Part shown: in pieces, positions 1-64,000 of the stretch
Position numbering within the stretch: the first letter of the stretch is position 1
Layout of the letters: each line of letters starts with the position of its first letter
NCBI GenBank assembly: GCA_018816765.1
Contig: JAHIUX010000009.1
Location: 124,001-188,000, forward strand
Source: Bacteroidota bacterium
GTDB taxonomy: Bacteria > Bacteroidota > Bacteroidia > Bacteroidales > F082
Direction of reading: 5' to 3'
DNA: 64,000 bases
Program-made: the position numbers and the translations under genes
The notes under the pieces: model-generated
The model's database searches: none
Seen by the model: the letters and a program-made list of their open reading frames with translations, nothing else
Told to the model about the DNA's origin: nothing

Positions 1-1
1 A

Positions 2-754
2 GCTGCTAATGGCATTGTGGCCATCACTTACACCGCTTCGAGGAATGCCAATGCCGGCAAGGCCGCCACATTCAACGGCACCACAAGTATCATCGAAATT
101 CCTGACGGCGATCAGCTGATGAACACCCCCGACTTTACGCTGTCGTTCTGGGTTAAAACAAACTCAACAGGCATCGACCACGGCCATTTTGTAATGGGAT
201 TAGGTGCATATTACGGATTCCAGTTCGAAATCTTCGGCGCCTATGATGGTGCTAAATTTGCCATCCAGTATGGCTACGAAGATGGCACATCAGGTGCTGA
301 AGATATGTGGTTCCCAGCCCTCGCTACCGACAACACCAACGGTGGTTGGCAAGGATGGGATTTCGCAAAGAGCCTGACAGCCGAAGAAATGACCGCACTG
401 CTGAAAGACACCTGGTTGCATGTAACCTACACCTACAATGGCACCGCCAAAAAAGGCACTTTGTACTACAATGGCGAAAAAATGAAAAGCTTCGATTTCA
501 ACCTATGGCCTGATGGCGATGCAAAAAGGACAGTTACCGGTATGAAATATGCCGGCATTGAGCCTGATGTAGTCAACGAACTCGCCTTTGGTTTCATTCA
601 GTCACGTGCAGGTACCCTTTGGGATACCGAACCATGGGGAGGCTATGATATGCCCGGTGCAAACCACTTCAAAGGTCAGCTCGATGATATCAGGATTTTC
701 CATAAAGTGCTGACTTCTACTGAAATTCAACTGATGTACGATTCAGAAAAATAG
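2..754 (+). CDS. LamG/concanavalin A-like glucanase-fold protein, 5' end outside the window
   Basis: The reading frame is open from base 2 (codons for AANGI precede the first possible GTG at 17), so this is the C-terminal part of a longer protein. The visible 250 residues look like a LamG/laminin-G-type jelly-roll: the motif TFNGTTSIIEIPD near the start, then FTLSFWVK, WLHVTYTYNG in the middle and LDDIRIFHKVLTSTEIQLMYD at the end are the usual strand signatures. In Bacteroidota such domains sit at the C-terminus of surface glycan-binding lipoproteins (SusE/F-like position) in polysaccharide utilisation loci. It is followed by a terminator and then two glucan hydrolases, so a role in holding a glucan at the cell surface is inferred. 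The fold is fairly clear; the ligand is a guess. Confidence 0.75.
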   Translation, partial: AANGIVAITYTASRNANAGKAATFNGTTSIIEIPDGDQLMNTPDFTLSFWVKTNSTGIDHGHFVMGLGAYYGFQFEIFGAYDGAKFAIQYGYEDGTSGAEDMWFPALATDNTNGGWQGWDFAKSLTAEEMTALLKDTWLHVTYTYNGTAKKGTLYYNGEKMKSFDFNLWPDGDAKRTVTGMKYAGIEPDVVNELAFGFIQSRAGTLWDTEPWGGYDMPGANHFKGQLDDIRIFHKVLTSTEIQLMYDSEK

Positions 755-777
755 TTTTTTGTTAAGTTAGTGATTTG

Positions 778-816
778 AAAGGGGGAAAGGAGCACTCCTT
801 CCCCCCTTTTTTAACT
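778..816 (+). terminator. Rho-independent terminator after the LamG gene
   Basis: A purine-rich arm (AAAGGGGGAAAGGA, 778-791) pairs with TCCTTCCCCCC and the following T run, with one mismatch and a short GCAC loop, and ends in TTTTTT. It lies 24 bases after the LamG stop codon. A longer reading frame for the next gene runs back through it from a TTG at 775, which argues that the real start of that gene is the ATG at 826. Confidence 0.8.
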
Positions 817-825
817 CCAATTCCA

Positions 826-2820
826 ATGAAACGAATTCCGCTTGTCGTCGCGCTGATGATTTTTTCGATGCTGTTTACCCTAGCCTGCAAGAAAGACAAG
901 GGCAATAACCCTACTGATATCATCCAGCTTGTTTATGCGAAGGCAGGAACAACAAGCCTGAGTATTAACGGGCAAGCGCCTTCAATTAGCGTGCAGGCCG
1001 CATTTAGCCTGAAATGGGCTTCTGCCTTCGACGCATCGAAAATGAAAGCAGCAGTTGCAATCATTGACGAATCAACACAACAGGAAATTATCGCCGAAAA
1101 GACTGTTGACGAAAATAACCTGCTAATCCAAATCACCCCATCCCAGCCATTAACCTGGGAAACAGCATACAAACTTATCGTTACGGAAGGAACACTGGGG
1201 AAATCCGGTGAAACCTTTCCCGGGGCGCAATTCAGGTTCATAACCGAAAAAGGCAGCCTGCTGATGAACAACATCACCTTGAATGGCACAGTTTTGAGCG
1301 GGCAAACGGCACCACGTGATGTAACTTACGATCATGTTCAGTTCGACATCACTTTTTCCGAGGCCTTGACTGACAATGACCTAAGCGCCTATTTTACAAT
1401 GATTCCAGGCAACAACCTGAACATCACCACCTCTGCAGATAAAAAAAAGATAACCGTTAGCAGCGCAGCACCACTCGCTTACTACCGGAAACATACATTG
1501 ATAATTTCGAATCAGTTGACTGCTGCAAACGGCTTCAATTTTGCCGGCTTCCGGCAGGATTTTTATACCGGACTCGATTCAACTGACAAATTTCCATTGA
1601 TCAGCGATGAACAATTGCTCGACCTCGTTCAACATCAAACCTTTGGCTTTTTCTGGGACCATGCACATCCGGTAAGCGGGCTTATCCGTGACCGAAAAGG
1701 TGGTGGCGACGTAGTCACTTCGGGTGGCAGCGGATTTGGATTGATGGCCCTCATCATCGGCATCGAGCGCGGCTTCATTACCCGCGATCAGGGTGTTGAA
1801 CGGTTTACAAAAATCGTCAATTTTCTGGCCCTGGCCGAGAGATTTCATGGTGCCTGGCCCCACTGGCTGAACGGCTCAACCGGTAAAGTGATTCCCTTCA
1901 GTCAAAATGACAATGGCGCCGACCTTGTTGAAACCTCGTATCTTGCAGCAGGGCTCGTGACTTTGCGGCAATACCTCAATCCATCAGTATCGGCAGAAAT
2001 CCAATTAATTGACAAAATCAACCTGATGCTTAACGACATTGAATGGAGCTGGTTTACACGTGGAGGACAAAATGTGCTTTACTGGCACTGGTCGCCTTCA
2101 GCAGGCTGGACCATGAATATGCCGGTTAAGGGTTATAATGAGGCGCTCATCACTTATTTTATGGCAGCCACATCCACCACTTTTCCTGTTGATGCAGCTG
2201 TTTACCACAGTGGTTGGGCCGGGTCGTCCTATTTCATCAATGGTAAAAGCTTTTACGGCTACACCCTCCCCCTTGGATTTGACTATGGCGGTCCGCTGTT
2301 TTTTGCACATTATTCCTTTCTGGGACTTAACCCAACCAACCTCACCGATCAGTATGCCAATTACTGGGAGCAAAACACCAGTCACAGCCTGATTAACTGG
2401 AAACACAGTGTGGTAAACCCTTACAATAACATCGGCTATAGTGCGGCAATGTGGGGACTCACTGCCAGTGACGACCCTGATGGCTATGCCGTTCATGAAC
2501 CTGTAGGAGGTGCCGATAATGGCACAATCAGTCCAACAGCAGCCCTTTCGTCAATGCCCTACACACCAGAGCACTCAATGAATGCCATGCGTTTCTTTTA
2601 TTATAAACTGGGCGACAGGATATGGGGCGAATATGGCTTTTATGACGCATTCAACCCGAAAAAAGACTGGTGGGCTGATTCTTACCTGGCCATCGACCAG
2701 GGTCCAATCATCATAATGATCGAAAATTACCGTACACAGCTTTGCTGGAACCTGTTTATGTCGGCGCCTGAAACGCAGGCGGCCATGGAAAAACTGGGCT
2801 TTAGCATGGGTAAAAAATAA
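826..2820 (+). CDS. GH144-type (glucoamylase-like) endo-beta-1,2-glucanase lipoprotein
   Basis: A 664-residue lipoprotein: the N-terminus MKRIPLVVALMIFSMLFTLAC has a lipobox with Cys21. Residues about 30-240 look like bacterial Ig-like (Big_5-type) domains. From about residue 250 a Trp/Tyr/Gly-rich helical-barrel domain follows (QHQTFGFFWDHAHPVSGLIRD, GGSGFGLMALIIGIERGFI, YNEALITYF, GFDYGGPLFFAHYSFLG, SMPYTPEHSMNAM, WWADSYLAIDQGPI), the signature of the putative glucoamylase family, PF10091. Characterised members of this family from Bacteroidota are GH144 endo-beta-1,2-glucanases. The GH3 glucosidase 46 bases downstream would finish digestion of the released sophoro-oligosaccharides. The start at 826 is preferred because the upstream extension would run through a terminator. 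Family assignment is strong; substrate is inferred from family and neighbour. Confidence 0.82.
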   Translation: MKRIPLVVALMIFSMLFTLACKKDKGNNPTDIIQLVYAKAGTTSLSINGQAPSISVQAAFSLKWASAFDASKMKAAVAIIDESTQQEIIAEKTVDENNLLIQITPSQPLTWETAYKLIVTEGTLGKSGETFPGAQFRFITEKGSLLMNNITLNGTVLSGQTAPRDVTYDHVQFDITFSEALTDNDLSAYFTMIPGNNLNITTSADKKKITVSSAAPLAYYRKHTLIISNQLTAANGFNFAGFRQDFYTGLDSTDKFPLISDEQLLDLVQHQTFGFFWDHAHPVSGLIRDRKGGGDVVTSGGSGFGLMALIIGIERGFITRDQGVERFTKIVNFLALAERFHGAWPHWLNGSTGKVIPFSQNDNGADLVETSYLAAGLVTLRQYLNPSVSAEIQLIDKINLMLNDIEWSWFTRGGQNVLYWHWSPSAGWTMNMPVKGYNEALITYFMAATSTTFPVDAAVYHSGWAGSSYFINGKSFYGYTLPLGFDYGGPLFFAHYSFLGLNPTNLTDQYANYWEQNTSHSLINWKHSVVNPYNNIGYSAAMWGLTASDDPDGYAVHEPVGGADNGTISPTAALSSMPYTPEHSMNAMRFFYYKLGDRIWGEYGFYDAFNPKKDWWADSYLAIDQGPIIIMIENYRTQLCWNLFMSAPETQAAMEKLGFSMGKK

Positions 2821-2866
2821 TGCAAATATAAACATATCAAATCGTTAACTATATATTTTACGCACA

Positions 2867-5107
2867 ATGAGATCCTTTATCTTCCACAACAGATTTCTGG
2901 CAGCCCTGCTACTGCCACTCAGCACCCTTATTTTTTCATGCACCGGGCCGGTGCCCATGGTTGTCAACAACCTCGACCGACAGGTTGATTCAGTTCTATC
3001 GCTGATGACCCTTGACGAGAAAATTGGTCAGATGACCCTCTATACGAGCGACATGGATCAGACAGGTGCATTTGTGCGTAAAGAATATGAAGAAGACATC
3101 AAATATGGCAGGGTGGGTTCTATTTTCAACGCTTATGGTGCTGATTATACGCGCAAACTGCAGGACCTGGCCATTAAAAATACGCGCTTACGTATCCCAT
3201 TGTTGTTTGGCTATGATGTCATCCACGGGCACCGCACCATTTTCCCTGTTCCGCTGGCTGAAGCTTCGAGCTGGGACATGAAATCCATTGAACATGCGGC
3301 CCGCATTGCTGCTATTGAAGCCAGTGCCGAAGGCTTGCACTGGACCTTCGCTCCTATGTGCGACATTGCCCGCGATCCGCGCTGGGGCCGCATTGTTGAA
3401 GGATCAGGGGAAGATCCGTATCTGGGTTCCGAAATAGCCAGGGCCAGGGTTAGGGGCTTTCAGGGAAACAGCCTGGGCGAGGTCAACACCGTTGTGGCCT
3501 GTGTTAAACACTATGCCGCATATGGCGCTGCACAGGCAGGAAGGGATTATCACACTACCGATATGTCGCAGCGGCTGCTGCGTGAAGTGTATTTGCCGCC
3601 ATACAAGGCCGCCATTGACGAAGGTGCGTTGACAGTGATGTCGTCCTTTAACGACCTCGACGGTATCCCGGCCACAGCTAACAAGTTTTTACTTTCTGAT
3701 GTGCTTCGTGGTGAATGGGGCTTTGATGGATTTGTGGTTACCGACTATAATTCGATCGGAGAGCTGATCAACCATGGTGTTGCTGCCGATCAGGCCGAAG
3801 CTGCTGCGATTTCTTTGGAAGCCGGCATTGATATGGATATGCAGGCAGGCATCTACCCCGCAACATTATCCAATCTGGTCGACAAACAATTGGTCAGTGA
3901 AGAATTGATCAACATTGCAGTGCGAAGAATACTGAAGGTTAAGTTCCAGCTTGGTCTTTTCGAAGATCCTTACAAATACTGCTCAACTGAAAGGGAAAAA
4001 ACCCTGCTGATGACACCCGGGCACCAGGAAGCTGCCAGGGACATGGCCCGCAAATCGTTTGTGCTGCTGAAAAACGAAAATCAATTGCTTCCGCTCAGTA
4101 AAAACCTTAAACGAATTGCTGTTGTAGGCCCGCTTGCTGATAGTCGCCAGGATTTAATAGGCAGCTGGTCGGCTGCCGGTGACTGGTCGAAGGCAGTAAC
4201 ACTGCTCGAAGGCGTCCGCGCTGCTGTGCCTCAAGCGCAGGTACAGTATGTCAAGGGATGCGAAATCACCGGAACCTCAACAGACAATATCAAACAAGCC
4301 GTTGAGGTGGCCAAATCAGCCGACGTGGTCATCCTTGCCGTTGGTGAAGCCGCCTGGATGTCGGGAGAAGCCGCAAGCCGTTCTGACATTGGGCTTCCAG
4401 GCGTTCAGCAGACACTGGTTGAAGCAGTTTATAAAACCGGAAAACCCGTTGTTGTTGTGTTGATGAATGGCAGACCACTTACCATCAAATGGATCGACAG
4501 TCACATTCCGGCAATACTGGAAACATGGTTCGCAGGTACACAGGCAGGAAATGCCATCGCCGATGTGCTCTTTGGCGACTATAACCCATCCGGAAAGCTA
4601 CCGGTCACATTTCCTGATAACCTCGGACAAGTTCCGGTTTATTACAGCATGCGCAACACAGGCAGGCCCTTTGAAGCCGCCAACAAATACACTTCGAAAT
4701 ACCTCGACGGGCCCAATGAGCCGCTGTATGTATTTGGCTATGGACTAAGCTATACCAAATTTGAATATAGCCCGCTTGTGCTTGATAAAAACATCCTCAC
4801 TGAAAATGACACCATCAGCATCAGTGTAACAGTGAAGAACACTGGTGAACTTGCCGGCGAGGAAGTTGTGCAGTTATATGTTCATGATAAAGTAGCCTCG
4901 GTGGCACCTCCCGTAAAAACACTCAAAGGTTTCAAAAAAATCAGGATTGATGCCGGTGAAGAAAAGATAGTGCAGTTTGTGCTTACGCCAGCCGACCTCG
5001 CGTTTTACCGTGCCGACATGACTTATGGTTGGGAAAAAGGCGCCTTCAGGATTGATGTGGGTACCAATTCGCGCGACGTGGTCTCAGCTGAGTTTAACCT
5101 TCAGTAA
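2867..5107 (+). CDS. bglX: GH3 beta-glucosidase (BglX-type), lipoprotein
   Basis: A 746-residue family 3 glycoside hydrolase with a lipoprotein signal (Cys25 in LIFSC). The N-terminal barrel carries PLLFGYDVIHGHRTIFPVPL, DPRWGRIVEGSGEDPYLGS, ACVKHYAAYGA and GFVVTDYNSIGEL, in which Asp293 is the expected nucleophile. The second domain (DVVILAVGEAAWMSGEAASR) and a C-terminal fibronectin III-like domain complete the BglX layout at normal length. It hydrolyses beta-glucosides from the non-reducing end in the periplasm. It follows the GH144-type gene by 46 bases without a terminator, so they are probably co-transcribed. Bacteroides GH3 enzymes in such a pair act on beta-1,2-gluco-oligosaccharides; that specificity is inferred here. 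The family is certain. Confidence 0.92.
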   Translation: MRSFIFHNRFLAALLLPLSTLIFSCTGPVPMVVNNLDRQVDSVLSLMTLDEKIGQMTLYTSDMDQTGAFVRKEYEEDIKYGRVGSIFNAYGADYTRKLQDLAIKNTRLRIPLLFGYDVIHGHRTIFPVPLAEASSWDMKSIEHAARIAAIEASAEGLHWTFAPMCDIARDPRWGRIVEGSGEDPYLGSEIARARVRGFQGNSLGEVNTVVACVKHYAAYGAAQAGRDYHTTDMSQRLLREVYLPPYKAAIDEGALTVMSSFNDLDGIPATANKFLLSDVLRGEWGFDGFVVTDYNSIGELINHGVAADQAEAAAISLEAGIDMDMQAGIYPATLSNLVDKQLVSEELINIAVRRILKVKFQLGLFEDPYKYCSTEREKTLLMTPGHQEAARDMARKSFVLLKNENQLLPLSKNLKRIAVVGPLADSRQDLIGSWSAAGDWSKAVTLLEGVRAAVPQAQVQYVKGCEITGTSTDNIKQAVEVAKSADVVILAVGEAAWMSGEAASRSDIGLPGVQQTLVEAVYKTGKPVVVVLMNGRPLTIKWIDSHIPAILETWFAGTQAGNAIADVLFGDYNPSGKLPVTFPDNLGQVPVYYSMRNTGRPFEAANKYTSKYLDGPNEPLYVFGYGLSYTKFEYSPLVLDKNILTENDTISISVTVKNTGELAGEEVVQLYVHDKVASVAPPVKTLKGFKKIRIDAGEEKIVQFVLTPADLAFYRADMTYGWEKGAFRIDVGTNSRDVVSAEFNLQ

Positions 5108-5145
5108 ATTGTGTGCATAAAAATCCCATTTACACCCTTAGGAAA

Positions 5146-5943
5146 ATGACTTTATCAAGGTATTTTGCACTGGTCTTCATGTTTACGGCTGTTCTGATGT
5201 CACATCGTCCGGCAAAGGCACAAAATGAACTGTATCAGGCCAGGCTGTTTACGCATGAAGCCGACACAATGCCGTACAGGATGTTGCTACCTGATGGCTT
5301 TGATGTACAAACAAAATATCCGCTTATCATCTTTTTACATGGATCGGGCGAACGCGGGATTGATAACCAGGCACAACTGGTGCATGGCGCATCCCTGTTT
5401 TCACGTCCGGATGTCAGGGCAAAATACCCGGCACTGGTCATCTTCCCTCAATGTGCCACTGACGATTACTGGGCAAATATGGTTGATTCCCTTGATGCTG
5501 ACAGCAGCCGTCAGTTTGCATTTTACCCTGACCGCGAAGCAGGAAAAGGAATGCATATGGTCATGCAGCTGATCACACAACTTGCTTCAGAGAAATGGGT
5601 TGACCAATCGCGCATCTATATCGGCGGCTTGTCGATGGGAGGAATGGGAACCTTTGAATTGCTTTACCGCATGCCCGACACCTTTGCTGCAGCTTTTCCA
5701 ATGTGTGGTGGTGGCAATCCGGAAACTACCCAGCATTTTGCACAGAAAGTCCCTTTGTGGATTTTTCACGGACAAGATGATCCAGTGGTAAAATCCGAAT
5801 ATTCAATTGCAATGGCTAAGGCGATCAAAGCAAATGGAGGAACGGTAAAACTCAGCCTTTACCCCGGTGTTGGACATGATGTGTGGACTCCGGCTTTTCA
5901 GGAAGCTGAATTGCTGCCATGGTTGTTTTCGCATCATAGGTAA
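5146..5943 (+). CDS. Secreted alpha/beta-hydrolase (COG4099-like esterase/peptidase)
   Basis: A 265-residue alpha/beta-hydrolase with an N-terminal signal peptide ending near AKAQ. The oxyanion strand IIFLHGSGERG, the nucleophile elbow GGLSMGG (Ser163), the acid loop FHGQDDPVV (Asp211 or Asp212) and GVGHDVW (His244) make a complete Ser-Asp-His triad. It resembles the predicted-peptidase/feruloyl-esterase-like group often found in glycan loci. It begins 38 bases after the GH3 stop and likely belongs to the same transcript, so removing ester substituents from the glucan or its oligosaccharides is a plausible job. A GTG 33 bases upstream is possible, but the ATG at 5146 has AGGA just before it and gives a clean signal peptide. 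Substrate is unknown. Confidence 0.8.
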   Translation: MTLSRYFALVFMFTAVLMSHRPAKAQNELYQARLFTHEADTMPYRMLLPDGFDVQTKYPLIIFLHGSGERGIDNQAQLVHGASLFSRPDVRAKYPALVIFPQCATDDYWANMVDSLDADSSRQFAFYPDREAGKGMHMVMQLITQLASEKWVDQSRIYIGGLSMGGMGTFELLYRMPDTFAAAFPMCGGGNPETTQHFAQKVPLWIFHGQDDPVVKSEYSIAMAKAIKANGGTVKLSLYPGVGHDVWTPAFQEAELLPWLFSHHR

Positions 5944-6194
5944 TTGAGATTCTCTCATCAATCACGCAGGCATTTCTGAACAGAAAACGAGTGGGTTATG
6001 GTTCCAATCAGGACCAATTAAACCCAATTCATTCGAATTTTGAAAAATTAAATTCTGTTTTATTTGATTGATATTCTGCTCTTTATAGGAAGCGGTACAT
6101 GCATTATTGCTTTTATTATTTATAATCTGTCTAAATAGCCGCAGTGTAACTTACCTTTAGCATCTATTTTTTAACTCAAAAAACAAAAACAACG

Positions 6195-6917
6195 ATGAAA
6201 AGAACAATGATGACCATGATTTTGACCCTATGCACCCTTGGGTTTGCCATAGCTCAAAAAGAATACCGGATGTTTGAACTCATTTACCTGACGCCAAAGG
6301 CGGGAATGACCAAAGTGCTCGAAGAAAACCTGAAAGCACACAACAAAAAGTTCCACACTGCAGCACCTTACGAAGCCTTTATAAAAACGGTGGTCGTTGG
6401 TGAGCACGAAGGAGATTTTGTGTGGCTTATGGGGCCAACAACCTTCACATCACTTGATGGCCGGCCCGACGATGACGCCCATAAAGCTGATTGGGCAACC
6501 ACAGTGGAACCTTTTGTGGAAAAGGCGGGTAATGTTGAGTATTGGAAAATGAAAGAGGGTTCAAATTACGATCCTGAAGGTGGCATGGAAAATTACAATA
6601 TGCAGCATATCAGGTTCTGGGAAATCAAACCCGGTAAATACGAAGCCTTTATGAATGCGCTGATGAAGGTGACCAAGGTGTTTAAAGACAACAGCTACAA
6701 AGAATCATGGAGTGTTTACATCAACCAGTTTTCGACAAATAGCGGCAGGGACATTGCAGCAGTATCCAACATGAAAAACTGGGCAACATTCGATCAGGAT
6801 GACACCTTTGTAGCCGATTATGAAAAAATTTACGGCAAGGATTCGTGGAAAGCAGCCATGGCAGTGTTTAATGACTGTACGGCCAGCTACACCGAAGAAA
6901 TCGGTAAATTCAACTAA
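6195..6917 (+). CDS. Secreted protein with two ferredoxin-like (dimeric alpha-beta barrel type) repeats
   Basis: A 240-residue protein with a signal peptide cleaved about at AIAQ. Two related halves can be seen: MFELIYLTPKAGMTKVLEEN near residue 26 and HIRFWEIKPGKYEAFMNALM near residue 139, each a beta strand, a short turn with a Pro/Gly and a helix, as in NIPSNAP or antibiotic-biosynthesis-monooxygenase (ABM) domains. I do not recognise a named family or catalytic residues. It stands alone between a 251-base non-coding gap and a terminator. Function unknown; binding of a small molecule in a periplasmic alpha-beta barrel is one possibility. Confidence 0.7.
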   Translation: MKRTMMTMILTLCTLGFAIAQKEYRMFELIYLTPKAGMTKVLEENLKAHNKKFHTAAPYEAFIKTVVVGEHEGDFVWLMGPTTFTSLDGRPDDDAHKADWATTVEPFVEKAGNVEYWKMKEGSNYDPEGGMENYNMQHIRFWEIKPGKYEAFMNALMKVTKVFKDNSYKESWSVYINQFSTNSGRDIAAVSNMKNWATFDQDDTFVADYEKIYGKDSWKAAMAVFNDCTASYTEEIGKFN

Positions 6918-6958
6918 GCGCCGATTGACTTCAATGCGAATGGAGACAAGCACACCAG

Positions 6959-6984
6959 AAAAGGGCCCTAATAAGCCCTTTTTT
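6959..6984. terminator. Bidirectional terminator between converging genes
   Basis: AAAAGGGC and GCCCTTTTTT form a short stem with an 8-base loop, flanked by A and T runs on either side. It sits between the plus-strand gene ending at 6917 and the minus-strand gene ending at 7010, so it can serve both. Confidence 0.65.
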
Positions 6985-7009
6985 CATGGCCTCACTGCAG
7001 CAAAAGGCA

Positions 7010-10000
7010 TTAATACTGAGATTCTCCCTTATCGTTAAGTGTAATCACAGAGATCCGCTTCTTTCCGTCCATCCTGACCATCAGGGGCTCTTTGAAGCGA
7101 ACATGCTTGTACCAGTTGGTCTCATTGATCAGTTCCTGGGAGGAGAGAAGTTCCCAGTTCACAAAACTCTTCGACAACTCAGGCTGCACTGTGAAATAAC
7201 CCACATTCATAGAGGTTACATTATGGAAAAAGTGCGACCCGGATGAGGCGTCAAGCGGAAAATCTTCGAGGCTGGTTTCAACAATCACCTTGGCATTTGA
7301 AATCTGAGGCCAGTTTACGGGTACCCCAATCCACTTGTCACGTGTGCCCCACCTTCCGGGCCCAATCAGCAGGTATGGTCTGTTTGCCTGGACCATTTCG
7401 TCGTTAAGCTGACTGATTTCGCGGGCCATATCTTCGGTAAACCGTTTGTCGAATTTGTCCTTGTCGATGTAAATCACATCGGCAATGGTGCTGATAAGGC
7501 CATTTCCCATGCCCTTTTCAGAGAAAAGCAGGATATCATCGGGCTTAATCTTATCCATGTCAACCACATAGTCTTCCGAACTCCCGATCAAGGGCTTAAT
7601 CTGTAACAGGTAAAATGAACAGCGGCCGTGTTCATCGCGTTCGAGGTCGAGCGCAAACTCAATTTCAATGGCTGTCCCAAGTGCCTCTTTCACCACATCA
7701 AGCACCACTTCAAGGGTTTGCGCCAAGGGGGTGTAGTTATACTTGAGCACATTGGCAAAGTTGATGATACGGGGACCTTGCTTGCTGATGCCGGGGTAAA
7801 TTGTATTGTTGTCGGGATTATACACCGAGGCACAATGCCTGAGTGTGCCGTGTTTCTCGGCAACGCTGATGTCGAGTTCTGACAAACCCGCCATATCGCC
7901 TTCGAGCAGGTTTGGCTCAGTCCGCTCGAGGTCTACTGCCAGAAAAGTCACCTGAGAGTTCTTATACTGATCTTTGGGCGAGTTGATGTCGAGGCCGGGA
8001 TATTTGGGTGAATAACGGTAGGCTTTATGTCCTTCAACAACATACTTACCCAGGCCGAGAGCCGAAATTGCAAAGCCCTCCTCAGGCTTCATATGGGCGA
8101 AAGGATAATAGTTGTAGGATTGCGCCACCCCGCTCATATGAGGGTAATAATATTTGTCATATTGACGGCCAACAAGTTCCTGTATCACAACGGCCATGCG
8201 TTCTTCCTCAATTTTATAGTGGATGGCATGAACGTAACCGCGTGCAACATCGGAATATACCGAGGCAAAAACAAGCTTAATCGCATCGGTGAGTTGCTGT
8301 AGCCTGACCTCAATATCTGGGTGGGAGTTTGGCAGGATGTAGGTTTCAAAAATACCTGCAAAAGGCTGTGAGAGGCTGTCTTCAAACAAGCCGGACGACC
8401 TGATGGCCAACGGTTTTGTTATCTGTGCCAGCAGAGCCTTCAGTCGCTTTACAAGGGTGGGCGTTAGTTTTCCCTGGACAAAAGCACGTTTTATGGTTTC
8501 GTAATCCGTTTCCTTCACTGCCAGTTCGTGCAGGTTATTCCGCTCGAGAAACAACTGAAATTCCTCAGTGCCCACAAGCGAGGTTTTTGGTGTCCGGATG
8601 TTAATATCGGGCACATGCTGCGAAAAATCGTAGTTATGAATCAAGGTGTTGATGAAAGCAAGGCCCCTGCCCTTTCCACCAAGCGAACCATCAGCCAGGC
8701 TGACGATGTTCTTTTCGTCGTTGATAGCCGATTCATCAAATGGAATGATTTTACCCACATTTTGTTCATTCCTGAACTGCTGAATCATCATGATCAGTTC
8801 CTCCCTGAGGTCGTCGGGGCTCTCATAATCAGATACTTTTTTGGGATTGATGATCTTAGCCACCCTGATTTCACCCCGCGCCATGAGCCACAGCGAAAAA
8901 TGGTCGCGGCGTGCGTGATAAAGCAAGGATTCAGCCGGTATGGTGCGCAAATTGGCTTCGAACTCTTTCAGCGTGCGGGCCTGGGCAATCTGACGGCCAA
9001 ACCTGTCGCGGTAAATAAAATTACCAAATCCGAGGTAGTGTGTGATAAAGCTCTGGAAATCCTGCGAAAGGGTTTCACTGTTTTTATCGATGAAGGTCGA
9101 TTTGTACCGATAGGCAATTTCTGCATTTTCCGGATCAGACGATTGTATAATTGTTGGCAATTCGCTGATCATGCCCTTGGCAAACCGCACCAGTTCCACC
9201 CCGGCGTTTTCGTCCTGCACCTCGTTACGGTCAAATTTCATATCGGTAATCAGGCACAGCATATATTCCTTATAGTCTTTCAGTATCTGGCAGGCTTCCT
9301 CGAAGGTGCTGGCCAGCAATATCTTTGGTCGTGCACGCATGCGCAACACCTTGTAGAGCTCATCGGTGCTTACGTCATCAATGATGCGTCGTGTCTGCTC
9401 CATCACAATCTTATACAGCATGGGCAGGTAACGCGAATAATATTTGGGCGAATCTTCAACAAGCAAAATCACCCTGACCAATCCCACCTTGGTATCGTTA
9501 ACCACATTGATGCGGTCTTCAACCATTTTAATCATCGAAAAAAACACATTCGAATCGCCGTTCCAGCTAAAGATACGGTCGATAGAAAGCGTGTTTTTAC
9601 TCACGTTCTGAAAGTATGCAATTTCGGCGTTGCTGTTGAGCAGGAAATAAATCGGGATGTAAGGAAACTCCTTTTTGATGCGCTTGCTGATGTCGACGGG
9701 TGTTTTCCTGTCAACACTGACCATGAAAATAATCAGGTCGAAATGTTTTGCCCTCAGCACCTCAAAGGTTTCCGAAACAGTAGTCACTCCGGTGATGCGG
9801 GGAACAGAGGTAAGGTTGAGCTGATGGTAATGGCCGAGCACATGTTCCGAAAAACGTCCTTCGCGTTCAATTGAATAGGCATCGTAAAGATTTGACACCA
9901 GCAAAATTTCCTTGACCTTAAATGTCATCAGGTCATGGTAAATATCACGGTCAGAGTTGTTTTTGTTCAGAAATTTCTGCAACAACTGCCGGCTATAACC

Positions 10001-10480
10001 CTGCACAGGTTGGTCCATCGACAGGTCTTGCCGCTTGCTTTTGCTTTCGCCAATATAGCTTTTTCCTTTCAGTGAGTTTAGGTAGCCGGTAATCATACTG
10101 GCCAGGTTCAGAAGCAGATCACGTTCTTCTTCTAGAAAAGGTCCTTCATCGCAGGTCGGAAATTCTTTGGAATAGCAGATTTCGATCACCCCTTTTTTTC
10201 CATCGATGGTTTCAAATTCCTGTACCTGCCTCCAGCGTGTAAGTTCAAAATTGGGCGAGAGAAAAACGACTTCATCATACATGATACGGGCCCCGGTAAA
10301 CTCAGGATACTGCCAGCCATCGGGCAATATCATAGAGATGTGCTTCAGAGTTTCGTCGGGTGATTTGTTTTCGCGGATAATTTGTGTTGTCCGGTTCAGG
10401 GTAGCCAGTTCCTTTAGTCGCTCAAGGTTTTCGGCCCTGAGTTGTTCAAATCTCCCGCCCAGATCGTTTGGTGAAGTCAT
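7010..10480 (-). CDS. GAF-like / double receiver / PEP-synthase-type ATP-grasp protein (paralogue A)
   Basis: A 1156-residue cytoplasmic protein. Residues 15-140 resemble a GAF sensor domain of the kind found in histidine kinases. Residues 190-325 look like a receiver fold without the phospho-Asp (FDLIIFMVSV). Residues 335-485 are a second receiver with the key residues: acidic pair Glu342-Asp343, Asp413 in ITDMKF, Ser447-448 and Lys466, interrupted by an insertion near 357-390. From about 595 a PPDK/PEP-synthase N-terminal ATP-binding domain follows (GGKGRGL 601-607, LAIRSSGLFEDS about 691-702, YLLQIKPL where PPDK enzymes have an Arg). No GG-His-x-A swivelling-domain motif or C-terminal PEP barrel is visible; instead there is a conserved tail with GPGRWGTRDKWIG and SSGSHFFHN. 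It is usually annotated as a PEP/pyruvate-binding protein. The reaction is unknown. Paralogue B lies at 26731-29736. Confidence 0.85.
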   Translation of the reverse strand: MTSPNDLGGRFEQLRAENLERLKELATLNRTTQIIRENKSPDETLKHISMILPDGWQYPEFTGARIMYDEVVFLSPNFELTRWRQVQEFETIDGKKGVIEICYSKEFPTCDEGPFLEEERDLLLNLASMITGYLNSLKGKSYIGESKSKRQDLSMDQPVQGYSRQLLQKFLNKNNSDRDIYHDLMTFKVKEILLVSNLYDAYSIEREGRFSEHVLGHYHQLNLTSVPRITGVTTVSETFEVLRAKHFDLIIFMVSVDRKTPVDISKRIKKEFPYIPIYFLLNSNAEIAYFQNVSKNTLSIDRIFSWNGDSNVFFSMIKMVEDRINVVNDTKVGLVRVILLVEDSPKYYSRYLPMLYKIVMEQTRRIIDDVSTDELYKVLRMRARPKILLASTFEEACQILKDYKEYMLCLITDMKFDRNEVQDENAGVELVRFAKGMISELPTIIQSSDPENAEIAYRYKSTFIDKNSETLSQDFQSFITHYLGFGNFIYRDRFGRQIAQARTLKEFEANLRTIPAESLLYHARRDHFSLWLMARGEIRVAKIINPKKVSDYESPDDLREELIMMIQQFRNEQNVGKIIPFDESAINDEKNIVSLADGSLGGKGRGLAFINTLIHNYDFSQHVPDINIRTPKTSLVGTEEFQLFLERNNLHELAVKETDYETIKRAFVQGKLTPTLVKRLKALLAQITKPLAIRSSGLFEDSLSQPFAGIFETYILPNSHPDIEVRLQQLTDAIKLVFASVYSDVARGYVHAIHYKIEEERMAVVIQELVGRQYDKYYYPHMSGVAQSYNYYPFAHMKPEEGFAISALGLGKYVVEGHKAYRYSPKYPGLDINSPKDQYKNSQVTFLAVDLERTEPNLLEGDMAGLSELDISVAEKHGTLRHCASVYNPDNNTIYPGISKQGPRIINFANVLKYNYTPLAQTLEVVLDVVKEALGTAIEIEFALDLERDEHGRCSFYLLQIKPLIGSSEDYVVDMDKIKPDDILLFSEKGMGNGLISTIADVIYIDKDKFDKRFTEDMAREISQLNDEMVQANRPYLLIGPGRWGTRDKWIGVPVNWPQISNAKVIVETSLEDFPLDASSGSHFFHNVTSMNVGYFTVQPELSKSFVNWELLSSQELINETNWYKHVRFKEPLMVRMDGKKRISVITLNDKGESQY

Positions 10481-10503
10481 AACGGATTCATTTTGCTGCT
10501 ACG

Positions 10504-10511
10504 CAAAGGTA
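10504..10511 (-). promoter_or_regulatory. Candidate -7 promoter element for the ATP-grasp protein
   Basis: TACCTTTG on the minus strand matches the Bacteroidota -7 consensus TAnnTTTG and lies 24 bases upstream of the start codon. No TTG was found at the expected 19-21 base spacing, so only half of the promoter is supported. Confidence 0.35.
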
Positions 10512-10742
10512 ATGAGATCGTGTGAATGTTTATGTTCCGGGCCAAATAGTTTACATTAAAACCAGGCTAAAGCGGCGTTTTTAATGCAGCTGCATCCGTG
10601 TCCTTTTCTGAGTTGCCAAAAGCAGGCTCTGTCCCATGACAAACCAACCAGAAGCCAGCGATTTAAGCCTAATTTATGGATTATCCTGTCAGGTATTCGC
10701 CAAAGTTTGTAAATTCGCATACATTTTTCACGAATCAATTGG

Positions 10743-11405
10743 ATGGATAAAATAAAGGTAGCCCTTGTTGATGAGCACCCGATCATGTGCGATGGCATAC
10801 AGAGCCTCCTGTCCGATGCCAACGACATCCAGGTTGTACACAGTTGTCGTACCACCACCGAGCTGATTCAACTGCTCTATCACGAGCCGGTGCATGTTGT
10901 CATCACCATTTTCTACACCCCCGACCCTGAAAACGTTGAACAGATCAGGCATTTATGCAACAAGCATTCGAAGGCAAAGGTGTTGGTTTTGTCGATGTAC
11001 CGGATTGAGAATTTTATCTTCAAGATGATCAAGGCAGGTGCCAAGGGGCATCTGACCAGTGACACAAACCGCAACGAGATGGTTGAGGCCATTTACACCC
11101 TGCGCAATGGCTATGATTTTTACGCAAAAACCATCACCAACCTGATTCTGCGGAATTACCTGAACGACGACAAAGAAATCGAAGCAAGGCAGGAAAGGGA
11201 AAAAAGCCTTTCGGCCCGGGAAATAGAAGTACTGAAGCTCTTTGCCCGCAGCTATACCAACAAGGAAATTGCTGACAGGCTGTTCATCAGCGTGAGAACC
11301 GTTGAATCGCACAAAAACAACATCATGCGTAAAATTAACCTGAAAACGACCGTTGACATGGTTAAATTTGCCATAAAAAATAATATTGTGGAGCTTGATT
11401 ATTAA
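10743..11405 (+). CDS. LuxR/NarL-type regulator with a degenerate receiver domain
   Basis: A 220-residue regulator. The C-terminal helix-turn-helix (about 155-212: SLSAREIEVLKLFARSYTNKEIADRL, then VRTVESHKNNIMRKINLK) is a textbook LuxR/GerE domain. The N-terminal receiver fold begins with IKVALVDEHPIMCDGI, so the acidic pair Asp10-Glu11 remains, but the position of the phospho-acceptor Asp is Ile56 (HVVITIFYTP) and the conserved Lys position is Ser106 (GHLTSD). It should therefore not work by ordinary aspartyl phosphorylation. It is divergent from the GAF/receiver/ATP-grasp gene and 18 bases upstream of a K+ channel, with which it probably shares a transcript. DNA binding is confident; the input signal is unknown. 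Confidence 0.88.
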   Translation: MDKIKVALVDEHPIMCDGIQSLLSDANDIQVVHSCRTTTELIQLLYHEPVHVVITIFYTPDPENVEQIRHLCNKHSKAKVLVLSMYRIENFIFKMIKAGAKGHLTSDTNRNEMVEAIYTLRNGYDFYAKTITNLILRNYLNDDKEIEARQEREKSLSAREIEVLKLFARSYTNKEIADRLFISVRTVESHKNNIMRKINLKTTVDMVKFAIKNNIVELDY

Positions 11406-11423
11406 CCCCTTAATTCGAATGAA

Positions 11424-12257
11424 ATGGACAATAACCAGGGTTCATTCAAATTAAAGGTTTATCGCGTCATCAGTGGGCTTGAAGGTAGCAGGATCAAGGT
11501 AAACCTTTTCGATCATTTTATTTCAACGCTTATCCTGTTGAATATTTTCGCGATCATCATGTCAACCTACCAGGCGTTCGCCTTAAAATATGAGGAAGCC
11601 CTGCACATCTTCGAAGTCGTTTCAGTTATCATCTTTAGTGTGGAGTATTTGTTGCGTCTGTGGACGGCTGACCTGCTATTTCCCAGCGCTACTCCCATTG
11701 GATCAAGATTCAGGTTTGCTTTCTCCACCCTTGGTCTTGTCGACTTGCTGGCCATACTTCCGTTCTACATTCCACTGTTTGCAAAACTTGACCTGAGATT
11801 TCTCAGGATCGTCAGGCTGATGCGCTTGTTTCGCCTGTTCAAACTCCGCAGGCATTCAGCTTCCCTGAAGCTCATCATGACGGTGTTGCGCGACGTGAAA
11901 GACGAGTTGGTTGTGACGGTGATGATGATCCTGATATTGATCATTACAACTTCTATCCTGATGTTTTATGTTGAGCACGAAGCCCAACCTGTGATGTTCG
12001 GCGACATCGGCGATTCGATCTGGTGGGCGGTAGCCACCCTCACAACCGTTGGCTATGGCGATGTGTATCCGATCACTGGCTTAGGACGTCTGCTTGGGGG
12101 AATCATAACCATCCTCGGTGTTGGCATTGTGGCCCTTCCGGCAGGGATGATCAGCTCTTCGTTCACCCGAATTATCCAGGAAAAAAAGGCCGCTGAGAAA
12201 GATTGCCCGAAAGAAAAAAAGGGAAATTATTGCCCGCATTGCGGAGAAAAATTGTAG
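11424..12257 (+). CDS. Voltage-gated-type potassium channel with C-terminal CxxC tail
   Basis: A 277-residue six-helix ion channel. The S4-like helix is Arg-rich (RFLRIVRLMRLFRLFKLRR, about 126-144), and the pore loop has the K+ selectivity filter TTVGYGDVYP near residue 211, followed by the inner helix LLGGIITILGVGIVALPAGM. It conducts K+ across the inner membrane. The cytoplasmic tail is Lys-rich and ends in CPKEKKGNYCPHCGEKL, a zinc-ribbon-like CPxCG. A single CxxC with one upstream Cys may bind a metal between subunits of the tetramer; this is inference. It is 18 bases after the atypical regulator. Confidence 0.92.
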   Translation: MDNNQGSFKLKVYRVISGLEGSRIKVNLFDHFISTLILLNIFAIIMSTYQAFALKYEEALHIFEVVSVIIFSVEYLLRLWTADLLFPSATPIGSRFRFAFSTLGLVDLLAILPFYIPLFAKLDLRFLRIVRLMRLFRLFKLRRHSASLKLIMTVLRDVKDELVVTVMMILILIITTSILMFYVEHEAQPVMFGDIGDSIWWAVATLTTVGYGDVYPITGLGRLLGGIITILGVGIVALPAGMISSSFTRIIQEKKAAEKDCPKEKKGNYCPHCGEKL

Positions 12258-12407
12258 CATTCACATGACGCTTAATGGCTGCTGCGCATAATGCTTACAT
12301 ATTTTTGCGTGAATTACTGAAAAGCCTGCGCATATCCCTCAAACTGGCTTCAAATCCGGTATTGCTGTTATTTTAATGCCTAAGTTTGATGCATGATTCG
12401 TGGTTAA

Positions 12408-13805
<1,398 letters not shown>

Positions 13806-13826
13806 ACATTGTTTTATTTCACAGTT

Positions 13827-13861
13827 AAGACTGCCCTTCATCGCGGGCAGTCTTTTTTTTT
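13827..13861 (+). terminator. Rho-independent terminator of gdhA
   Basis: A perfect 10-base stem AAGACTGCCC / GGGCAGTCTT with an 8-base loop followed by a run of T, starting 22 bases after the stop codon. Confidence 0.93.
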
Positions 13862-13966
13862 GTCCTGTCAGGCGCCATCACACTTAGCCAGAAGCTATTT
13901 TCTGTTATGTTTGCAACCAATTCTTTCAAAGTACACTCTTTATTGCAACAAGATCAAATTTAGCGC

Positions 13967-14404
13967 ATGAAAACAAAGCAATACCTGAGCATACTGACCA
14001 GCTTCGGCCTTTTGTCCGGCCTCATCCTTTTGCTCAATTCCTGCCATCAAAAAGACCCCCTGGCATTTAACGAAGAATACCTCATTCATGTTGATAGCAT
14101 AGCGATGCCGGCCCAGCTTGTGAGCGGACAAACGCTTAGCGTAGCTTTCTATGGCATGATAGGACCTGACGGCTGCAGTGCTTTCAGCCGGTTTATTGTT
14201 GAGCAAAAACCTATGGGTTTCAGGCTTAAACTTGTCGGTAAACGCCGTGTCGGTCCTGAGGTGGTCTGCCCGATGAACGTTCCCATGCTCGATGGAAAAA
14301 CACTCGACCTGATGGTAAGTGATACCGGTAAAATAACCGTTGAAGTCATCAACCCGGGAATTGATCAGGTGTTGACTGGCATTACTGAAATAGTCACACC
14401 ATAA
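13967..14404 (+). CDS. Small lipoprotein of unknown function
   Basis: A 145-residue lipoprotein with a lipobox ending at Cys26 (LLLNSC). The mature part is mainly beta-type (SGQTLSVAFYGMIGPDGCSAF, KITVEVINPG) with two Cys residues (in GPDGCS and EVVCPM) that could form a disulphide. The ending VITVEV-like strands suggest a single beta-sandwich domain. I recognise no family. It converges with the DUF4340 gene, the stops being 11 bases apart. Confidence 0.72.
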   Translation: MKTKQYLSILTSFGLLSGLILLLNSCHQKDPLAFNEEYLIHVDSIAMPAQLVSGQTLSVAFYGMIGPDGCSAFSRFIVEQKPMGFRLKLVGKRRVGPEVVCPMNVPMLDGKTLDLMVSDTGKITVEVINPGIDQVLTGITEIVTP

Positions 14405-14414
14405 GGAGGCAGGT

Positions 14415-15467
14415 CTAGTTGCCTTCGAGGAACGAAATCGGCCTCAACACCTTATCAAACGAATAATACTGCAGCAATACAAAGTCTTTGTTGTTATTCA
14501 CCAAACCGTAGAGCCTGTCGAGATCAACAGGAACAAACTTGTAGTCAACATCGAGGTGATCATGATACTGCCTTTTTTCGAAGGTGGTAACCATGTCTTG
14601 CATGCCCTGTATGCTTGTCAGTGTGATCCTGTGAAGGAAGGGTGAGGCAATAATAGAGTCTCTGCGGCCTGCAGGGATATCCTGATTGAGCAAGGCTTCG
14701 AAGCGAACATCCGAAAACGAGGTCAGGTAATTGAGCAAACGCAAGGTGTCGTATCTTACAAGCAATTGATTATCGATCAAACGGGTAACCTGGTAGTTAT
14801 TGCGGTCAGTTGCTTCGATCAGGAAGCTGTTTTCGGGTTCGCGCCCAAACTCCATTCTGATGGATTTGATGTCGCCAAGCGTGCTTCTGAACACCTTATG
14901 ATCGCGCCAATCGTCTTCGATGGCAGAATAGCGTGTCGACACAAAGCCCTTAAATTCAGGTAAAAACACAATAAAGGCATCTTCCGCTCCTTCCATCAAC
15001 ATAAAGGTTCCCAGGTTGTCCTTCGTGGCATCGCCAACATAATACACCTTTGATTTAACCTCATGCGTGAAAAGTTTGATCTTACCGAAAAGGTTGATAC
15101 GCGGAACGACCTGGTATATTTCGACCTTCACAGCGGTGCCGGCCATCCGTTTAATCACGTTGTTATGTCCGGCAGCGGAGACGGGAGCCCTTACCCTGAG
15201 TTTCATGATCGTGTTGAGCAGCACGTCCACCTTGCGCACCTGGGCTTCGTAACGTTTGTTGACAACCCAGCCACCATTCGCACGTTCAAGCAACACCTCG
15301 CTTGAGTCCATATTGGCGATAAATATCTTCGTGATGCTTGCAGTGTCCTGTACGGCAAAAACTGACTCACTGCGATCAAGGGTCGATTTGCGGTTGTTTA
15401 CGACAAGAAATACTGCCACCAGGAGCAGCAACAATGTCAATATCAAAGCAAAACGATTTTTTTTCAT
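14415..15467 (-). CDS. DUF4340-type protein of the gldFG membrane cluster
   Basis: A 350-residue protein with one N-terminal transmembrane helix (MKKNRFALILTLLLLLVAVFLVV) and a long periplasmic part built of repeated beta-rich units (VFAVQDTASITKIFIANMDSSEVLLERANGGWVVN). This matches the DUF4340 family, which accompanies GldG-like ABC auxiliary proteins in many bacteria. It starts 24 bases after gldG ends, in the same transcript. The start is placed at the ATG at 15467; a longer frame to 15584 would overlap gldG and lacks a membrane signal. Its role is presumably structural or substrate-handling next to the GldFG transporter. Confidence 0.82.
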   Translation of the reverse strand: MKKNRFALILTLLLLLVAVFLVVNNRKSTLDRSESVFAVQDTASITKIFIANMDSSEVLLERANGGWVVNKRYEAQVRKVDVLLNTIMKLRVRAPVSAAGHNNVIKRMAGTAVKVEIYQVVPRINLFGKIKLFTHEVKSKVYYVGDATKDNLGTFMLMEGAEDAFIVFLPEFKGFVSTRYSAIEDDWRDHKVFRSTLGDIKSIRMEFGREPENSFLIEATDRNNYQVTRLIDNQLLVRYDTLRLLNYLTSFSDVRFEALLNQDIPAGRRDSIIASPFLHRITLTSIQGMQDMVTTFEKRQYHDHLDVDYKFVPVDLDRLYGLVNNNKDFVLLQYYSFDKVLRPISFLEGN

Positions 15468-15490
15468 GGCAATTTGTTGAATGGATGAAT

Positions 15491-17227
15491 TTAACGGGCA
15501 AAACGCCTTTTTCGGGCAATAGAAAGCACGATTCCAAAAATCACCACCAGCAAAACCGGCAGAGCCACATTGATCAGTTGCCATTGGAGGCGCGATTCAT
15601 TGACGCGGGTCATATCGAGCAGGCGGATTTTGAGTTCCCTCGAACGGATGCCCACAAGTCCAGGTCCATCAACAAGGTAGCTCAATGCATTGAGAATAAA
15701 ATCCTTATTGCCATAGGTTTGGCGGGTATACTGGTCAAAACCCAGCGGAAGCGGATAACCGTTCGGGATATGGAATTGGTTGCGGATGATGTCGCCGTCG
15801 CCAACAACGATCATACTCGTAGGTACGCTCTTACCCAAAAATCCGATCTCTTTGCTGTCGGCTATTTCAGGTGCAATCCGGTTTTCGAACAGCGATGGGA
15901 AACTACCTTCGAGCAGCCATGCCACATTCAGCCCCGGATTGTTGTACAGCCTTTCGTCGGGTTTCTCGCGCAGCAATGCCAGCGTGATCAGTGCAGGTGT
16001 GGTTACCGTGCGTGAGTAGTTCGATGTTTTCAACAAGGGTGTTTTTTTGATTCCTTCAGCCCTAACGGTATCGACCGAACTCACAAATTCCGCCTTCACA
16101 CTGTTCATATTCCTCACCAGCGGGTGGGTTGAAGCGGCATTGAGCAAAGGGAAATAATGCCAGCGGAAGAAATCGATTTGCGGCTGATTGCCAACCTGTC
16201 CGGTGCGCAATGGGATGGCCGCTGAGTTCAGGTCAAGCACCAGGTTGCGGTTCAACCGCAGTCCATATTTGAACAACTGGTCGTCGAGGTTGTGCTTCAG
16301 ATCAACGCCCACAGTCGATTCCGATTGTAAGCTGTCCATGCTTGTCAGCACGGCATCGATAAGCCACAACACCTTACCGCCCTGCATGATATACTGGTCA
16401 ATGATGAACTTGTCTTTTTCGCTGTATTCGCCCAGAGGGCGTGCAATGATAATGGCCTCGAAGTTTCTCGTAATGATCACCTTACCATCTTTATCAGGCT
16501 CCGAACGCCTGCAGAGTGCATTCAGCTGCCCGTCAAGGGTGATGCGTTCCACTTTGAAGTTATCGCCAAGCTCACGGCTGATATCGAATTCTTCATTTTT
16601 ATCCAGTTCGCCATGTCCTTCGATAAATGCGATGGATGGTTTTTTCAGGCGCGATGCCTTTTTAATGGATTCAACAAGCTTAAATTCAAGATTTTGAGCC
16701 GAGCTGTTCAACACCGTTTCGGGTGGCGCATTTAACTGATTGTCGAGCAAGTCGATGGGAAGTTCGCGGTCGCGGTAATACACAAGTGCCCCCGGAAAGA
16801 TAATTTGCTGCTGGGTTCCTTCTTTGGTTCGCACCTGCAAATCTGTCGGTGCCAATCCACGTTCAATCAGAATTTTATAGGTCTCATCCCGCTCTTTCTT
16901 GTCACTACTGGCCGATGGGTTGATAAATTCATAATCAATAAATTTGCTGTAGGCCCTGAATTCATCGAGCATCTCTTTGGTCTCCCGTCGCAATTTCTTA
17001 AAGCCTGCGGGAAAATCTCCTTCAAGGTATACCTTAAAATAAACATGGTCGTCGAGTGAGCGTAACATATCCTTGGTGGTCTCCGACAAGGTATAGCGCT
17101 TTTCTGTTGTCAGGTCAATACGGGCATATATATAAGCACTTATTACATTGATGATCAACATAATGACTATGATGTATGCAAACCCGCTGAGGTTGGCTTT
17201 TTTAATAGTTTTCTTTTTCGATTCCAT
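15491..17227 (-). CDS. gldG: GldG, gliding-associated ABC transporter auxiliary protein
   Basis: A 578-residue membrane protein with an N-terminal helix (SGFAYIIVIMLIINVISAYIYA), a large periplasmic domain of the ABC-transporter auxiliary type (PF09822: IDLTTEKRYTLSETTKDMLRSL, PSIAFIEGHGELD, VLWLIDAV, MIVVGDGDIIRNQF) and a C-terminal helix (LINVALPVLLVVIFGIVLSI). GldG works with GldF and the ATPase GldA in Flavobacterium gliding. It lies 16 bases downstream of gldF. The ATG at 17227 is preferred over a GTG at 17236. gldA is not in the window. Confidence 0.9.
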   Translation of the reverse strand: MESKKKTIKKANLSGFAYIIVIMLIINVISAYIYARIDLTTEKRYTLSETTKDMLRSLDDHVYFKVYLEGDFPAGFKKLRRETKEMLDEFRAYSKFIDYEFINPSASSDKKERDETYKILIERGLAPTDLQVRTKEGTQQQIIFPGALVYYRDRELPIDLLDNQLNAPPETVLNSSAQNLEFKLVESIKKASRLKKPSIAFIEGHGELDKNEEFDISRELGDNFKVERITLDGQLNALCRRSEPDKDGKVIITRNFEAIIIARPLGEYSEKDKFIIDQYIMQGGKVLWLIDAVLTSMDSLQSESTVGVDLKHNLDDQLFKYGLRLNRNLVLDLNSAAIPLRTGQVGNQPQIDFFRWHYFPLLNAASTHPLVRNMNSVKAEFVSSVDTVRAEGIKKTPLLKTSNYSRTVTTPALITLALLREKPDERLYNNPGLNVAWLLEGSFPSLFENRIAPEIADSKEIGFLGKSVPTSMIVVGDGDIIRNQFHIPNGYPLPLGFDQYTRQTYGNKDFILNALSYLVDGPGLVGIRSRELKIRLLDMTRVNESRLQWQLINVALPVLLVVIFGIVLSIARKRRFAR

Positions 17228-17243
17228 GATTGTCACTATTACA

Positions 17244-17978
17244 TTACCATTTCCGACTGGCCAGCGTCAGCCTGGTCATACTGATGAATAAAACAATCAG
17301 GCTAAGAAAATACACCACATCACGGGTGTCGACAACGCCCCTGCTGATGGAGGCGTAATGGGCTGAAATTCCGAGTTGCTTGATAAGCAGGTCGGCATTC
17401 CCAAACCATGACAGTCCGGTAATGAAATCGAAACCAATATACACAAATCCGCTAAGGAGCACGGCTAGGATGAATGAAAGTATCTGGTTATCAGTTACCG
17501 CACTGCTAAAAATACCAATGGCAACAAAGGATGCGCCCAGAAACAACAATCCGATGTAGGACCCCCATACCCCACCGGAATCGATATTGCCAACAGGTAG
17601 TCCGAGCTGATACACTGAGATGTAATAAATCAGTGTGAACAAGAGTGAAAACACCACAAGCACAAGCCCTGAAAGGTATTTAGCCATGACAATCTGCAGG
17701 TCGGTCAAAGGCTTTGTAAGCAGCAGTTCAATAGTTCCGGTTTTCTGTTCCTCGGAAAAGGACTTCATGGTAATGGCCGGAACCAGAAACAGGAAAACAT
17801 AGGGAGCAATGATGAATAGACCATCGATATTGGCATAACCAAAATCAAAAACATTGAATTCGGTTGGAAACACCCATAGAAACAAGCCATTTACAAGCAG
17901 GAAAACAGCCATCACCAGGTAACCCGTCAATGAACTGAGAAAACTGCTGATTTCTTTTTTAAACAAGGCAAACATCAT
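17244..17978 (-). CDS. gldF: GldF, ABC-2 type permease of the gliding cluster
   Basis: A 244-residue integral membrane protein with about six helices in the ABC-2 permease pattern, starting FALFKKEISSFLSSLTGYLVMAVFLLVNGLFLWVF and including the loop ITMKSFSEEQKTGTIELLLTKPLTDLQIVMAKYL typical of ABC-2 permeases. It would form the transmembrane channel driven by a GldA-type ATPase encoded elsewhere. It heads the gldF-gldG-DUF4340 operon. A TATTTTTG (minus strand, 17999-18006) about 20 bases upstream is a candidate -7 element. Confidence 0.92.
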   Translation of the reverse strand: MMFALFKKEISSFLSSLTGYLVMAVFLLVNGLFLWVFPTEFNVFDFGYANIDGLFIIAPYVFLFLVPAITMKSFSEEQKTGTIELLLTKPLTDLQIVMAKYLSGLVLVVFSLLFTLIYYISVYQLGLPVGNIDSGGVWGSYIGLLFLGASFVAIGIFSSAVTDNQILSFILAVLLSGFVYIGFDFITGLSWFGNADLLIKQLGISAHYASISRGVVDTRDVVYFLSLIVLFISMTRLTLASRKW

Positions 17979-18195
17979 CCTGTGGAATTAATCAGCCGCA
18001 AAAATAAGGATTTCTATCGATTTTCGGGGGCAATTTCCATCCTATGATGAAAGCGGTACAAAGCGATCAGCAAACGGGGATCACAACGGCAATCAGTCAG
18101 CCGATTGCATGCAAAATAACTGCACTTCAAACGCATCAACACCAAAGGCAGGCATTGCCCTGGCGTGTAAAAACGGGGACGACAAGGAAATTGCC

Positions 18196-19050
18196 TTATT
18201 GCTTTAAGAGGCGCCTGCTGACCCTGCCTCCGTCCGCTAAGGCAATTTGGAGCATATAGATGCCGGTTTTCCAGGCTGAAACATCAAGCTGGCCATTGCT
18301 GAACCGGATATCCATCTGCCTTCCGGTAAGGTCAAACGCTGTCAGCTGCACGATGGCTTGTGTGCCAGATGTGTTGGCAATGCGTACGCTTTCATATGCC
18401 GGGTTCGGAAACAGTTGAACAGCGGCATGGTGATTCCACTCGGTCATGCCCAAAGTCAACAAGGTTGAGTCGGCAAAGGTTTGCCAGAAGACCGGAATGG
18501 TATCGAGCTGTTCGTTGATATAGGCGTAATTGGGGTCAAAGTCATTTTCTATCAGGTTAGAGGTAAAAGTAACCTCGTCGATATTGGCCAGGTCAGCCCT
18601 TTCTAAGTTGCTCGGACTACCAACATCCCACCAGCCTCCTGGGTGCATGCTGGTGAATACACTTCCATTCCGGCAGGTATCTTCAAACAAAACAGCGTCC
18701 CAATGGGCAGTAACAGGCCATGCATTTGTCACGATATCAATGGTAATGAGCGAAAAACCAGTGCAGGAATTGTTTGCGATGATTTGCTTCTTGGTTTGCA
18801 CTTTTGGAACACCGTCATTCCAGAAACCATCCGATATCCTGACATCAAACAAGGGGTTCAAGGGTGTGCCGCTCAAATCAATTTCCCCAAAATCCGGATC
18901 GATCCCATCAGTTCCATTCACATCATAACCGAGCACAAGGGTGTCCTTGTTTCCTGCTGCATCTTCAAAATACATCGAAAAACTAAACTCCTGTCCAAGC
19001 GACACCTGGCTCATCAGCACAACAACCAACACGAGGTAAATTCTTTTCAT
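18196..19050 (-). CDS. Secreted protein with T9SS C-terminal sorting domain
   Basis: A 284-residue exported protein: signal peptide MKRIYLVLVVVLMSQVSLGQ, a central domain of about 180 residues that I do not recognise (VLGYDVNGTDGIDPDFGEIDL, MHPGGWWDVGSPSN), and a C-terminal type IX sorting domain of about 75 residues (VQLFPNPAYESVRIANTSG, AFDLTGRQMDIRF, WKTGIYMLQIALADGGRVSRRLLKQ). It is expected to pass the outer membrane through the T9SS and be released or anchored. The gene is isolated, with 217 and 269 non-coding bases on its two sides in which I see no feature. Function of the central domain unknown. Confidence 0.85.
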   Translation of the reverse strand: MKRIYLVLVVVLMSQVSLGQEFSFSMYFEDAAGNKDTLVLGYDVNGTDGIDPDFGEIDLSGTPLNPLFDVRISDGFWNDGVPKVQTKKQIIANNSCTGFSLITIDIVTNAWPVTAHWDAVLFEDTCRNGSVFTSMHPGGWWDVGSPSNLERADLANIDEVTFTSNLIENDFDPNYAYINEQLDTIPVFWQTFADSTLLTLGMTEWNHHAAVQLFPNPAYESVRIANTSGTQAIVQLTAFDLTGRQMDIRFSNGQLDVSAWKTGIYMLQIALADGGRVSRRLLKQ

Positions 19051-19319
19051 TGTTCAACTATTTATTGTAGGATTAATACTATTTCAGGGGGAGAAAAGCG
19101 AATTTGAATTATTTGCAAAATTAAGGACAATGCGCCTTGAAATTGCAAAAAATTCTATCATCGCATGAATTTTGCCGCATACCAACAACGGCCTGATTCA
19201 TCAGTCCATAAAACAAGATGGGCAATTTTGGCAGCACAAACTGGTGCCGCTTTCCCAGCTTAAACCCGAAAAATATATCTGAAGAGGTCTTTAATCCGTT
19301 TCAAAGAAACAGCTACCAG

Positions 19320-20489
19320 CTACTTCACTTGCTTATAGGCTTCCTTTACGGCTTCATCAAGGCGTTCAGAAACTTCTTCCGTTGTTCCAGCCCCATCAAC
19401 TTCAAAAAACACGCTTTGTTTTTTATAATAGTCGATAACGGGCTTGGTTTTCTTTTCGTATTCTTCGAGCCTGTTCAGGATAAGTTCTGTTGTGGCATCA
19501 TAAGGCCGGCTTCTTTCCGTTTTTGCCCTGGTATTCAGGCGTTTGATGGCATCCAGAGTAGAAAGCTTGAGGTTAAGCATGCAGCTCACGCGGGTATCGA
19601 GGCGGCGCAGCAAGCCATCGAGGATATAGGCCTGAACGATGGTGCGCGGAAATCCTTTGAAAATGAATCCATGCGCTGAGGCGTTTTTCTCTATCTTACG
19701 CTCAATGAGTTTGATGGCAATTTCATCAGGCACAATCTCGCCTCTTTCCATATACGGTTTCGCGATGCGGCCAATCTCAGAATCATTGGCGATCTCCTGG
19801 CGAAGCATCTTACCGGTTGAAATATACACCAGGTTGTTCTTTCTGGCGAGTATTTCGCCCTGGGTTCCTTTACCCGATCCGGGCCTGCCGAGAACAACGA
19901 TATTGAAGTAATCCTGCGTAAATGTCTTGTCGATGGTCTGGCAAAGGTTTTTAAAAATGGCGTCTATTCCGCCGACCCCCAAAATGGGGAAATATTTTCC
20001 TTTTTCGCGGTAGAAATCAATTACAGGCTTGGTTTTGTTTTCATATTCCTGCAGCCTCACTTTGATTACTTCAAGGGTGTCATCGGCGCGACCACTTGTC
20101 TTCGACCGTTCGAGCATACGGTTCATCAGCTCATCGTTAGGCACCTCGAGGCTCAGCATGCAGGTGAGGCTGGTGTTCATCTTCAACAGCAAGCCATCAA
20201 GGATGTATGCCTGGACAATGGTTCGCGGAAAGCCATCAAACAAAATTCCCCGGCTTTCGAGGTTCATGGTGACTTTCTTCTCGATGATCTGAACAATGAT
20301 TTCGTCTGGAACAAGTCCGCCTTTATCGATAATCGCCTTTGCTTCGACGCCCAATTGCGTATTTTGTGCAATTTCTTCACGCAACATATCCCCGGTTGAA
20401 ATGTAGGTGAGGTTATACTTCTCGAGCAGCAACTTCGATTGTGTTCCCTTTCCTGCGCCGGGAGGGCCAAATAATGCAATGTTAAGCAT
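19320..20489 (-). CDS. adk: Tandem two-domain adenylate kinase, second domain altered
   Basis: A 389-residue protein made of two adenylate kinase domains in a row, against about 190-215 residues for one enzyme. Domain 1 (1-185) is complete: P-loop GPPGAGKGT 8-16, STGDMLR with Asp34, FDGFPRT with Asp85 and Arg89, and a short LID with GRADD (134-137); it should make ADP from ATP and AMP. Domain 2 (about 195-389) keeps the P-loop GRPGSGKGT (201-209) and PRTIVQAYILDGLL, identical to domain 1, but Asp34 is replaced by Lys227, Asp85 by Lys278, and GRADD by SRPYDA. Domain 2 therefore probably lacks normal activity. It follows hpt by 17 bases; in Flavobacteriia hpt and adk are often fused. Confidence 0.93.
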   Translation of the reverse strand: MLNIALFGPPGAGKGTQSKLLLEKYNLTYISTGDMLREEIAQNTQLGVEAKAIIDKGGLVPDEIIVQIIEKKVTMNLESRGILFDGFPRTIVQAYILDGLLLKMNTSLTCMLSLEVPNDELMNRMLERSKTSGRADDTLEVIKVRLQEYENKTKPVIDFYREKGKYFPILGVGGIDAIFKNLCQTIDKTFTQDYFNIVVLGRPGSGKGTQGEILARKNNLVYISTGKMLRQEIANDSEIGRIAKPYMERGEIVPDEIAIKLIERKIEKNASAHGFIFKGFPRTIVQAYILDGLLRRLDTRVSCMLNLKLSTLDAIKRLNTRAKTERSRPYDATTELILNRLEEYEKKTKPVIDYYKKQSVFFEVDGAGTTEEVSERLDEAVKEAYKQVK

Positions 20490-20506
20490 GAGCTGTTTTG
20501 GTTTAG

Positions 20507-21043
20507 TTAGGAGACAATTTTGTAGATGTCAGGATAATTCCGTGCATGTTCGTTATAATCAAGGCCAAAACCAACGATAAAATCGTTTGGTATTTCCATG
20601 CCAATATAGTCGATTGGGAAACTTTCTTTGAAGGCGTTAGGTTTAAATAACATGGTGGCTACACGTACGTTCTTTGCTTCGAGTTTTTTAAGTTTATCGA
20701 TGGTGTAGCGCATGGTTAGCCCGGTGTCGATGATGTCTTCAACAAGCACGATTTCGCGGTTTGCCACGGAATGATCGAGTCCGATCAGTTCGCGGACAAC
20801 AGCAGTAGAGCTGGTCCCGGAATAGGATGAGAGCTTTACAAAACTGATTTCACATTCGATGTTGACATGTTTAAACAGCTCGGCGGCAAACATAAAAGCG
20901 CCATTGAGTACAATCAGGAACAACGGGTTCTTTCCTGCCATTTCGAAACTGATTTCATCAGCTACTTTTTTTATCGCCCGTTCAATCTGGTCCTGTGGGA
21001 TATATAATTCAAATTCCTTATCGTGCACTTTAATTCTGCTCAT
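20507..21043 (-). CDS. hpt: Hypoxanthine phosphoribosyltransferase
   Basis: A 178-residue purine phosphoribosyltransferase that salvages hypoxanthine or guanine with PRPP. The PRPP-binding loop IVLVEDIIDTGLTM and the flexible-loop/base-site region (SYSGTSST, VGFGLDYNEHARNYPDIYKI) are intact and length is typical. It is the first gene of a two-gene unit with the tandem adenylate kinase, a sensible purine salvage pairing, and is divergent from purE. A TATTTTTG on the minus strand (21083-21090) is a possible -7 element. Confidence 0.95.
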   Translation of the reverse strand: MSRIKVHDKEFELYIPQDQIERAIKKVADEISFEMAGKNPLFLIVLNGAFMFAAELFKHVNIECEISFVKLSSYSGTSSTAVVRELIGLDHSVANREIVLVEDIIDTGLTMRYTIDKLKKLEAKNVRVATMLFKPNAFKESFPIDYIGMEIPNDFIVGFGLDYNEHARNYPDIYKIVS

Positions 21044-21157
21044 GGTAGGTGTTCCAGTTTAGGGATTCGTTTAATAAACCAACAAAAATAAGGAATCCGT
21101 TCTTTATTTAAGCATTGAATGTCTTAATTTTGCCCAAATGTAATAAAATCCAATCCA

Positions 21158-21664
21158 ATGAATCCAAAAGTAAGCATCATCATGGGCAGTGTTTCGGACA
21201 TGCCAGTGATGGAAAAAGCAGCACAGTTTTTTGATGAAATTGAAATTCCATTCGAAATAAACGCACTAAGCGCACACCGCACACCCGAAATGGTTGAGAA
21301 ATTTGCCCGCGGAGCCAAGGACAGGGGAATCAAAGTGATCATTGCAGCTGCCGGAATGGCTGCCCATCTGCCCGGTGTTATCGCCGCCATGACTCCGCTT
21401 CCGGTGATTGGGGTGCCGGTAAAAGCCGGTCTCGAAGGCCTCGATGCATTGTTGGCCATTGTTCAAATGCCTCCCGGAATTCCCGTAGCCACAGTAGCCA
21501 TCAACGGATCGCTGAATGCCGGAATCCTTGCCGCTCAGATCATCGCGGCAGGCGACGAAGAAACCATGAAAAAGGTTGAAGCCTATAAGGAGCGCCTGAA
21601 GTCGAAGATCGTTAAGGCCAATGAGGAACTGAAGGACATGCGGTTTAAGTTCAAAACAAACTGA
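21158..21664 (+). CDS. purE: N5-carboxyaminoimidazole ribonucleotide mutase
   Basis: A 168-residue class I PurE, which moves the carboxyl group of N5-CAIR to give CAIR in purine synthesis. The motifs IIMGSVSDMPVMEKA, SAHRTPEMVEKFA, AAGMAAHLPGVIAAMTPLPVIGVP and VQMPPGIPVATVAI are all present. It is transcribed away from hpt and converges on the O-methyltransferase gene with no base between the two stop codons. Confidence 0.96.
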   Translation: MNPKVSIIMGSVSDMPVMEKAAQFFDEIEIPFEINALSAHRTPEMVEKFARGAKDRGIKVIIAAAGMAAHLPGVIAAMTPLPVIGVPVKAGLEGLDALLAIVQMPPGIPVATVAINGSLNAGILAAQIIAAGDEETMKKVEAYKERLKSKIVKANEELKDMRFKFKTN

Positions 21665-21683
21665 TCACTTTTTTCTGATCAGT
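21660..21683. terminator. Palindrome spanning the two facing stop codons (possible bidirectional terminator)
   Basis: ACTGATCA (21660-21667) and TGATCAGT (21676-21683) are perfect inverted arms around an 8-base loop with six T. The stop codons of purE (21662-21664) and of the facing methyltransferase gene (21665-21667) both lie in the left arm. There is no long T tract after either arm, so termination is plausible but not certain. Confidence 0.45.
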
Positions 21684-22297
21684 GTGATTCCATCGCGCAA
21701 AGGCAATATTAGTTGCTCAACGCGGTCATCGGCTGCTACTTTTTTGTTAAAAGCAACAATGCCAGATGTTTCTGCATCCCGATTTGAAGGATTCAATACC
21801 TTTTGGCTCCAAAGCACATTGTCGGCCAGTATGAAACCACCCTTGCACACCTTGTCGAAAACAAGGTCAAAATAAAGGCAGTAGTTTTCCTTGTCGGCAT
21901 CGATGAAGACCAGGTCGAACACCTTGTTTAACACAGGAATTTCGTGTTCGGCCCGGCCAATAATCAATTCGATTTTATCAGCCATTCCAGCTTTGACGAA
22001 GGCTTCCAGTGCAGTTGACCTGAGTTCCCTGTTGGCTTCAATACTAATGAGTTTGCCTTCTGGAACCAATCCCTGAGCCAGACAGATTGCACTATAACCG
22101 GTAAATGTTCCGATTTCGAGAATGTATTGAGGTGCGAGCATAAAGCTCAGCATTTCAAGAAATTTCCCCTGGATATGTCCCGATAACATGCGGGGAAACA
22201 GGGTACTCAGATAGGTTCTGCGTTCAAGGGCTTTAAGAACATCCGATTGCGGGCTGGAGTATTGTATGATGTAGCGTTCAAGTTCTTCTGAAATCAT
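21665..22297 (-). CDS. SAM-dependent O-methyltransferase (family 3, caffeoyl-CoA/catechol type)
   Basis: A 210-residue class I methyltransferase. It has the SAM-binding motif LEIGTFTGYSAICLAQGL, then LISIEANREL, FDLVFIDADKENYCLYFDLV and GGFILADNVLW, which are diagnostic of the metal-dependent O-methyltransferase family 3, with the Asp of DADK and the Asp-Asn pair as metal ligands. Its substrate is unknown. Its start overlaps the stop of the upstream secreted-protein gene by 4 bases (ATG within CATGG region at 22294-22297), indicating translational coupling in a three-gene operon with the M16 peptidase. Confidence 0.9.
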   Translation of the reverse strand: MISEELERYIIQYSSPQSDVLKALERRTYLSTLFPRMLSGHIQGKFLEMLSFMLAPQYILEIGTFTGYSAICLAQGLVPEGKLISIEANRELRSTALEAFVKAGMADKIELIIGRAEHEIPVLNKVFDLVFIDADKENYCLYFDLVFDKVCKGGFILADNVLWSQKVLNPSNRDAETSGIVAFNKKVAADDRVEQLILPLRDGITLIRKK

Positions 22298-22884
22298 GGC
22301 ATGGCGTTGTAAAAATTCATTTCTATATGCTCCGTATCCTTGGGCTTAATCAACTGGATCAGTTTTGGGTCAAATTCAATTTCATGGCGGTTTTCTTCGA
22401 GCAATCCGGGATAAATCACAATAAACCCCACTTCATCAACACCCACGCTTTCGCACAAAATATCGATCAGACCCTTCCGTCCGGGCTGAATATTGCTGAA
22501 AAATACCGGCTGTTCCCTATAAAGAAACATCCCTCCCCTGTCGAGCAAAGCAATATGGATCCAAAAATTATTCAGCACCCTGTCAGTGGCGTTGGTAAGT
22601 TCAAACACCAGCCGGGTGCTTTGCATATACTGGCTGAGGTTCTTCAGTTCGAGCGTATACGGAAAAGTCGGGCTGGTTGCTGGCTTAAGTGTGTCCATCC
22701 CAGGAATTTCAACAACAGGAATTGAAACATGCTGGTCGGGATCAGCAATAACGGGATTTAGCTGGGCCGCGATATCAGTGGCGGAAATGGTCAGCAAAAT
22801 GAACAACACATAAGCGCATAAAACCGAAGCTGATCGCCTTGGTTTCAACTGCATGAAACTGCTTAACCCTCGGGGTAATTTCAT
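22294..22884 (-). CDS. Secreted protein of unknown function in the M16 operon
   Basis: A 196-residue protein with an N-terminal hydrophobic signal (ASVLCAYVLFILLTISATDIAAQ) and a beta-sandwich-like domain (YTLELKNLSQYMQSTRLVFELTNATDRVLNNFWIHIALLDRG). It is not a family I recognise. It overlaps its neighbours by 4 bases on both sides (ATGA with the M16 gene at 22881-22884 and with the methyltransferase at 22294-22297), so all three are made together. A Met at residue 11 is an alternative start that would still contain the signal. Confidence 0.75.
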   Translation of the reverse strand: MKLPRGLSSFMQLKPRRSASVLCAYVLFILLTISATDIAAQLNPVIADPDQHVSIPVVEIPGMDTLKPATSPTFPYTLELKNLSQYMQSTRLVFELTNATDRVLNNFWIHIALLDRGGMFLYREQPVFFSNIQPGRKGLIDILCESVGVDEVGFIVIYPGLLEENRHEIEFDPKLIQLIKPKDTEHIEMNFYNAMP

Positions 22885-24119
22885 GTTTTTGCATTGTTTG
22901 ATGCAAAAATCAGTTGGCTGATTTGATCCGGTTTGAACACCTGATTCGCCGCATCGAGCAGATCGGTTGCACTGATGCGCTCAATCTTGCGCACCAGTTC
23001 CTGCATATCGTCCACTTCATCGAACAGCAAATGGCTGCGCGCAATGGCAAGGGTTTCGGAAAGGCCCGACTCAAAACTGATGGCCAGTTGACCGATGAGT
23101 TGCTGTTTTGCCCGGTAAAGCTGCAACCCGCCCAGCGTTACATCAGTAAGTTTTTTCAACTCCTTGTAAACCAGCTGAATGGTTTTGTCAAGCGATTTGG
23201 GATCCGTGCCAAGATAAACAACAAACAATCCGGTGTCGGAATAAGCCGAATAGTGTGACTCGATGGTGTAGCAAAAGCCGTATTTTTCGCGGATGTTCAG
23301 GTTGAGCCTTGAATTTAGTCCGGGTCCCCCAAGGATGTTGTTTAGCAGAATCATGGCATGCTTTTGAGTGTCAATTTGACTAAAAGCAATATTTCCCAAA
23401 GTACAATGGCTCAGGTAGCCCTGTCTTTCAAGCCACCTGTTGCTAACCTGGTATTCGTCGAAGGCGAAACGCCGTGTCACAGGCTGCCATAAGTTTACCA
23501 CCCCGAAATACTTGTTGGCCAGCCTGATCAGGGCCTGAAAAGGCACATCAGCTACAAGGCTGATTACCATTTCGTTGGTGCTGTAATTTTTGTAGATAAA
23601 CCTGAAGATATCGGCCCTGCTAAAGTTTTTCACATGTCCGATGGTTCCCAGGATGTTGCGCCCGATGGGGTGCTTATCAAACACTTGTCCTTCAAATTCG
23701 TCAAAGATTTCTTCTGCAGGTGTGTCTTTGTATGAATTTATCTCATCAATGATGACATCTTTTTCTTTCTCCAGCTCATTTGCCGGATAGGTTGCGTTGA
23801 AAGCGATATCAGCAAAAAGCTCAAGGCAACGTTCCAGGTGATCAGTGAGGAAGGATGCATGAATGCACGTCTCTTCTTTGGTTGTATATGCGTTCAGGTC
23901 GCCCCCGACGTTTTCGAGCCGGCTGAGTACATGGTAGGTTTTTCTTTTACCTGTTCCTTTGAAAATCATGTGCTCAATCAGGTGGGCAATCCCATTCTCC
24001 CGGGCCTCTTCATCGCGCGAACCGGTATTCACCATCAGGGCACAGTGTGCCACCTTGGTTTGAGACTGCCGGTGAATGAGCCGGATGCCGTTTGGCAAAC
24101 GGAAATAATTGTAGGTCAT
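22881..24119 (-). CDS. M16 family zinc metallopeptidase (processing-peptidase-like)
   Basis: A 412-residue pitrilysin-family peptidase. The inverted zinc motif HLIEH gives His46, Glu49 and His50, and the distal ligand is Glu126 in DVIIDEINSYKD, exactly 76 residues after His50. The N-terminal half is therefore catalytically complete, and the C-terminal half (from about 215: YLSHCTLGNIAFSQ, GGPGLNSRLNLNIREKYGFCYTIESHYSAYSDTGLF) is the usual inactive repeat. This is the short MPP/PqqL-like form without a signal peptide, so it should act in the cytoplasm. It is the first gene of the coupled operon with the secreted protein and the methyltransferase. Confidence 0.93.
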   Translation of the reverse strand: MTYNYFRLPNGIRLIHRQSQTKVAHCALMVNTGSRDEEARENGIAHLIEHMIFKGTGKRKTYHVLSRLENVGGDLNAYTTKEETCIHASFLTDHLERCLELFADIAFNATYPANELEKEKDVIIDEINSYKDTPAEEIFDEFEGQVFDKHPIGRNILGTIGHVKNFSRADIFRFIYKNYSTNEMVISLVADVPFQALIRLANKYFGVVNLWQPVTRRFAFDEYQVSNRWLERQGYLSHCTLGNIAFSQIDTQKHAMILLNNILGGPGLNSRLNLNIREKYGFCYTIESHYSAYSDTGLFVVYLGTDPKSLDKTIQLVYKELKKLTDVTLGGLQLYRAKQQLIGQLAISFESGLSETLAIARSHLLFDEVDDMQELVRKIERISATDLLDAANQVFKPDQISQLIFASNNAKT

Positions 24120-24142
24120 GGTAGTTTAGTGAGCCGGCAAAA

Positions 24143-24697
24143 TTACTTAAGTTTTGCCGGATAACGGTCATCGGTGTAAATCCAGTACAAAGGCTGCCAC
24201 CTTTCAATGCCTTCTGAGTCGTATCGGCGTGCCACAGGAGCAATACCAAGCACTTTTTTTGTCACCTGGAGACTTACCGGATCGATGGTCCATTCCTCCA
24301 GAAACCGGATACGCAGAATGTCGGCAGCCTCAATATGCTGAACAACAAGGGTGTCGTAGAGTTCGTAGGGAGGTTCTTTACGCATCATCCTGTAAAGCAT
24401 GGTATCCTGAATGATATGTGCCACTTGTGTGGCATCGATGGGATTGTTAAAATAATCGTGCACCTTTACTTCGCCGTTGCGGGCCTTATCGATGAGCATT
24501 CTGACCAGTTTTTCCCTTGAGGCGCCTTCCAGGTTTTGAATCCACCAATCGTAATCCGGCGAAGGGCTCTTGATGGTGACGTCATATTGTATCCTTTCGG
24601 TCAGTATTTCGCTGGCAGGTTTTTGCTGACACGACAGCATAAATGCAGCCATAAACAAGCCCATCAATCCGTTCAAAATAAATGACAATCTTTTCAT
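24143..24697 (-). CDS. GldN/PorN-like lipoprotein
   Basis: A 184-residue lipoprotein (lipobox FMLSC, Cys23). The C-terminal half, LRIRFLEEWTIDP followed by KKVLGIAPVARRYDSEGIERW and QPLYWIYTDDR, reads closely like the GldN/PorN pattern (Lys/Arg-rich strand, EEW/EDW, DVRIIGIAPV, then PLFWIYFP). The central VKVHDYFNNPIDATQVAHII also fits GldN. GldN is a periplasmic T9SS ring component held by the lipoprotein GldK; here the GldN-like protein itself is a lipoprotein and no gldKLM genes are adjacent. It precedes the M16 peptidase by 23 bases. A variant or accessory T9SS part is the likeliest reading, from motif resemblance only. Confidence 0.6.
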   Translation of the reverse strand: MKRLSFILNGLMGLFMAAFMLSCQQKPASEILTERIQYDVTIKSPSPDYDWWIQNLEGASREKLVRMLIDKARNGEVKVHDYFNNPIDATQVAHIIQDTMLYRMMRKEPPYELYDTLVVQHIEAADILRIRFLEEWTIDPVSLQVTKKVLGIAPVARRYDSEGIERWQPLYWIYTDDRYPAKLK

Positions 24698-24964
24698 TTC
24701 GTTTTATTTATGTTTCATTTAAGGCAAACCAGATATCACTCAGTCCGACACCAATTTGGGTGTTTCCGAAAATCCGACTGGGAATCAGGATGCAAAGCTA
24801 ATATTATACCCTCTTTCTGCCTAACTTTGTGTATCAGTTTAACGCACTGAAAGCTGATTTATTACGGTTGATAACTCAGTTCTGGCGGGAAACAGCTTCA
24901 TAAAAACAAATTGAAATCAGGTCATTAGCTGTGCTAATCCATTATTAACGGTAATTCAAACTTT

Positions 24965-26062
24965 ATGCTCCAAATATCGAAGCCGGTGTTGCTCGTCGAT
25001 GAAGCCAAATGCAGAAACAACATCAGGCAGATGAAAGCAAAAGCTGATGCTGCCAGTGTGTTGTACAGGCCGCATTTCAAGACACATCAATCAGGCCTTA
25101 TCGGTGAATGGTTCCGCGAATCCGGAACAACAGCCATCACAGTTTCATCTCTAAGCATGGCAAGGTATTTTGCTGATCACGGATGGAATGACATTACCAT
25201 TGCCTTTCCGGTGAACCCGCTCGAGCTGGAAGGAATTTGTTCGCTGGCCGAAAAAATCAGCCTGAATATCCTGGTGGAGTCAGTAGATGTAATCGGACAA
25301 ATAGAACAGCATGTGCATGGCGCCACACAACGTATTGGTGTGTTTATTAAAATAGATGTCGGTGCTGGCCGTACAGGTATCCTGATGTCAGATACAGCCT
25401 CAGTGATAGCTTTGGCCAGCGCCATTAATAACAGTCCATCGCTGTTGCTTAAAGGCTTGTTGGCACATGCAGGTCACACTTACAAAGCCAAAGGAAAGCA
25501 GGCAATTGAAGAAATCGTTTCACAGGCAACCAAAGGCATGCACGGCTTAAGAAAGGCCATTGGAAATGAAAAACTGATCCTGAGCTGGGGCGACACGCCC
25601 TCCTGTTCGATGGCTACAAATCTGGAAGGTTTCGACGAATGGCGACCAGGCAACTTTGTGTTTTACGATGTCATGCAATACCATATAGGCTCATGTTCAC
25701 TCGACCAGGTGGCAGTTGCCATGGCTTGCCCGGTGGTTGCCGTGCACCCGGCGCGAAACCAGGCGGTGATTTATGGTGGTGCCATTCATTTTTCGAAAGA
25801 ACTTATCCGTGCCGACAATGCATTTGAACTATTTGGTTACGTTGTCAGAATTAACGACCAGGGCTGGAGCACCCCCTTGTCGGGAGCCTGGCTAGGTTCG
25901 CTTTCGCAGGAGCATGGCATTGTAAACCTTCCGGCAGATGTTTGCCACAAGCTCAAGCCCGGCGATATTTTGGGTATTCTGCCAATACATTCCTGCCTCG
26001 CCGTGAGCGCAATGAGAAACTTGTCAAGCGTTACCGGACTTGCAATTCCCTGCATGAAATGA
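24965..26062 (+). CDS. Fold-type III PLP enzyme: D-threonine aldolase / D-serine dehydratase-like
   Basis: A 365-residue enzyme of the alanine-racemase N-terminal fold. The Schiff-base lysine is Lys39 in LYRPHFKTHQ. IKIDVGAGRTGI and LLKGLLAHAGHTY line the PLP barrel, and the C-terminal metal site HxC is seen as His342 and Cys344 in PIHSCLAV, a feature shared by D-threonine aldolases and eukaryotic-type D-serine dehydratases. It would cleave or deaminate a D-hydroxy amino acid. Which of the two reactions it catalyses cannot be told from sequence by eye. It stands alone after a 267-base gap in which only a possible TAACTTTG element (24824-24831 region) is seen. Confidence 0.88.
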   Translation: MLQISKPVLLVDEAKCRNNIRQMKAKADAASVLYRPHFKTHQSGLIGEWFRESGTTAITVSSLSMARYFADHGWNDITIAFPVNPLELEGICSLAEKISLNILVESVDVIGQIEQHVHGATQRIGVFIKIDVGAGRTGILMSDTASVIALASAINNSPSLLLKGLLAHAGHTYKAKGKQAIEEIVSQATKGMHGLRKAIGNEKLILSWGDTPSCSMATNLEGFDEWRPGNFVFYDVMQYHIGSCSLDQVAVAMACPVVAVHPARNQAVIYGGAIHFSKELIRADNAFELFGYVVRINDQGWSTPLSGAWLGSLSQEHGIVNLPADVCHKLKPGDILGILPIHSCLAVSAMRNLSSVTGLAIPCMK

Positions 26063-26210
26063 AGGCTGTAGCCGTAATATTTAATACGCTCAAGGAAGTA
26101 TAGATTTTCTTTTTTGATTGAATTCATTACCAATCACTCCAACATAATTCAGCATTAGACGCCACAACAAAATCATAGTATTACCTGTTGACGTCAGAAT
26201 TACTACACAT

Positions 26211-26729
26211 ATGAAAGCAATTTTTAACCGCCGAAGCATTCGAAAATACACCCCTGAACCGGTAAGTCCGGAGGTATTACGGACCATTTTACAGGCAGCC
26301 ATGGCTGCTCCATCAGCAAATAACACCCGTCCATGGCATTTTGTACTCATCACTGACAGAACGCTTTTAGATCAGATACCTGACTTTCATCCGTATTCAC
26401 GTATGATAACCCAGGCGCCGCTGGCAGTTGCTGTTTGCGGCGATCTGAACAGACAGCCCAATCAGGCATACCTGGCTCTGGATTGCGCTGCAGCAACACA
26501 AAACATATTGATTGCGGCTACAGATTTGAATATTGGAAGTGTGTGGCTAGGCGTTTATCCCAGGGAAGACCGCATGCATGGCCTTTCATCATTGCTCAGG
26601 CTGCCTGCACACATCGTGCCGCTGACCATGGTGGTGCTGGGTCATGCCAATGAAGTGAAACCGCCTCACAACGAATGGTTTCCGGATATGCTAAGTGTCA
26701 ATTACTGGGGCACAAAGCCGGCGCTTTAG
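26211..26729 (+). CDS. Nitroreductase family FMN oxidoreductase
   Basis: A 172-residue flavoprotein with the family start FNRRSIRKYTPEPVSPEVLRTILQAAMAAPSANNTRPWHF, which binds FMN phosphate through the Arg cluster, and the later motif ALDCAAATQNILIAATDLNIGSVWLGVYP. It probably uses NAD(P)H to reduce nitro compounds, quinones or similar. It is a compact member lacking any fused ferredoxin. It converges with the second ATP-grasp paralogue, the stops being 1 base apart. Physiological substrate unknown. Confidence 0.93.
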   Translation: MKAIFNRRSIRKYTPEPVSPEVLRTILQAAMAAPSANNTRPWHFVLITDRTLLDQIPDFHPYSRMITQAPLAVAVCGDLNRQPNQAYLALDCAAATQNILIAATDLNIGSVWLGVYPREDRMHGLSSLLRLPAHIVPLTMVVLGHANEVKPPHNEWFPDMLSVNYWGTKPAL

Positions 26730-26730
26730 C

Positions 26731-29700
26731 TTATTTTGCCTTGACTGTAATGGTGAGCTTTTCTCCTTCCTTCATAACGACGCCTTTGTTTTTTCTGCCA
26801 TCGATAAGGATCATCAGTTCCTCTGCGAAACGAATGTGCCTGACGAATTGGTCATCGTAAACAACCTCTTGTTTACCAAGATATTCCAGGTCGTAAAATC
26901 CATCGTTTAAAAAGGGGTTAATGGTAAAATAACCCACGCCAAAAGAGGTCAGGTTTTGAAAAAAGTGTGTCCCCTGGCTCGGATCAATGCGGTAATGTTC
27001 CAACCCCGACTCTACAATGATTCTGGCGGCTGAAATCTGTGGCCATTTCACAGGGATGCCCAGCCATGGGTCGCTTGATCCCCATCTACCGGGGCCAACA
27101 AGGACATAATTTTTATCCTTATCCAGAAATGTTTTGTTAATGCCGCCGACGAGTTCAGCGATTTCGCGGGTGCGGGCCGGATCAAAATGCTCGGGTTTCA
27201 CGTACACAAAATCGCGGATTCCTTTGATAATTCCATTGCCCAGGGCGTGATCGGTGGTGATGATGGTTTTTTCCTTCTGCACACCTTCAATATCAAAGTC
27301 GACGGAATCGGTACTGCTTACAATTGGCCTGATTTGCAACACATAAAACACCTGGTGCACGTCTTTTGGTTTGTTGAGTTCGATCGCAAACTCAATCTCA
27401 ATGGGTTTACCCATTTCACGCTGTCCAATCTCAAGCACGTCCTCCACAATTTTTGCCAGCGGGAAAGTGTTGTGTTTTAAAATATTTGAAAATGTAACGA
27501 TTTTCTTTCCATCGGGCTGATACCCATCCCGAAGGATGTCGTTCTGGAAGTCGTAAGTTGAACAAACATATTTGATAGCGCCGTCCTTGTCGGCCTCTGT
27601 AAGCCTGAGCTGGAGCAGGTTGGCTGCATCATCAACATTGGGTTGGAAGCTGTTCGGATCGAGGTTCAGGGCATAAAAGTGTTTTTGGGTTTCACGCAGC
27701 GCCATTTCAGGCGAACTGACCTGAAGCACTTTTTGAGGGTATTTGGGTGAAAACCGCAGTGATTGTCCCCCGTCGACAATGTACTTTCCCAGGCCGAGTG
27801 CAATATTGGCAATGCCGTCTTCAGGCTTTTCGGGAGGAATGGGGTAAAAGTTGATGGAACGTGCAACACCTGAACAAGCCGGGTAATACCTGTGTCCATA
27901 GGATTTGCCGCAGACTTCCTGCATCACAATGGCCATTTTCTCCTCATCGATCACGTTCTTTGTGGCCGTCATATAGGCTTTGCTGTCCTTGTAGAATGCA
28001 GATGCATAAACGCTTTTAATGGCATTGCTCACCATTTTGATCATCAGGCGCTCGTCGTTTTCAACTACCGGAATCATATAGGTACTGTAAATACCAGCAA
28101 ATGGCTGATAATGTGAGTCTTCGAGCATACTCGACGACCTAACGGCAAGCGGGTTTTTGATTACAGAAATCAGCGTATATAAATCTTCGTGAATCCTGAA
28201 GGGAAGTCTGGCTTCTACAAACTGTTTCAGAATTTCGGCATCGCTCAGGTCATCGGCAAGAGCCACCTGATAAAGGTCGTTCTCTTCCATGAAATCATCA
28301 AAAACATCGGTGCACAACACCACCGTGCGCGGGATGGCGATTGTTACTTTCGGGTATTTGTCATGGAGCTTGTTGCGCTTGATCAGTGAGTCGAGAAATG
28401 CCAGTCCACGGGCTTTGCCGCCAATTGATCCATCACCGATGCGGGTGAATGAAAGGTATTCATCGAAGCTTTCGCGGTTGAATTCTGCAATGACACCACG
28501 GGCTTTGTTCAGCCTGAACTGTGCAATTCCGTCAAAGACAAAGCGTTTTATCTCATCACAATCCTGGAAATCCTCAGGTGAAAACAGCTTGAACATTTCA
28601 GCGAGCGGAAACAATGCCCTGGCTCTGAGCCATTTCGAAATGTGATTGCGTTCGATGTGGTATTGAAGCGATTCATTGGGCACCTGGAAAATTTTCTCCT
28701 GCAGGGTTTTGAGATCTGTTGCCCGCATCACCTCCTGTCCGCTGGTAGGATCTTTAAACACAAAATCACCGAAAGCGAAGTACTCTTTGATGAAATTCCT
28801 CAGTTCGATGGAGAGTGTTTTTGAGTTTTTGTTGATAAAGCCAACCTTGATCTGCTTTGCAATCTCCTCATTTTCTGACTCTGACGATTGCAACAGCATG
28901 GGCATATACCTGTCGTTCTTTTTCACAACCTGGCAAAGCCGTACACCAGCCTGTGGATCAATCTTTCCCTCGCGTTCATAGGTGATGTCGGAAATGATGC
29001 CGAGGAGGTTTTGCTTGTATTTTTTGTAAAAATCGATGGCCTCTTCGTACGTTGTTGCCAGGAGGATTTTCGGACGGCCGCGCATCCGCAGCATCTTCTG
29101 GTGTTCGTTAAGACCCTCGGTCATGAACGACTTCGACTGCTTGAAAATGATCTTGTAAATGTTGGGCAGGTAACTGCTGTAGAAACGAATGGAATCTTCG
29201 ACCAGGATTATGCACTGCACGCCAATTTCCCTGATGTCGGAATCGGCATTCATCTTGTCCTCAATCAGTTTAATGATGGCAAGCAGGATATCAGCATTGC
29301 CAAGCCAGTTGAAGACATAATCAACGGCCTTGAGTTCCTTGCGGTCGATTTTCAGGTTAAGCTCACGCGAAAAGGGTGCCAGAACAACAATTGGTATACT
29401 GGGATACCTTGATTTGAATGCTTCGGCCAACACGTAGGTTTCTTTGTCTTCGGCACTGAGCATGATAATGATGAGGTCGATCTTTTCCTCGGCTAAAAAA
29501 TCATAGGCTTCCTTTTCGGAAGTGGCAAGCAGAAAACTCGGCGGATAACGCAGGTTTAACGAAACATATTCGTTGAATATCTGTTCATCAATCCTGCCAT
29601 CATCCTCAAGCATGAACGCGTCATATACTGACGACATCAGTAACACATGGTAAATCCTCTTTTTCATCAGGTTGGTAAAAGAGGTATCATTGAAACTAAA

Positions 29701-29736
29701 CTTACGGTTTAGCAGGTCGAAGCGTGTTGGTGCCAT
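26731..29736 (-). CDS. Double receiver / PEP-synthase-type ATP-grasp protein (paralogue B)
   Basis: A 1001-residue protein collinear with paralogue A (7010-10480) but without its N-terminal GAF-like domain. Residues 25-160 form a degenerate receiver (IDLIIIMLSAED). Residues 172-325 form a receiver with intact Glu180-Asp181, Asp250 (GIISDITYE), Ser282-284 region and Lys303, and the same insertion with the motif LRMRGRPKILLATT. The ATP-binding part has GGKARGL 439-445, AVRSSSMLEDSHYQPFAGIYSTY and FYVLQIRPI, where the Arg expected of PPDK-type enzymes is kept. No swivelling phosphohistidine or PEP-barrel domain is visible; the tail has GPGRWGSSDPWLG and SQGTHFFQN. It has its own 5' region with TAGATTTG (29776-29783, minus strand) as a candidate -7 element. 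Function unknown. Confidence 0.87.
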   Translation of the reverse strand: MAPTRFDLLNRKFSFNDTSFTNLMKKRIYHVLLMSSVYDAFMLEDDGRIDEQIFNEYVSLNLRYPPSFLLATSEKEAYDFLAEEKIDLIIIMLSAEDKETYVLAEAFKSRYPSIPIVVLAPFSRELNLKIDRKELKAVDYVFNWLGNADILLAIIKLIEDKMNADSDIREIGVQCIILVEDSIRFYSSYLPNIYKIIFKQSKSFMTEGLNEHQKMLRMRGRPKILLATTYEEAIDFYKKYKQNLLGIISDITYEREGKIDPQAGVRLCQVVKKNDRYMPMLLQSSESENEEIAKQIKVGFINKNSKTLSIELRNFIKEYFAFGDFVFKDPTSGQEVMRATDLKTLQEKIFQVPNESLQYHIERNHISKWLRARALFPLAEMFKLFSPEDFQDCDEIKRFVFDGIAQFRLNKARGVIAEFNRESFDEYLSFTRIGDGSIGGKARGLAFLDSLIKRNKLHDKYPKVTIAIPRTVVLCTDVFDDFMEENDLYQVALADDLSDAEILKQFVEARLPFRIHEDLYTLISVIKNPLAVRSSSMLEDSHYQPFAGIYSTYMIPVVENDERLMIKMVSNAIKSVYASAFYKDSKAYMTATKNVIDEEKMAIVMQEVCGKSYGHRYYPACSGVARSINFYPIPPEKPEDGIANIALGLGKYIVDGGQSLRFSPKYPQKVLQVSSPEMALRETQKHFYALNLDPNSFQPNVDDAANLLQLRLTEADKDGAIKYVCSTYDFQNDILRDGYQPDGKKIVTFSNILKHNTFPLAKIVEDVLEIGQREMGKPIEIEFAIELNKPKDVHQVFYVLQIRPIVSSTDSVDFDIEGVQKEKTIITTDHALGNGIIKGIRDFVYVKPEHFDPARTREIAELVGGINKTFLDKDKNYVLVGPGRWGSSDPWLGIPVKWPQISAARIIVESGLEHYRIDPSQGTHFFQNLTSFGVGYFTINPFLNDGFYDLEYLGKQEVVYDDQFVRHIRFAEELMILIDGRKNKGVVMKEGEKLTITVKAK

Positions 29737-29926
29737 AATGCATGAACTAATATTAATCCATCAGCTATACTGATACAAATCTAAGGTTTTTCGCTGTTGA
29801 TTTCATCCCCGGTCTGGCTTTTCAAAAATTAATGTTTTGGCCGGCAATCCGGCTGCAGGCCATACAAGGAATAAAAAGCCCAACGGGTTTAGTTTACATC
29901 CCGGCAATAAAATAAACCCATCGAGT

Positions 29927-30076
29927 ATGCGTTCTTTGGTTGATTGGCAAAGCTTAATTCGAAATGTTATGGTCGTATTGATGGTGATTGTTTCAATCGC
30001 GATTTTAGGAATAGCAGTTCTGATACACGCAATACTGCTTGCACCCCTGACCGGGTGGGAAAGTGAATCGCAGTGA
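29927..30076 (+). CDS. Possible 49-residue single-pass membrane protein
   Basis: An ATG at 29927 opens a 49-codon frame with one long hydrophobic helix (VMVVLMVIVSIAILGIAVLIHAILLAPL) preceded by Arg and followed by an acidic end. It lies in the only non-coding stretch over 300 bases in the window (29737-30145) and is followed by a terminator 28 bases after its stop, as expected for a real small gene. The frame stays open 90 bases upstream, so the start is not certain. No homologue is recognised. Confidence 0.4.
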   Translation: MRSLVDWQSLIRNVMVVLMVIVSIAILGIAVLIHAILLAPLTGWESESQ

Positions 30077-30104
30077 TGAAACAGGTAAAAACCACTTAAG
30101 GCTC

Positions 30105-30145
30105 AAAAAAAAGACCGGAATGCTGAAGATTCCGGTCTTTTTTTA
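30105..30145. terminator. Strong bidirectional terminator downstream of slyD
   Basis: AAAAAAAAGACCGGAA and TTCCGGTCTTTTTTT form a stem of about 15 bases around a 9-base loop, with A and T tracts on both sides. It directly abuts the slyD stop codon (30146) and also serves the plus-strand small frame. Confidence 0.92.
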
Positions 30146-30790
30146 TTATTGACATTGGCAGCTTCCGATGCCCTGCCCCTGTAGTTCAGGCGGATTGCCA
30201 CACACCTGGCAGTCATCTTCGTCGGTGTGCCCGTGATGATGATCGTGGTGATGTCCATGCTTTCCTCCGCCACCGCAGCAACTGTCGTTTTGCGTTCCGC
30301 AGCCACAGCCTGTTGGTGCCGGATTCAGCTCTTCATAAGTGGCTTCGCGCACGTCGAGTACCTCGCCTTTGGTGTATAGCCTTTTACCGGCTAATGGATG
30401 ATTGAAATCCATGGATACTTTGTTGTTTTCTACAGCGATCACACGGCCATTGAAAGGATTGCCCTCGTTGTCCATCATCGGGATGGTGTTGCCAATGGTA
30501 AGTAACCCTTCCTTGATCACGCCATTAACCATGAAGGCAGATGTGGGAATTTCCATGTGCATATCGGGATTGTATTCCCCAAATGATTCTTCCGGGCCAA
30601 GGATAAATTCAAACTGATCGCCTTTGCTCAGGCCAATCAGTCGATCTTCGAAGCTTTTAATCAGCCTGCCAGTGCCAAAAACCATTGTGCGTGGATTCAC
30701 TGCAGTTGCTTGTTCAAGCAGTTCACCCTCAGGGCTATTTACGTGGATGCTGTAAACCAATACACCAACCTTTTGTTCTTCAATTACCAT
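30146..30790 (-). CDS. slyD: SlyD-type FKBP peptidyl-prolyl isomerase with His/Cys-rich metal tail
   Basis: A 214-residue cytoplasmic prolyl isomerase and chaperone. The FKBP domain (VLVYSIHVNSPEGELLEQA, MVFGTGRLIKSFEDRLIGLSKGDQFEF, LGPEESFGEY, then NHPLAGKRL) contains the SlyD-type insert-in-flap region. The last 60 residues are a metal-binding tail, with GCGCG, SCCGGGGKHGHHHDHHHGH, DDCQVCG and SCQCQ, likely to bind nickel, zinc or copper. In E. coli the comparable tail helps deliver nickel to hydrogenase. The start is the ATG at 30790; a TTG 24 bases upstream is less likely. TAATTTTG (30834-30841, minus strand) is a possible -7 element. Confidence 0.93.
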   Translation of the reverse strand: MVIEEQKVGVLVYSIHVNSPEGELLEQATAVNPRTMVFGTGRLIKSFEDRLIGLSKGDQFEFILGPEESFGEYNPDMHMEIPTSAFMVNGVIKEGLLTIGNTIPMMDNEGNPFNGRVIAVENNKVSMDFNHPLAGKRLYTKGEVLDVREATYEELNPAPTGCGCGTQNDSCCGGGGKHGHHHDHHHGHTDEDDCQVCGNPPELQGQGIGSCQCQ

Positions 30791-30922
30791 AATATGTTGT
30801 GGATTTTGATGCAATACTAAATGCTTTGGACTGCAAAATTACGCATTTTTCTAATTATTTAGAATCAATATAAATAGAAAAAGCAAAAATGCTGAAATTC
30901 CTTGCTGGATTTTTGATATGCG

Positions 30923-31825
30923 CTAAGCTTTTTCGTAGTATGGTTCGATATGGACCCCAACATGGGTTTGGTTTCCAAACCTCAGACGCAACACATTTTC
31001 GACATTCGTGGCAATATTGTGAGAGGCTTCAACCGAAAGGTCTTTATTCACCTTAACATGGACCTCGATGGCCATGATGTTCCCCACTTTCCTTGTGCGC
31101 AGGTTGTGTTGTTTTTTCACCCCTTCCACATTTTCGATAAGGGCGATAATTTCCTCGCGGGTTTCCTTTGGCAATGCCGCTTCAAGCAGTTCCTTCACAC
31201 TTGGGGTTCCCAGATCTAAAGCCACTTTGGCAATGAAAAAGCTTACCACAAGTCCGGCCAGTGGGTCAAGAATGCGCCACTGTTCGCCAAGAAATATTGC
31301 TCCGCCGATGCCCAGTGCAGTTCCCACCGATGAAAAAGCATCGGAACGGTGGTGCCAGCCATTGGCGATTACGGCCTGGCTTTCGATTTTTTTTCCTACT
31401 GCAATGGTGTACCAATAAAGCGCTTCCTTGCTTACAATTGAAACCAGCGCAGCATAAAAGGCAATCATTCCAGGCTTGCTGATGATGTTGCCTTTCAGGG
31501 AAGAAATTATGGCCGTGACGCCGTTCCAGCCAATACCGATCGCCACAATGAGCAATGCAAAACTGATCAGCATGGTTGCAAAGGTTTCGTATTTGCCATG
31601 GCCATAGTGGTGGGTGCTGTCTTTTTCCTTGTCCGACACCCCGACAAAAACAATGACAATGATATCAGTAACGAGGTCGGACAGTGAATGAACGCCATCG
31701 GCAACCATGGCGCCACTTTTACCGCTCAGCCCGGCAAATAGCTTTCCGATTGTTAAAAGAAGGTTGATAAAAAACCCGACCAGGGTAACCTTATTGGCCT
31801 GTTGGGCCCTTGCTGAAATTTCCAT
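30923..31825 (-). CDS. Cation diffusion facilitator family efflux transporter
   Basis: A 300-residue inner-membrane metal/proton antiporter with six helices. Metal-site motifs are MVADGVHSLSDLVTD in helix 2 and WHHRSDAFSSVGT in helix 5, together with a His-containing loop (DSTHHYGHGKYE). The C-terminal cytoplasmic domain (ENVEGVKKQHNLRTRKVGNIMAIEVHVKVN) is the usual ferredoxin-like dimerisation domain. It exports zinc, iron, manganese or cobalt; the ion cannot be told. The ATG at 31825 is chosen because it gives the typical short N-terminus; ATG 31861 is an alternative. It is divergent from obgE. Confidence 0.93.
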   Translation of the reverse strand: MEISARAQQANKVTLVGFFINLLLTIGKLFAGLSGKSGAMVADGVHSLSDLVTDIIVIVFVGVSDKEKDSTHHYGHGKYETFATMLISFALLIVAIGIGWNGVTAIISSLKGNIISKPGMIAFYAALVSIVSKEALYWYTIAVGKKIESQAVIANGWHHRSDAFSSVGTALGIGGAIFLGEQWRILDPLAGLVVSFFIAKVALDLGTPSVKELLEAALPKETREEIIALIENVEGVKKQHNLRTRKVGNIMAIEVHVKVNKDLSVEASHNIATNVENVLRLRFGNQTHVGVHIEPYYEKA

Positions 31826-31962
31826 ATGCAAAAATACAATTAACCCTCGAATTATAGCCATGATTACAAATATACTCAACTAAAAGTCTCTCATTTTATG
31901 TACATTGAAGTGTGTCATCAAGTCCTTGCCAAATATTGCTACCTTTGCAAAAATTAAGGTGC

Positions 31963-32958
31963 ATGGCCAGTTCGAATTTTGTTGATTATGTAAAAATTTA
32001 TTGCCGTTCGGGAAAAGGCGGGGCGGGTTCAGCCCATTTCCGCCGCGAGAAATTTGTCCCCAAAGGGGGACCCGATGGTGGTGATGGTGGACGCGGAGGC
32101 CATGTGATCATGCGGGGTAACGCACAATTGTGGACCTTGCTTCACCTGCGATACACCAAGCATCTTTTTGCCGAAAATGGTGAATCAGGCGGGAAGCAGG
32201 GAAGCAGCGGAGCCGGTGGAAAGGATATCTATGTTGATGTTCCCCTGGGCACCCTTGCCATCAATCCAGAAACCGGAGAAACCATGGGTGAGATTTCGGA
32301 AGACGGACAGGAAATCATCCTGATCAAAGGCGGGCGAGGCGGTCTAGGCAATACCCACTTCAAAACTTCCACAAATCAGGCTCCTCGTTATGCCCAGCCG
32401 GGCGAAGACAGTCAGGAGTTTTACATCATCCTCGAGCTTAAATTGCTGGCCGATGTGGGTCTGGTTGGTTTCCCGAATGCGGGCAAATCCACCCTGCTGT
32501 CAGTTGTTTCAGCAGCCAAGCCGGAAATTGCAGATTATCCGTTTACCACACTTGTTCCGAACCTGGGTATCGTGGAGTATTATGATTATAAATCCTTTGT
32601 GATGGCTGACATTCCGGGGATTATCGAAGGTGCCTCCGAAGGAAAAGGTCTTGGTTTGCGATTCCTAAGGCATATTGAACGCAATTCCATTTTACTCTTT
32701 ATGATTCCTGCCGATGCCGACGACATCAAAAAACAATACAATGTATTACTTGATGAGCTGGAAGCCTACAACCCTGAATTGCTTGATAAAGAACGAGTGC
32801 TTGCTGTGAGTAAAAGTGATATGCTCGATGCCGAGCTGAAAAAAGAAATTAAGAAAAGCCTGCCAAAGCTGCCGTTCATCTTCATTAGCTCGTTTACCGG
32901 CGAAGGCATCAAGGAACTGAAAGACCTGCTTTGGCTCAAGCTGAACAACGAGCTGTAA
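31963..32958 (+). CDS. obgE: Obg family GTPase
   Basis: A 331-residue ribosome-associated GTPase. The glycine-rich Obg fold ([43 protein letters not shown]) is followed by the G domain with [10 protein letters not shown] (G1), [16 protein letters not shown] (G3) and SKSDML, a variant of the G4 NKxD motif. The C-terminal OCT domain is absent, so the protein is short. It acts in 50S maturation and stress control. The ATG at 31963 starts the canonical N-terminus; TACCTTTG at 31940-31947 is a likely -7 promoter element just upstream, implying a very short leader. Confidence 0.95.
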
Positions 32959-32996
32959 GTGGCAAGGTTTTGCAACACCAGGCCAATGTGCTTGTG

Positions 32997-33025
32997 TTGA
33001 GTTTCGGTCAGGCTTGCTATATTTG
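32997..33025 (+). promoter_or_regulatory. Bacteroidota-type promoter before the TonB-C-like gene
   Basis: TTG (32997-32999), 18 bases, then TATATTTG (33018-33025) match the Bacteroidota -33 TTG and -7 TAnnTTTG elements at near-normal spacing. The start codon follows 23 bases after. Confidence 0.5.
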
Positions 33026-33048
33026 CTGATCTATAATTCTCTTAAACC

Positions 33049-33678
33049 ATGAAGCCAGGTTTGATTTCCAGTTTATTTTTGATCGCATTATTTTGTGTGC
33101 AATCTATTAATGCCCAGGACAATACGCTTAGTCAACAGCTTGCCGAAGGCCGTAACAAAAATATCCGGCAGGTACTCGACTTCCGGTTTAAAGGAGGCAG
33201 TGGTGAATTTGAGCGCCTGTTGTTGAAACAGGTAAAGTATACCGAAGAAGCCCGCAACAACTGTGTTATTGGCGTTGTGTTGATGTCTTTTACCGTAAGC
33301 TGCGACAACAAGCTGGGTGAGCTGAAGTTAAAAAACCCGCTTCAATTCGGTATGAATGAACAGCTTAACGCCTTTTTTAAATCGACAGAAGGCCTTTGGA
33401 ACGAATGTTCTGATGAGTTATATACCCGTGTCGAGATTCCGATTCAATTCACCCTTCAGGGAACTGAAACCAATGGGCACGGGTTTATTGTAGTTGAAGG
33501 TAAAAACCCGGGATTCCGCTGCAAGGGCGATCAATACTACCTTGAGCAGATGAACAAATACCTTAAAAAAGGCAAAACCAAGCGCACCATCGAAATGCTC
33601 GATGTGCTGATCAAAAGAGACCCTTACAACCAGGAATACTACGAACTGAAACGGTCATTGTTGGCAAAACCTGAGTAA
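33049..33678 (+). CDS. Periplasmic protein with TonB-C-like domain
   Basis: A 209-residue exported protein (signal peptide ending near INAQ). Residues about 65-145 (NNCVIGVVLMSFTVSCDNKLGELKLKN, MNEQLNAFFKSTEGLWNEC, TRVEIPIQFTL) follow the strand-helix-strand plan of TonB C-terminal domains: a strand, D/N-G-type turn, helix with Trp, then a VPIxFxL strand. The remainder is helical and TPR-like (KGKTKRTIEMLDVLIKRDPYNQEYYELK). There is no transmembrane anchor to suggest a working TonB. A protein-binding role at the envelope is inferred. It shares a likely transcript with the PAP2 phosphatase 4 bases downstream. Confidence 0.7.
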   Translation: MKPGLISSLFLIALFCVQSINAQDNTLSQQLAEGRNKNIRQVLDFRFKGGSGEFERLLLKQVKYTEEARNNCVIGVVLMSFTVSCDNKLGELKLKNPLQFGMNEQLNAFFKSTEGLWNECSDELYTRVEIPIQFTLQGTETNGHGFIVVEGKNPGFRCKGDQYYLEQMNKYLKKGKTKRTIEMLDVLIKRDPYNQEYYELKRSLLAKPE

Positions 33679-33682
33679 TGCC

Positions 33683-34261
33683 ATGCTTGAATTCCTGAAC
33701 CAACTCGATACACAGGCTTTTTTACTAGTTAACGGATGGAACCATCCGCTAATCGACCCATTCATGGTGTTTGTTTCCGGGAAAATTTCGTGGCTTCCCC
33801 TTTATTTGGTCCTGCTCTATTTCATTATCAGGCAATACCGCTGGCAATCTGTGATGGTTTTACTGATTATTGGCCTTATGATCACTGCCAGCGATCAACT
33901 TTCAGTGAGGGCATTCAAGTATGTTTTTGAACGGCCACGTCCATGCCACGAAAACGACCTTCTACCCCTCATTCACCTTGTCAACGGTAAATGTGGCGGT
34001 GCCTATGGCTTTGTTTCCTCGCATGCAGCCAATGCGTTTGCCCTGGCAGGATTCATTATTCTCATGTTCAGAAACCGCCATCGCTTCATCGGTCCAATCA
34101 TGTTTGCATATGCTTTTCTGGTAGCTTACAGCCGTGTATACCTTGGCGTGCACTATCCGGGCGATGTCATTGTTGGTGGCATGCTGGGGATTGTTGTTGC
34201 CATCACCGCATTCAGGGTATTTCGCCTTGCCGAAGAAAAATGGTGTAAAAAAAGCTGCTAA
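33683..34261 (+). CDS. PAP2 family membrane phosphatase
   Basis: A 192-residue integral membrane phosphatase. The three PAP2 signatures are present: KYVFERPRPC (motif 1), SSHAANAFALAG (motif 2, with catalytic His) and SRVYLGVHYPGDV (motif 3, with the nucleophile His). About five transmembrane helices surround them. Likely substrates are lipid phosphates such as undecaprenyl diphosphate or phosphatidylglycerol phosphate; it cannot be told which. It starts 4 bases after the TonB-C-like gene and converges with the SAM hydrolase-like gene, the stops 3 bases apart. Confidence 0.92.
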   Translation: MLEFLNQLDTQAFLLVNGWNHPLIDPFMVFVSGKISWLPLYLVLLYFIIRQYRWQSVMVLLIIGLMITASDQLSVRAFKYVFERPRPCHENDLLPLIHLVNGKCGGAYGFVSSHAANAFALAGFIILMFRNRHRFIGPIMFAYAFLVAYSRVYLGVHYPGDVIVGGMLGIVVAITAFRVFRLAEEKWCKKSC

Positions 34262-34264
34262 AGG

Positions 34265-35038
34265 CTAGGTAAAGTTAATGTACACAGGACTGCTTCTAAA
34301 CATCCCGCACAAGGTGGCTGCATTGCCCTGGTTGATGGCCAATTCAAGATATCCATGTGATCCAAATAGCGCAACAAGCTCAGGAACAGGAACGTCCATA
34401 TATCCGGTGTGGATTTTTTTCAGTTTATACGTATTGAAATAAACTTCAAACTGGCGGTTGCGCGATACCTTTTTAAACAATTTGTGCGAAATATTGGTGA
34501 TCAGGTTGCCATAGGCATCAATGTGCATGACAAGACCCTTTATGGCATCATCAGTGACTGTGGGTTGGAAGAGGATTTTCTGGTTCACTTTTTCGCGCCT
34601 GTCGCCGAGTGCATCAAGTGGCTCACCATTAAGGATATGCACGGCAACTTTCACAAAGCGATCGCGTGTGCTGAAGGTAAAGAAGTCGCTGTCCTGCGGC
34701 ACTTCTATTTCCACAATTTCCTCAGGTTCTTCATCAAGCAGCATCGAAAAGAGGCCGTTGTCGCAGCCAATGAAATAATGTCCGTTGGCTTTCAGTGCAA
34801 TATGTGGATTTTCGATCGACTCTTCCGTGTTCACGCCAACAATATGCAAGCTGCCCTGTGGGAAGTTCCGGTAGCAATTACGCAGGGTAAAAGCTGCCCC
34901 GGCAAGATCGAAATGGTGTATATGATGCGAAATATCGACAATGGTTGCATTCGGTAAGCGGCTGAGAATGGCCCCTTTCACGGCCGCCAGATAATAATCT
35001 GCAGTTCCCCAATCGCTTGTTAATGTGATTATTGCCAT
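34265..35038 (-). CDS. SAM hydroxide adenosyltransferase (DUF62/SAM hydrolase family)
   Basis: A 257-residue protein of the SAM hydrolase/fluorinase fold. The N-terminus IITLTSDWGTADYYLAAVKGAI and VDISHHIHHFDLAGAAFTLRN, then GVNTE, NGLFSML and AYGNLITNI, are the conserved blocks of the family. Such enzymes use water to split S-adenosylmethionine into adenosine and methionine. The fluorinase-specific insertion is not seen, so halogenation is unlikely. Physiological purpose is unclear. It is a single gene, divergent from phoH. Confidence 0.9.
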   Translation of the reverse strand: MAIITLTSDWGTADYYLAAVKGAILSRLPNATIVDISHHIHHFDLAGAAFTLRNCYRNFPQGSLHIVGVNTEESIENPHIALKANGHYFIGCDNGLFSMLLDEEPEEIVEIEVPQDSDFFTFSTRDRFVKVAVHILNGEPLDALGDRREKVNQKILFQPTVTDDAIKGLVMHIDAYGNLITNISHKLFKKVSRNRQFEVYFNTYKLKKIHTGYMDVPVPELVALFGSHGYLELAINQGNAATLCGMFRSSPVYINFT

Positions 35039-35199
35039 ATTATTGCATTCGGCAGCCCAGGCCCCCTAACTGATATTTTTTACTGTATCTTTGCCTTGTC
35101 AAAATTAGTAATTCGCTTGGATGAACGGGTAGTTTTGTGAATATTTTTGATAAACACCGCGTGAACAAGTAAAAGACAAAGATTGTTACAGAAGCAATT

Positions 35200-36192
35200 A
35201 TGAGTGAACAAATCATACAGATTGAACAGGTAAGTCCGATAGACATCTTCGGTGCCAGCGATGTTCATCTTGAGCACATGAAATCCCTGTTTCCGAAGCT
35301 GAAAATCATCGCCAGGGGCAATTTCCTGAAAATTGTAGGAGAACCCGAGGAAGTAGACTTTTTTGTGCAACGTTTCGAACTGATCATGGTGCATTGTGAG
35401 CGTTTTGGCAAGATCACCGACACCGTTATTGATCAGGTGATGATAGGCGAATCGGACAGGGAGACACCCCTGCGGAAAGCAGACCAGGATGTGCTTGTTT
35501 ACGGTCCGGGAGGGTTGCTGGTAAGGGCCATTACGGCCAACCAAAAAGCCATGGTCCGCAGCATCGAAGAGAACGACATGGTGTTTGCCATTGGGCCGGC
35601 TGGAACAGGAAAAACCTATACTGCAGTTGCTTTGGCCGTCAGGGCGCTGAAAAACAGGCAGGTAAAACGCATCATCCTGACCCGTCCTGCGGTAGAAGCG
35701 GGCGAAAACCTGGGCTTCCTGCCCGGTGATATGAAAGAGAAACTCGATCCTTATCTTCAGCCACTATACGACGCCTTGCGCGACATGCTGCCTACGCAAA
35801 AGCTGCTCACCTATCTCGAAGACGGAACAATTGAGGTTGCTCCCCTGGCCTTCATGCGTGGACGCACACTCGACAATGCCTTTGCCATCCTCGACGAGGC
35901 CCAGAATGCCACCCGTTCGCAGCTTAAAATGTTTCTTACCCGCATGGGAAAATCGGCCAAATTTATCATCAATGGCGATATTACCCAGATCGACCTGCCA
36001 GCCCGTCAGCCTTCAGGACTGCTTCAGGCCATGGATATTTTGCAGCAGGTAGAAGGAATAAATTTCATATTTCTCGACGAAAAAGATGTGGTGCGACACA
36101 AACTTGTCACCCGGATCATCACCGCTTATAAGAAAAACCTTGAAAACTCAACTCAATCCCATACAAACGAATCAAACCCCCCCACAGTATGA
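35200..36192 (+). CDS. phoH: PhoH family ATPase
   Basis: A 330-residue PhoH-like protein: an N-terminal KH-like segment (about 1-110) followed by the RNA-helicase-type ATPase with Walker A GPAGTGKT (about 133-140), [33 protein letters not shown] and Walker [10 protein letters not shown]. It is thought to act in RNA turnover with YbeY or ribosome processing. It has a 107-base leader from a TATCTTTG -7-like element (35086-35093). Its stop overlaps the purC start by 4 bases (ATGA). Confidence 0.94.
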
Positions 36193-37142
36193 CAGATGCC
36201 ATCGTAAAAACTGATTTCAACTTTGCCGGACTGAAAAGTGTTTACAAAGGCAAGGTAAGGGATGTGTATAACATCGCCGACAAACTGCTTGTTATGGTTG
36301 CCAGCGACCGGATTTCGGCCTTTGATGTGGTTTTGCCAAAAGGCATTCCTTACAAAGGTCAGGTGCTTAACCAGATTGCAGCCAAGTTTCTTGACGCTAC
36401 CAGCGATATCGTTCCTAACTGGATGATTGCCAGCCCGGACCCTATGGTTACCATCGGTCATTACTGTAAACCTTTCCCGGTGGAGATGATCATCCGTGGC
36501 TACCTGACCGGAAGCTCATGGCGAACCTATAAAAAAGGCGCCAGGGCCATTTGTGGTGTGCCGGTTCCTGATGGCATGAAAGAGCATCAGCGATTCCCTC
36601 ACCCGATCATAACGCCTACGACAAAAGCCACCGAAGGCCACGATGAGGATATTACACGCGAAGAAATTCTGAACTCAGGTCTGATCTCCGCTGAGGATTA
36701 TCAGTTGCTCGAAAAGTATACCATGCAGATATTTGAGCGCGGAACACAGATTGCTGCCGAGCACGGGCTTATCCTCGTGGATACCAAATATGAGTTTGGC
36801 AAATCAGGCGATACCATTTACCTGATCGATGAGATCCATACGCCCGATTCATCGCGCTATTTCATTGCCGACGAATACGAAGAACGCTTCAGCAAAGGTG
36901 AACAGCAAAAACAACTTTCGAAGGAGTTTGTGCGCGAATGGCTGATGGAAAATGGATTCCAGGGTCAGCACGGCCAGCAGGTTCCAACCATGACCGATGC
37001 CTTTGTTCATAGTGTGTCAGAAAGGTATATCGAGCTTTTCGAAAAAGTGACAGGCGAAACCTTTGTTAAGGCTGACAGTGCCAATGTGCTCAGCCGCATC
37101 GAAAAGAACATCAACGACTTTTTGAGCACATACAAGGGCTAA
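36189..37142 (+). CDS. purC: Phosphoribosylaminoimidazole-succinocarboxamide synthase
   Basis: A 317-residue SAICAR synthetase of the longer form, joining CAIR and aspartate at the expense of ATP in purine synthesis. The N-terminal [55 protein letters not shown], and [24 protein letters not shown] with [11 protein letters not shown] are diagnostic. Translation is coupled to phoH by a 4-base overlap. Convergent with the GH3 gene. Confidence 0.96.
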
Positions 37143-37154
37143 TGCCCAAAAGTG

Positions 37155-39932
37155 TTAGTCAGTCAGGATAAATTTGGTAAAATACCGCTTATCGCTGCTT
37201 CTTAACTCGATCACATAATTGCCATTGGATAAAGCCGGGTCTAAAACCAGATTGAACTGGTTTGGCCCGGTTTGTGTTTTTCCATCGTACAGTTCCTGCG
37301 CCAGTTTTCCTGTCATGGTGTAAAGCCCGATGGCCAGCAGTTCAGGCTTTATGCTGTTAAAATTCAGCTGTATATGTCTATTTCCGGGATTTGGCACTAC
37401 CATGATGCTGTCGATAACCGGACTGTTTTCGCCGATGCCTGATAACAGCTGAAAGTTGTAATAATTGATGTTGAAGCCATCGGTGTAGGCAAACACCTTC
37501 ATCACATAGGTTCCTGATTCGAGGTAAATGTTTGTGCTGAAATCCTGCCAGTTTTGCCAGCCATTGGTTGAAGTGAAGTTGATGTGGGCCGGAATACTGT
37601 CGTTAAACTGAAAGAACAGGGTTCCAGCATTAAATCCGGCAATTCTGCCTACCAGTTTGTAGTTGCCTGATACGTTCACCTTGATGAAGTATTTCATATA
37701 GTCGCCGTCTTCAATCCAACCCACATTTAGTCCTCCACCGACATCGGTGCAGTTTTCGGTGGCAACACCCGACATATCGAAGTAGTCTTCTGCTTCTACT
37801 TTTCCGGGTGTGTTGATCGGCAGCCCGAAATCGAGCATACCGTTGTACACGAAGAAGTTGTCGAACGGACTCAGCACCCGCTCGCCTGCATGAATCCCAC
37901 TTCCTGAATAACCCAGTGAAATTGATGCACCTGACGCATTCAAGACCTGATTGAGTGTTATTGAGAGCATGCTGGAATCCGTATCTGAAAGGCCTGCTAC
38001 CGACACAGCCCCGATTTGTGCAATTCCATCCACAAACACCGTAAACTCCTCAGCAGAAGCACTGAATGAGGTGACTTTGTCACTTAAGCCAAGCACAATG
38101 GTGTTTCCTTCTTTGTTAAGCGCTGCCCCGTAAGGTATGATTTCGGTGCTTCCCAATGAGGCTGGAAAAGACTGAAGCCCGTGTTTGTAGGCAAACATCG
38201 GGTCATAATTGGCATCGCCCACATTCAGGGGCAGCTGGTTCATTGATTTTGGCCAGGAATGGGTGAGCTTTCCTTGTGGCGTATAATCGCCAAACAGCAC
38301 CTGTGCAATGCCATCACCCTCAGTGCCAGGCAGCCAGGCTGCGATAAATGCATCGGTATAAGGCATGATTTCACCAATTACCATGGGCCTTCCTGAAACC
38401 AGGATCGTTACAACGGGTATCCCTTTATCTTTCAGTTTTTTAACGAGATCAACATCTGTACCCTCAATATTTAACGAACTCCTGTCGCCCGCACCTTCGG
38501 CATAAGGTTTCTCACCAATGACCACAACGGCCACGTCAACATCCTCAGTTGTTTCACCATTGAGCGAATAAATCACTTGTCCGGGAGCCATATTTTGTAT
38601 GCCGGTCAAAATTTTTGTGCCTGTGGTGATATCGCCTTCTCCACCTTGCCAGCTGATGGTCCATCCGCCACATTGACCGCCAAGGTTGCTGGCCATGCTG
38701 CCTGCAACCAGTATTTTCTGATTTGTTTTGTGCAGCGGAAGCACATCGTTTTTTGCGGCAAGTAGCACCAATGATTCCCTTACAGCCTGGCGCGCGATGT
38801 TGCGATGAGCCGCAGATCCCACAGTGGGTAATAAAAGGTTGTCAGAAAAAGGTTTCTCAAAAAGGTTCAACAGGAATTTTTGTTTCAGTATCCGTTTCAC
38901 GGCATCATCGATACGGCTCATACTCACTTCATTGCTTTCGACAAGGTCTTTCAGTATGCTGATAAAATAAATATACCGATCAGGAACCATCACCATATCG
39001 ACGCCTGCATTGATGGCTTTTTTGACCGCTGTGCGATAATCGCTGTCGAGCTGGTCGACACCTTTCCAGTCGCTCACCACAAAGCCCCTGAAGCCGAGCT
39101 GTGTTTTCAGGATATAGCTAAGCAGGTAGTCATGCCCATGCAGTTTCTGTCCGTTCCAGCTGTTGTAGGAAGCCATTACTGAACCCACTCCGGCATCGAT
39201 AGCATCAATGTAACCAGCCATATGAATTTCGCGCAGCACTTCTTCCGACACTTCCGTGTTGCCCTGATCGGTCCCATTGGTAGTTCCGCCGTCACCAACA
39301 TAATGTTTTGCACAGGCAAGAATGCTTTCAGCCCCTCCGGGTGTTGGTCCCTGAAGTCCAAGCACCGAAGCAGTCGCCATGAGTTTTTGTATTTCGGGTG
39401 TTTCGCCAAAGCCTTCATAGGTGCGGCCCCAGCGCTCGTTTTGCGGAACTGCAATGCACGGACTAAAGGTCCAGTCGATGCCCGTGGCAGCCACTTCGCG
39501 GGCAGTAACCTGGTTGGCCGCCCTCACCAGGTTGGTATCCCAGGTGCAACCCATGCCGATGTTGTGCGGAAAAATCACAGCGCCATACACATTGTTGTGC
39601 CCATGCACTGCATCGACACCATAAATGATGGGGATGCCCAGCCGGCTTTGCAAGGCCTGAGCCTGATACTGGTTATACATATTGGCCCAGGCTGTCGCTG
39701 TATTCGGTGTTGGTGCTGACCCACCGCCGCTCAAAAGCGAACCAAGGCTGTACACCGCAATATCGCTGATGTTTTCGAGTGCTCCGCGCTCGGCCTGTGT
39801 CATTTGCCCGATCTTTTCGTCGAGTGTCATCAGGTTCAGCAGGCTATCGACCTTTTGGTCGATGGTCAGGTTTTGTGCCAATACAGTGCTGGTGAAACCG
39901 GCAATCAGTAAAATCAGTAAGGTCCTCTTCAT
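37155..39932 (-). CDS. GH3 exo-beta-glucanase/beta-glucosidase with CBM6 and T9SS sorting domain
   Basis: A 925-residue secreted multidomain enzyme. A signal peptide (to about 20) precedes the GH3 barrel with IIYGVDAVHGHNNVYGAVIFPHN, NERWGRTYEGFGE, CAKHYVGDGGTTNGTDQGNT and GFVVSDWKGVDQL, Asp288 being the nucleophile. This is the plant exo-glucanase-like GH3 branch. A beta-rich domain follows to about 690; residues about 690-820 form a CBM6-type binding module (VEAEDYFDMSGVATENC, NVGWIEDGDYMKYFIKV) and the last 80 a T9SS sorting domain (VPNPGNRHIQLNF, GNYVIELRSSDKRYFTKFIL). It probably acts on extracellular beta-1,3/1,4-glucan. It lies downstream of a propeller histidine kinase gene on the same strand. 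Confidence 0.92.
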   Translation of the reverse strand: MKRTLLILLIAGFTSTVLAQNLTIDQKVDSLLNLMTLDEKIGQMTQAERGALENISDIAVYSLGSLLSGGGSAPTPNTATAWANMYNQYQAQALQSRLGIPIIYGVDAVHGHNNVYGAVIFPHNIGMGCTWDTNLVRAANQVTAREVAATGIDWTFSPCIAVPQNERWGRTYEGFGETPEIQKLMATASVLGLQGPTPGGAESILACAKHYVGDGGTTNGTDQGNTEVSEEVLREIHMAGYIDAIDAGVGSVMASYNSWNGQKLHGHDYLLSYILKTQLGFRGFVVSDWKGVDQLDSDYRTAVKKAINAGVDMVMVPDRYIYFISILKDLVESNEVSMSRIDDAVKRILKQKFLLNLFEKPFSDNLLLPTVGSAAHRNIARQAVRESLVLLAAKNDVLPLHKTNQKILVAGSMASNLGGQCGGWTISWQGGEGDITTGTKILTGIQNMAPGQVIYSLNGETTEDVDVAVVVIGEKPYAEGAGDRSSLNIEGTDVDLVKKLKDKGIPVVTILVSGRPMVIGEIMPYTDAFIAAWLPGTEGDGIAQVLFGDYTPQGKLTHSWPKSMNQLPLNVGDANYDPMFAYKHGLQSFPASLGSTEIIPYGAALNKEGNTIVLGLSDKVTSFSASAEEFTVFVDGIAQIGAVSVAGLSDTDSSMLSITLNQVLNASGASISLGYSGSGIHAGERVLSPFDNFFVYNGMLDFGLPINTPGKVEAEDYFDMSGVATENCTDVGGGLNVGWIEDGDYMKYFIKVNVSGNYKLVGRIAGFNAGTLFFQFNDSIPAHINFTSTNGWQNWQDFSTNIYLESGTYVMKVFAYTDGFNINYYNFQLLSGIGENSPVIDSIMVVPNPGNRHIQLNFNSIKPELLAIGLYTMTGKLAQELYDGKTQTGPNQFNLVLDPALSNGNYVIELRSSDKRYFTKFILTD

Positions 39933-40089
39933 GGGGGTCGGATTAGGCTGTAAAATTAACCCACATTGTGCATCCGGCCTAAATTCAGGTTACATCATTT
40001 TTACATCACCCCTTACACAATGCGAATTAATTGTAAAAAAAGATTGATGATCAAAGCGATGTTCCATGTATAAGTAAGGTGAAAAACAA

Positions 40090-43077
40090 TCACACCTCAA
40101 AAGAAAAGCTCACAGGAATAGTGACCACCACTTGTGTTCCGGCCGCCCGGCCTGATTCATCTGTTTTATCAGTGATTTCCCATTGTATGTTTTCTTTATT
40201 TAATTGGTTGTAATAATCAAAATACCCTTTAAGTATTTGCAGTCCTTTGCCTGTTGAGTGTTGACCAATCTGCCTGGCTTTTTCGCGCCCAATGCCATTG
40301 TCCTCAATCTCGATTTGAAGGCTACCGTCCGCTTTCGTGATGCAAATGCTGAGCATGCCTTTTCCTTCGAGGTGCAACAAGCCATGTTTCAAGGCATTTT
40401 CAACGAAAGTCTGAATCGTCATCTTGGGCAGTTGGCTTTCCATATCGATTTCAGGGCTGATGTTAATCCCGAAATCGAACCGGTCTTTGTATCTGAAGCG
40501 CTGAATTTCGAGGTAATCACTCACAAAAGCTATTTCCTGGTTAAGGCTGCGGGTAAGCTTTTCGCTTGAGTTCATGATGCTGCGCATCAGCTGTGAAAGC
40601 TTAACAAAGTAATTGTAAGCGATTGTTTTTTCTTCCTTCAGCACTACCGAAGCAATCGAATTGATGGCGTTATAGGTGAAGTGTGGATCGATTTGGTTTT
40701 TGAGGGCAAGCAGCTGAAGCTGCGCCATCTTTTTGTCGGTTTCGAACTGTTTGTGCTGAATGCGCTTTCTCCGGCTGTTGAACAATGTCCCCAGATAAGC
40801 AAACAGCAATGCTGAAACCAACACAAGCAAAAGCCAGAACCAGTTGCGTTGCCATATCGCAGGTACTATCCTAAAACGCAGGCTTTCAGGCTCATTGTTC
40901 CACACTCCGTCATTGTTGCAGGATTTTAGCAGCAAGGTGTAATTGCCCGGAGGCAGGTTGGTGTAAATGGCATATTTTTCGCTGTTTGGCTCCGACCAGC
41001 CCGCATCATAGCCATCGAGTTTATGGGTATAGGTGATTTCTTCAGGATTGGTGGTATTGATGCCAATAAAGTCGAATCGCAGGTTTTTCTGGGTGTTATC
41101 GAACAGGTAATTTCCGGTTTCATCCTTTTCCGGATCCGACTTAACCCAATCCATTTGTTTGTTGAGGTAACTCAGCTGGTTGACATAGGTTTTGGGGGCA
41201 TAGGCATTGCGGCGGTACATTTTAGGATCGAAACGCACCACCCGGTCTGATGCAGCGATCCAATAATAACCTTTCGAGTCCTCGAAAATGCCATGCTGCC
41301 CCGGTTCAATGCCATGAAAACCGTCTTCACGTGTAAACACCTTGGTACTTGCTTTTCCCTCATTGTACCACATTTTCACATCGAGGCATACCAAACCTTT
41401 AACGGTTCCAATGAGCATTGCAGTGTCGCCCATCATCACAAGGGAAGTAATAAACTGATCGAGTCCGGGGGCTTTTACCTGCCGAAATGTCGTAAAATCA
41501 TAAAAATACAAGCCTTCTATATTGCCCAGCCAGATATTTTGTTTATGGTCTGAAACCATGGCATTGGCACCTTTTTCATATGGCATTTCATTTGTAGGTA
41601 AGTGATACACGCTATCACCTTCCATTATGCTCAATCCCTTGAACCCTCCAAACCAGAGTCGTTTCTGTTTGTCCTTGATGATACACACCGTGCTCCTGCT
41701 TCTTCCATTTCCAGGATGAAGATCCAGGTCTTCGACCCGGCCATCAGGTGTTTTCCTCACCAGTCCAATCCCTGCGCCAAAATACAAGTCAAAGTTGTCC
41801 GGGTCTTCGAATAAATACAAGGATGATAAAAGGAGATCTCCGTCATAGAGTTTCGAAAATGCCTTTCCATCGTATTTCAGTCCGCCAAAGTCGGTGGTTG
41901 TATACAGGATGTTCTTTTCGTGATCGATTGTGCTGCCCATATAAAAATTGAAACGGGCTTTTCCGGTAGCTTTTTTATAGCTTTCCTCAGAAATAATGCG
42001 CGTGCCATCCCAATAGCATAAGCCCTGTTCATAGGAAGCAAACCAGATGTTTCCTTTTTTATCTTCGGAAATACTCCAAATAAGCCCATTGATGCCGCAA
42101 TGCAGCGGAATGAAGTTGGTGAATGCCTTTGATATCAGCCGGAAGAGTCCTTTTTCGGATCCAATCCACAGGTTATCCTGCTGATCAACATATAGGTAGG
42201 TGATTCCGTTAAACTCGTAATGATCACGGTGAACCTTTCCGTGCTGATAATAATGAAGCTCTTTCAGTCCAAAGTTGTAGAAATGCACTGTACCATGGGA
42301 ATCAACTGCAAATTGGTGGCTGATTTCAGTATCAAAAGCAAAGCTATTTGTAAATACTTCATGCAATTTATTGTCGCTGATATAGTATACTTTATTATCA
42401 GCCATGAGATACAATCTGTTGTCGCTGCCCATGTGTATTGCCTGATAAACCTTCATTTCACATGGAATTCGCTCAATGTTCAGGTCGGTTATTTTGAACA
42501 AGCCATAATAGGCTGATAACATCCAAACCACTTTTTCATTTAAATCATAGGTGTAGGTAAAGCTATATTTATCATTGGGCAAATCTGCTTCAGGAAAATA
42601 ACTGGCCACCTGTTCAAACTGTCCATCCTTGAAATCGACCACGATTGCCTGATGCCTGCTGTTACCATAAAAGATGCGAATCTCATCGGGTTTCGATTCG
42701 TATAACATACCAAGTCCGGTTCCTCCTTTAAAAAGGTCCGTAGGGTATGTAGTTATCTTCTCCTGGTCATAGCAACTGAGTCCTTCAACGGAGAGAAACC
42801 AGATCCTTCCCCTATGGTCCTCAATGATGTTTTCAATCAGATTGCCCAACAGTCCTTCCCTGGCAGTAATGTTCACGAATGCACTGCCATCGAAGCGGCT
42901 CACTCCCCCTTTTGTCCCTGCCCAAATATATCCCCGGCTATCCTGAAACACAGCCATTACCTGTGACTGAACAAGTCCGTCCTGCACGGTATAATGCTTG
43001 TAACTAAATTCCTGTGCCTGCAGACAAAAACCGAAAAGCAATAGTATGCCAATGAAAAGAAGTGAAATTTGCTTCAT
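40090..43077 (-). CDS. Two-component regulator propeller sensor with LytS-type histidine kinase
   Basis: A 995-residue membrane sensor. After a signal peptide come about fourteen short beta-propeller repeats (QDSRGYIWAGTKGGVSRFDG, EDHRGRIWFLSVEGLSCYD, KLWFGG-type) up to about 620, then a Y_Y_Y Ig-like domain (TYTHKLDGYDAGWSEPN, YTNLPPGNYTLLLKSCNNDG), one transmembrane helix (WFWLLLVLVSALLFAYLGTL) and a cytoplasmic LytS-type kinase with His799 in LKNQIDPHFTYNAINSI and the ATPase motif TFVENALKHGL with DNGIG. It lacks receiver and DNA-binding domains, so a separate LytTR regulator is needed; the nearest one is at 53752. It is 157 bases upstream of the GH3-CBM6 gene, suggesting control of glucan use. 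Confidence 0.9.
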   Translation of the reverse strand: MKQISLLFIGILLLFGFCLQAQEFSYKHYTVQDGLVQSQVMAVFQDSRGYIWAGTKGGVSRFDGSAFVNITAREGLLGNLIENIIEDHRGRIWFLSVEGLSCYDQEKITTYPTDLFKGGTGLGMLYESKPDEIRIFYGNSRHQAIVVDFKDGQFEQVASYFPEADLPNDKYSFTYTYDLNEKVVWMLSAYYGLFKITDLNIERIPCEMKVYQAIHMGSDNRLYLMADNKVYYISDNKLHEVFTNSFAFDTEISHQFAVDSHGTVHFYNFGLKELHYYQHGKVHRDHYEFNGITYLYVDQQDNLWIGSEKGLFRLISKAFTNFIPLHCGINGLIWSISEDKKGNIWFASYEQGLCYWDGTRIISEESYKKATGKARFNFYMGSTIDHEKNILYTTTDFGGLKYDGKAFSKLYDGDLLLSSLYLFEDPDNFDLYFGAGIGLVRKTPDGRVEDLDLHPGNGRSRSTVCIIKDKQKRLWFGGFKGLSIMEGDSVYHLPTNEMPYEKGANAMVSDHKQNIWLGNIEGLYFYDFTTFRQVKAPGLDQFITSLVMMGDTAMLIGTVKGLVCLDVKMWYNEGKASTKVFTREDGFHGIEPGQHGIFEDSKGYYWIAASDRVVRFDPKMYRRNAYAPKTYVNQLSYLNKQMDWVKSDPEKDETGNYLFDNTQKNLRFDFIGINTTNPEEITYTHKLDGYDAGWSEPNSEKYAIYTNLPPGNYTLLLKSCNNDGVWNNEPESLRFRIVPAIWQRNWFWLLLVLVSALLFAYLGTLFNSRRKRIQHKQFETDKKMAQLQLLALKNQIDPHFTYNAINSIASVVLKEEKTIAYNYFVKLSQLMRSIMNSSEKLTRSLNQEIAFVSDYLEIQRFRYKDRFDFGINISPEIDMESQLPKMTIQTFVENALKHGLLHLEGKGMLSICITKADGSLQIEIEDNGIGREKARQIGQHSTGKGLQILKGYFDYYNQLNKENIQWEITDKTDESGRAAGTQVVVTIPVSFSFEV

Positions 43078-43133
43078 GCAGTAAATCAGCTAGTAGTTGA
43101 AGATTGACATGACACCTTCCGGGAGGTGGCTTC

Positions 43134-44450
43134 TTAAAACATCAACAATTTCAGTCTGGCATCCTCCCTCACCTGCCACCTGCCATCGGAAAGCTGCACA
43201 ATTCCCTTCTGAATTACAGTCAAACGGGTTCCTGAATTACGCAGGCTTTGTATGGAGCACACCGGTTTAAGCCAGGTATCAGCGTGGGTGATGATATCAC
43301 GTATAAATGTTTCGTTTTTTGCAACAAAGGTCAGTGAAGCCAACTCAGGCGCCGAAGGATCCATTTCGATTTTATACAGGCTGGCCTCCGTCTGAATCGC
43401 ATTTTTTGAGGCATCCTCAAAGAAACCCTGCCCATCGGGGATAGAAAAGTAAAAGACGCCCGGTATTCCCTCTTCAATTGTCTCAGCTGCATCATGATCT
43501 GCTGGAGCTTCTGTCGATTCAGGAAGGATTTCGGTGGAGTCTGGTACAGTTTCAGGCATCACCGGCAACACGGCTTCTGTTTCTGCATTGTCAGGTCGGT
43601 TGATTTCCGGCTCAATCTCCTGATCAACTTTTGTGGTTTGCTCAATTTCATCGAAATAATTTTCTGCCATTTCTTTTTCAGTGATGGCTTCGAACTGAAT
43701 TTCGGGTTTAACATCTTCTATTTTAGCATAACCCGGTGAAACTATTTCGGGTGTTTGCACAGCTATCACAGGTCTTTCCACTTCCATTTCAGCTGTTCCA
43801 TCTTCCGTTTTCTGATCATCCTTCTCCACTGTTATTTCAACAGCGGCAGTTTCATTGGGCTGCGCTGGCGGTTCCGCTTGCATCCCGGGGCTTTTGTATT
43901 CAGCAAGGGGCTGCACCGAAGTGTTTGCGTATGGTGTTTGTCTTGGTTTCTCTGCTTTGCTTTCAACCATATTCGCCTTGGCTGTTTCTTCAGTTTGTTC
44001 GGGGCTGTCGTCTTCGGTAAGCTCTTCAATGTGATTGATAATCAGATTTAAATGTTCCTCTGTAGCCTTTATTCTCGCGCTGAGTGCGTTCAGGTATTCG
44101 TACAACCCCCGTTTAAACACATCCAACTGCTCCAGATACCTGCTTGTGTCAATTTCGCCTGGCTGCACGGCATGTCTGGCAGGAGCCTGGTTCATGGCTT
44201 GTTCAGGGAAGCTGAGGTTTTCGAATTTACCCCTGAACTCTTCTTGTAAATTAATTAACTTATTTTCAAGTTGTTTGTGAACATTCTCCGCGTGATCATA
44301 TATTTTTTGTTCCAATTCAAAAAACTTGCGTTTGTTGTTGCGCCTGTGCACATAGAACAAAAACATCACCAAACCCATCATCAGCAAACATGCAACAATA
44401 TACCAGTATGTCTCAAGAAAACCAGTAAGTGAATCGAAAAGCAAAAGCAT
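43134..44450 (-). CDS. Membrane-anchored coiled-coil protein with acidic low-complexity linker
   Basis: A 438-residue protein. Residues about 12-33 are a transmembrane helix (YWYIVACLLMMGLVMFLFYV), followed by a coiled coil (FFELEQKIYDHAENVHKQLENKLINLQEEF) and a second helical stretch (YLNALSARIKATEEHLNLI). Residues about 145-325 are a Glu/Pro/Thr-rich linker. A compact C-terminal domain of about 105 residues (GVFYFSIPDGQGFFEDASKNAIQTEASLYKIEM, WQVREDARLKLLMF) follows. I know no family for it. The layout resembles EzrA-like or cell-envelope scaffold proteins only in outline. It is separated by 157 bases (no feature seen) from the upstream SirB1-like gene. Confidence 0.72.
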   Translation of the reverse strand: MLLLFDSLTGFLETYWYIVACLLMMGLVMFLFYVHRRNNKRKFFELEQKIYDHAENVHKQLENKLINLQEEFRGKFENLSFPEQAMNQAPARHAVQPGEIDTSRYLEQLDVFKRGLYEYLNALSARIKATEEHLNLIINHIEELTEDDSPEQTEETAKANMVESKAEKPRQTPYANTSVQPLAEYKSPGMQAEPPAQPNETAAVEITVEKDDQKTEDGTAEMEVERPVIAVQTPEIVSPGYAKIEDVKPEIQFEAITEKEMAENYFDEIEQTTKVDQEIEPEINRPDNAETEAVLPVMPETVPDSTEILPESTEAPADHDAAETIEEGIPGVFYFSIPDGQGFFEDASKNAIQTEASLYKIEMDPSAPELASLTFVAKNETFIRDIITHADTWLKPVCSIQSLRNSGTRLTVIQKGIVQLSDGRWQVREDARLKLLMF

Positions 44451-44607
44451 GGCTAACCGTTATTAAGGTTAATAGATGATCAAAGATAATTAATTTGAAT
44501 TAGAAACAATGCCTGCCAAAAAACGCAATGTTTTGCGATGAGCAGGAAGCTAATTATCTTGATTAGAAATGCACTCCATGCAAATATACATGGATTTTAA
44601 ATCACAA

Positions 44608-45495
44608 TCAGCTTTTATTTAAAGCCCCGAGCAAATAGCGTAACTCTTCTGCTTTTTGTTTGTTGTCGAGCTGTGTATATGCTTCAATCAGCCCACTGAT
44701 CATGCGGTGAATCATGGTTGTGTTTGAACAGGGTTTGAAATACGTATCCCTTGATTCAATATTTATTTGTTTGATGTACAATTCGATCTCGTTGCGTGTG
44801 AACACTGCACCTTTATTAAACGGGTTAAGGTAGAACATCACCTCTTCATCCAGCTTGAGCTTTTTATCGCCTTCGAAAACTTCATCGGCGTAGGCCAGGA
44901 TAAAATGCTTCGGAAGGTCAACCCCATAAACAGGTATTTTCAGGCTTTGCGCGATTAACACATAGAACATCCCCAGGGACAAGGGGTTGCCTTTGTGGCT
45001 GTCGAGCAGGTTCTTGATATAAAAGTTCTCCGGCGATTGGATGTTGGTTGTGTTGCCACTGAACTTGTTGATGTCGTACAACACATGGTTTATCACCTTG
45101 ATTTTTTCAAGCGCCGTCAGGTTGTTGTTCAGTTCGAGCCATACTTCCTGAATGATTCTGCCTACCTCACGGGTAACCTGGTCCGTGTCAAGGTCAGGAT
45201 ATTGAAATTTGGTTACCAGAATAAATCCCTTCAGCAGGTCGGTGTACCCAAAGTTTGCCCAGTTGTTCAGTTCGGTGTACAGGTGCTCCTGTTGAATATT
45301 ATGGATGATGGCAATGATGCGCTGCTGAATATTGTCGTCGAAGGTGTTTTCCCATGCGTCTTCCAGGGCTGGTATAGCTTCCATGCCATAGGCGTGAATC
45401 CGCTGGCTAACCTGCTCAAACAGTGTGTTGTCAGGTTCGTCTACCAGGCTGATCAGGGCTTTCAGTTCATTCATGTCTTTCATCGACAATGTCAT
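44608..45495 (-). CDS. SirB1-like transglutaminase-core family protein
   Basis: A 295-residue cytoplasmic protein. Residues 25-85 are helical and HEAT-like (IPALEDAWENTFDDNIQQRIIAII). The domain from about 100 carries KIKVINHVLYD and DSHKGNPLSLGMFYVLIAQSLKIPVYGVDLPKHFILAY, matching the SirB1/Transglut_core2 family (KG-P-SLG-ly--ia-rlg-p--gv--PgHf-----). The family has the transglutaminase-like fold; the catalytic Cys is not obvious here, so activity is uncertain. SirB1 function is unknown. It has a TPR-like end (YTQLDNKQKAEELRYLLG). Confidence 0.83.
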   Translation of the reverse strand: MTLSMKDMNELKALISLVDEPDNTLFEQVSQRIHAYGMEAIPALEDAWENTFDDNIQQRIIAIIHNIQQEHLYTELNNWANFGYTDLLKGFILVTKFQYPDLDTDQVTREVGRIIQEVWLELNNNLTALEKIKVINHVLYDINKFSGNTTNIQSPENFYIKNLLDSHKGNPLSLGMFYVLIAQSLKIPVYGVDLPKHFILAYADEVFEGDKKLKLDEEVMFYLNPFNKGAVFTRNEIELYIKQINIESRDTYFKPCSNTTMIHRMISGLIEAYTQLDNKQKAEELRYLLGALNKS

Positions 45496-45565
45496 GCTTT
45501 TTTTGATGTACTATCAATTTTCTTGCCTAAACGTAAATTTCACAAGAATCATTCAGCCCCCGGCC

Positions 45566-47638
45566 TTAATTTTTCTCCAATTTAGTTTCCTCCGTATAAA
45601 TCCGCATACCCTCTATGACCAATTGATTAATACTGGTATCCATCATGAACATGGAGATATGCCAGTAATTCCCAAAATGGTTGTTAATCTCACTCTCCAG
45701 ACTTACTGCCGCAAGGCTGTCGAGGCCATAAGCAGTAATTTGTTTATCGGCTTCAATCTCGTTCAGCGGAATGTGTAGCTTCTGATGTATCCATTGTGTC
45801 AGCCATTCGCGCAGGTGATCTGGAGTCGGGGTGTGTGGAACAAATGCTGACAAATTGTCGGCAGTGGCGGCTTGCTGCCAGCTTTCAATCACCTGAAGAT
45901 TGCCGGTCAGATAACCATATTTGGCCACCCTGCGCTGAATTTTACCTGAAGAGGTCAGGGGCAGACTACCTGGTCGGAGCAGCAAGATGGCATAAATTGA
46001 AAGTTCAAGCTCTTGAGCGATGACCTGTCTGACAACAGAAAAAATGGCCTCCGAAGGCAGGTTGTGCATGCTGTTGCGCTCAACCTCCTGAACAAGTACG
46101 AGACGCTCTTCGCCATCGACCATCACCGAAAAGGCGGCGCCGGCATTCTGTCGGAGTGATGAATGAGCTCGCTGAACAAGAAATTCAACATCAGTTGGAT
46201 ACACATTTACACCCCTGAAAATCATCAGATCCTTGATGCGGCCCGTAATGAAAAGCTCTTCACCAATCATGAAACCAAGGTCACCTGACCTGAAATATTC
46301 CCTTTCAGGCTCATCGGCCAACCGATAACCAAAACCCCATTCATTTCCATTGGCACGGCCCCAATAGCCCCTTGACACGCCGCTTCCACTGATCCAGATT
46401 TCGCCGACTTCGTTGGCTCCTGAAGGTACGCCTGTTTCTGGGTTTACAATCCTGACGCGGGTATCAAGCCAGCAATGTCCACAACCGGTAAAATGAACAT
46501 GGTCAGCATGTTGCTCATTAACAACCACTACATTACCCCTGTTCAGCGCTTGCTGGTCGAGTACCACAAATCGCTGTGCACTTCCTTTTATTCCTCCTGT
46601 CACAATCAGCACTGTTTCGGCCATGCCATAGCAAGGGTAAATCTGCCCGATATTGACACCATGATTGCTGAATTTTTCTACAAAAGCTTCAAGTGTTTGT
46701 CTCCTGACAGGTTCAGCACCACAAAAAAAAGTTTCTATTGATGACAGATCTACTCCATCAAGCTGCGACAGCTCAACCTTGTTTACACAATGGTCGTAGG
46801 CAAAATTTGGTCCGCCTGCAATGGTCGCCTTGTGTGCAGAAATTGCTTTTAGCCACTTTGCAGGATCCTGCAGAAACACCATCGGCGGCATTGTGATGCT
46901 AAGAAAGCCAAAATAGGGTCCCTGCATAATGGTTCCAATCAGGCCCATATCATGGTAAATGGGGAGCCAGTTCATCCCCACTGAAGCCTTGCTGAAACCA
47001 AAGGACCGGCCAATAGTTTCGGAATTGTACAGAATTTGAAAATGGCTGATCATCACACCTTTAGGCTCACCAGTAGAGCCGGAAGTGTATTGTAAAAGTG
47101 CCAGGTCGTCTTCGTCCAGATCGGGTGCGATCCAAAGGTTGAAACGCGCAAGGTCAATCTCTTCATAAGTGATCCACCAGATGTGGTGGTTTGCGAAATC
47201 GGCTGCGAAATTTCTTTCGATATCCTTTAGGACCTGGGCTGTGGTTAAACAAAGGCTGATGCCGGCATCTTCAATGATCCGAAACACCCTGTTTGATGAG
47301 CGGTTTCGCCGCGGCGGATAGGCAGGCACCGCGACCATGCCTGCGTAAAAACACCCAAAAAGCGAAATGATGTAGTCCATTCCCGGTGGGAACAACAGCA
47401 CAACCCTATCGCCTTTTTGTCCGGTTTGTTGTAGCTTTTCGGCCACTGCTCTTGCTTTCTGATCAAGCAGCTGCATGGTGATGGTTTCGCTCAGCTGCAC
47501 CCCATCGTCCAAAAACTTAAACACAACAAGATCAGGTTCTTTAGCCGCCCTGTAACGAATCACATCCACCATGGATCGGCTGCCTGCGATGGCAGGATCG
47601 GGATGATTTGTTCTGAAATCAGTATCGGGCGACATCAT
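45566..47638 (-). CDS. Fatty acyl-AMP ligase (FAAL) fused to an acyl carrier domain
   Basis: A 690-residue protein. Residues about 20-580 are an acyl-adenylating domain with LLQYTSGSTGEPKGVMISHFQI, NWLPIYHDMGLIGTIMQG, GPNFAYDHCV, YPCYGMAETVL and RSGDLGFMIGEELFITGRIKDLMIFRGVNVYPTDVE, which are FAAL signatures. Residues 600-680 are an acyl carrier domain with the phosphopantetheine serine Ser641 in AYGLDSLAAV. It activates a fatty acid as acyl-AMP and loads it on its own carrier. No polyketide, peptide synthetase or thioesterase lies nearby, so the next step is unknown. It is divergent from an RffA-type aminotransferase gene. Confidence 0.92.
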   Translation of the reverse strand: MMSPDTDFRTNHPDPAIAGSRSMVDVIRYRAAKEPDLVVFKFLDDGVQLSETITMQLLDQKARAVAEKLQQTGQKGDRVVLLFPPGMDYIISLFGCFYAGMVAVPAYPPRRNRSSNRVFRIIEDAGISLCLTTAQVLKDIERNFAADFANHHIWWITYEEIDLARFNLWIAPDLDEDDLALLQYTSGSTGEPKGVMISHFQILYNSETIGRSFGFSKASVGMNWLPIYHDMGLIGTIMQGPYFGFLSITMPPMVFLQDPAKWLKAISAHKATIAGGPNFAYDHCVNKVELSQLDGVDLSSIETFFCGAEPVRRQTLEAFVEKFSNHGVNIGQIYPCYGMAETVLIVTGGIKGSAQRFVVLDQQALNRGNVVVVNEQHADHVHFTGCGHCWLDTRVRIVNPETGVPSGANEVGEIWISGSGVSRGYWGRANGNEWGFGYRLADEPEREYFRSGDLGFMIGEELFITGRIKDLMIFRGVNVYPTDVEFLVQRAHSSLRQNAGAAFSVMVDGEERLVLVQEVERNSMHNLPSEAIFSVVRQVIAQELELSIYAILLLRPGSLPLTSSGKIQRRVAKYGYLTGNLQVIESWQQAATADNLSAFVPHTPTPDHLREWLTQWIHQKLHIPLNEIEADKQITAYGLDSLAAVSLESEINNHFGNYWHISMFMMDTSINQLVIEGMRIYTEETKLEKN

Positions 47639-47808
47639 TAGCTTGTCGTATCATTTGTTAAGCAGTTCCTATTTTCCTTTGCAAATATCCTAAAATTCCT
47701 GACGCCATTGCTGCGAACTTATTGCTTATGCCGAGTAGCGCATCGACGCCTGTTGCCTGTGTCAATGATTAATAATTGTATTTTCGCAATCAAATTGTTC
47801 GCCTGCTC

Positions 47809-48945
47809 ATGAAAATTCCATTCAACAAACCCTGGTTTGCCGGGAATGAAATACAACATATTGTCAATGCGGCTTATTCCGGTCATATATCGGGCAATGG
47901 CGCATTTACCAAAAAATGCCATGCCCTTTTCGAAGAAAAGTACGGACTCCTGAAGTGTTTTTTAACCACCTCTTGCACCGATGCCTTTGAAATGGCTGCC
48001 ATGCTCATCGACCTGAAACCTGAAGATGAAGTCATCATGCCTTCGTTTACCTTTGTTTCAACGGCCAATCCTTTCATCCTGCGCGGTGCGGTCATTCGCT
48101 TTGCCGATTCCTCTAACAATCATCCGAATATTGATGTTGATGGGATTGAGGCGCTGATCACTGACAAAACGAGGGTACTTGTTGTTGTTCATTATGCAGG
48201 TGTTGCCGTCGATATGGAAAAGGTGATGGCGCTTTCAGCAAAGTACGGTCTTTTCGTCATTGAGGATGTTGCGCATGCCATCGATGCCACTTATAAGGCT
48301 AAGGCCCTTGGTAGTTTTGGTCATTTCGGGGCATTTTCGTTTCACGAAACCAAAAACATCAGCACCGGCGAAGGCGGCATGCTTGCCATCAACGATCCAC
48401 AATTCATTAAACGGGCCGAAATTGTGTGGGAAAAAGGGACAAACAGGGCCGCATTTTTCAGGGGCGAAGTGGACAAGTACAACTGGGTTGATGTCGGATC
48501 TTCCTTTTTGCCTTCTGACATTATCGCCGGTGTGCTTTATGGTCAGATGCAACAAATCGAAACCATTCAGGCAAAACGCGTTGAGATTTGGAACAGGTAT
48601 CATGCTCAATTAAAACCGCTTGCCGATAAAGGGCTGATCTATTTGCCCGAAATTCCCGATTTTGCCACCAACAACGGCCATATGTTCTATTTGCTGTTGA
48701 AGGATGAAGAACAGCGCAACGCGCTCATGGATTACCTGAACAACAACAATGTGCATGCAGTATTCCATTACCTGCCTTTGCATAAAAGCCAGTTTTTCCA
48801 AGGCAGACATGACGGCCGGCAGCTACCAAATGCCATCAGGTTCTCTGAAACTTTGCTCCGTTTGCCTTTCTTCTATGAGCTGCCAATAGGCTTCGTTGAC
48901 CTGATTTGCAGCAAGGTATATGCCTATTTCAACATAAAATTCTGA
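47809..48945 (+). CDS. rffA: dTDP-4-amino-4,6-dideoxygalactose transaminase (RffA/WecE type)
   Basis: A 378-residue DegT/DnrJ-family PLP aminotransferase that reads almost block by block like E. coli WecE/RffA: IPFNKPWFAGNEI, LTTSCTDAFEMAAMLID, EVIMPSFTFVSTANPFILRGAVI, TDKTRVLVVVHYAGVAVDM, FSFHETKNISTGEGG with the PLP lysine Lys182, EKGTNRAAFFRGEVDKYNWVDVGSS, and MFYLLLKD with VFHYLPLH. It makes dTDP-Fuc4N from dTDP-4-keto-6-deoxyglucose, which RfbB (60819-61871) could help provide. No N-acyltransferase is adjacent. The ATG at 47809 gives the normal N-terminus. Confidence 0.93.
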   Translation: MKIPFNKPWFAGNEIQHIVNAAYSGHISGNGAFTKKCHALFEEKYGLLKCFLTTSCTDAFEMAAMLIDLKPEDEVIMPSFTFVSTANPFILRGAVIRFADSSNNHPNIDVDGIEALITDKTRVLVVVHYAGVAVDMEKVMALSAKYGLFVIEDVAHAIDATYKAKALGSFGHFGAFSFHETKNISTGEGGMLAINDPQFIKRAEIVWEKGTNRAAFFRGEVDKYNWVDVGSSFLPSDIIAGVLYGQMQQIETIQAKRVEIWNRYHAQLKPLADKGLIYLPEIPDFATNNGHMFYLLLKDEEQRNALMDYLNNNNVHAVFHYLPLHKSQFFQGRHDGRQLPNAIRFSETLLRLPFFYELPIGFVDLICSKVYAYFNIKF

Positions 48946-48971
48946 TTGGCAACCAACTGATTACGATTCGG

Positions 48972-49556
48972 TTATTCGTAAAAATGCATCTCTGTGATAT
49001 AGTCATACACCTTTGGTGGAAGAAAGAACCTGACATCTTTTCCTGAAGCGATGGCCCTTCGGATGAAGCTTGACGAAACTTCAATCTCCGGTGCGTTGAT
49101 TACCTCAATATGCGGATGGCCTGCATAAGTTCCCGCATCAAAACCTTTACGCGGGTAAACAAGTAAACGGAATTGTTCGAGTAATTGGGTGTGGTTTTTC
49201 CATTTATGCAGCGATTGCAGTGAATCGGCCCCAACAATCACAGAAAAAACAGAACCAGGATACCTTTCCTGCAACCGCACCAGGGTATCAATGGTATACG
49301 AAGGTTTCGGCATCCTGAATTCAATGTCGACAACGCTGAAGCCCGGGTAGTCGTCGACGGCTTTATACACCAGGTCAAGCCTGTGATAATCGGCCAGGAG
49401 TGTTTTCTTTTCTTTCAGTGGATTTTGTGGCGAAACAACGAACCAAACCTCATGCAGGTCGGTGAAGGCCAGCATATAATTTGCCAGCATCATATGTCCG
49501 GAGTGGATCGGGTTGAACGATCCAAAAAAAAGTCCGATGCGGTTTTGCCTGATCAT
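48972..49556 (-). CDS. nadD: Nicotinate-nucleotide adenylyltransferase
   Basis: A 194-residue nucleotidyltransferase that joins ATP and nicotinate mononucleotide to give deamido-NAD. It has the GSFNPIHSGHMMLA site (the GxxxPxxxGH motif), VIVGADSLQSLHKWK and the C-terminal EVSSSFIRRAIASG motif (ISxTxIR). It is the last gene of the yicC-gmk-MDR-nadD operon, 6 bases after the oxidoreductase gene. Confidence 0.95.
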   Translation of the reverse strand: MIRQNRIGLFFGSFNPIHSGHMMLANYMLAFTDLHEVWFVVSPQNPLKEKKTLLADYHRLDLVYKAVDDYPGFSVVDIEFRMPKPSYTIDTLVRLQERYPGSVFSVIVGADSLQSLHKWKNHTQLLEQFRLLVYPRKGFDAGTYAGHPHIEVINAPEIEVSSSFIRRAIASGKDVRFFLPPKVYDYITEMHFYE

Positions 49557-49562
49557 TGTACC

Positions 49563-50579
49563 TTAAAATCTAATGAGCATTTTCCCGGCCGACATGGAAG
49601 TTATGTACGTGCGCAACCCTTTGACAACATCTGTAACTGGCACTTCAAGTTGCACCCTTGTATACACTGTTTTTGATCGGATAAGGTCGATCAGCGCTTC
49701 TTTTACTTCAACAAATTCTTCGGTGTCAGCTAGCTCAATCCAATCGTTCAGGTTAAATCCGGTGATAATCACATTGTTGAAAATGAGCTGCATAATGCTG
49801 ATTTCGGCAGCTGCTTTGGCCGATAGTCCTCCGTAAACAACCACTTCAGAATCAGGCGGCAAACAGTTCACCAATTGGCCCGTAGCTTCACCACCAACAG
49901 CATCATAAGCTGTTGTTGCTTCCAGTTCCCAGGCAATGGCTTTCAATTGCGCTGCAAAATCTTCTCCGGTGGACACCAATAAGGCATCAAATCCGTGGTT
50001 GGCAAGCATTGCAGCAGTTTCAGCCTTCCTGACAATGCCGATGGTTTTAATACCATGTTTGGCAGCGAGGGCTACCATGAACGCTGCTACCTGGCTTCCG
50101 GCAGCATTGATGATGATGGCTTTGCTTTCGCGCTCAAGGGCAATATCAAACAAGCCCCAGGCAGTAAATGGGTTGATGAAAAATGTGGCAGCTTGCTGTG
50201 CGTCCAGCTGATCGCCAACAACAATTACTTCGTTTTTATCAGCCAAAAAATACTCAGCCCAGGTGCCATCCTTGTCTCTTTGGGTGAAACAGCTTACGCG
50301 TTTACCAATCCATTCTTTTGATTTCAGGGTACTGCCACAGGCAACGATGACACCTGCTCCTTCGAAACCCGGAACACAGGGCATTGTTTTCTTCACATTA
50401 TAAGTGCCCTGTAAAAAGGCAATGTCGGAGGGGTTGCAGCTTGCTGCTTCCATTTTAACGAGCAGTTGTTGTTCGCCAATTTCAGGCAAGGGTTTCTCAA
50501 CAAGCCTTAGTCCAAGCATTGATTTAATGATATTCGTGTTGATTGCCGGTAGCTCGATGGCCTTATAGGTGTGTTGCAT
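49563..50579 (-). CDS. Medium-chain dehydrogenase/reductase (quinone-oxidoreductase-like)
   Basis: A 338-residue MDR protein. The catalytic domain has MEAASCNPSDIAFLQGTY and CVPGFEGAGVIVACGSTLK; the Rossmann domain has AIIINAAGSQVAAFMVALAAKHGIKTIGIVRK and TTAYDAVGGEATGQLV. The zinc-ligand pattern of alcohol dehydrogenases is missing, so this is the zinc-free quinone oxidoreductase/enoyl reductase branch. Substrate unknown. It sits inside the otherwise conserved gmk-nadD pair, 12 bases after gmk and 6 before nadD. Confidence 0.9.
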   Translation of the reverse strand: MQHTYKAIELPAINTNIIKSMLGLRLVEKPLPEIGEQQLLVKMEAASCNPSDIAFLQGTYNVKKTMPCVPGFEGAGVIVACGSTLKSKEWIGKRVSCFTQRDKDGTWAEYFLADKNEVIVVGDQLDAQQAATFFINPFTAWGLFDIALERESKAIIINAAGSQVAAFMVALAAKHGIKTIGIVRKAETAAMLANHGFDALLVSTGEDFAAQLKAIAWELEATTAYDAVGGEATGQLVNCLPPDSEVVVYGGLSAKAAAEISIMQLIFNNVIITGFNLNDWIELADTEEFVEVKEALIDLIRSKTVYTRVQLEVPVTDVVKGLRTYITSMSAGKMLIRF

Positions 50580-50591
50580 GCTGTATTCTGT

Positions 50592-51194
50592 TTAAAATAG
50601 TAATGTTTGTGTTGATTGGTTCCACCCTCCCTGTATAAAAAGGTCCACCTCGTCGAGCAGCTTTACTTTTGCCTTTTCAAGTTCATCATTTTCGATAATC
50701 AGGTCAAAACGGGGAGCGAAGGTCATTTCCCATGCTGCCTTATCGAGCCGCTTCTGCAGGCTTTCTTTGCCATCGGTTCCCCGGGCTAAAAGCCGCTGCG
50801 TTAAAATTTCGAGTGAGGGTGTCCGGATAAATATTGCCAGGGCTTTCGCACCATAATGCTTTTTTATGTTCAGGCCACCAACGACATCAACATCAAAAAC
50901 AACTTGTTTCCCATTGGCAATCAACTTATCCACTTCCGATTTGAGTGTTCCGTAAAACACATCCGGATAAACCTCTTCCCACTCAAGAAAGTCGCCCTGT
51001 CTTGTTTTTTCCTTGAATTCACTCACATCCAGAAAGAAATAATCAACTCCATGTACCTCGCCAGCCCGCTTTGAGCGGCTGGTTGCAGACACTGAAAAAG
51101 CCAATCCTGGGCGTTGTGTAAGCAGGTGTTTCATCAGGGTCGTTTTGCCCGAACCCGAGGGGGCCGATAAAATAATGAGCTTGCCTTCTCCCAT
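50592..51194 (-). CDS. gmk: Guanylate kinase
   Basis: A 200-residue kinase that phosphorylates GMP with ATP. The P-loop LSAPSGSGKTTLMKHLL, the GMP-binding segment SVSATSRSKRAGEVHGVDYFF, and FLEWEEVYPDVFYGT are standard. It begins 3 bases after yicC ends, as in many bacteria where yicC and gmk are neighbours. Confidence 0.96.
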   Translation of the reverse strand: MGEGKLIILSAPSGSGKTTLMKHLLTQRPGLAFSVSATSRSKRAGEVHGVDYFFLDVSEFKEKTRQGDFLEWEEVYPDVFYGTLKSEVDKLIANGKQVVFDVDVVGGLNIKKHYGAKALAIFIRTPSLEILTQRLLARGTDGKESLQKRLDKAAWEMTFAPRFDLIIENDELEKAKVKLLDEVDLFIQGGWNQSTQTLLF

Positions 51195-51197
51195 CGT

Positions 51198-52070
51198 TTA
51201 AAGGATATTGAATAGTTGTTCTTTGATTTTTTCAAGCTCATCTTTCATTTGCACAACCAGGCGCTGAATGGTGGCATCATTGGCCTTGGAGCCCAGTGTG
51301 TTGATTTCACGGCCGACTTCCTGCGAGATAAATGAGAGTTTTTTTCCTGCTCCTTCCTCATCGAGGGTTTCCAGAAAATACTCACAATGCTGGGTGAGCC
51401 TGACTTTCTCTTCTGTAATATCAAGTTTTTCGAGGTAATAGATTAACTCCTGTTCAAACCTGTTTTCATCAATTTTATCTTTTTCAATTTGTTCAAACAG
51501 GCTCTTTCCCAGGCGTTGGCGTACCTGAATTTTCCGCTGTGCTTCGAATGGTTCTATCTGAGTAAGCAGGTTCATAATGAGCTGAATACGTCCGATGAGG
51601 TCCTGCTGAAGCGCCTGGCCTTCCTTTGCCCTGAACTGGTCAAACTGCAACAATGCTTCATCAAGCACGACAAAAACAGTTTGTTTTTCATCCTCACTCA
51701 CTTCAGGTTCTTCGCCATTAAGCAATCCGGGAAATTTGAGCAACAGGCCCATCACATCTGCCGGCATGTCGATTCCAAGCCGGTTTGCCAAACCTGCGAG
51801 TTGCGCATGATAGGTCATTGCAAGTTCAGTATTCAGAGTAGCTGTCTGACCTGAATGCAATTTTTCGAGTGCAATGCTCACCTCAGTCTTTCCCCTCTGC
51901 ACGGCATTTGTTACAACCATTCTGGCTTCATGCTCAATCATGCGTAACTCAGCAGGAACCCTCAATGTAAGGTCAAGTTGTTTGCTGTTCAGCGCTTTTA
52001 TCTCCGCCACTATTTTTCGGCCGTTGAGCATTTGTTCTGCCTTGCCGTAGCCAGTCATTGATCGTATCAT
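51198..52070 (-). CDS. YicC/YloC family endoribonuclease-like protein
   Basis: A 290-residue protein with the family start MIRSMTGYGKAEQ, the N-terminal VAEIKALNSKQLDLTLRVPAELR and the C-terminal FISQEVGREINTLGSKANDATIQRLVVQMKDELEKIKEQLFN, which are the two conserved YicC blocks. YicC has been linked to RNA cleavage and stationary-phase growth in E. coli. It is the first gene of the yicC-gmk-MDR-nadD operon. The ATG at 52070 is chosen over a longer frame to 52118 because it gives the conserved start. Confidence 0.95.
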   Translation of the reverse strand: MIRSMTGYGKAEQMLNGRKIVAEIKALNSKQLDLTLRVPAELRMIEHEARMVVTNAVQRGKTEVSIALEKLHSGQTATLNTELAMTYHAQLAGLANRLGIDMPADVMGLLLKFPGLLNGEEPEVSEDEKQTVFVVLDEALLQFDQFRAKEGQALQQDLIGRIQLIMNLLTQIEPFEAQRKIQVRQRLGKSLFEQIEKDKIDENRFEQELIYYLEKLDITEEKVRLTQHCEYFLETLDEEGAGKKLSFISQEVGREINTLGSKANDATIQRLVVQMKDELEKIKEQLFNIL

Positions 52071-52182
52071 ACTGTGTTCATTTGTGGCAAAGATAATGAT
52101 TCTGCATGCGCTGGACAATTTGCCTGCTAATCGGCTGTTTTAGCATTAATTCCGTGAAAATATTTGTAATATTGTAGTACCT

Positions 52183-53640
52183 ATGAAACACCTTCTTGTT
52201 GCACTGATAATCATTTTTACAACCCTCCTGCCGGTTGCCATCCATGCTTCCGGTGAGGATGATTTGCGGCAAATCGACAGCATGTACAGGCGCTCTGAAA
52301 AACAAGAAGGAATTGAAAAAATCGAAACCCTGTTAAACCTCTCTGAAGCCTATCGGCTGGTTTCATTTGATAAAAGCCTGAAAACAGGTGAACATGCCAT
52401 GGCCTTTGCTGAGCAAGCCGGATATCAAGGGCTGAAAGGAAAAATCCTGAAATCTCTTGGTGTAAGTGCTTATTATATTGGAGATTATGATCTTGCTCTG
52501 CAATACTATGGTCGGGCTATTGCTGCATTTAAGCAGGTAAACGATCAGAAAGGGATTGCCAACTGCCTGCATAATACCGGGTTGGTTTATGAAGTGACTG
52601 GTGAAATGGAAAAAGCCGTAAGTTTTTATGAGGAGTCGCTGCAAATCGAAGAACAACTGGGCGATGCAATTGGTCAGGCACAATCCATTATGAACATCGG
52701 CAACCTTTATTACCAACAAGATAGCTATGATAAAGCCCTTGATTATTATTTCAGGGCATTGCTGATCACCAGAGACCTGAGCGACACCCTTTTACTTGGA
52801 CAACTAAACCAAAACATCGGGCTTGTTTACTGGCAATGGGATCAGGTGGACGAAGCATTGAATCAGTTTATTCTGGCACGCGACCTTTTTGAACAATCGG
52901 GAGAACTATGGGAACAGGCCAATGCCACCTACCATATCGGGCTGATGTATGCGACTGAGATGAACGAACCCGACAAGGGACTTGATTATTATCTAAGGGC
53001 CCTGTCGATGAAAGACATGGTGGGTGATCCTCCCGGCTCGGCCCGCATTTTAAACAGTATTGGTAACCTGCTGGCCGAACAGGGAAAATATGTAGAAGCA
53101 TTTACGAATTACATGCAATCGCTCGAGTTATATGAAGCCATCAACAACGCAAACGGAATTGTAGAAACTTATTTTTACATCGGTAGAACCCACTACAAGG
53201 CAGGCAATTACCTCGCCTCCATTGGATTTCTCGAAAAATGCCTGTCGCTGGCAAGAACATACCAGCTGAGCAGTTTTTACGATGACTGCAACAGCCTGCT
53301 GATGCAGAACTATGAAAAAACCGGAAACAAAGCAGCTTTCGCCCACTACTTCAGCCTGTTTAATAAGGCCTACGACTCAACCCTTTCGTCACTCAAAAAA
53401 GTGCAAATGACAAGTGCCCGTTTCAGGTATAAGCTCAACGATATTTCGAGTGATTTATCCGCCACTGAAGCGAAAATGGATAAGCTTCAGCGCGAACTGC
53501 AGTTTTACCGGTGGGCACTTGCCGCATTGATTCTTTTAGTCTCATCACTTTTTTTGGTTATTTTTTTAATGAGAAAACGGAATATATCCCATAGAAAAGC
53601 CGGCCTGCAAACAGATAATCAACAGCAATCAAGCCGTTAA
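52183..53640 (+). CDS. TPR-repeat membrane protein without a kinase domain
   Basis: A 485-residue protein with a signal peptide (to about IHAS, 22), roughly eight tetratricopeptide repeats (SAYYIGDYDLALQYYGRAIAAFKQ, LVYEVTGEMEKAVSFYEESLQIEEQ, NLYYQQDSYDKALDYYFRALLI, NLLAEQGKYVEAFTNYMQSLELYEA), a short coiled coil and one transmembrane helix (WALAALILLVSSLFLVIFLM), ending in about 25 cytoplasmic residues. This is the sensor half of Bacteroidota TPR-histidine kinases, but no kinase follows. A LytTR regulator starts 111 bases downstream. It may sense through a partner kinase or regulate it. Confidence 0.88.
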   Translation: MKHLLVALIIIFTTLLPVAIHASGEDDLRQIDSMYRRSEKQEGIEKIETLLNLSEAYRLVSFDKSLKTGEHAMAFAEQAGYQGLKGKILKSLGVSAYYIGDYDLALQYYGRAIAAFKQVNDQKGIANCLHNTGLVYEVTGEMEKAVSFYEESLQIEEQLGDAIGQAQSIMNIGNLYYQQDSYDKALDYYFRALLITRDLSDTLLLGQLNQNIGLVYWQWDQVDEALNQFILARDLFEQSGELWEQANATYHIGLMYATEMNEPDKGLDYYLRALSMKDMVGDPPGSARILNSIGNLLAEQGKYVEAFTNYMQSLELYEAINNANGIVETYFYIGRTHYKAGNYLASIGFLEKCLSLARTYQLSSFYDDCNSLLMQNYEKTGNKAAFAHYFSLFNKAYDSTLSSLKKVQMTSARFRYKLNDISSDLSATEAKMDKLQRELQFYRWALAALILLVSSLFLVIFLMRKRNISHRKAGLQTDNQQQSSR

Positions 53641-53751
53641 AAGGTTATTAACCACCGTTTTCTTAAAAAAACGCGCACAACGATCTAAAATTATTTATAT
53701 TTGGCTTTCAATAACCTTCCGGTTTGTTGAGTACAACACCACCCAAATTCA

Positions 53752-54501
53752 ATGCTAAAGACTGTAATCATTGATGATGAGACTAATGCCAGAGAGGTAA
53801 TTAAACACCTTTTGCTGAATCATTGTCATGATGTAGAGCTTGTAGGTGAGGCAGAAGGTGTTGCATCAGGTATACAACTGATTAATGCACAGAAACCTGA
53901 TCTTGTATTGCTCGATATTCATTTGAAAGACGGAAGTGGCTTCGACCTGCTTCAGGGTTTTGATATCATTAATTTTCAGATTATTTTCATCACTGCTTAT
54001 GAAAAGTATGCCCTCAAGGCATTTAAATTCAGTGCGATAGAATATTTATTGAAACCTGTTGACCCAAATGAACTTTGCCGTGCCATCGAAAAGGCTGTTT
54101 TGTCTGTTGAAACGCACGACAACAACCTGAGACTTAATGCATTTTTCAATAATTTCAGGCAAATCAACACCGAGGTTAAGAAGATAGTGCTGCATACGAG
54201 CGAAAGCGTATATCTTATCAATGTAAACGACATTATACGCTGTCAGTCAGAGCACAATCAAACGCGTTTCTTTCTGCAAAACCAGGAAGACTTCCTTGTT
54301 TCGAAACCACTGAAAGAATTTGATGATATGCTGAATGGCTATGAGTTTGCCCGTGTTCACAAATCGCATCTTGTAAACCTGAAATACGCCATCCGCTTCG
54401 ACAAAGCAGGCAAGAACAACCTGGTTTTGTCCGATAAATCAATGATCCCGGTCGATAGCAGGAGCAAAGATGAACTGATCGAAAGATTTAAGCTTCTCTA
54501 A
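53752..54501 (+). CDS. LytTR-type response regulator
   Basis: A 249-residue regulator. The receiver has the acidic pair in VIIDDE, phospho-acceptor Asp55 (DLVLLDIHLKDGSGFDLL), Thr in IIFITAYEKYALKAF and Lys in EYLLKPVDPNEL. The C-terminal LytTR DNA-binding domain (about 150-249) has VYLINVNDIIRCQSEHNQTRFF and FARVHKSHLVNLKYA. Such regulators are paired with LytS-type kinases. The adjacent TPR protein has no kinase, while the propeller kinase at 40090-43077 has no regulator. A TATATTTG element (53696-53703) upstream may be its -7 box. Confidence 0.93.
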   Translation: MLKTVIIDDETNAREVIKHLLLNHCHDVELVGEAEGVASGIQLINAQKPDLVLLDIHLKDGSGFDLLQGFDIINFQIIFITAYEKYALKAFKFSAIEYLLKPVDPNELCRAIEKAVLSVETHDNNLRLNAFFNNFRQINTEVKKIVLHTSESVYLINVNDIIRCQSEHNQTRFFLQNQEDFLVSKPLKEFDDMLNGYEFARVHKSHLVNLKYAIRFDKAGKNNLVLSDKSMIPVDSRSKDELIERFKLL

Positions 54502-54515
54502 TATTCAGCTCCATC

Positions 54516-55592
54516 ATGCCTGTAATTAAAGAACCTTTTCACCTCTTTGCTGATCCAATCAGGTATTATAATGCCATGATAGATGACATTGAGTCAGCCA
54601 TTGATTATATCTTTATTGAAACATACCGCATTGGCAATGATGTTATTGGCACCAGGTTTAAGGATGCACTCATACGCAAGGCCAGGATGGGAGTCGAGAT
54701 TAAGCTGCTGATTGATGGATGGGGAAGCAGCGCGGTGAACAATGCGTTTTTCGACGAACTGATTAAACATGGAGGAGAAGTAAGGTTTTTTGAAAAAATA
54801 AAATTCAACAGCGATATCTTTACCAGGAGCCACAAACGGAATCACCGTAAACTGATGCTTATAGATGATGAAATTACCTGGGTTGGCTCAACAAACCTCA
54901 CCGAATACAATTTGAACTGGCGCGAATCGATGCTTCGCATCAAGGATGACCTTACACTTGCATTTAAAAAGGCCTTCCGTCAGGATTGGAAAATTTACAA
55001 TACTTACGTTTTCGCCAAAGCCAATTACCTGCGTATTATCCGGCACAATACCCTGGAAATTCTGCGCGATATGCCATCGATTACCAAGCAGCGGATCATG
55101 CGGCGCTACCAGCAGATGATTTCGCGTGCGCAATCGAGCATCACCATTGTAACTCCCTATTTCTTACCTGGTTATATGCTCAGAAAAGTACTAATGGAGG
55201 CCGCTCATCGGGGAGTTGTTGTCCAGGTGATTATCCCCAAGCGCTCCGATGTAGGGCTTGTCGATATTTTGCGCAACAAATATATGGGCATGCTCCACAT
55301 GAGTGGCATTCGCTTCCTGATGTACCTGCCCCACAACCTGCATGCAAAACTTGTTTTGATTGACGACAAACTGTTCTCGATCGGCTCACCAAATTTCGAT
55401 TACCGCAGCTTCAGGTATATGTATGAGATTGCATTGATTGGTCAACAGCCCGATATCGCTGAACAGGTGCGCGAGCATATCCGCTTTACCCGCGAGAGCA
55501 CCGAAGCCTTCGATTATGGATTGTGGCAGCGCAGGCCGCTGATCAACAAGTTCTTCGAATGGCTGCTTTTACCCATCAGGCACCTGCTTTAA
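54516..55592 (+). CDS. Phospholipase D superfamily cardiolipin synthase-like protein
   Basis: A 358-residue protein with two HKD motifs: His110-Lys112-Asp117 (NHRKLMLIDDEITWVGSTN) and His276-Lys278-Asp283 (LHAKLVLIDDKLFSIGSPN). It has the cardiolipin-synthase layout but lacks the N-terminal transmembrane helices, resembling ClsB. It joins phosphatidylglycerol units or hydrolyses phosphodiesters at the membrane. It is 15 bases after the LytTR gene and possibly cotranscribed with it. Confidence 0.9.
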   Translation: MPVIKEPFHLFADPIRYYNAMIDDIESAIDYIFIETYRIGNDVIGTRFKDALIRKARMGVEIKLLIDGWGSSAVNNAFFDELIKHGGEVRFFEKIKFNSDIFTRSHKRNHRKLMLIDDEITWVGSTNLTEYNLNWRESMLRIKDDLTLAFKKAFRQDWKIYNTYVFAKANYLRIIRHNTLEILRDMPSITKQRIMRRYQQMISRAQSSITIVTPYFLPGYMLRKVLMEAAHRGVVVQVIIPKRSDVGLVDILRNKYMGMLHMSGIRFLMYLPHNLHAKLVLIDDKLFSIGSPNFDYRSFRYMYEIALIGQQPDIAEQVREHIRFTRESTEAFDYGLWQRRPLINKFFEWLLLPIRHLL

Positions 55593-55735
55593 ACTGGGCA
55601 TTTAAAAGAAAATCTTTGTCCTTTCATTGCAAAAACCCAAAAAATCAGGGAAGAATTGTATCTTTGCTGGCAAATTGTTAATTTATTCACAATATCACCT
55701 TACCTTAATCATTAATCAATAAAGCGCACCTAATC

Positions 55736-56956
55736 ATGGAAAAGATGACCTCGCAACTGGCAATTGAACTTGAAGATAAATATGGAGCACACAACTATCA
55801 CCCACTCCCGGTAGTACTGGCAAAAGGTGAGGGCGCAAAAGTCTGGGATGTTGAAGGAAAAGAATACTTTGATTTCCTTTCGGCATACTCCGCTGTAAAC
55901 CAAGGACATTGTCATCCAAAAATTATCAATGCCCTTATTGAGCAGGCCAAAACACTCACACTCACTTCAAGGGCCTTTTACAATGATTCATTGGGTGTGT
56001 ATGAAAAATTTGCCACTGCGTATTTTGGCTACGACAAGATCCTGCCAATGAACACTGGTGCCGAAGGCGATGAAACAGCCTTGAAACTGTGTCGTAAATG
56101 GGCTTATACCAAAAAAGGCATTGCTGAAAACGAAGCCAAGATAATCGTCTGTGAAAACAATTTTCACGGACGCACGATCACAGTAATCAGTATGTCGACC
56201 GACCCTGATTCAAGGGGTGGATTTGGTCCGTTCACTCCCGGATTTATCACCATTCCGTACAATGACCTCGACGCCCTTGCCCATGCACTTGAAGATAAAA
56301 ACGTGGCAGGTTTTCTGGTTGAACCCATCCAGGGTGAAGCAGGTGTATTTGTTCCGGACGAAGGATATCTAAGTAAAGCCTATGACCTTTGCAAGGCAAA
56401 AAATGTACTGTTCATTGCCGATGAAGTACAAACCGGTATTGCCCGCACAGGGAAACTGCTAGCTTGTGACCACGAAAACGTAAGGCCCGACATCCTTATC
56501 CTGGGCAAGGCGCTTTCGGGTGGCGTGTATCCGGTTTCAGCCGTACTTGCTGACAACGATATCATGTTGTGCATTAAACCCGGTGAACACGGTTCAACTT
56601 TCGGTGGAAATCCTGTCGCTGCACGCGTGGCAATGGCCGCCCTTGATGTGATCACTGAAGAAAAACTGGCCGAAAAAGCTGAACAGCTGGGACAGGTATT
56701 CCGGAGTGAGATCCGCAAAATCAAAAGCGATATGATTGAGCTTGTTCGCGGAAAAGGTTTGTTAAATGCTATCGTTATCAAGCCAAAAAACGGAAAAACA
56801 GCCTGGGATGTTTGTGTAAAAATGGCTGAAAACGGCCTGCTTGCCAAGCCCACTCATGGTCACATCATCAGGTTTGCTCCTCCTTTAGTGATCACTGAAG
56901 CCCAATTGCATGATGCCATTAAACTCATCGAAAAGTCTATTCTTGCTTTCGACTGA
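55736..56956 (+). CDS. rocD: Ornithine aminotransferase
   Basis: A 406-residue class III aminotransferase, converting ornithine and 2-oxoglutarate to glutamate-semialdehyde and glutamate. The N-terminal [82 protein letters not shown] and [26 protein letters not shown] are close to OAT; the PLP lysine is Lys258. It ends with [15 protein letters not shown] blocks and normal length. A TATCTTTG box (55659-55666) is 70 bases upstream of the start; it has its own terminator. Confidence 0.96.
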
Positions 56957-56981
56957 TTACAAGCGGAAAGCCAGTAAAAGT

Positions 56982-57016
56982 AAACGGGTGAACCTATTCA
57001 GGTCCACCCGTTTTTT
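56982..57016 (+). terminator. Rho-independent terminator of rocD
   Basis: AAACGGGTGAACCT and AGGTCCACCCGTTT pair over 14 positions with one mismatch around a 4-base loop, followed by TTTTTT. It begins 26 bases after the rocD stop and faces the sodB gene. Confidence 0.92.
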
Positions 57017-57068
57017 GTAGTATTCCGCACGAAAAGTCACATAATGCGGAGGCAGTTATATTGGTTCG

Positions 57069-57689
57069 TTATTGCGCGTTTTTAAAGTTCTTTTCAACTT
57101 CAGTCCAATTGACTACATTCCAGAATGCCCCAACATAGTCCGGGCGTTTGTTCTGGTATTTAAGGTAGTATGCATGTTCCCAGACATCGAGGCCCAGTAT
57201 GGGAGTTCCTTTGCAATCTGCCACATCCATTAATGGATTATCCTGATTCGGAGTTGAACACACGTCGAGACTACCGTCGGCCTTCACACAAAGCCATGCC
57301 CAGCCACTGCCGAAGCGGGTCTTTGCTGCTGTTTCAAATTTCTCGCGAAATGCGTTGAATGAGCCAAAATGCTTGTCAATTGCTGCAGCAAGCACGCCAT
57401 TGGGCTGCCCACCACCATCCGGTGACATCACCTTCCAGAACAAATCGTGGTTGTAGTGTCCGCCACCGTTATTCCTGATTGCTACCGGAAATTTACTGAT
57501 GTTATTGAGCAAATCAATAAAATCCATGGAAGCCATGGGGCTGTCCTTTACGGCCGCCTGAAGGTTATCAAAATAAGCTTTGTGATGCCGGTCATGGTGG
57601 ATTTCCATGGTCATTGCATCAATATGTGGTTCCAGAGCCTTGAAATCATAAGGCAGGGCTGGAAAAATCAAGTCACTAACTTTTGTCAT
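57069..57689 (-). CDS. sodB: Superoxide dismutase (Fe/Mn family)
   Basis: A 206-residue Fe/Mn superoxide dismutase. Metal ligands are seen in [16 protein letters not shown] (His), [16 protein letters not shown] (His) and [20 protein letters not shown] (Asp and His). The second-sphere Gln in [11 protein letters not shown] and the GGHxNH block are typical of Mn or cambialistic enzymes more than of strict Fe-SODs, but metal use cannot be fixed from sequence. A strong palindrome lies in the promoter. It faces rocD across a terminator. Confidence 0.96.
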
Positions 57690-57708
57690 TACGTATTGTT
57701 TAATGGTA

Positions 57709-57743
57709 CAAATATAATACTATTTAGATTGTTTCTAAATAGT
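57709..57743 (-). promoter_or_regulatory. sodB promoter with palindromic operator
   Basis: On the minus strand TATATTTG (57709-57716) fits the -7 element and lies 20 bases before the sodB start. Directly upstream is a perfect 10-base inverted repeat, ACTATTTAGA (57719-57728), 5-base spacer, TCTAAATAGT (57734-57743), filling the space to the -33 position. A dimeric repressor bound there would block RNA polymerase. The core TTTAGA-N5-TCTAAA resembles sites of DtxR/MntR-like or Fur-family metal regulators; which one is inference. Confidence 0.65.
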
Positions 57744-57787
57744 CAGTTTGTATTTAAACAATTTTAACAGAAGAAAGTTCAATGAAA

Positions 57788-60316
57788 TCAGAATTCCGCC
57801 ACCAGCTTAAGGTTCAACTGTCGTGGCGTAAGATAATTAGGCACAGCGTATTGCCTGTTTTCGATGTCCTTAACCCAGATATACGAAATGGTGTTGTTAA
57901 TTTGGAGCAGGTTAAACACTTCTAGGCTTACCCACATATTTTTTATGTGCCTCAACGGAGAACCTGGTTTTAGGGATGTTTGTTCGCCTATCAGCTGCTT
58001 GCTGAACCCGATATCAACACGCCTGTATGCTGGCATCCGCAAGGTTTGCTGGCTGCGCTGTGTGTTGGGCGGACCAAAGGGAAGGCTGGTTCCAAACAAC
58101 AGTTTCAGGTGAACCCTGAACGTAGGATAACCGGGTACATAGTCCTGAAAAAACATGCTGAAATTCACCCGTTGATCAGACGGGCGGGGAATCATTCCCG
58201 GATAAATTCGCACAGTATCAATGGTTTCTTCAGTATTAAAAACCCTTTTGCCGTTGCTGTCGACATAGATATCATAAAAGTCGCCCTTGACGTCTTCCAT
58301 CGTTTTCATAACCGACATACTCAACCAGCTTTCAATTCCTTTCACAAACTCACCGTTTACCTTAAGGTCGAGACCAGTTGCATAGCCCCTGGCCTGTTGG
58401 TCAGCGTAATACCTAATGCGTACATTATCTACCTCGTAAGGAACCAGGTTGTCGAGGTATTTGTAATAAAACTCACTCGTAAACACAAATGGCCTGTTCC
58501 ATGCGGTGAAACTCAGGTCGCTTCCCAACACCACCTGAGACGATTTTTGCGAATGGCCATCGGCATAAAGTGATCCATCAAACATCCGCAATTCACGGTA
58601 AAACGGTGCCTGATTATACACACCGGTAGCCAAACGGAAAACCATCTTTTTCTTCCAATTCGGCTTATAAGCCAGGCTTGCACGCGGACTAAACAACAAT
58701 TCGTTGCCATAACCCCAATAATTCGCACGAAGTCCTGCTGTAAGCACATATTCTCCTTCTTTTGAATTGTAAAAAGTCCAGGAGTCTTGCACAAAAGCAT
58801 TGAAATTACTGATGTTAAGTGTATTGTGTGCTTTCACCACCTGACTGATTGTAAAATCAGGACGGCTCGGATCAGAGGAGCCTGGCACCTCGGGCACAAC
58901 AGGCAGGCTGTAGCCGGCCGAGTCTATCATCTCCCATTCGTGAATGCGGTCATCGATCAGCTGCAATTGGTAACGTGCTCCCCATTTGAGCACCGATGCC
59001 CCTTTGACCCGTGTTCCCTTGTGCTCAAGGTTAAAAACACCCGCATCAAAATAGTTGCGTGCATGCTCAATAAATGTTCCCACACCCTGTGCCTGAACGA
59101 CATTTCCAAACTGCTCACTGCCTAAGGAAGTTTCCAGTTTGCCGATCCAGTATTGCCCCTGCACATCATAGGTTTCGGATTCAACGGTGCTGAATGCCGA
59201 ACCAATCAGTTTCAACTCAACATTATTTGAAGGGTGGTGTGTTAATGTTATTGCTCCCATGCCGGTACGGTACTGATCCACCTCCTGTCCATCGAAATAT
59301 ATGTTAAGCCTGTAGGCCTCCTGAATGGTGCCAAAGTCAGTTTGCCGGCTTTCAGGAACAAGCTTGTATTTGTTCCGTGAGTAATAGCCCAGGGCCGACA
59401 ACTCCCATTTCGGATCGAGTTCCCAGGTCAATAGCGCCTGAACATCAGTAAAATTGGGCTGATAGGCACCCTTTGTTTCAAGGGCGTTCAGCACATATGA
59501 GGTGGTTTTGTAACGGGCACCAAACAGATAAGAAAAATTCTTTCCGCTGCGTCCTTCAACGTGTATATCGGTGCCCAGTAAGCTAAGGGATAGCGAACCT
59601 GCTGTTTCAACCGGCCGCTTGTAGGTTATGTCGAGTACAGATGATAATTTGTCACCATATTCTGCGGCAAATCCGCCGGCTGAAAACTGAATCGATGAAA
59701 CAAGGGATGAGTTAAGAAAACTCAGGCCTTCCTGCTGTCCGGAGCGGATAAGAAAAGGCCGGTAAATTTCAATGTCGTTGACATACACAAGGTTTTCGTC
59801 GAAATTACCACCACGGACGGTATATTGTGAACTTAGTTCATTGTTGGATGAAACGCCTGGCAAGGTCTTAATAAGGTCCTCAATTCCCCCGCCAACAGTT
59901 GGCAGCAGCATGGCCTGCCGGGGATTGAGCCGGGTGAGGCTGGTTGATTTAATTCTGTTATCGCGGACTTCGAGCCCGGGTAGTGTGGTGGAACTAATCT
60001 GCAGGATAACATCGAGCTGATAGCGTTGGTTTTTGCTTAAGGTTAACCGTTGTTGATGGGGTCGGTAGCCAACAAAGGTGAATGCCAGCGTAAACTCCTT
60101 GTCGGCAGGAACCTGGCACTCAAAACGGCCATCAGCCATCGAACTGACACCTTCAAAGGATCCGAGAACAGCCACATTGGCCAATTCTACCGGGTTTCCG
60201 CGCTCGTCGGTGATCTTGCCAAAGACAAATGCTGTTTGTCCCTTAACGAGCCATGGCAGCATAAGTAATACAAAAACGCAAAAACGTTTACACATTAATC
60301 TCATCAAGACCTTCAT
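57788..60316 (-). CDS. TonB-dependent outer membrane receptor
   Basis: An 842-residue receptor. A signal peptide (to about LVKGQ, 27) is followed by a carboxypeptidase-regulatory-like domain (FGKITDERGNPVELANVAVLGSFEGVSSMADGRF), a plug domain (about 115-240, GGGIEDLIKTLPGVSSNNELSSQYTVRGGNFDENLVYVNDIEIYRPFLIRSGQQEG) and a beta-barrel of about 22 strands, ending in the aromatic tail NLKLVAEF. No SusD-type partner lies nearby, so it is probably not a glycan SusC; siderophore, vitamin or peptide uptake is possible. Ligand unknown. Confidence 0.92.
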   Translation of the reverse strand: MKVLMRLMCKRFCVFVLLMLPWLVKGQTAFVFGKITDERGNPVELANVAVLGSFEGVSSMADGRFECQVPADKEFTLAFTFVGYRPHQQRLTLSKNQRYQLDVILQISSTTLPGLEVRDNRIKSTSLTRLNPRQAMLLPTVGGGIEDLIKTLPGVSSNNELSSQYTVRGGNFDENLVYVNDIEIYRPFLIRSGQQEGLSFLNSSLVSSIQFSAGGFAAEYGDKLSSVLDITYKRPVETAGSLSLSLLGTDIHVEGRSGKNFSYLFGARYKTTSYVLNALETKGAYQPNFTDVQALLTWELDPKWELSALGYYSRNKYKLVPESRQTDFGTIQEAYRLNIYFDGQEVDQYRTGMGAITLTHHPSNNVELKLIGSAFSTVESETYDVQGQYWIGKLETSLGSEQFGNVVQAQGVGTFIEHARNYFDAGVFNLEHKGTRVKGASVLKWGARYQLQLIDDRIHEWEMIDSAGYSLPVVPEVPGSSDPSRPDFTISQVVKAHNTLNISNFNAFVQDSWTFYNSKEGEYVLTAGLRANYWGYGNELLFSPRASLAYKPNWKKKMVFRLATGVYNQAPFYRELRMFDGSLYADGHSQKSSQVVLGSDLSFTAWNRPFVFTSEFYYKYLDNLVPYEVDNVRIRYYADQQARGYATGLDLKVNGEFVKGIESWLSMSVMKTMEDVKGDFYDIYVDSNGKRVFNTEETIDTVRIYPGMIPRPSDQRVNFSMFFQDYVPGYPTFRVHLKLLFGTSLPFGPPNTQRSQQTLRMPAYRRVDIGFSKQLIGEQTSLKPGSPLRHIKNMWVSLEVFNLLQINNTISYIWVKDIENRQYAVPNYLTPRQLNLKLVAEF

Positions 60317-60371
60317 TTGATCATTAACTCCCTTGATCCGTATTTATTTTGGGCATCCGGCCACAAATGAA

Positions 60372-60404
60372 CAAAAAAAAAGCTGCTGTTTTACACCAGC
60401 AGCT
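60372..60404 (-). terminator. Rho-independent terminator of rpmB
   Basis: On the minus strand AGCTGCTG and CAGCAGCT form a perfect 8-base stem with an 8-base loop followed by TTTTTTTT. It lies 23 bases after the rpmB stop. Confidence 0.9.
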
Positions 60405-60426
60405 CTTCTTCTAATATTTTCAGGCC

Positions 60427-60669
60427 TTATTGCTTGTAAAGGAATCCCTGGTCAGCAGCTTTCTGCAAAGCAGCGTAAATACCAATTTTATTGATGGTAC
60501 GTAAGCCTGCGGCTGATACCTTTAAGGTTACCCATTGGTCCATTTCAGGAATAAAAAAACGCTTAACCTGCAAATTTGGTTCAAAGGTCCTTCTTGTTTT
60601 GTGGTTCGAGTGAGAAACACTATTTCCTGTAATCACTTTCTTTCCTGTAATCTGGCAAATCTTTGACAT
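60427..60669 (-). CDS. rpmB: 50S ribosomal protein L28
   Basis: An 80-residue ribosomal protein with SKICQITGKKVITGNSVSHSNHKTRRTFEPNLQ and LKVSAAGLRTINKIGI, the two L28 blocks. In many Bacteroidota rpmB is followed by rpmG and a DUF4295 gene; here a terminator follows directly and those genes are absent. It has a good promoter and a very short leader. Confidence 0.97.
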   Translation of the reverse strand: MSKICQITGKKVITGNSVSHSNHKTRRTFEPNLQVKRFFIPEMDQWVTLKVSAAGLRTINKIGIYAALQKAADQGFLYKQ

Positions 60670-60682
60670 CGTTCTATATTTT

Positions 60683-60714
60683 TAAAGGTATCTCCTCCGA
60701 AAAGGGAGTGCAAA
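60683..60714 (-). promoter_or_regulatory. rpmB promoter
   Basis: On the minus strand TTTG (60711-60714), 20 bases, then TACCTTTA (60683-60690) match the Bacteroidota TTTG / TAnnTTTG promoter except for the last base. The start codon is 14 bases further, so the leader would be only a few bases long. Confidence 0.55.
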
Positions 60715-60818
60715 ATAACTGCTTTTTTTTTATATGTGCAAATAGTTCTCCAAAAAACTTTTCCTTTTTCAGGATTTGCACTAATCACAGGCTTTTCACC
60801 GACTTGCAACAATCCGTT

Positions 60819-61871
60819 TTATCTGTCTTTGTACATCTTGTCATAGTATTGCTGGTAGGCGCCGGAGGTTACCTCATCGAGCCAGGTTTGATTAGCCAGA
60901 TACCAGTCAACCGTTTTGCTGATGCCCTCTTCGAACTGCAGTGATGGGGCCCAGTTAAGCTCCTGCTGCAGTTTAGTCGAATCGATGGCATACCTCAGGT
61001 CGTGCCCTGCCCTGTCCTTAACATAAGTAATCAGGTTATCCGATGTGCCCGGAGGATGGCCGAGTTTTTCATCCATCACCTTGATCATCACCTTGATCAG
61101 GTCGATGTTTTTCCATTCGTTATGGCCGCCGATGTTATAGGTTTCGCCATCGTCGCCTTTATGGAAGATCACATCGATTGCCCTGGCATGGTCAACCACG
61201 TACAGCCAGTCGCGTACATTTTCGCCCTTGCCATACACAGGTAGCGGTTTCTTGTGTCGTATATTATTGATAAATAAGGGTATCAACTTTTCAGGAAACT
61301 GGTTAGGCCCATAGTTATTTGAGCAATTTGAGATAACCACCGGAAGTTTATAGGTGTCGTGATACGCCCTTACAAGGTGGTCGCTGCTGGCTTTTGAGGC
61401 CGAATAGGGGCTATGCGGGTCATAGGCTGTTTCTTCGGTAAAAAACCCTTCTTCACCAAGTGATCCGTACACCTCATCTGTCGAAATATGATAAAACCGT
61501 TTGCCTTCAAAATCCTGATGCCATTGGTGTTTGGCCGCATTCAGGAGGTTTACTGTACCAACGATATTTGTCATGATAAATTCCATCGGATTGGCAATCG
61601 ACCGGTCGACATGCGACTCAGCTGCAAGGTGGATAACGCCGTCGAACTGATATTTTTCGAACAGTTGAAGCATATGTTCGCCATCACAGATATCTGCCTT
61701 GATAAAATGGTAATTCGGTTTGTGGTCAATGTCTTTCAAATTGGCCAGGTTTCCGGCATAGGTAAGTTTATCGAGGTTGTAAATGTCGTGTTGCGGGTAT
61801 TTATTCACAAAAAGTCGTACCACATGTGAACCAATAAAGCCAGCGCCTCCGGTGATTAAAATTTTTCTCAT
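60819..61871 (-). CDS. rfbB: dTDP-glucose 4,6-dehydratase
   Basis: A 350-residue short-chain dehydratase. NAD is bound by KILITGGAGFIGSHVV; HLAAESHVDRSI and STDEVYGSLGEEGFFTEETAYDPHSPYSASKASSDHLVRAY contain the Thr-Asp-Glu and Tyr-x-x-x-Lys catalytic residues of RmlB. It makes dTDP-4-keto-6-deoxyglucose for rhamnose or amino-deoxy sugars, including the substrate of RffA at 47809. The ATG at 61871 is chosen as it starts the Rossmann strand. It follows galE by 81 bases; rmlA, rmlC and rmlD are not in the window. Confidence 0.95.
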   Translation of the reverse strand: MRKILITGGAGFIGSHVVRLFVNKYPQHDIYNLDKLTYAGNLANLKDIDHKPNYHFIKADICDGEHMLQLFEKYQFDGVIHLAAESHVDRSIANPMEFIMTNIVGTVNLLNAAKHQWHQDFEGKRFYHISTDEVYGSLGEEGFFTEETAYDPHSPYSASKASSDHLVRAYHDTYKLPVVISNCSNNYGPNQFPEKLIPLFINNIRHKKPLPVYGKGENVRDWLYVVDHARAIDVIFHKGDDGETYNIGGHNEWKNIDLIKVMIKVMDEKLGHPPGTSDNLITYVKDRAGHDLRYAIDSTKLQQELNWAPSLQFEEGISKTVDWYLANQTWLDEVTSGAYQQYYDKMYKDR

Positions 61872-61952
61872 GGATGTGTATTTTTTATCATGCATAATTT
61901 TAAAGGGCTAATCCACTTTTATATATCGCTTTGTGCTTCCACAAAACGCAAT

Positions 61953-62972
61953 TTAAGATCTTGAACGATAAGCCTTTTCCCATTTCCATGCGGAAGCAGT
62001 CATCTCATCGAGGCTTTTCTCAGCTTTCCAGCCAAGTTCTTTATTCGAAAAATCGGCGTTTGCCCAGACCTTTTCCACATCACCAGCCCGACGCCCTACA
62101 ATTTTATAGTTGAGTTTTGTTGCAGAAACACGTTCAAAGGAATTAATTACTTCGAGCACCGAGTTGCCATTACCTGTACCCAGGTTAAACACTTCGAATG
62201 GTTGTTTCATCTTTTTGTTAATCATTCTGCTTACAGCAATCACATGCGCTTTTGCCAGGTCAACCACATGAATGTAATCGCGGATTGCTGTTCCGTCCGG
62301 TGTGTTGTAATCTTCACCAAATACGCTCAGTTGTTGTCGGATGCCAATGGCAGTCTGGGTGATAAATGGCACCAGGTTGTTGGGTACACCCAGGGGCAAC
62401 TCACCGATAAGCGCCGAATCGTGCGCCCCAATGGGATTAAAATAGCGCAGGGCGATCACATTGATTTTTGACGATTTGATGGTGTCCTGCAACACTTCTT
62501 CTGATATCTGTTTGGTGTTTCCATAAGGCGATTCGGCCTTTTTAATGGGGGCTGTTTCAGCAACAGGCAGCTCATCGGGCTGGCCATACACCGTGCACGA
62601 AGAGGAGAATACCAGGTTTGGAATGTTGTTTGCGATCATCCCTTCAAGGATATTCATGAGCGATACAAGGTTGTTGCGGTAATACATCAGTGGCTTATCC
62701 ACCGACTCCCCTACCGCTTTATACGCTGCAAAGTGAATTATTCCGTTCAGGTCGTTGTGCCGGCGAAAGAAATCGGCTGTCATTTCCCTGTCGACCAGGT
62801 CGAATTTTTCAAAAACAGGCCTGATGCCGGTGATTTGCGCAATGGCATCCACAACGCCTGCCTGAGAATTCGAAAGGTTATCGACAATTATAACTTCAAA
62901 GCCCTGTTGTTGCAATTCAACAACAGTGTGCGAACCGATATAGCCTGTTCCGCCGGTAACTAATATTTTCAT
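61953..62972 (-). CDS. galE: UDP-glucose 4-epimerase
   Basis: A 339-residue GalE interconverting UDP-glucose and UDP-galactose (possibly the N-acetyl forms). KILVTGGTGYIGSHTVVELQQQGFEVIIVDNLSNS, HFAAYKAVGESVDKPLMYYRNN, VFSSSCTVYG and ESPYGNTKQISE (Ser and Tyr-x-x-x-Lys) are present, as is RYFNPIGAHDSALIGE. It lies between the acetyltransferase and rfbB on the same strand. The ATG at 62972 begins the Rossmann strand. Confidence 0.96.
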   Translation of the reverse strand: MKILVTGGTGYIGSHTVVELQQQGFEVIIVDNLSNSQAGVVDAIAQITGIRPVFEKFDLVDREMTADFFRRHNDLNGIIHFAAYKAVGESVDKPLMYYRNNLVSLMNILEGMIANNIPNLVFSSSCTVYGQPDELPVAETAPIKKAESPYGNTKQISEEVLQDTIKSSKINVIALRYFNPIGAHDSALIGELPLGVPNNLVPFITQTAIGIRQQLSVFGEDYNTPDGTAIRDYIHVVDLAKAHVIAVSRMINKKMKQPFEVFNLGTGNGNSVLEVINSFERVSATKLNYKIVGRRAGDVEKVWANADFSNKELGWKAEKSLDEMTASAWKWEKAYRSRS

Positions 62973-63016
62973 CTTTTCCGATTTATTGTTCAAAGTTAAT
63001 CATACTTTGGATAACC

Positions 63017-63598
63017 TCATATTTTATTCACCCTGCCATTTTCGAGGCGGTATTTTTCATGACTTTCCGGGCATTCGGCAATGTTGTTTTCATCGAATTT
63101 CAAGCGATGCCCAAACTCACTCATCCAGCCGATATGCCTGGCAGGATTACCCACAACAAGGGCATAAGGCAGCACCTCTTTGGTGACAACGGCGCCAGCT
63201 CCAATAAAGGCGTATTCGCCGATATCATGTCCACAGACAATGGTTGCATTGGCACCAATGCTGGCTCCTTTCTTCACCAATGTCCGCATGTATTCTCCCC
63301 TGCGGTTAACACCGCTTCGTGGATTTACGACATTCGTAAACACCATCGAGGGTCCCAGGAACACGTCATCCTCACAAATGACGCCGGTGTAGATGGAAAC
63401 ATTGTTCTGTATCTTACAGTTGCTTCCTAGAACCACGCCAGGAGATACCACGACATTCTGGCCAATATTGCATTTTGAGCCGATCTTACATTCAGACATG
63501 ATATGCGAAAAATGCCAGATTCTTGTTCCTTCACCGATGACACAACCCTCATCGATTACTGCTGTTTCGTGTGCAAAATATTGTTTATCTTGTTGCAT
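63017..63598 (-). CDS. WbpD/WlbB-like sugar N-acetyltransferase (left-handed beta-helix)
   Basis: A 193-residue hexapeptide-repeat acetyltransferase. Repeats of the [LIV]-G-x4 type run through [72 protein letters not shown], with [51 protein letters not shown]. This pattern is that of WbpD, which N-acetylates UDP-3-amino-2-acetamido-glucuronic acid. The DegT-type aminotransferase upstream (63823-64000) would be its pathway partner WbpE, supporting a UDP-2,3-diacetamido sugar for a surface glycan. Confidence 0.88.
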
Positions 63599-63762
63599 AA
63601 TGTGCGTTATGGTCGAATTAATTCTGGTAAAATTAACTGCAATTTAAGTGAATTATTTGAGCGGCTGAATGCGAAAATTCGGCCTGGAGCCGAATGAATC
63701 CAAATACAAGACTTTTATTTATACGCAACACATTGACAGTGTATGTTTTAGGTGATTGGAAT

Positions 63763-63801
63763 AAAAAAAACGCCCCGGCGAAGATGCCAAGGCGTTTTTT
63801 T
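63763..63801 (-). terminator. Terminator between the aminotransferase and acetyltransferase genes
   Basis: AAAAAAACGCC (63763-63773) pairs with GGCGTTTTTTT (63791-63801) around a 17-base loop that itself is GC-rich. The long A/T tracts make it active in either direction; it sits 21 bases after the stop of the minus-strand aminotransferase gene. The 224-base gap 63599-63822 contains nothing else I can support. Confidence 0.75.
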
Positions 63802-63822
63802 GATCATTATTTCTAAAACCCA

Positions 63823-64000
63823 CTATTGAAGGAATTCAAGCACCGAACTGGTTACGTACTCGAGGGTTTCATCATCAAATTCGGTATGTATCGGCAGCGA
63901 GAAAACTGTTTTGCATAGTTTTTCAGTTACCGGGAAATCGCCTTTTTTGTACCGTGGGTCAATGTATGCTTTCTGCATGTGCAGGGCAACCGGGTAATAG
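63823..64000 (-). CDS. DegT/DnrJ/EryC1 family aminotransferase, C-terminal end only
   Basis: The frame is open from the window edge and ends at the TAG complement at 63823-63825, giving about 58 residues: YYPVALHMQKAYIDPRYKKG, then DFPVTEKLCKTVFSLPIHTEF and a short tail. This is the conserved C-terminus of DegT-family sugar aminotransferases (YYPxPLHxQ, FPxAE...SLPxHP). The neighbouring WbpD-like acetyltransferase suggests a WbpE/WlbC-type enzyme that aminates the C3 keto group of a UDP-sugar. The N-terminus with the PLP lysine lies outside the window. Confidence 0.87.
   Translation of the reverse strand, partial: YYPVALHMQKAYIDPRYKKGDFPVTEKLCKTVFSLPIHTEFDDETLEYVTSSVLEFLQ

Follow-up and report, generated by a model that had tools for sequence, protein, structure and literature searches.

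A receiver-linked ATP-grasp protein of Bacteroidota with an undescribed C-terminal domain, encoded near glutamate dehydrogenase

The locus

The window, by which we mean the whole 64,000-nt stretch of DNA that was analysed, carries at positions 7010–10480 on the minus strand an intact ORF of 1156 aa with no internal stop (referred to as the target), in which a sensor-like N-terminal domain is followed by two receivers (REC), an ATP-grasp domain and a C-terminal tail. Two kb away and divergent from it lies the gene of an NADP-type glutamate dehydrogenase (GDH; 12450–13805, plus strand), matching PF00208 (E = 2.3e-92) and PF02812 (E = 1e-51), and GDH is a neighbour of the target in related loci too. 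The interval is taken up by a LuxR-type regulator (10743–11405, plus strand; PF00196, E = 4.9e-19; PF00072, E = 2.4e-11), orthologs of which adjoin the target in 16 loci, and by an ion-channel-like gene (11424–12257, plus strand) with the potassium selectivity filter TTVGYGD, no homolog of which is labelled in the related loci examined. Upon alignment, the receiver of the LuxR-type regulator was found to have Ile where the phospho-Asp is expected and Ser instead of the conserved Lys; the regulators of module loci L072 and L073 keep the canonical phospho-Asp.

Further along, at 26731–29736 on the minus strand and 13 kb from the GDH gene, a paralog of 1001 aa has the same REC-REC-ATP-grasp-tail order without the N-terminal sensor (PF01326, E = 2.9e-40) and is 37% identical to the target over residues 171–1147. 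The genome has two copies of the family, both within the window. For the target itself, the coordinates, strand, length and named residues in the first-pass annotation were found correct by ORF reading and alignment; the paralog and the GDH gene 2 kb off had gone unremarked there. Also in the window, a 389-aa ORF (19320–20489, minus strand) reads as a head-to-tail fusion of two adenylate kinases. At G000:C22:35445–35690 and in most genomes of the same family, PF00391 occurs in an ORF of about 1387 aa; PPDK has about 920 aa.

Receivers and ATP-grasp core

The N-terminal domain (residues about 13–143; 10052–10444, minus strand) is modelled by AlphaFold2 (AF2) as helix-strand-helix, with pLDDT mostly 70–90, and is missing from most other relatives, which start at about residue 165–180. 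Earlier labelled GAF-like, it has no Pfam GAF match and resembles only sensor- and PAS-annotated proteins, such as a PAS-annotated one from Halobaculum with 32% identity.

Receiver 1 (residues about 188–333; 9482–9919, minus strand) is degenerate, with no acid pair and with M253 in place of the phospho-Asp, a position that is M, T or W across the aligned relatives. Receiver 2 (residues about 336–484; 9029–9475, minus strand) is intact, and its residues E342 (82/82 relatives), D343 (80/82), D413 (82/82), S447 (82/82) and K466 (82/82) are conserved. The first-pass annotation had described one degenerate and one intact receiver, with Glu342-Asp343, Asp413 and Lys466 in the latter, and the alignment of relatives bears this out while adding S447. 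The set expected of a response regulator (acid pair, phospho-Asp, Ser/Thr and Lys) is thus complete in receiver 2 and broken in receiver 1 by M253. The Pfam receiver match in the target is sub-threshold, and Foldseek matched receiver 2 both to PleD and to single REC structures. A mostly helical linker follows (residues about 485–590; 8711–9028, minus strand), consisting of AF2 helices with a weak similarity to DUF5752 (PF19027; residues 500–566, E = 0.0067, below the cut-off).

Residues 599–975 (7556–8686, minus strand) form an ATP-grasp domain of the PPDK_N type (PF01326, E = 1.9e-33). In a Foldseek search of the PDB with the full AF2 model (35 sequences; mean pLDDT 77.6), the top match was the ATP-grasp domain of rifampin phosphotransferase 5hv3 (E = 4.6e-10), followed by the tandem-receiver protein PleD; the PPDK/PEP-synthase ATP-binding domain claimed earlier is thereby confirmed by Pfam and by structure. 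Five residues of this core, K603, R694, E939, E941 and Q960, are invariant in 95/95 sequences, and we take them to be the counterparts of K22, R92, D321, E323 and Q335 of Clostridium PPDK, an equivalence drawn from inspection of motifs and from a profile alignment of low confidence.

No Pfam match to the PEP/pyruvate barrel PF02896 was found in the target, and past the PPDK_N match only about 181 residues remain, not the about 300 that had been claimed. The reported lack of both PF00391 and PF02896 was reproduced with Pfam, and for PF00391 also by profile comparison, so that a receiver joined to an ATP-grasp domain without the barrel, as first proposed, agrees with Pfam as well as with AF2 and Foldseek; an acceptor other than pyruvate is likely. 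The target is not a member of the whole-protein rifampin phosphotransferase model NF041857 of NCBIfam (18.1 bits against a cut-off of 999), and Pfam detected neither the carbohydrate-binding nor the His domain of glucan water dikinase in it. Judged from sequence, the target is a two-component output protein that combines an intact receiver, a PPDK/PEP-synthase-type ATP-grasp domain and an undescribed tail.

The C-terminal tail

The tail (residues about 976–1148; 7037–7555, minus strand) yields a confident AF2 model. Modelled on its own from 40 sequences, it reached a pLDDT of 86 and a pTM of 0.85, and a Foldseek search of this fold against the PDB and BFVD (a viral structure library) returned nothing at E ≤ 0.001 and no PPDK-like fold among the top 50. 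Likewise, hmmsearch found no sequence relatives of the tail in the PDB, Pfam gave no meaningful match (PF00391 included) for 27 diverse tails at E up to 10, and hhalign profile comparison with PPDK swivelling domains gave a probability below 1%. A match of the C-terminal residues to a swivelling-His or PEP-barrel domain, named beforehand as grounds for rejecting the original reading, was sought and not found by Pfam, profiles, PDB or Foldseek. As a separate matter, a direct likening of SSGSHFFHN to GGMTSHAAV, which would make the tail an obvious swivelling-His domain, was rejected as unsupported by hhalign, PDB hmmsearch, Pfam and Foldseek.

The 27 tails come from three subfamilies and are 22–52% identical to that of the target, with G-x-GRWG, E1068 and S-x-G-[ST]-H1083-F-F invariant throughout. 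His1083 (codon 7232–7234, minus strand) is invariant in 95/95 sequences as well as in the 27 diverse rows, which marks it as a candidate phospho-acceptor. It begins a helix (1082–1089 in the full model, 122–130 in the tail model) that in the tail model comes after a core strand. In swivelling domains the catalytic His occupies the corresponding position, and the succession of strands and helices would suit such a fold, although in the models this is suggestive only. No relation between the tail and any known phosphohistidine domain was detected, and we put H1083 forward as a tentative phosphocarrier from its invariance and modelled position.

That the tail is a very diverged swivelling domain is possible from the models, and one could accordingly picture a diverged PEP-synthase-like dikinase in which the phosphorylated His of an unrecognisable swivelling domain passes its phosphate to D413 of the same protein or to a different response regulator, and not to GDH. 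The modelled strand/helix order of the tail, with a His at a helix start after a core strand, parallels that of the PPDK swivelling domain, and an ATP-grasp domain followed by a His domain is the domain order of PPDK. However, the hhalign probability, the lack of a PPDK-like fold among the top 50 Foldseek matches and the absence of PF00391 from all 27 members speak against such a dikinase, which would moreover leave the pairing with GDH unexplained, and we regard it as quite improbable.

Distribution and sibling forms

With the paralog as query, the family was found in 171/198 Bacteroidales genomes, in line with the earlier expectation that it is common in Bacteroidota. Of 395 evenly sampled Bacteroidota genomes searched with the target, at least 70 had it; mostly two candidates were scored per genome, which makes the counts lower bounds. 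In most of 40 Bacteroidales/Bacteroidota loci, full-length identity to the target was 62–88%. The loss of two of the three PEP-synthase domains could at first sight point to a decayed, functionless PEP synthase that became fused to receivers by chance. Since the active-site residues are invariant (95/95) and the family is conserved across these 171/198 genomes, a pseudogene or decayed enzyme is refuted, and its probability is negligible.

Two sibling forms share the ATP-grasp domain and tail. The first is receiver-less and about 580 aa long; the second, of about 1060 aa, has a sensor-like N-terminus, the ATP-grasp domain and the same tail, and ends in a Pol-beta nucleotidyltransferase (PF01909/PF18765), the active-site motif of which (G[ST]-x(n)-DIDL) is present in 6/7 examined. 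Proteins of this second form lie near or adjoining NAD-type GDH (L079:1295–4474, L077:2805–5987 and L080:7282–10458), and the form is possibly a system for nucleotidylylation of GDH.

Pairing with glutamate dehydrogenase

Neighbour clustering of 18 relatives placed GDH by almost all of them; a histidine kinase and a LuxR-type regulator were often there too. The distance to GDH was then taken from PF00208 matches in 70 genomes, with subfamilies assigned by bit score. Receiver-bearing relatives were found within 5 kb of GDH in 56/66 cases (54 Bacteroidota genomes), against a chance expectation of about 0.8/66; 52/66 were no more than 1.5 kb from it, and 50 shared its strand. The receiver-less form (16/18) and the nucleotidyltransferase form (11/17) were also within 5 kb of GDH. 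Specifically, the receiver form pairs with NADP-type GDH and the other two mainly with the NAD type, the latter on few cases.

Some genomes have two tandem GDH-controller modules, which in several are separated by a histidine kinase and a response regulator, and in the four two-module genomes each controller type kept its own GDH type in 6/6 comparisons. Controller and GDH distances are correlated (0.80 over 38 pairs), which partly reflects shared species history. The pairing persists through same-strand, divergent and variable-distance arrangements; in Parabacteroides distasonis, for example, the annotated gdhA is directly divergent from the family copy WP_041525632.1. Among sensor-bearing orthologs (n = 38), GDH was at most 2 kb away in 22 and further in 2, while the fetched stretch contained no GDH for 14/38, several of these stretches being short. 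In 30 Bacteroidales genomes chosen by hand, at least 11 had the link within 5 kb, in several arrangements. Compared with the 56/66 seen phylum-wide, this indicates a strong GDH link at the level of the phylum and a looser one inside Bacteroidales.

Gene copy number follows the family as well, with zero or one NADP-type GDH in 20/20 sampled Bacteroidales without the family and two or more in 23/30 with it (p = 2e-8), an association confounded by the often smaller size of genomes without the family. Taken from gene order and copy number, a functional link between the target family and GDH is very probable.

Proposed function

Starting from an anatomy and a GDH link that can be read from the DNA, we infer gating, catalysis, a phosphohistidine and a substrate as follows. 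A histidine kinase or phosphodonor would phosphorylate D413, and this would shift the packing of the receivers on the ATP-grasp core. The core would then move phosphate from ATP, probably via H1083, onto GDH or a GDH regulator, with the H1083 tail as the natural candidate for phosphate carriage or substrate docking. In the outcome, ammonia assimilation or glutamate breakdown would be set to the nitrogen and energy state. To this whole reading, in which the target is a receiver-gated, ATP-dependent controller of GDH, we give an even chance. As to its parts, it is somewhat probable that the core catalyses an ATP-dependent step instead of merely sensing ATP, and GDH itself could be the modified substrate, to which we give a little less than even weight.

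The target might also be a non-catalytic regulator, with the ATP-grasp domain as adenylate sensor in a receiver-switched allosteric inhibitor or activator that binds GDH, much as GarA and OdhI act on mycobacterial and corynebacterial GDH. The GDH pairing and the lack of a recognisable acceptor-substrate domain in the target would fit such a protein. However, no catalytic-type residue of the nucleotide site varies, which is beyond the need of a mere sensor, and GRWG, E1068 and S-x-G-[ST]-H-F-F are kept in three subfamilies, making a purely allosteric role unlikely.

Similarly unlikely in our estimate is a metabolic enzyme acting on a small molecule of the glutamate/2-oxoglutarate/ammonia node, which would hand phosphate to a small acceptor and have GDH as a pathway neighbour only. 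The known PPDK_N enzymes (PEP synthase, rifampin phosphotransferase and prodigiosin ligase) do use small molecules, and some orthologous loci have genes like FNR-type oxidoreductase subunits; yet the attached receivers and sensor, and the close relative fused to a Pol-beta nucleotidyltransferase, look like regulation, and no substrate-binding domain was recognised in the target. In one subgroup (loci L020, L027, L028 and L029; clusters c9 and c10), the genes downstream of the target read as oxidoreductase subunits of the zinc-ribbon and FNR types. They may encode an NADH/ferredoxin:NADP transhydrogenase, in keeping with a link to NADP-dependent GDH.

The controller reading can be sharpened into that of a receiver-gated protein dikinase, in which PPDK-type chemistry and a new H1083 phosphocarrier domain would reversibly modify GDH while the nucleotidyltransferase sibling acts on NAD-type GDH; this is a speculative extension that we hold to be rather doubtful. 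Phosphohistidine has reportedly been seen on E. coli GDH. Reversible in vivo inactivation of GDH is likewise said to occur in Bacteroides fragilis; a full-text search of open-licence literature returned no report of it. We know of no dikinase-type enzyme that acts on a protein, and the target would be the first if it phosphorylates GDH.

In the human gut Bacteroidota are the dominant bacteria, with a metabolism in which the assimilation of ammonia by GDH is central. A near-universal Bacteroidales signalling protein paired with GDH genes is a concrete candidate for control of this enzyme, and if GDH is phosphorylated by the target, response regulators would gain an enzymatic output of a new kind.

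Comparison with known systems

The combination of receiver and PPDK domain, first taken to be undescribed, is already catalogued without a function by Galperin et al. (2018; PMC5847659) as REC-PPDK ("Bacteroides-like"), with occurrences in Bacteroides and Heimdallarchaeota. These REC-PPDK response regulators have the same domain combination as the target and presumably belong to the same family; the part of PMC5847659 that deals with them lists architecture only, with nothing on the tail domain, on GDH or on function. The earlier statement that no function had been assigned held up in a full-text search of open-licence papers, which found none with a function of the family, a description of the tail or an association with GDH (PMC10197588 and PMC9491525 are not relevant to the function of the target family). 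Within that literature, what is new here is the undescribed tail domain and the GDH partnership, in a protein with an unusual enzymatic response-regulator output.

With PPDK and PEP synthase (PF01326, PF00391 and PF02896), the target shares the PPDK_N ATP-grasp domain, including its nucleotide-site lysine, arginine and acidic residues, but it lacks the PEP/pyruvate barrel and a recognisable swivelling-His domain and has receivers in front. Rifampin phosphotransferase 5hv3 is the closest solved fold for the ATP-grasp domain and has a non-pyruvate acceptor, as is likely for the target; in contrast to it, the target has neither a rifampin-binding domain nor a recognised His domain. PleD (REC-REC-GGDEF), the second structural match, likewise has two tandem receivers before an enzyme. 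In PleD, however, the first receiver is the phosphorylated one, whereas in the target only the second has a phospho-Asp, and the output is an ATP-grasp domain.

With the nucleotidyltransferases GlnE and GlnD, which act on glutamine synthetase and PII, the shared idea is covalent control of an enzyme of nitrogen assimilation. The 1060-aa sibling has a Pol-beta nucleotidyltransferase domain and adjoins NAD-type GDH, whereas the target itself lacks a nucleotidyltransferase and has GDH as its partner. Should the protein-dikinase reading be true, Bacteroidota would have a GDH control circuit that parallels the control of glutamine synthetase by GlnD and GlnE.
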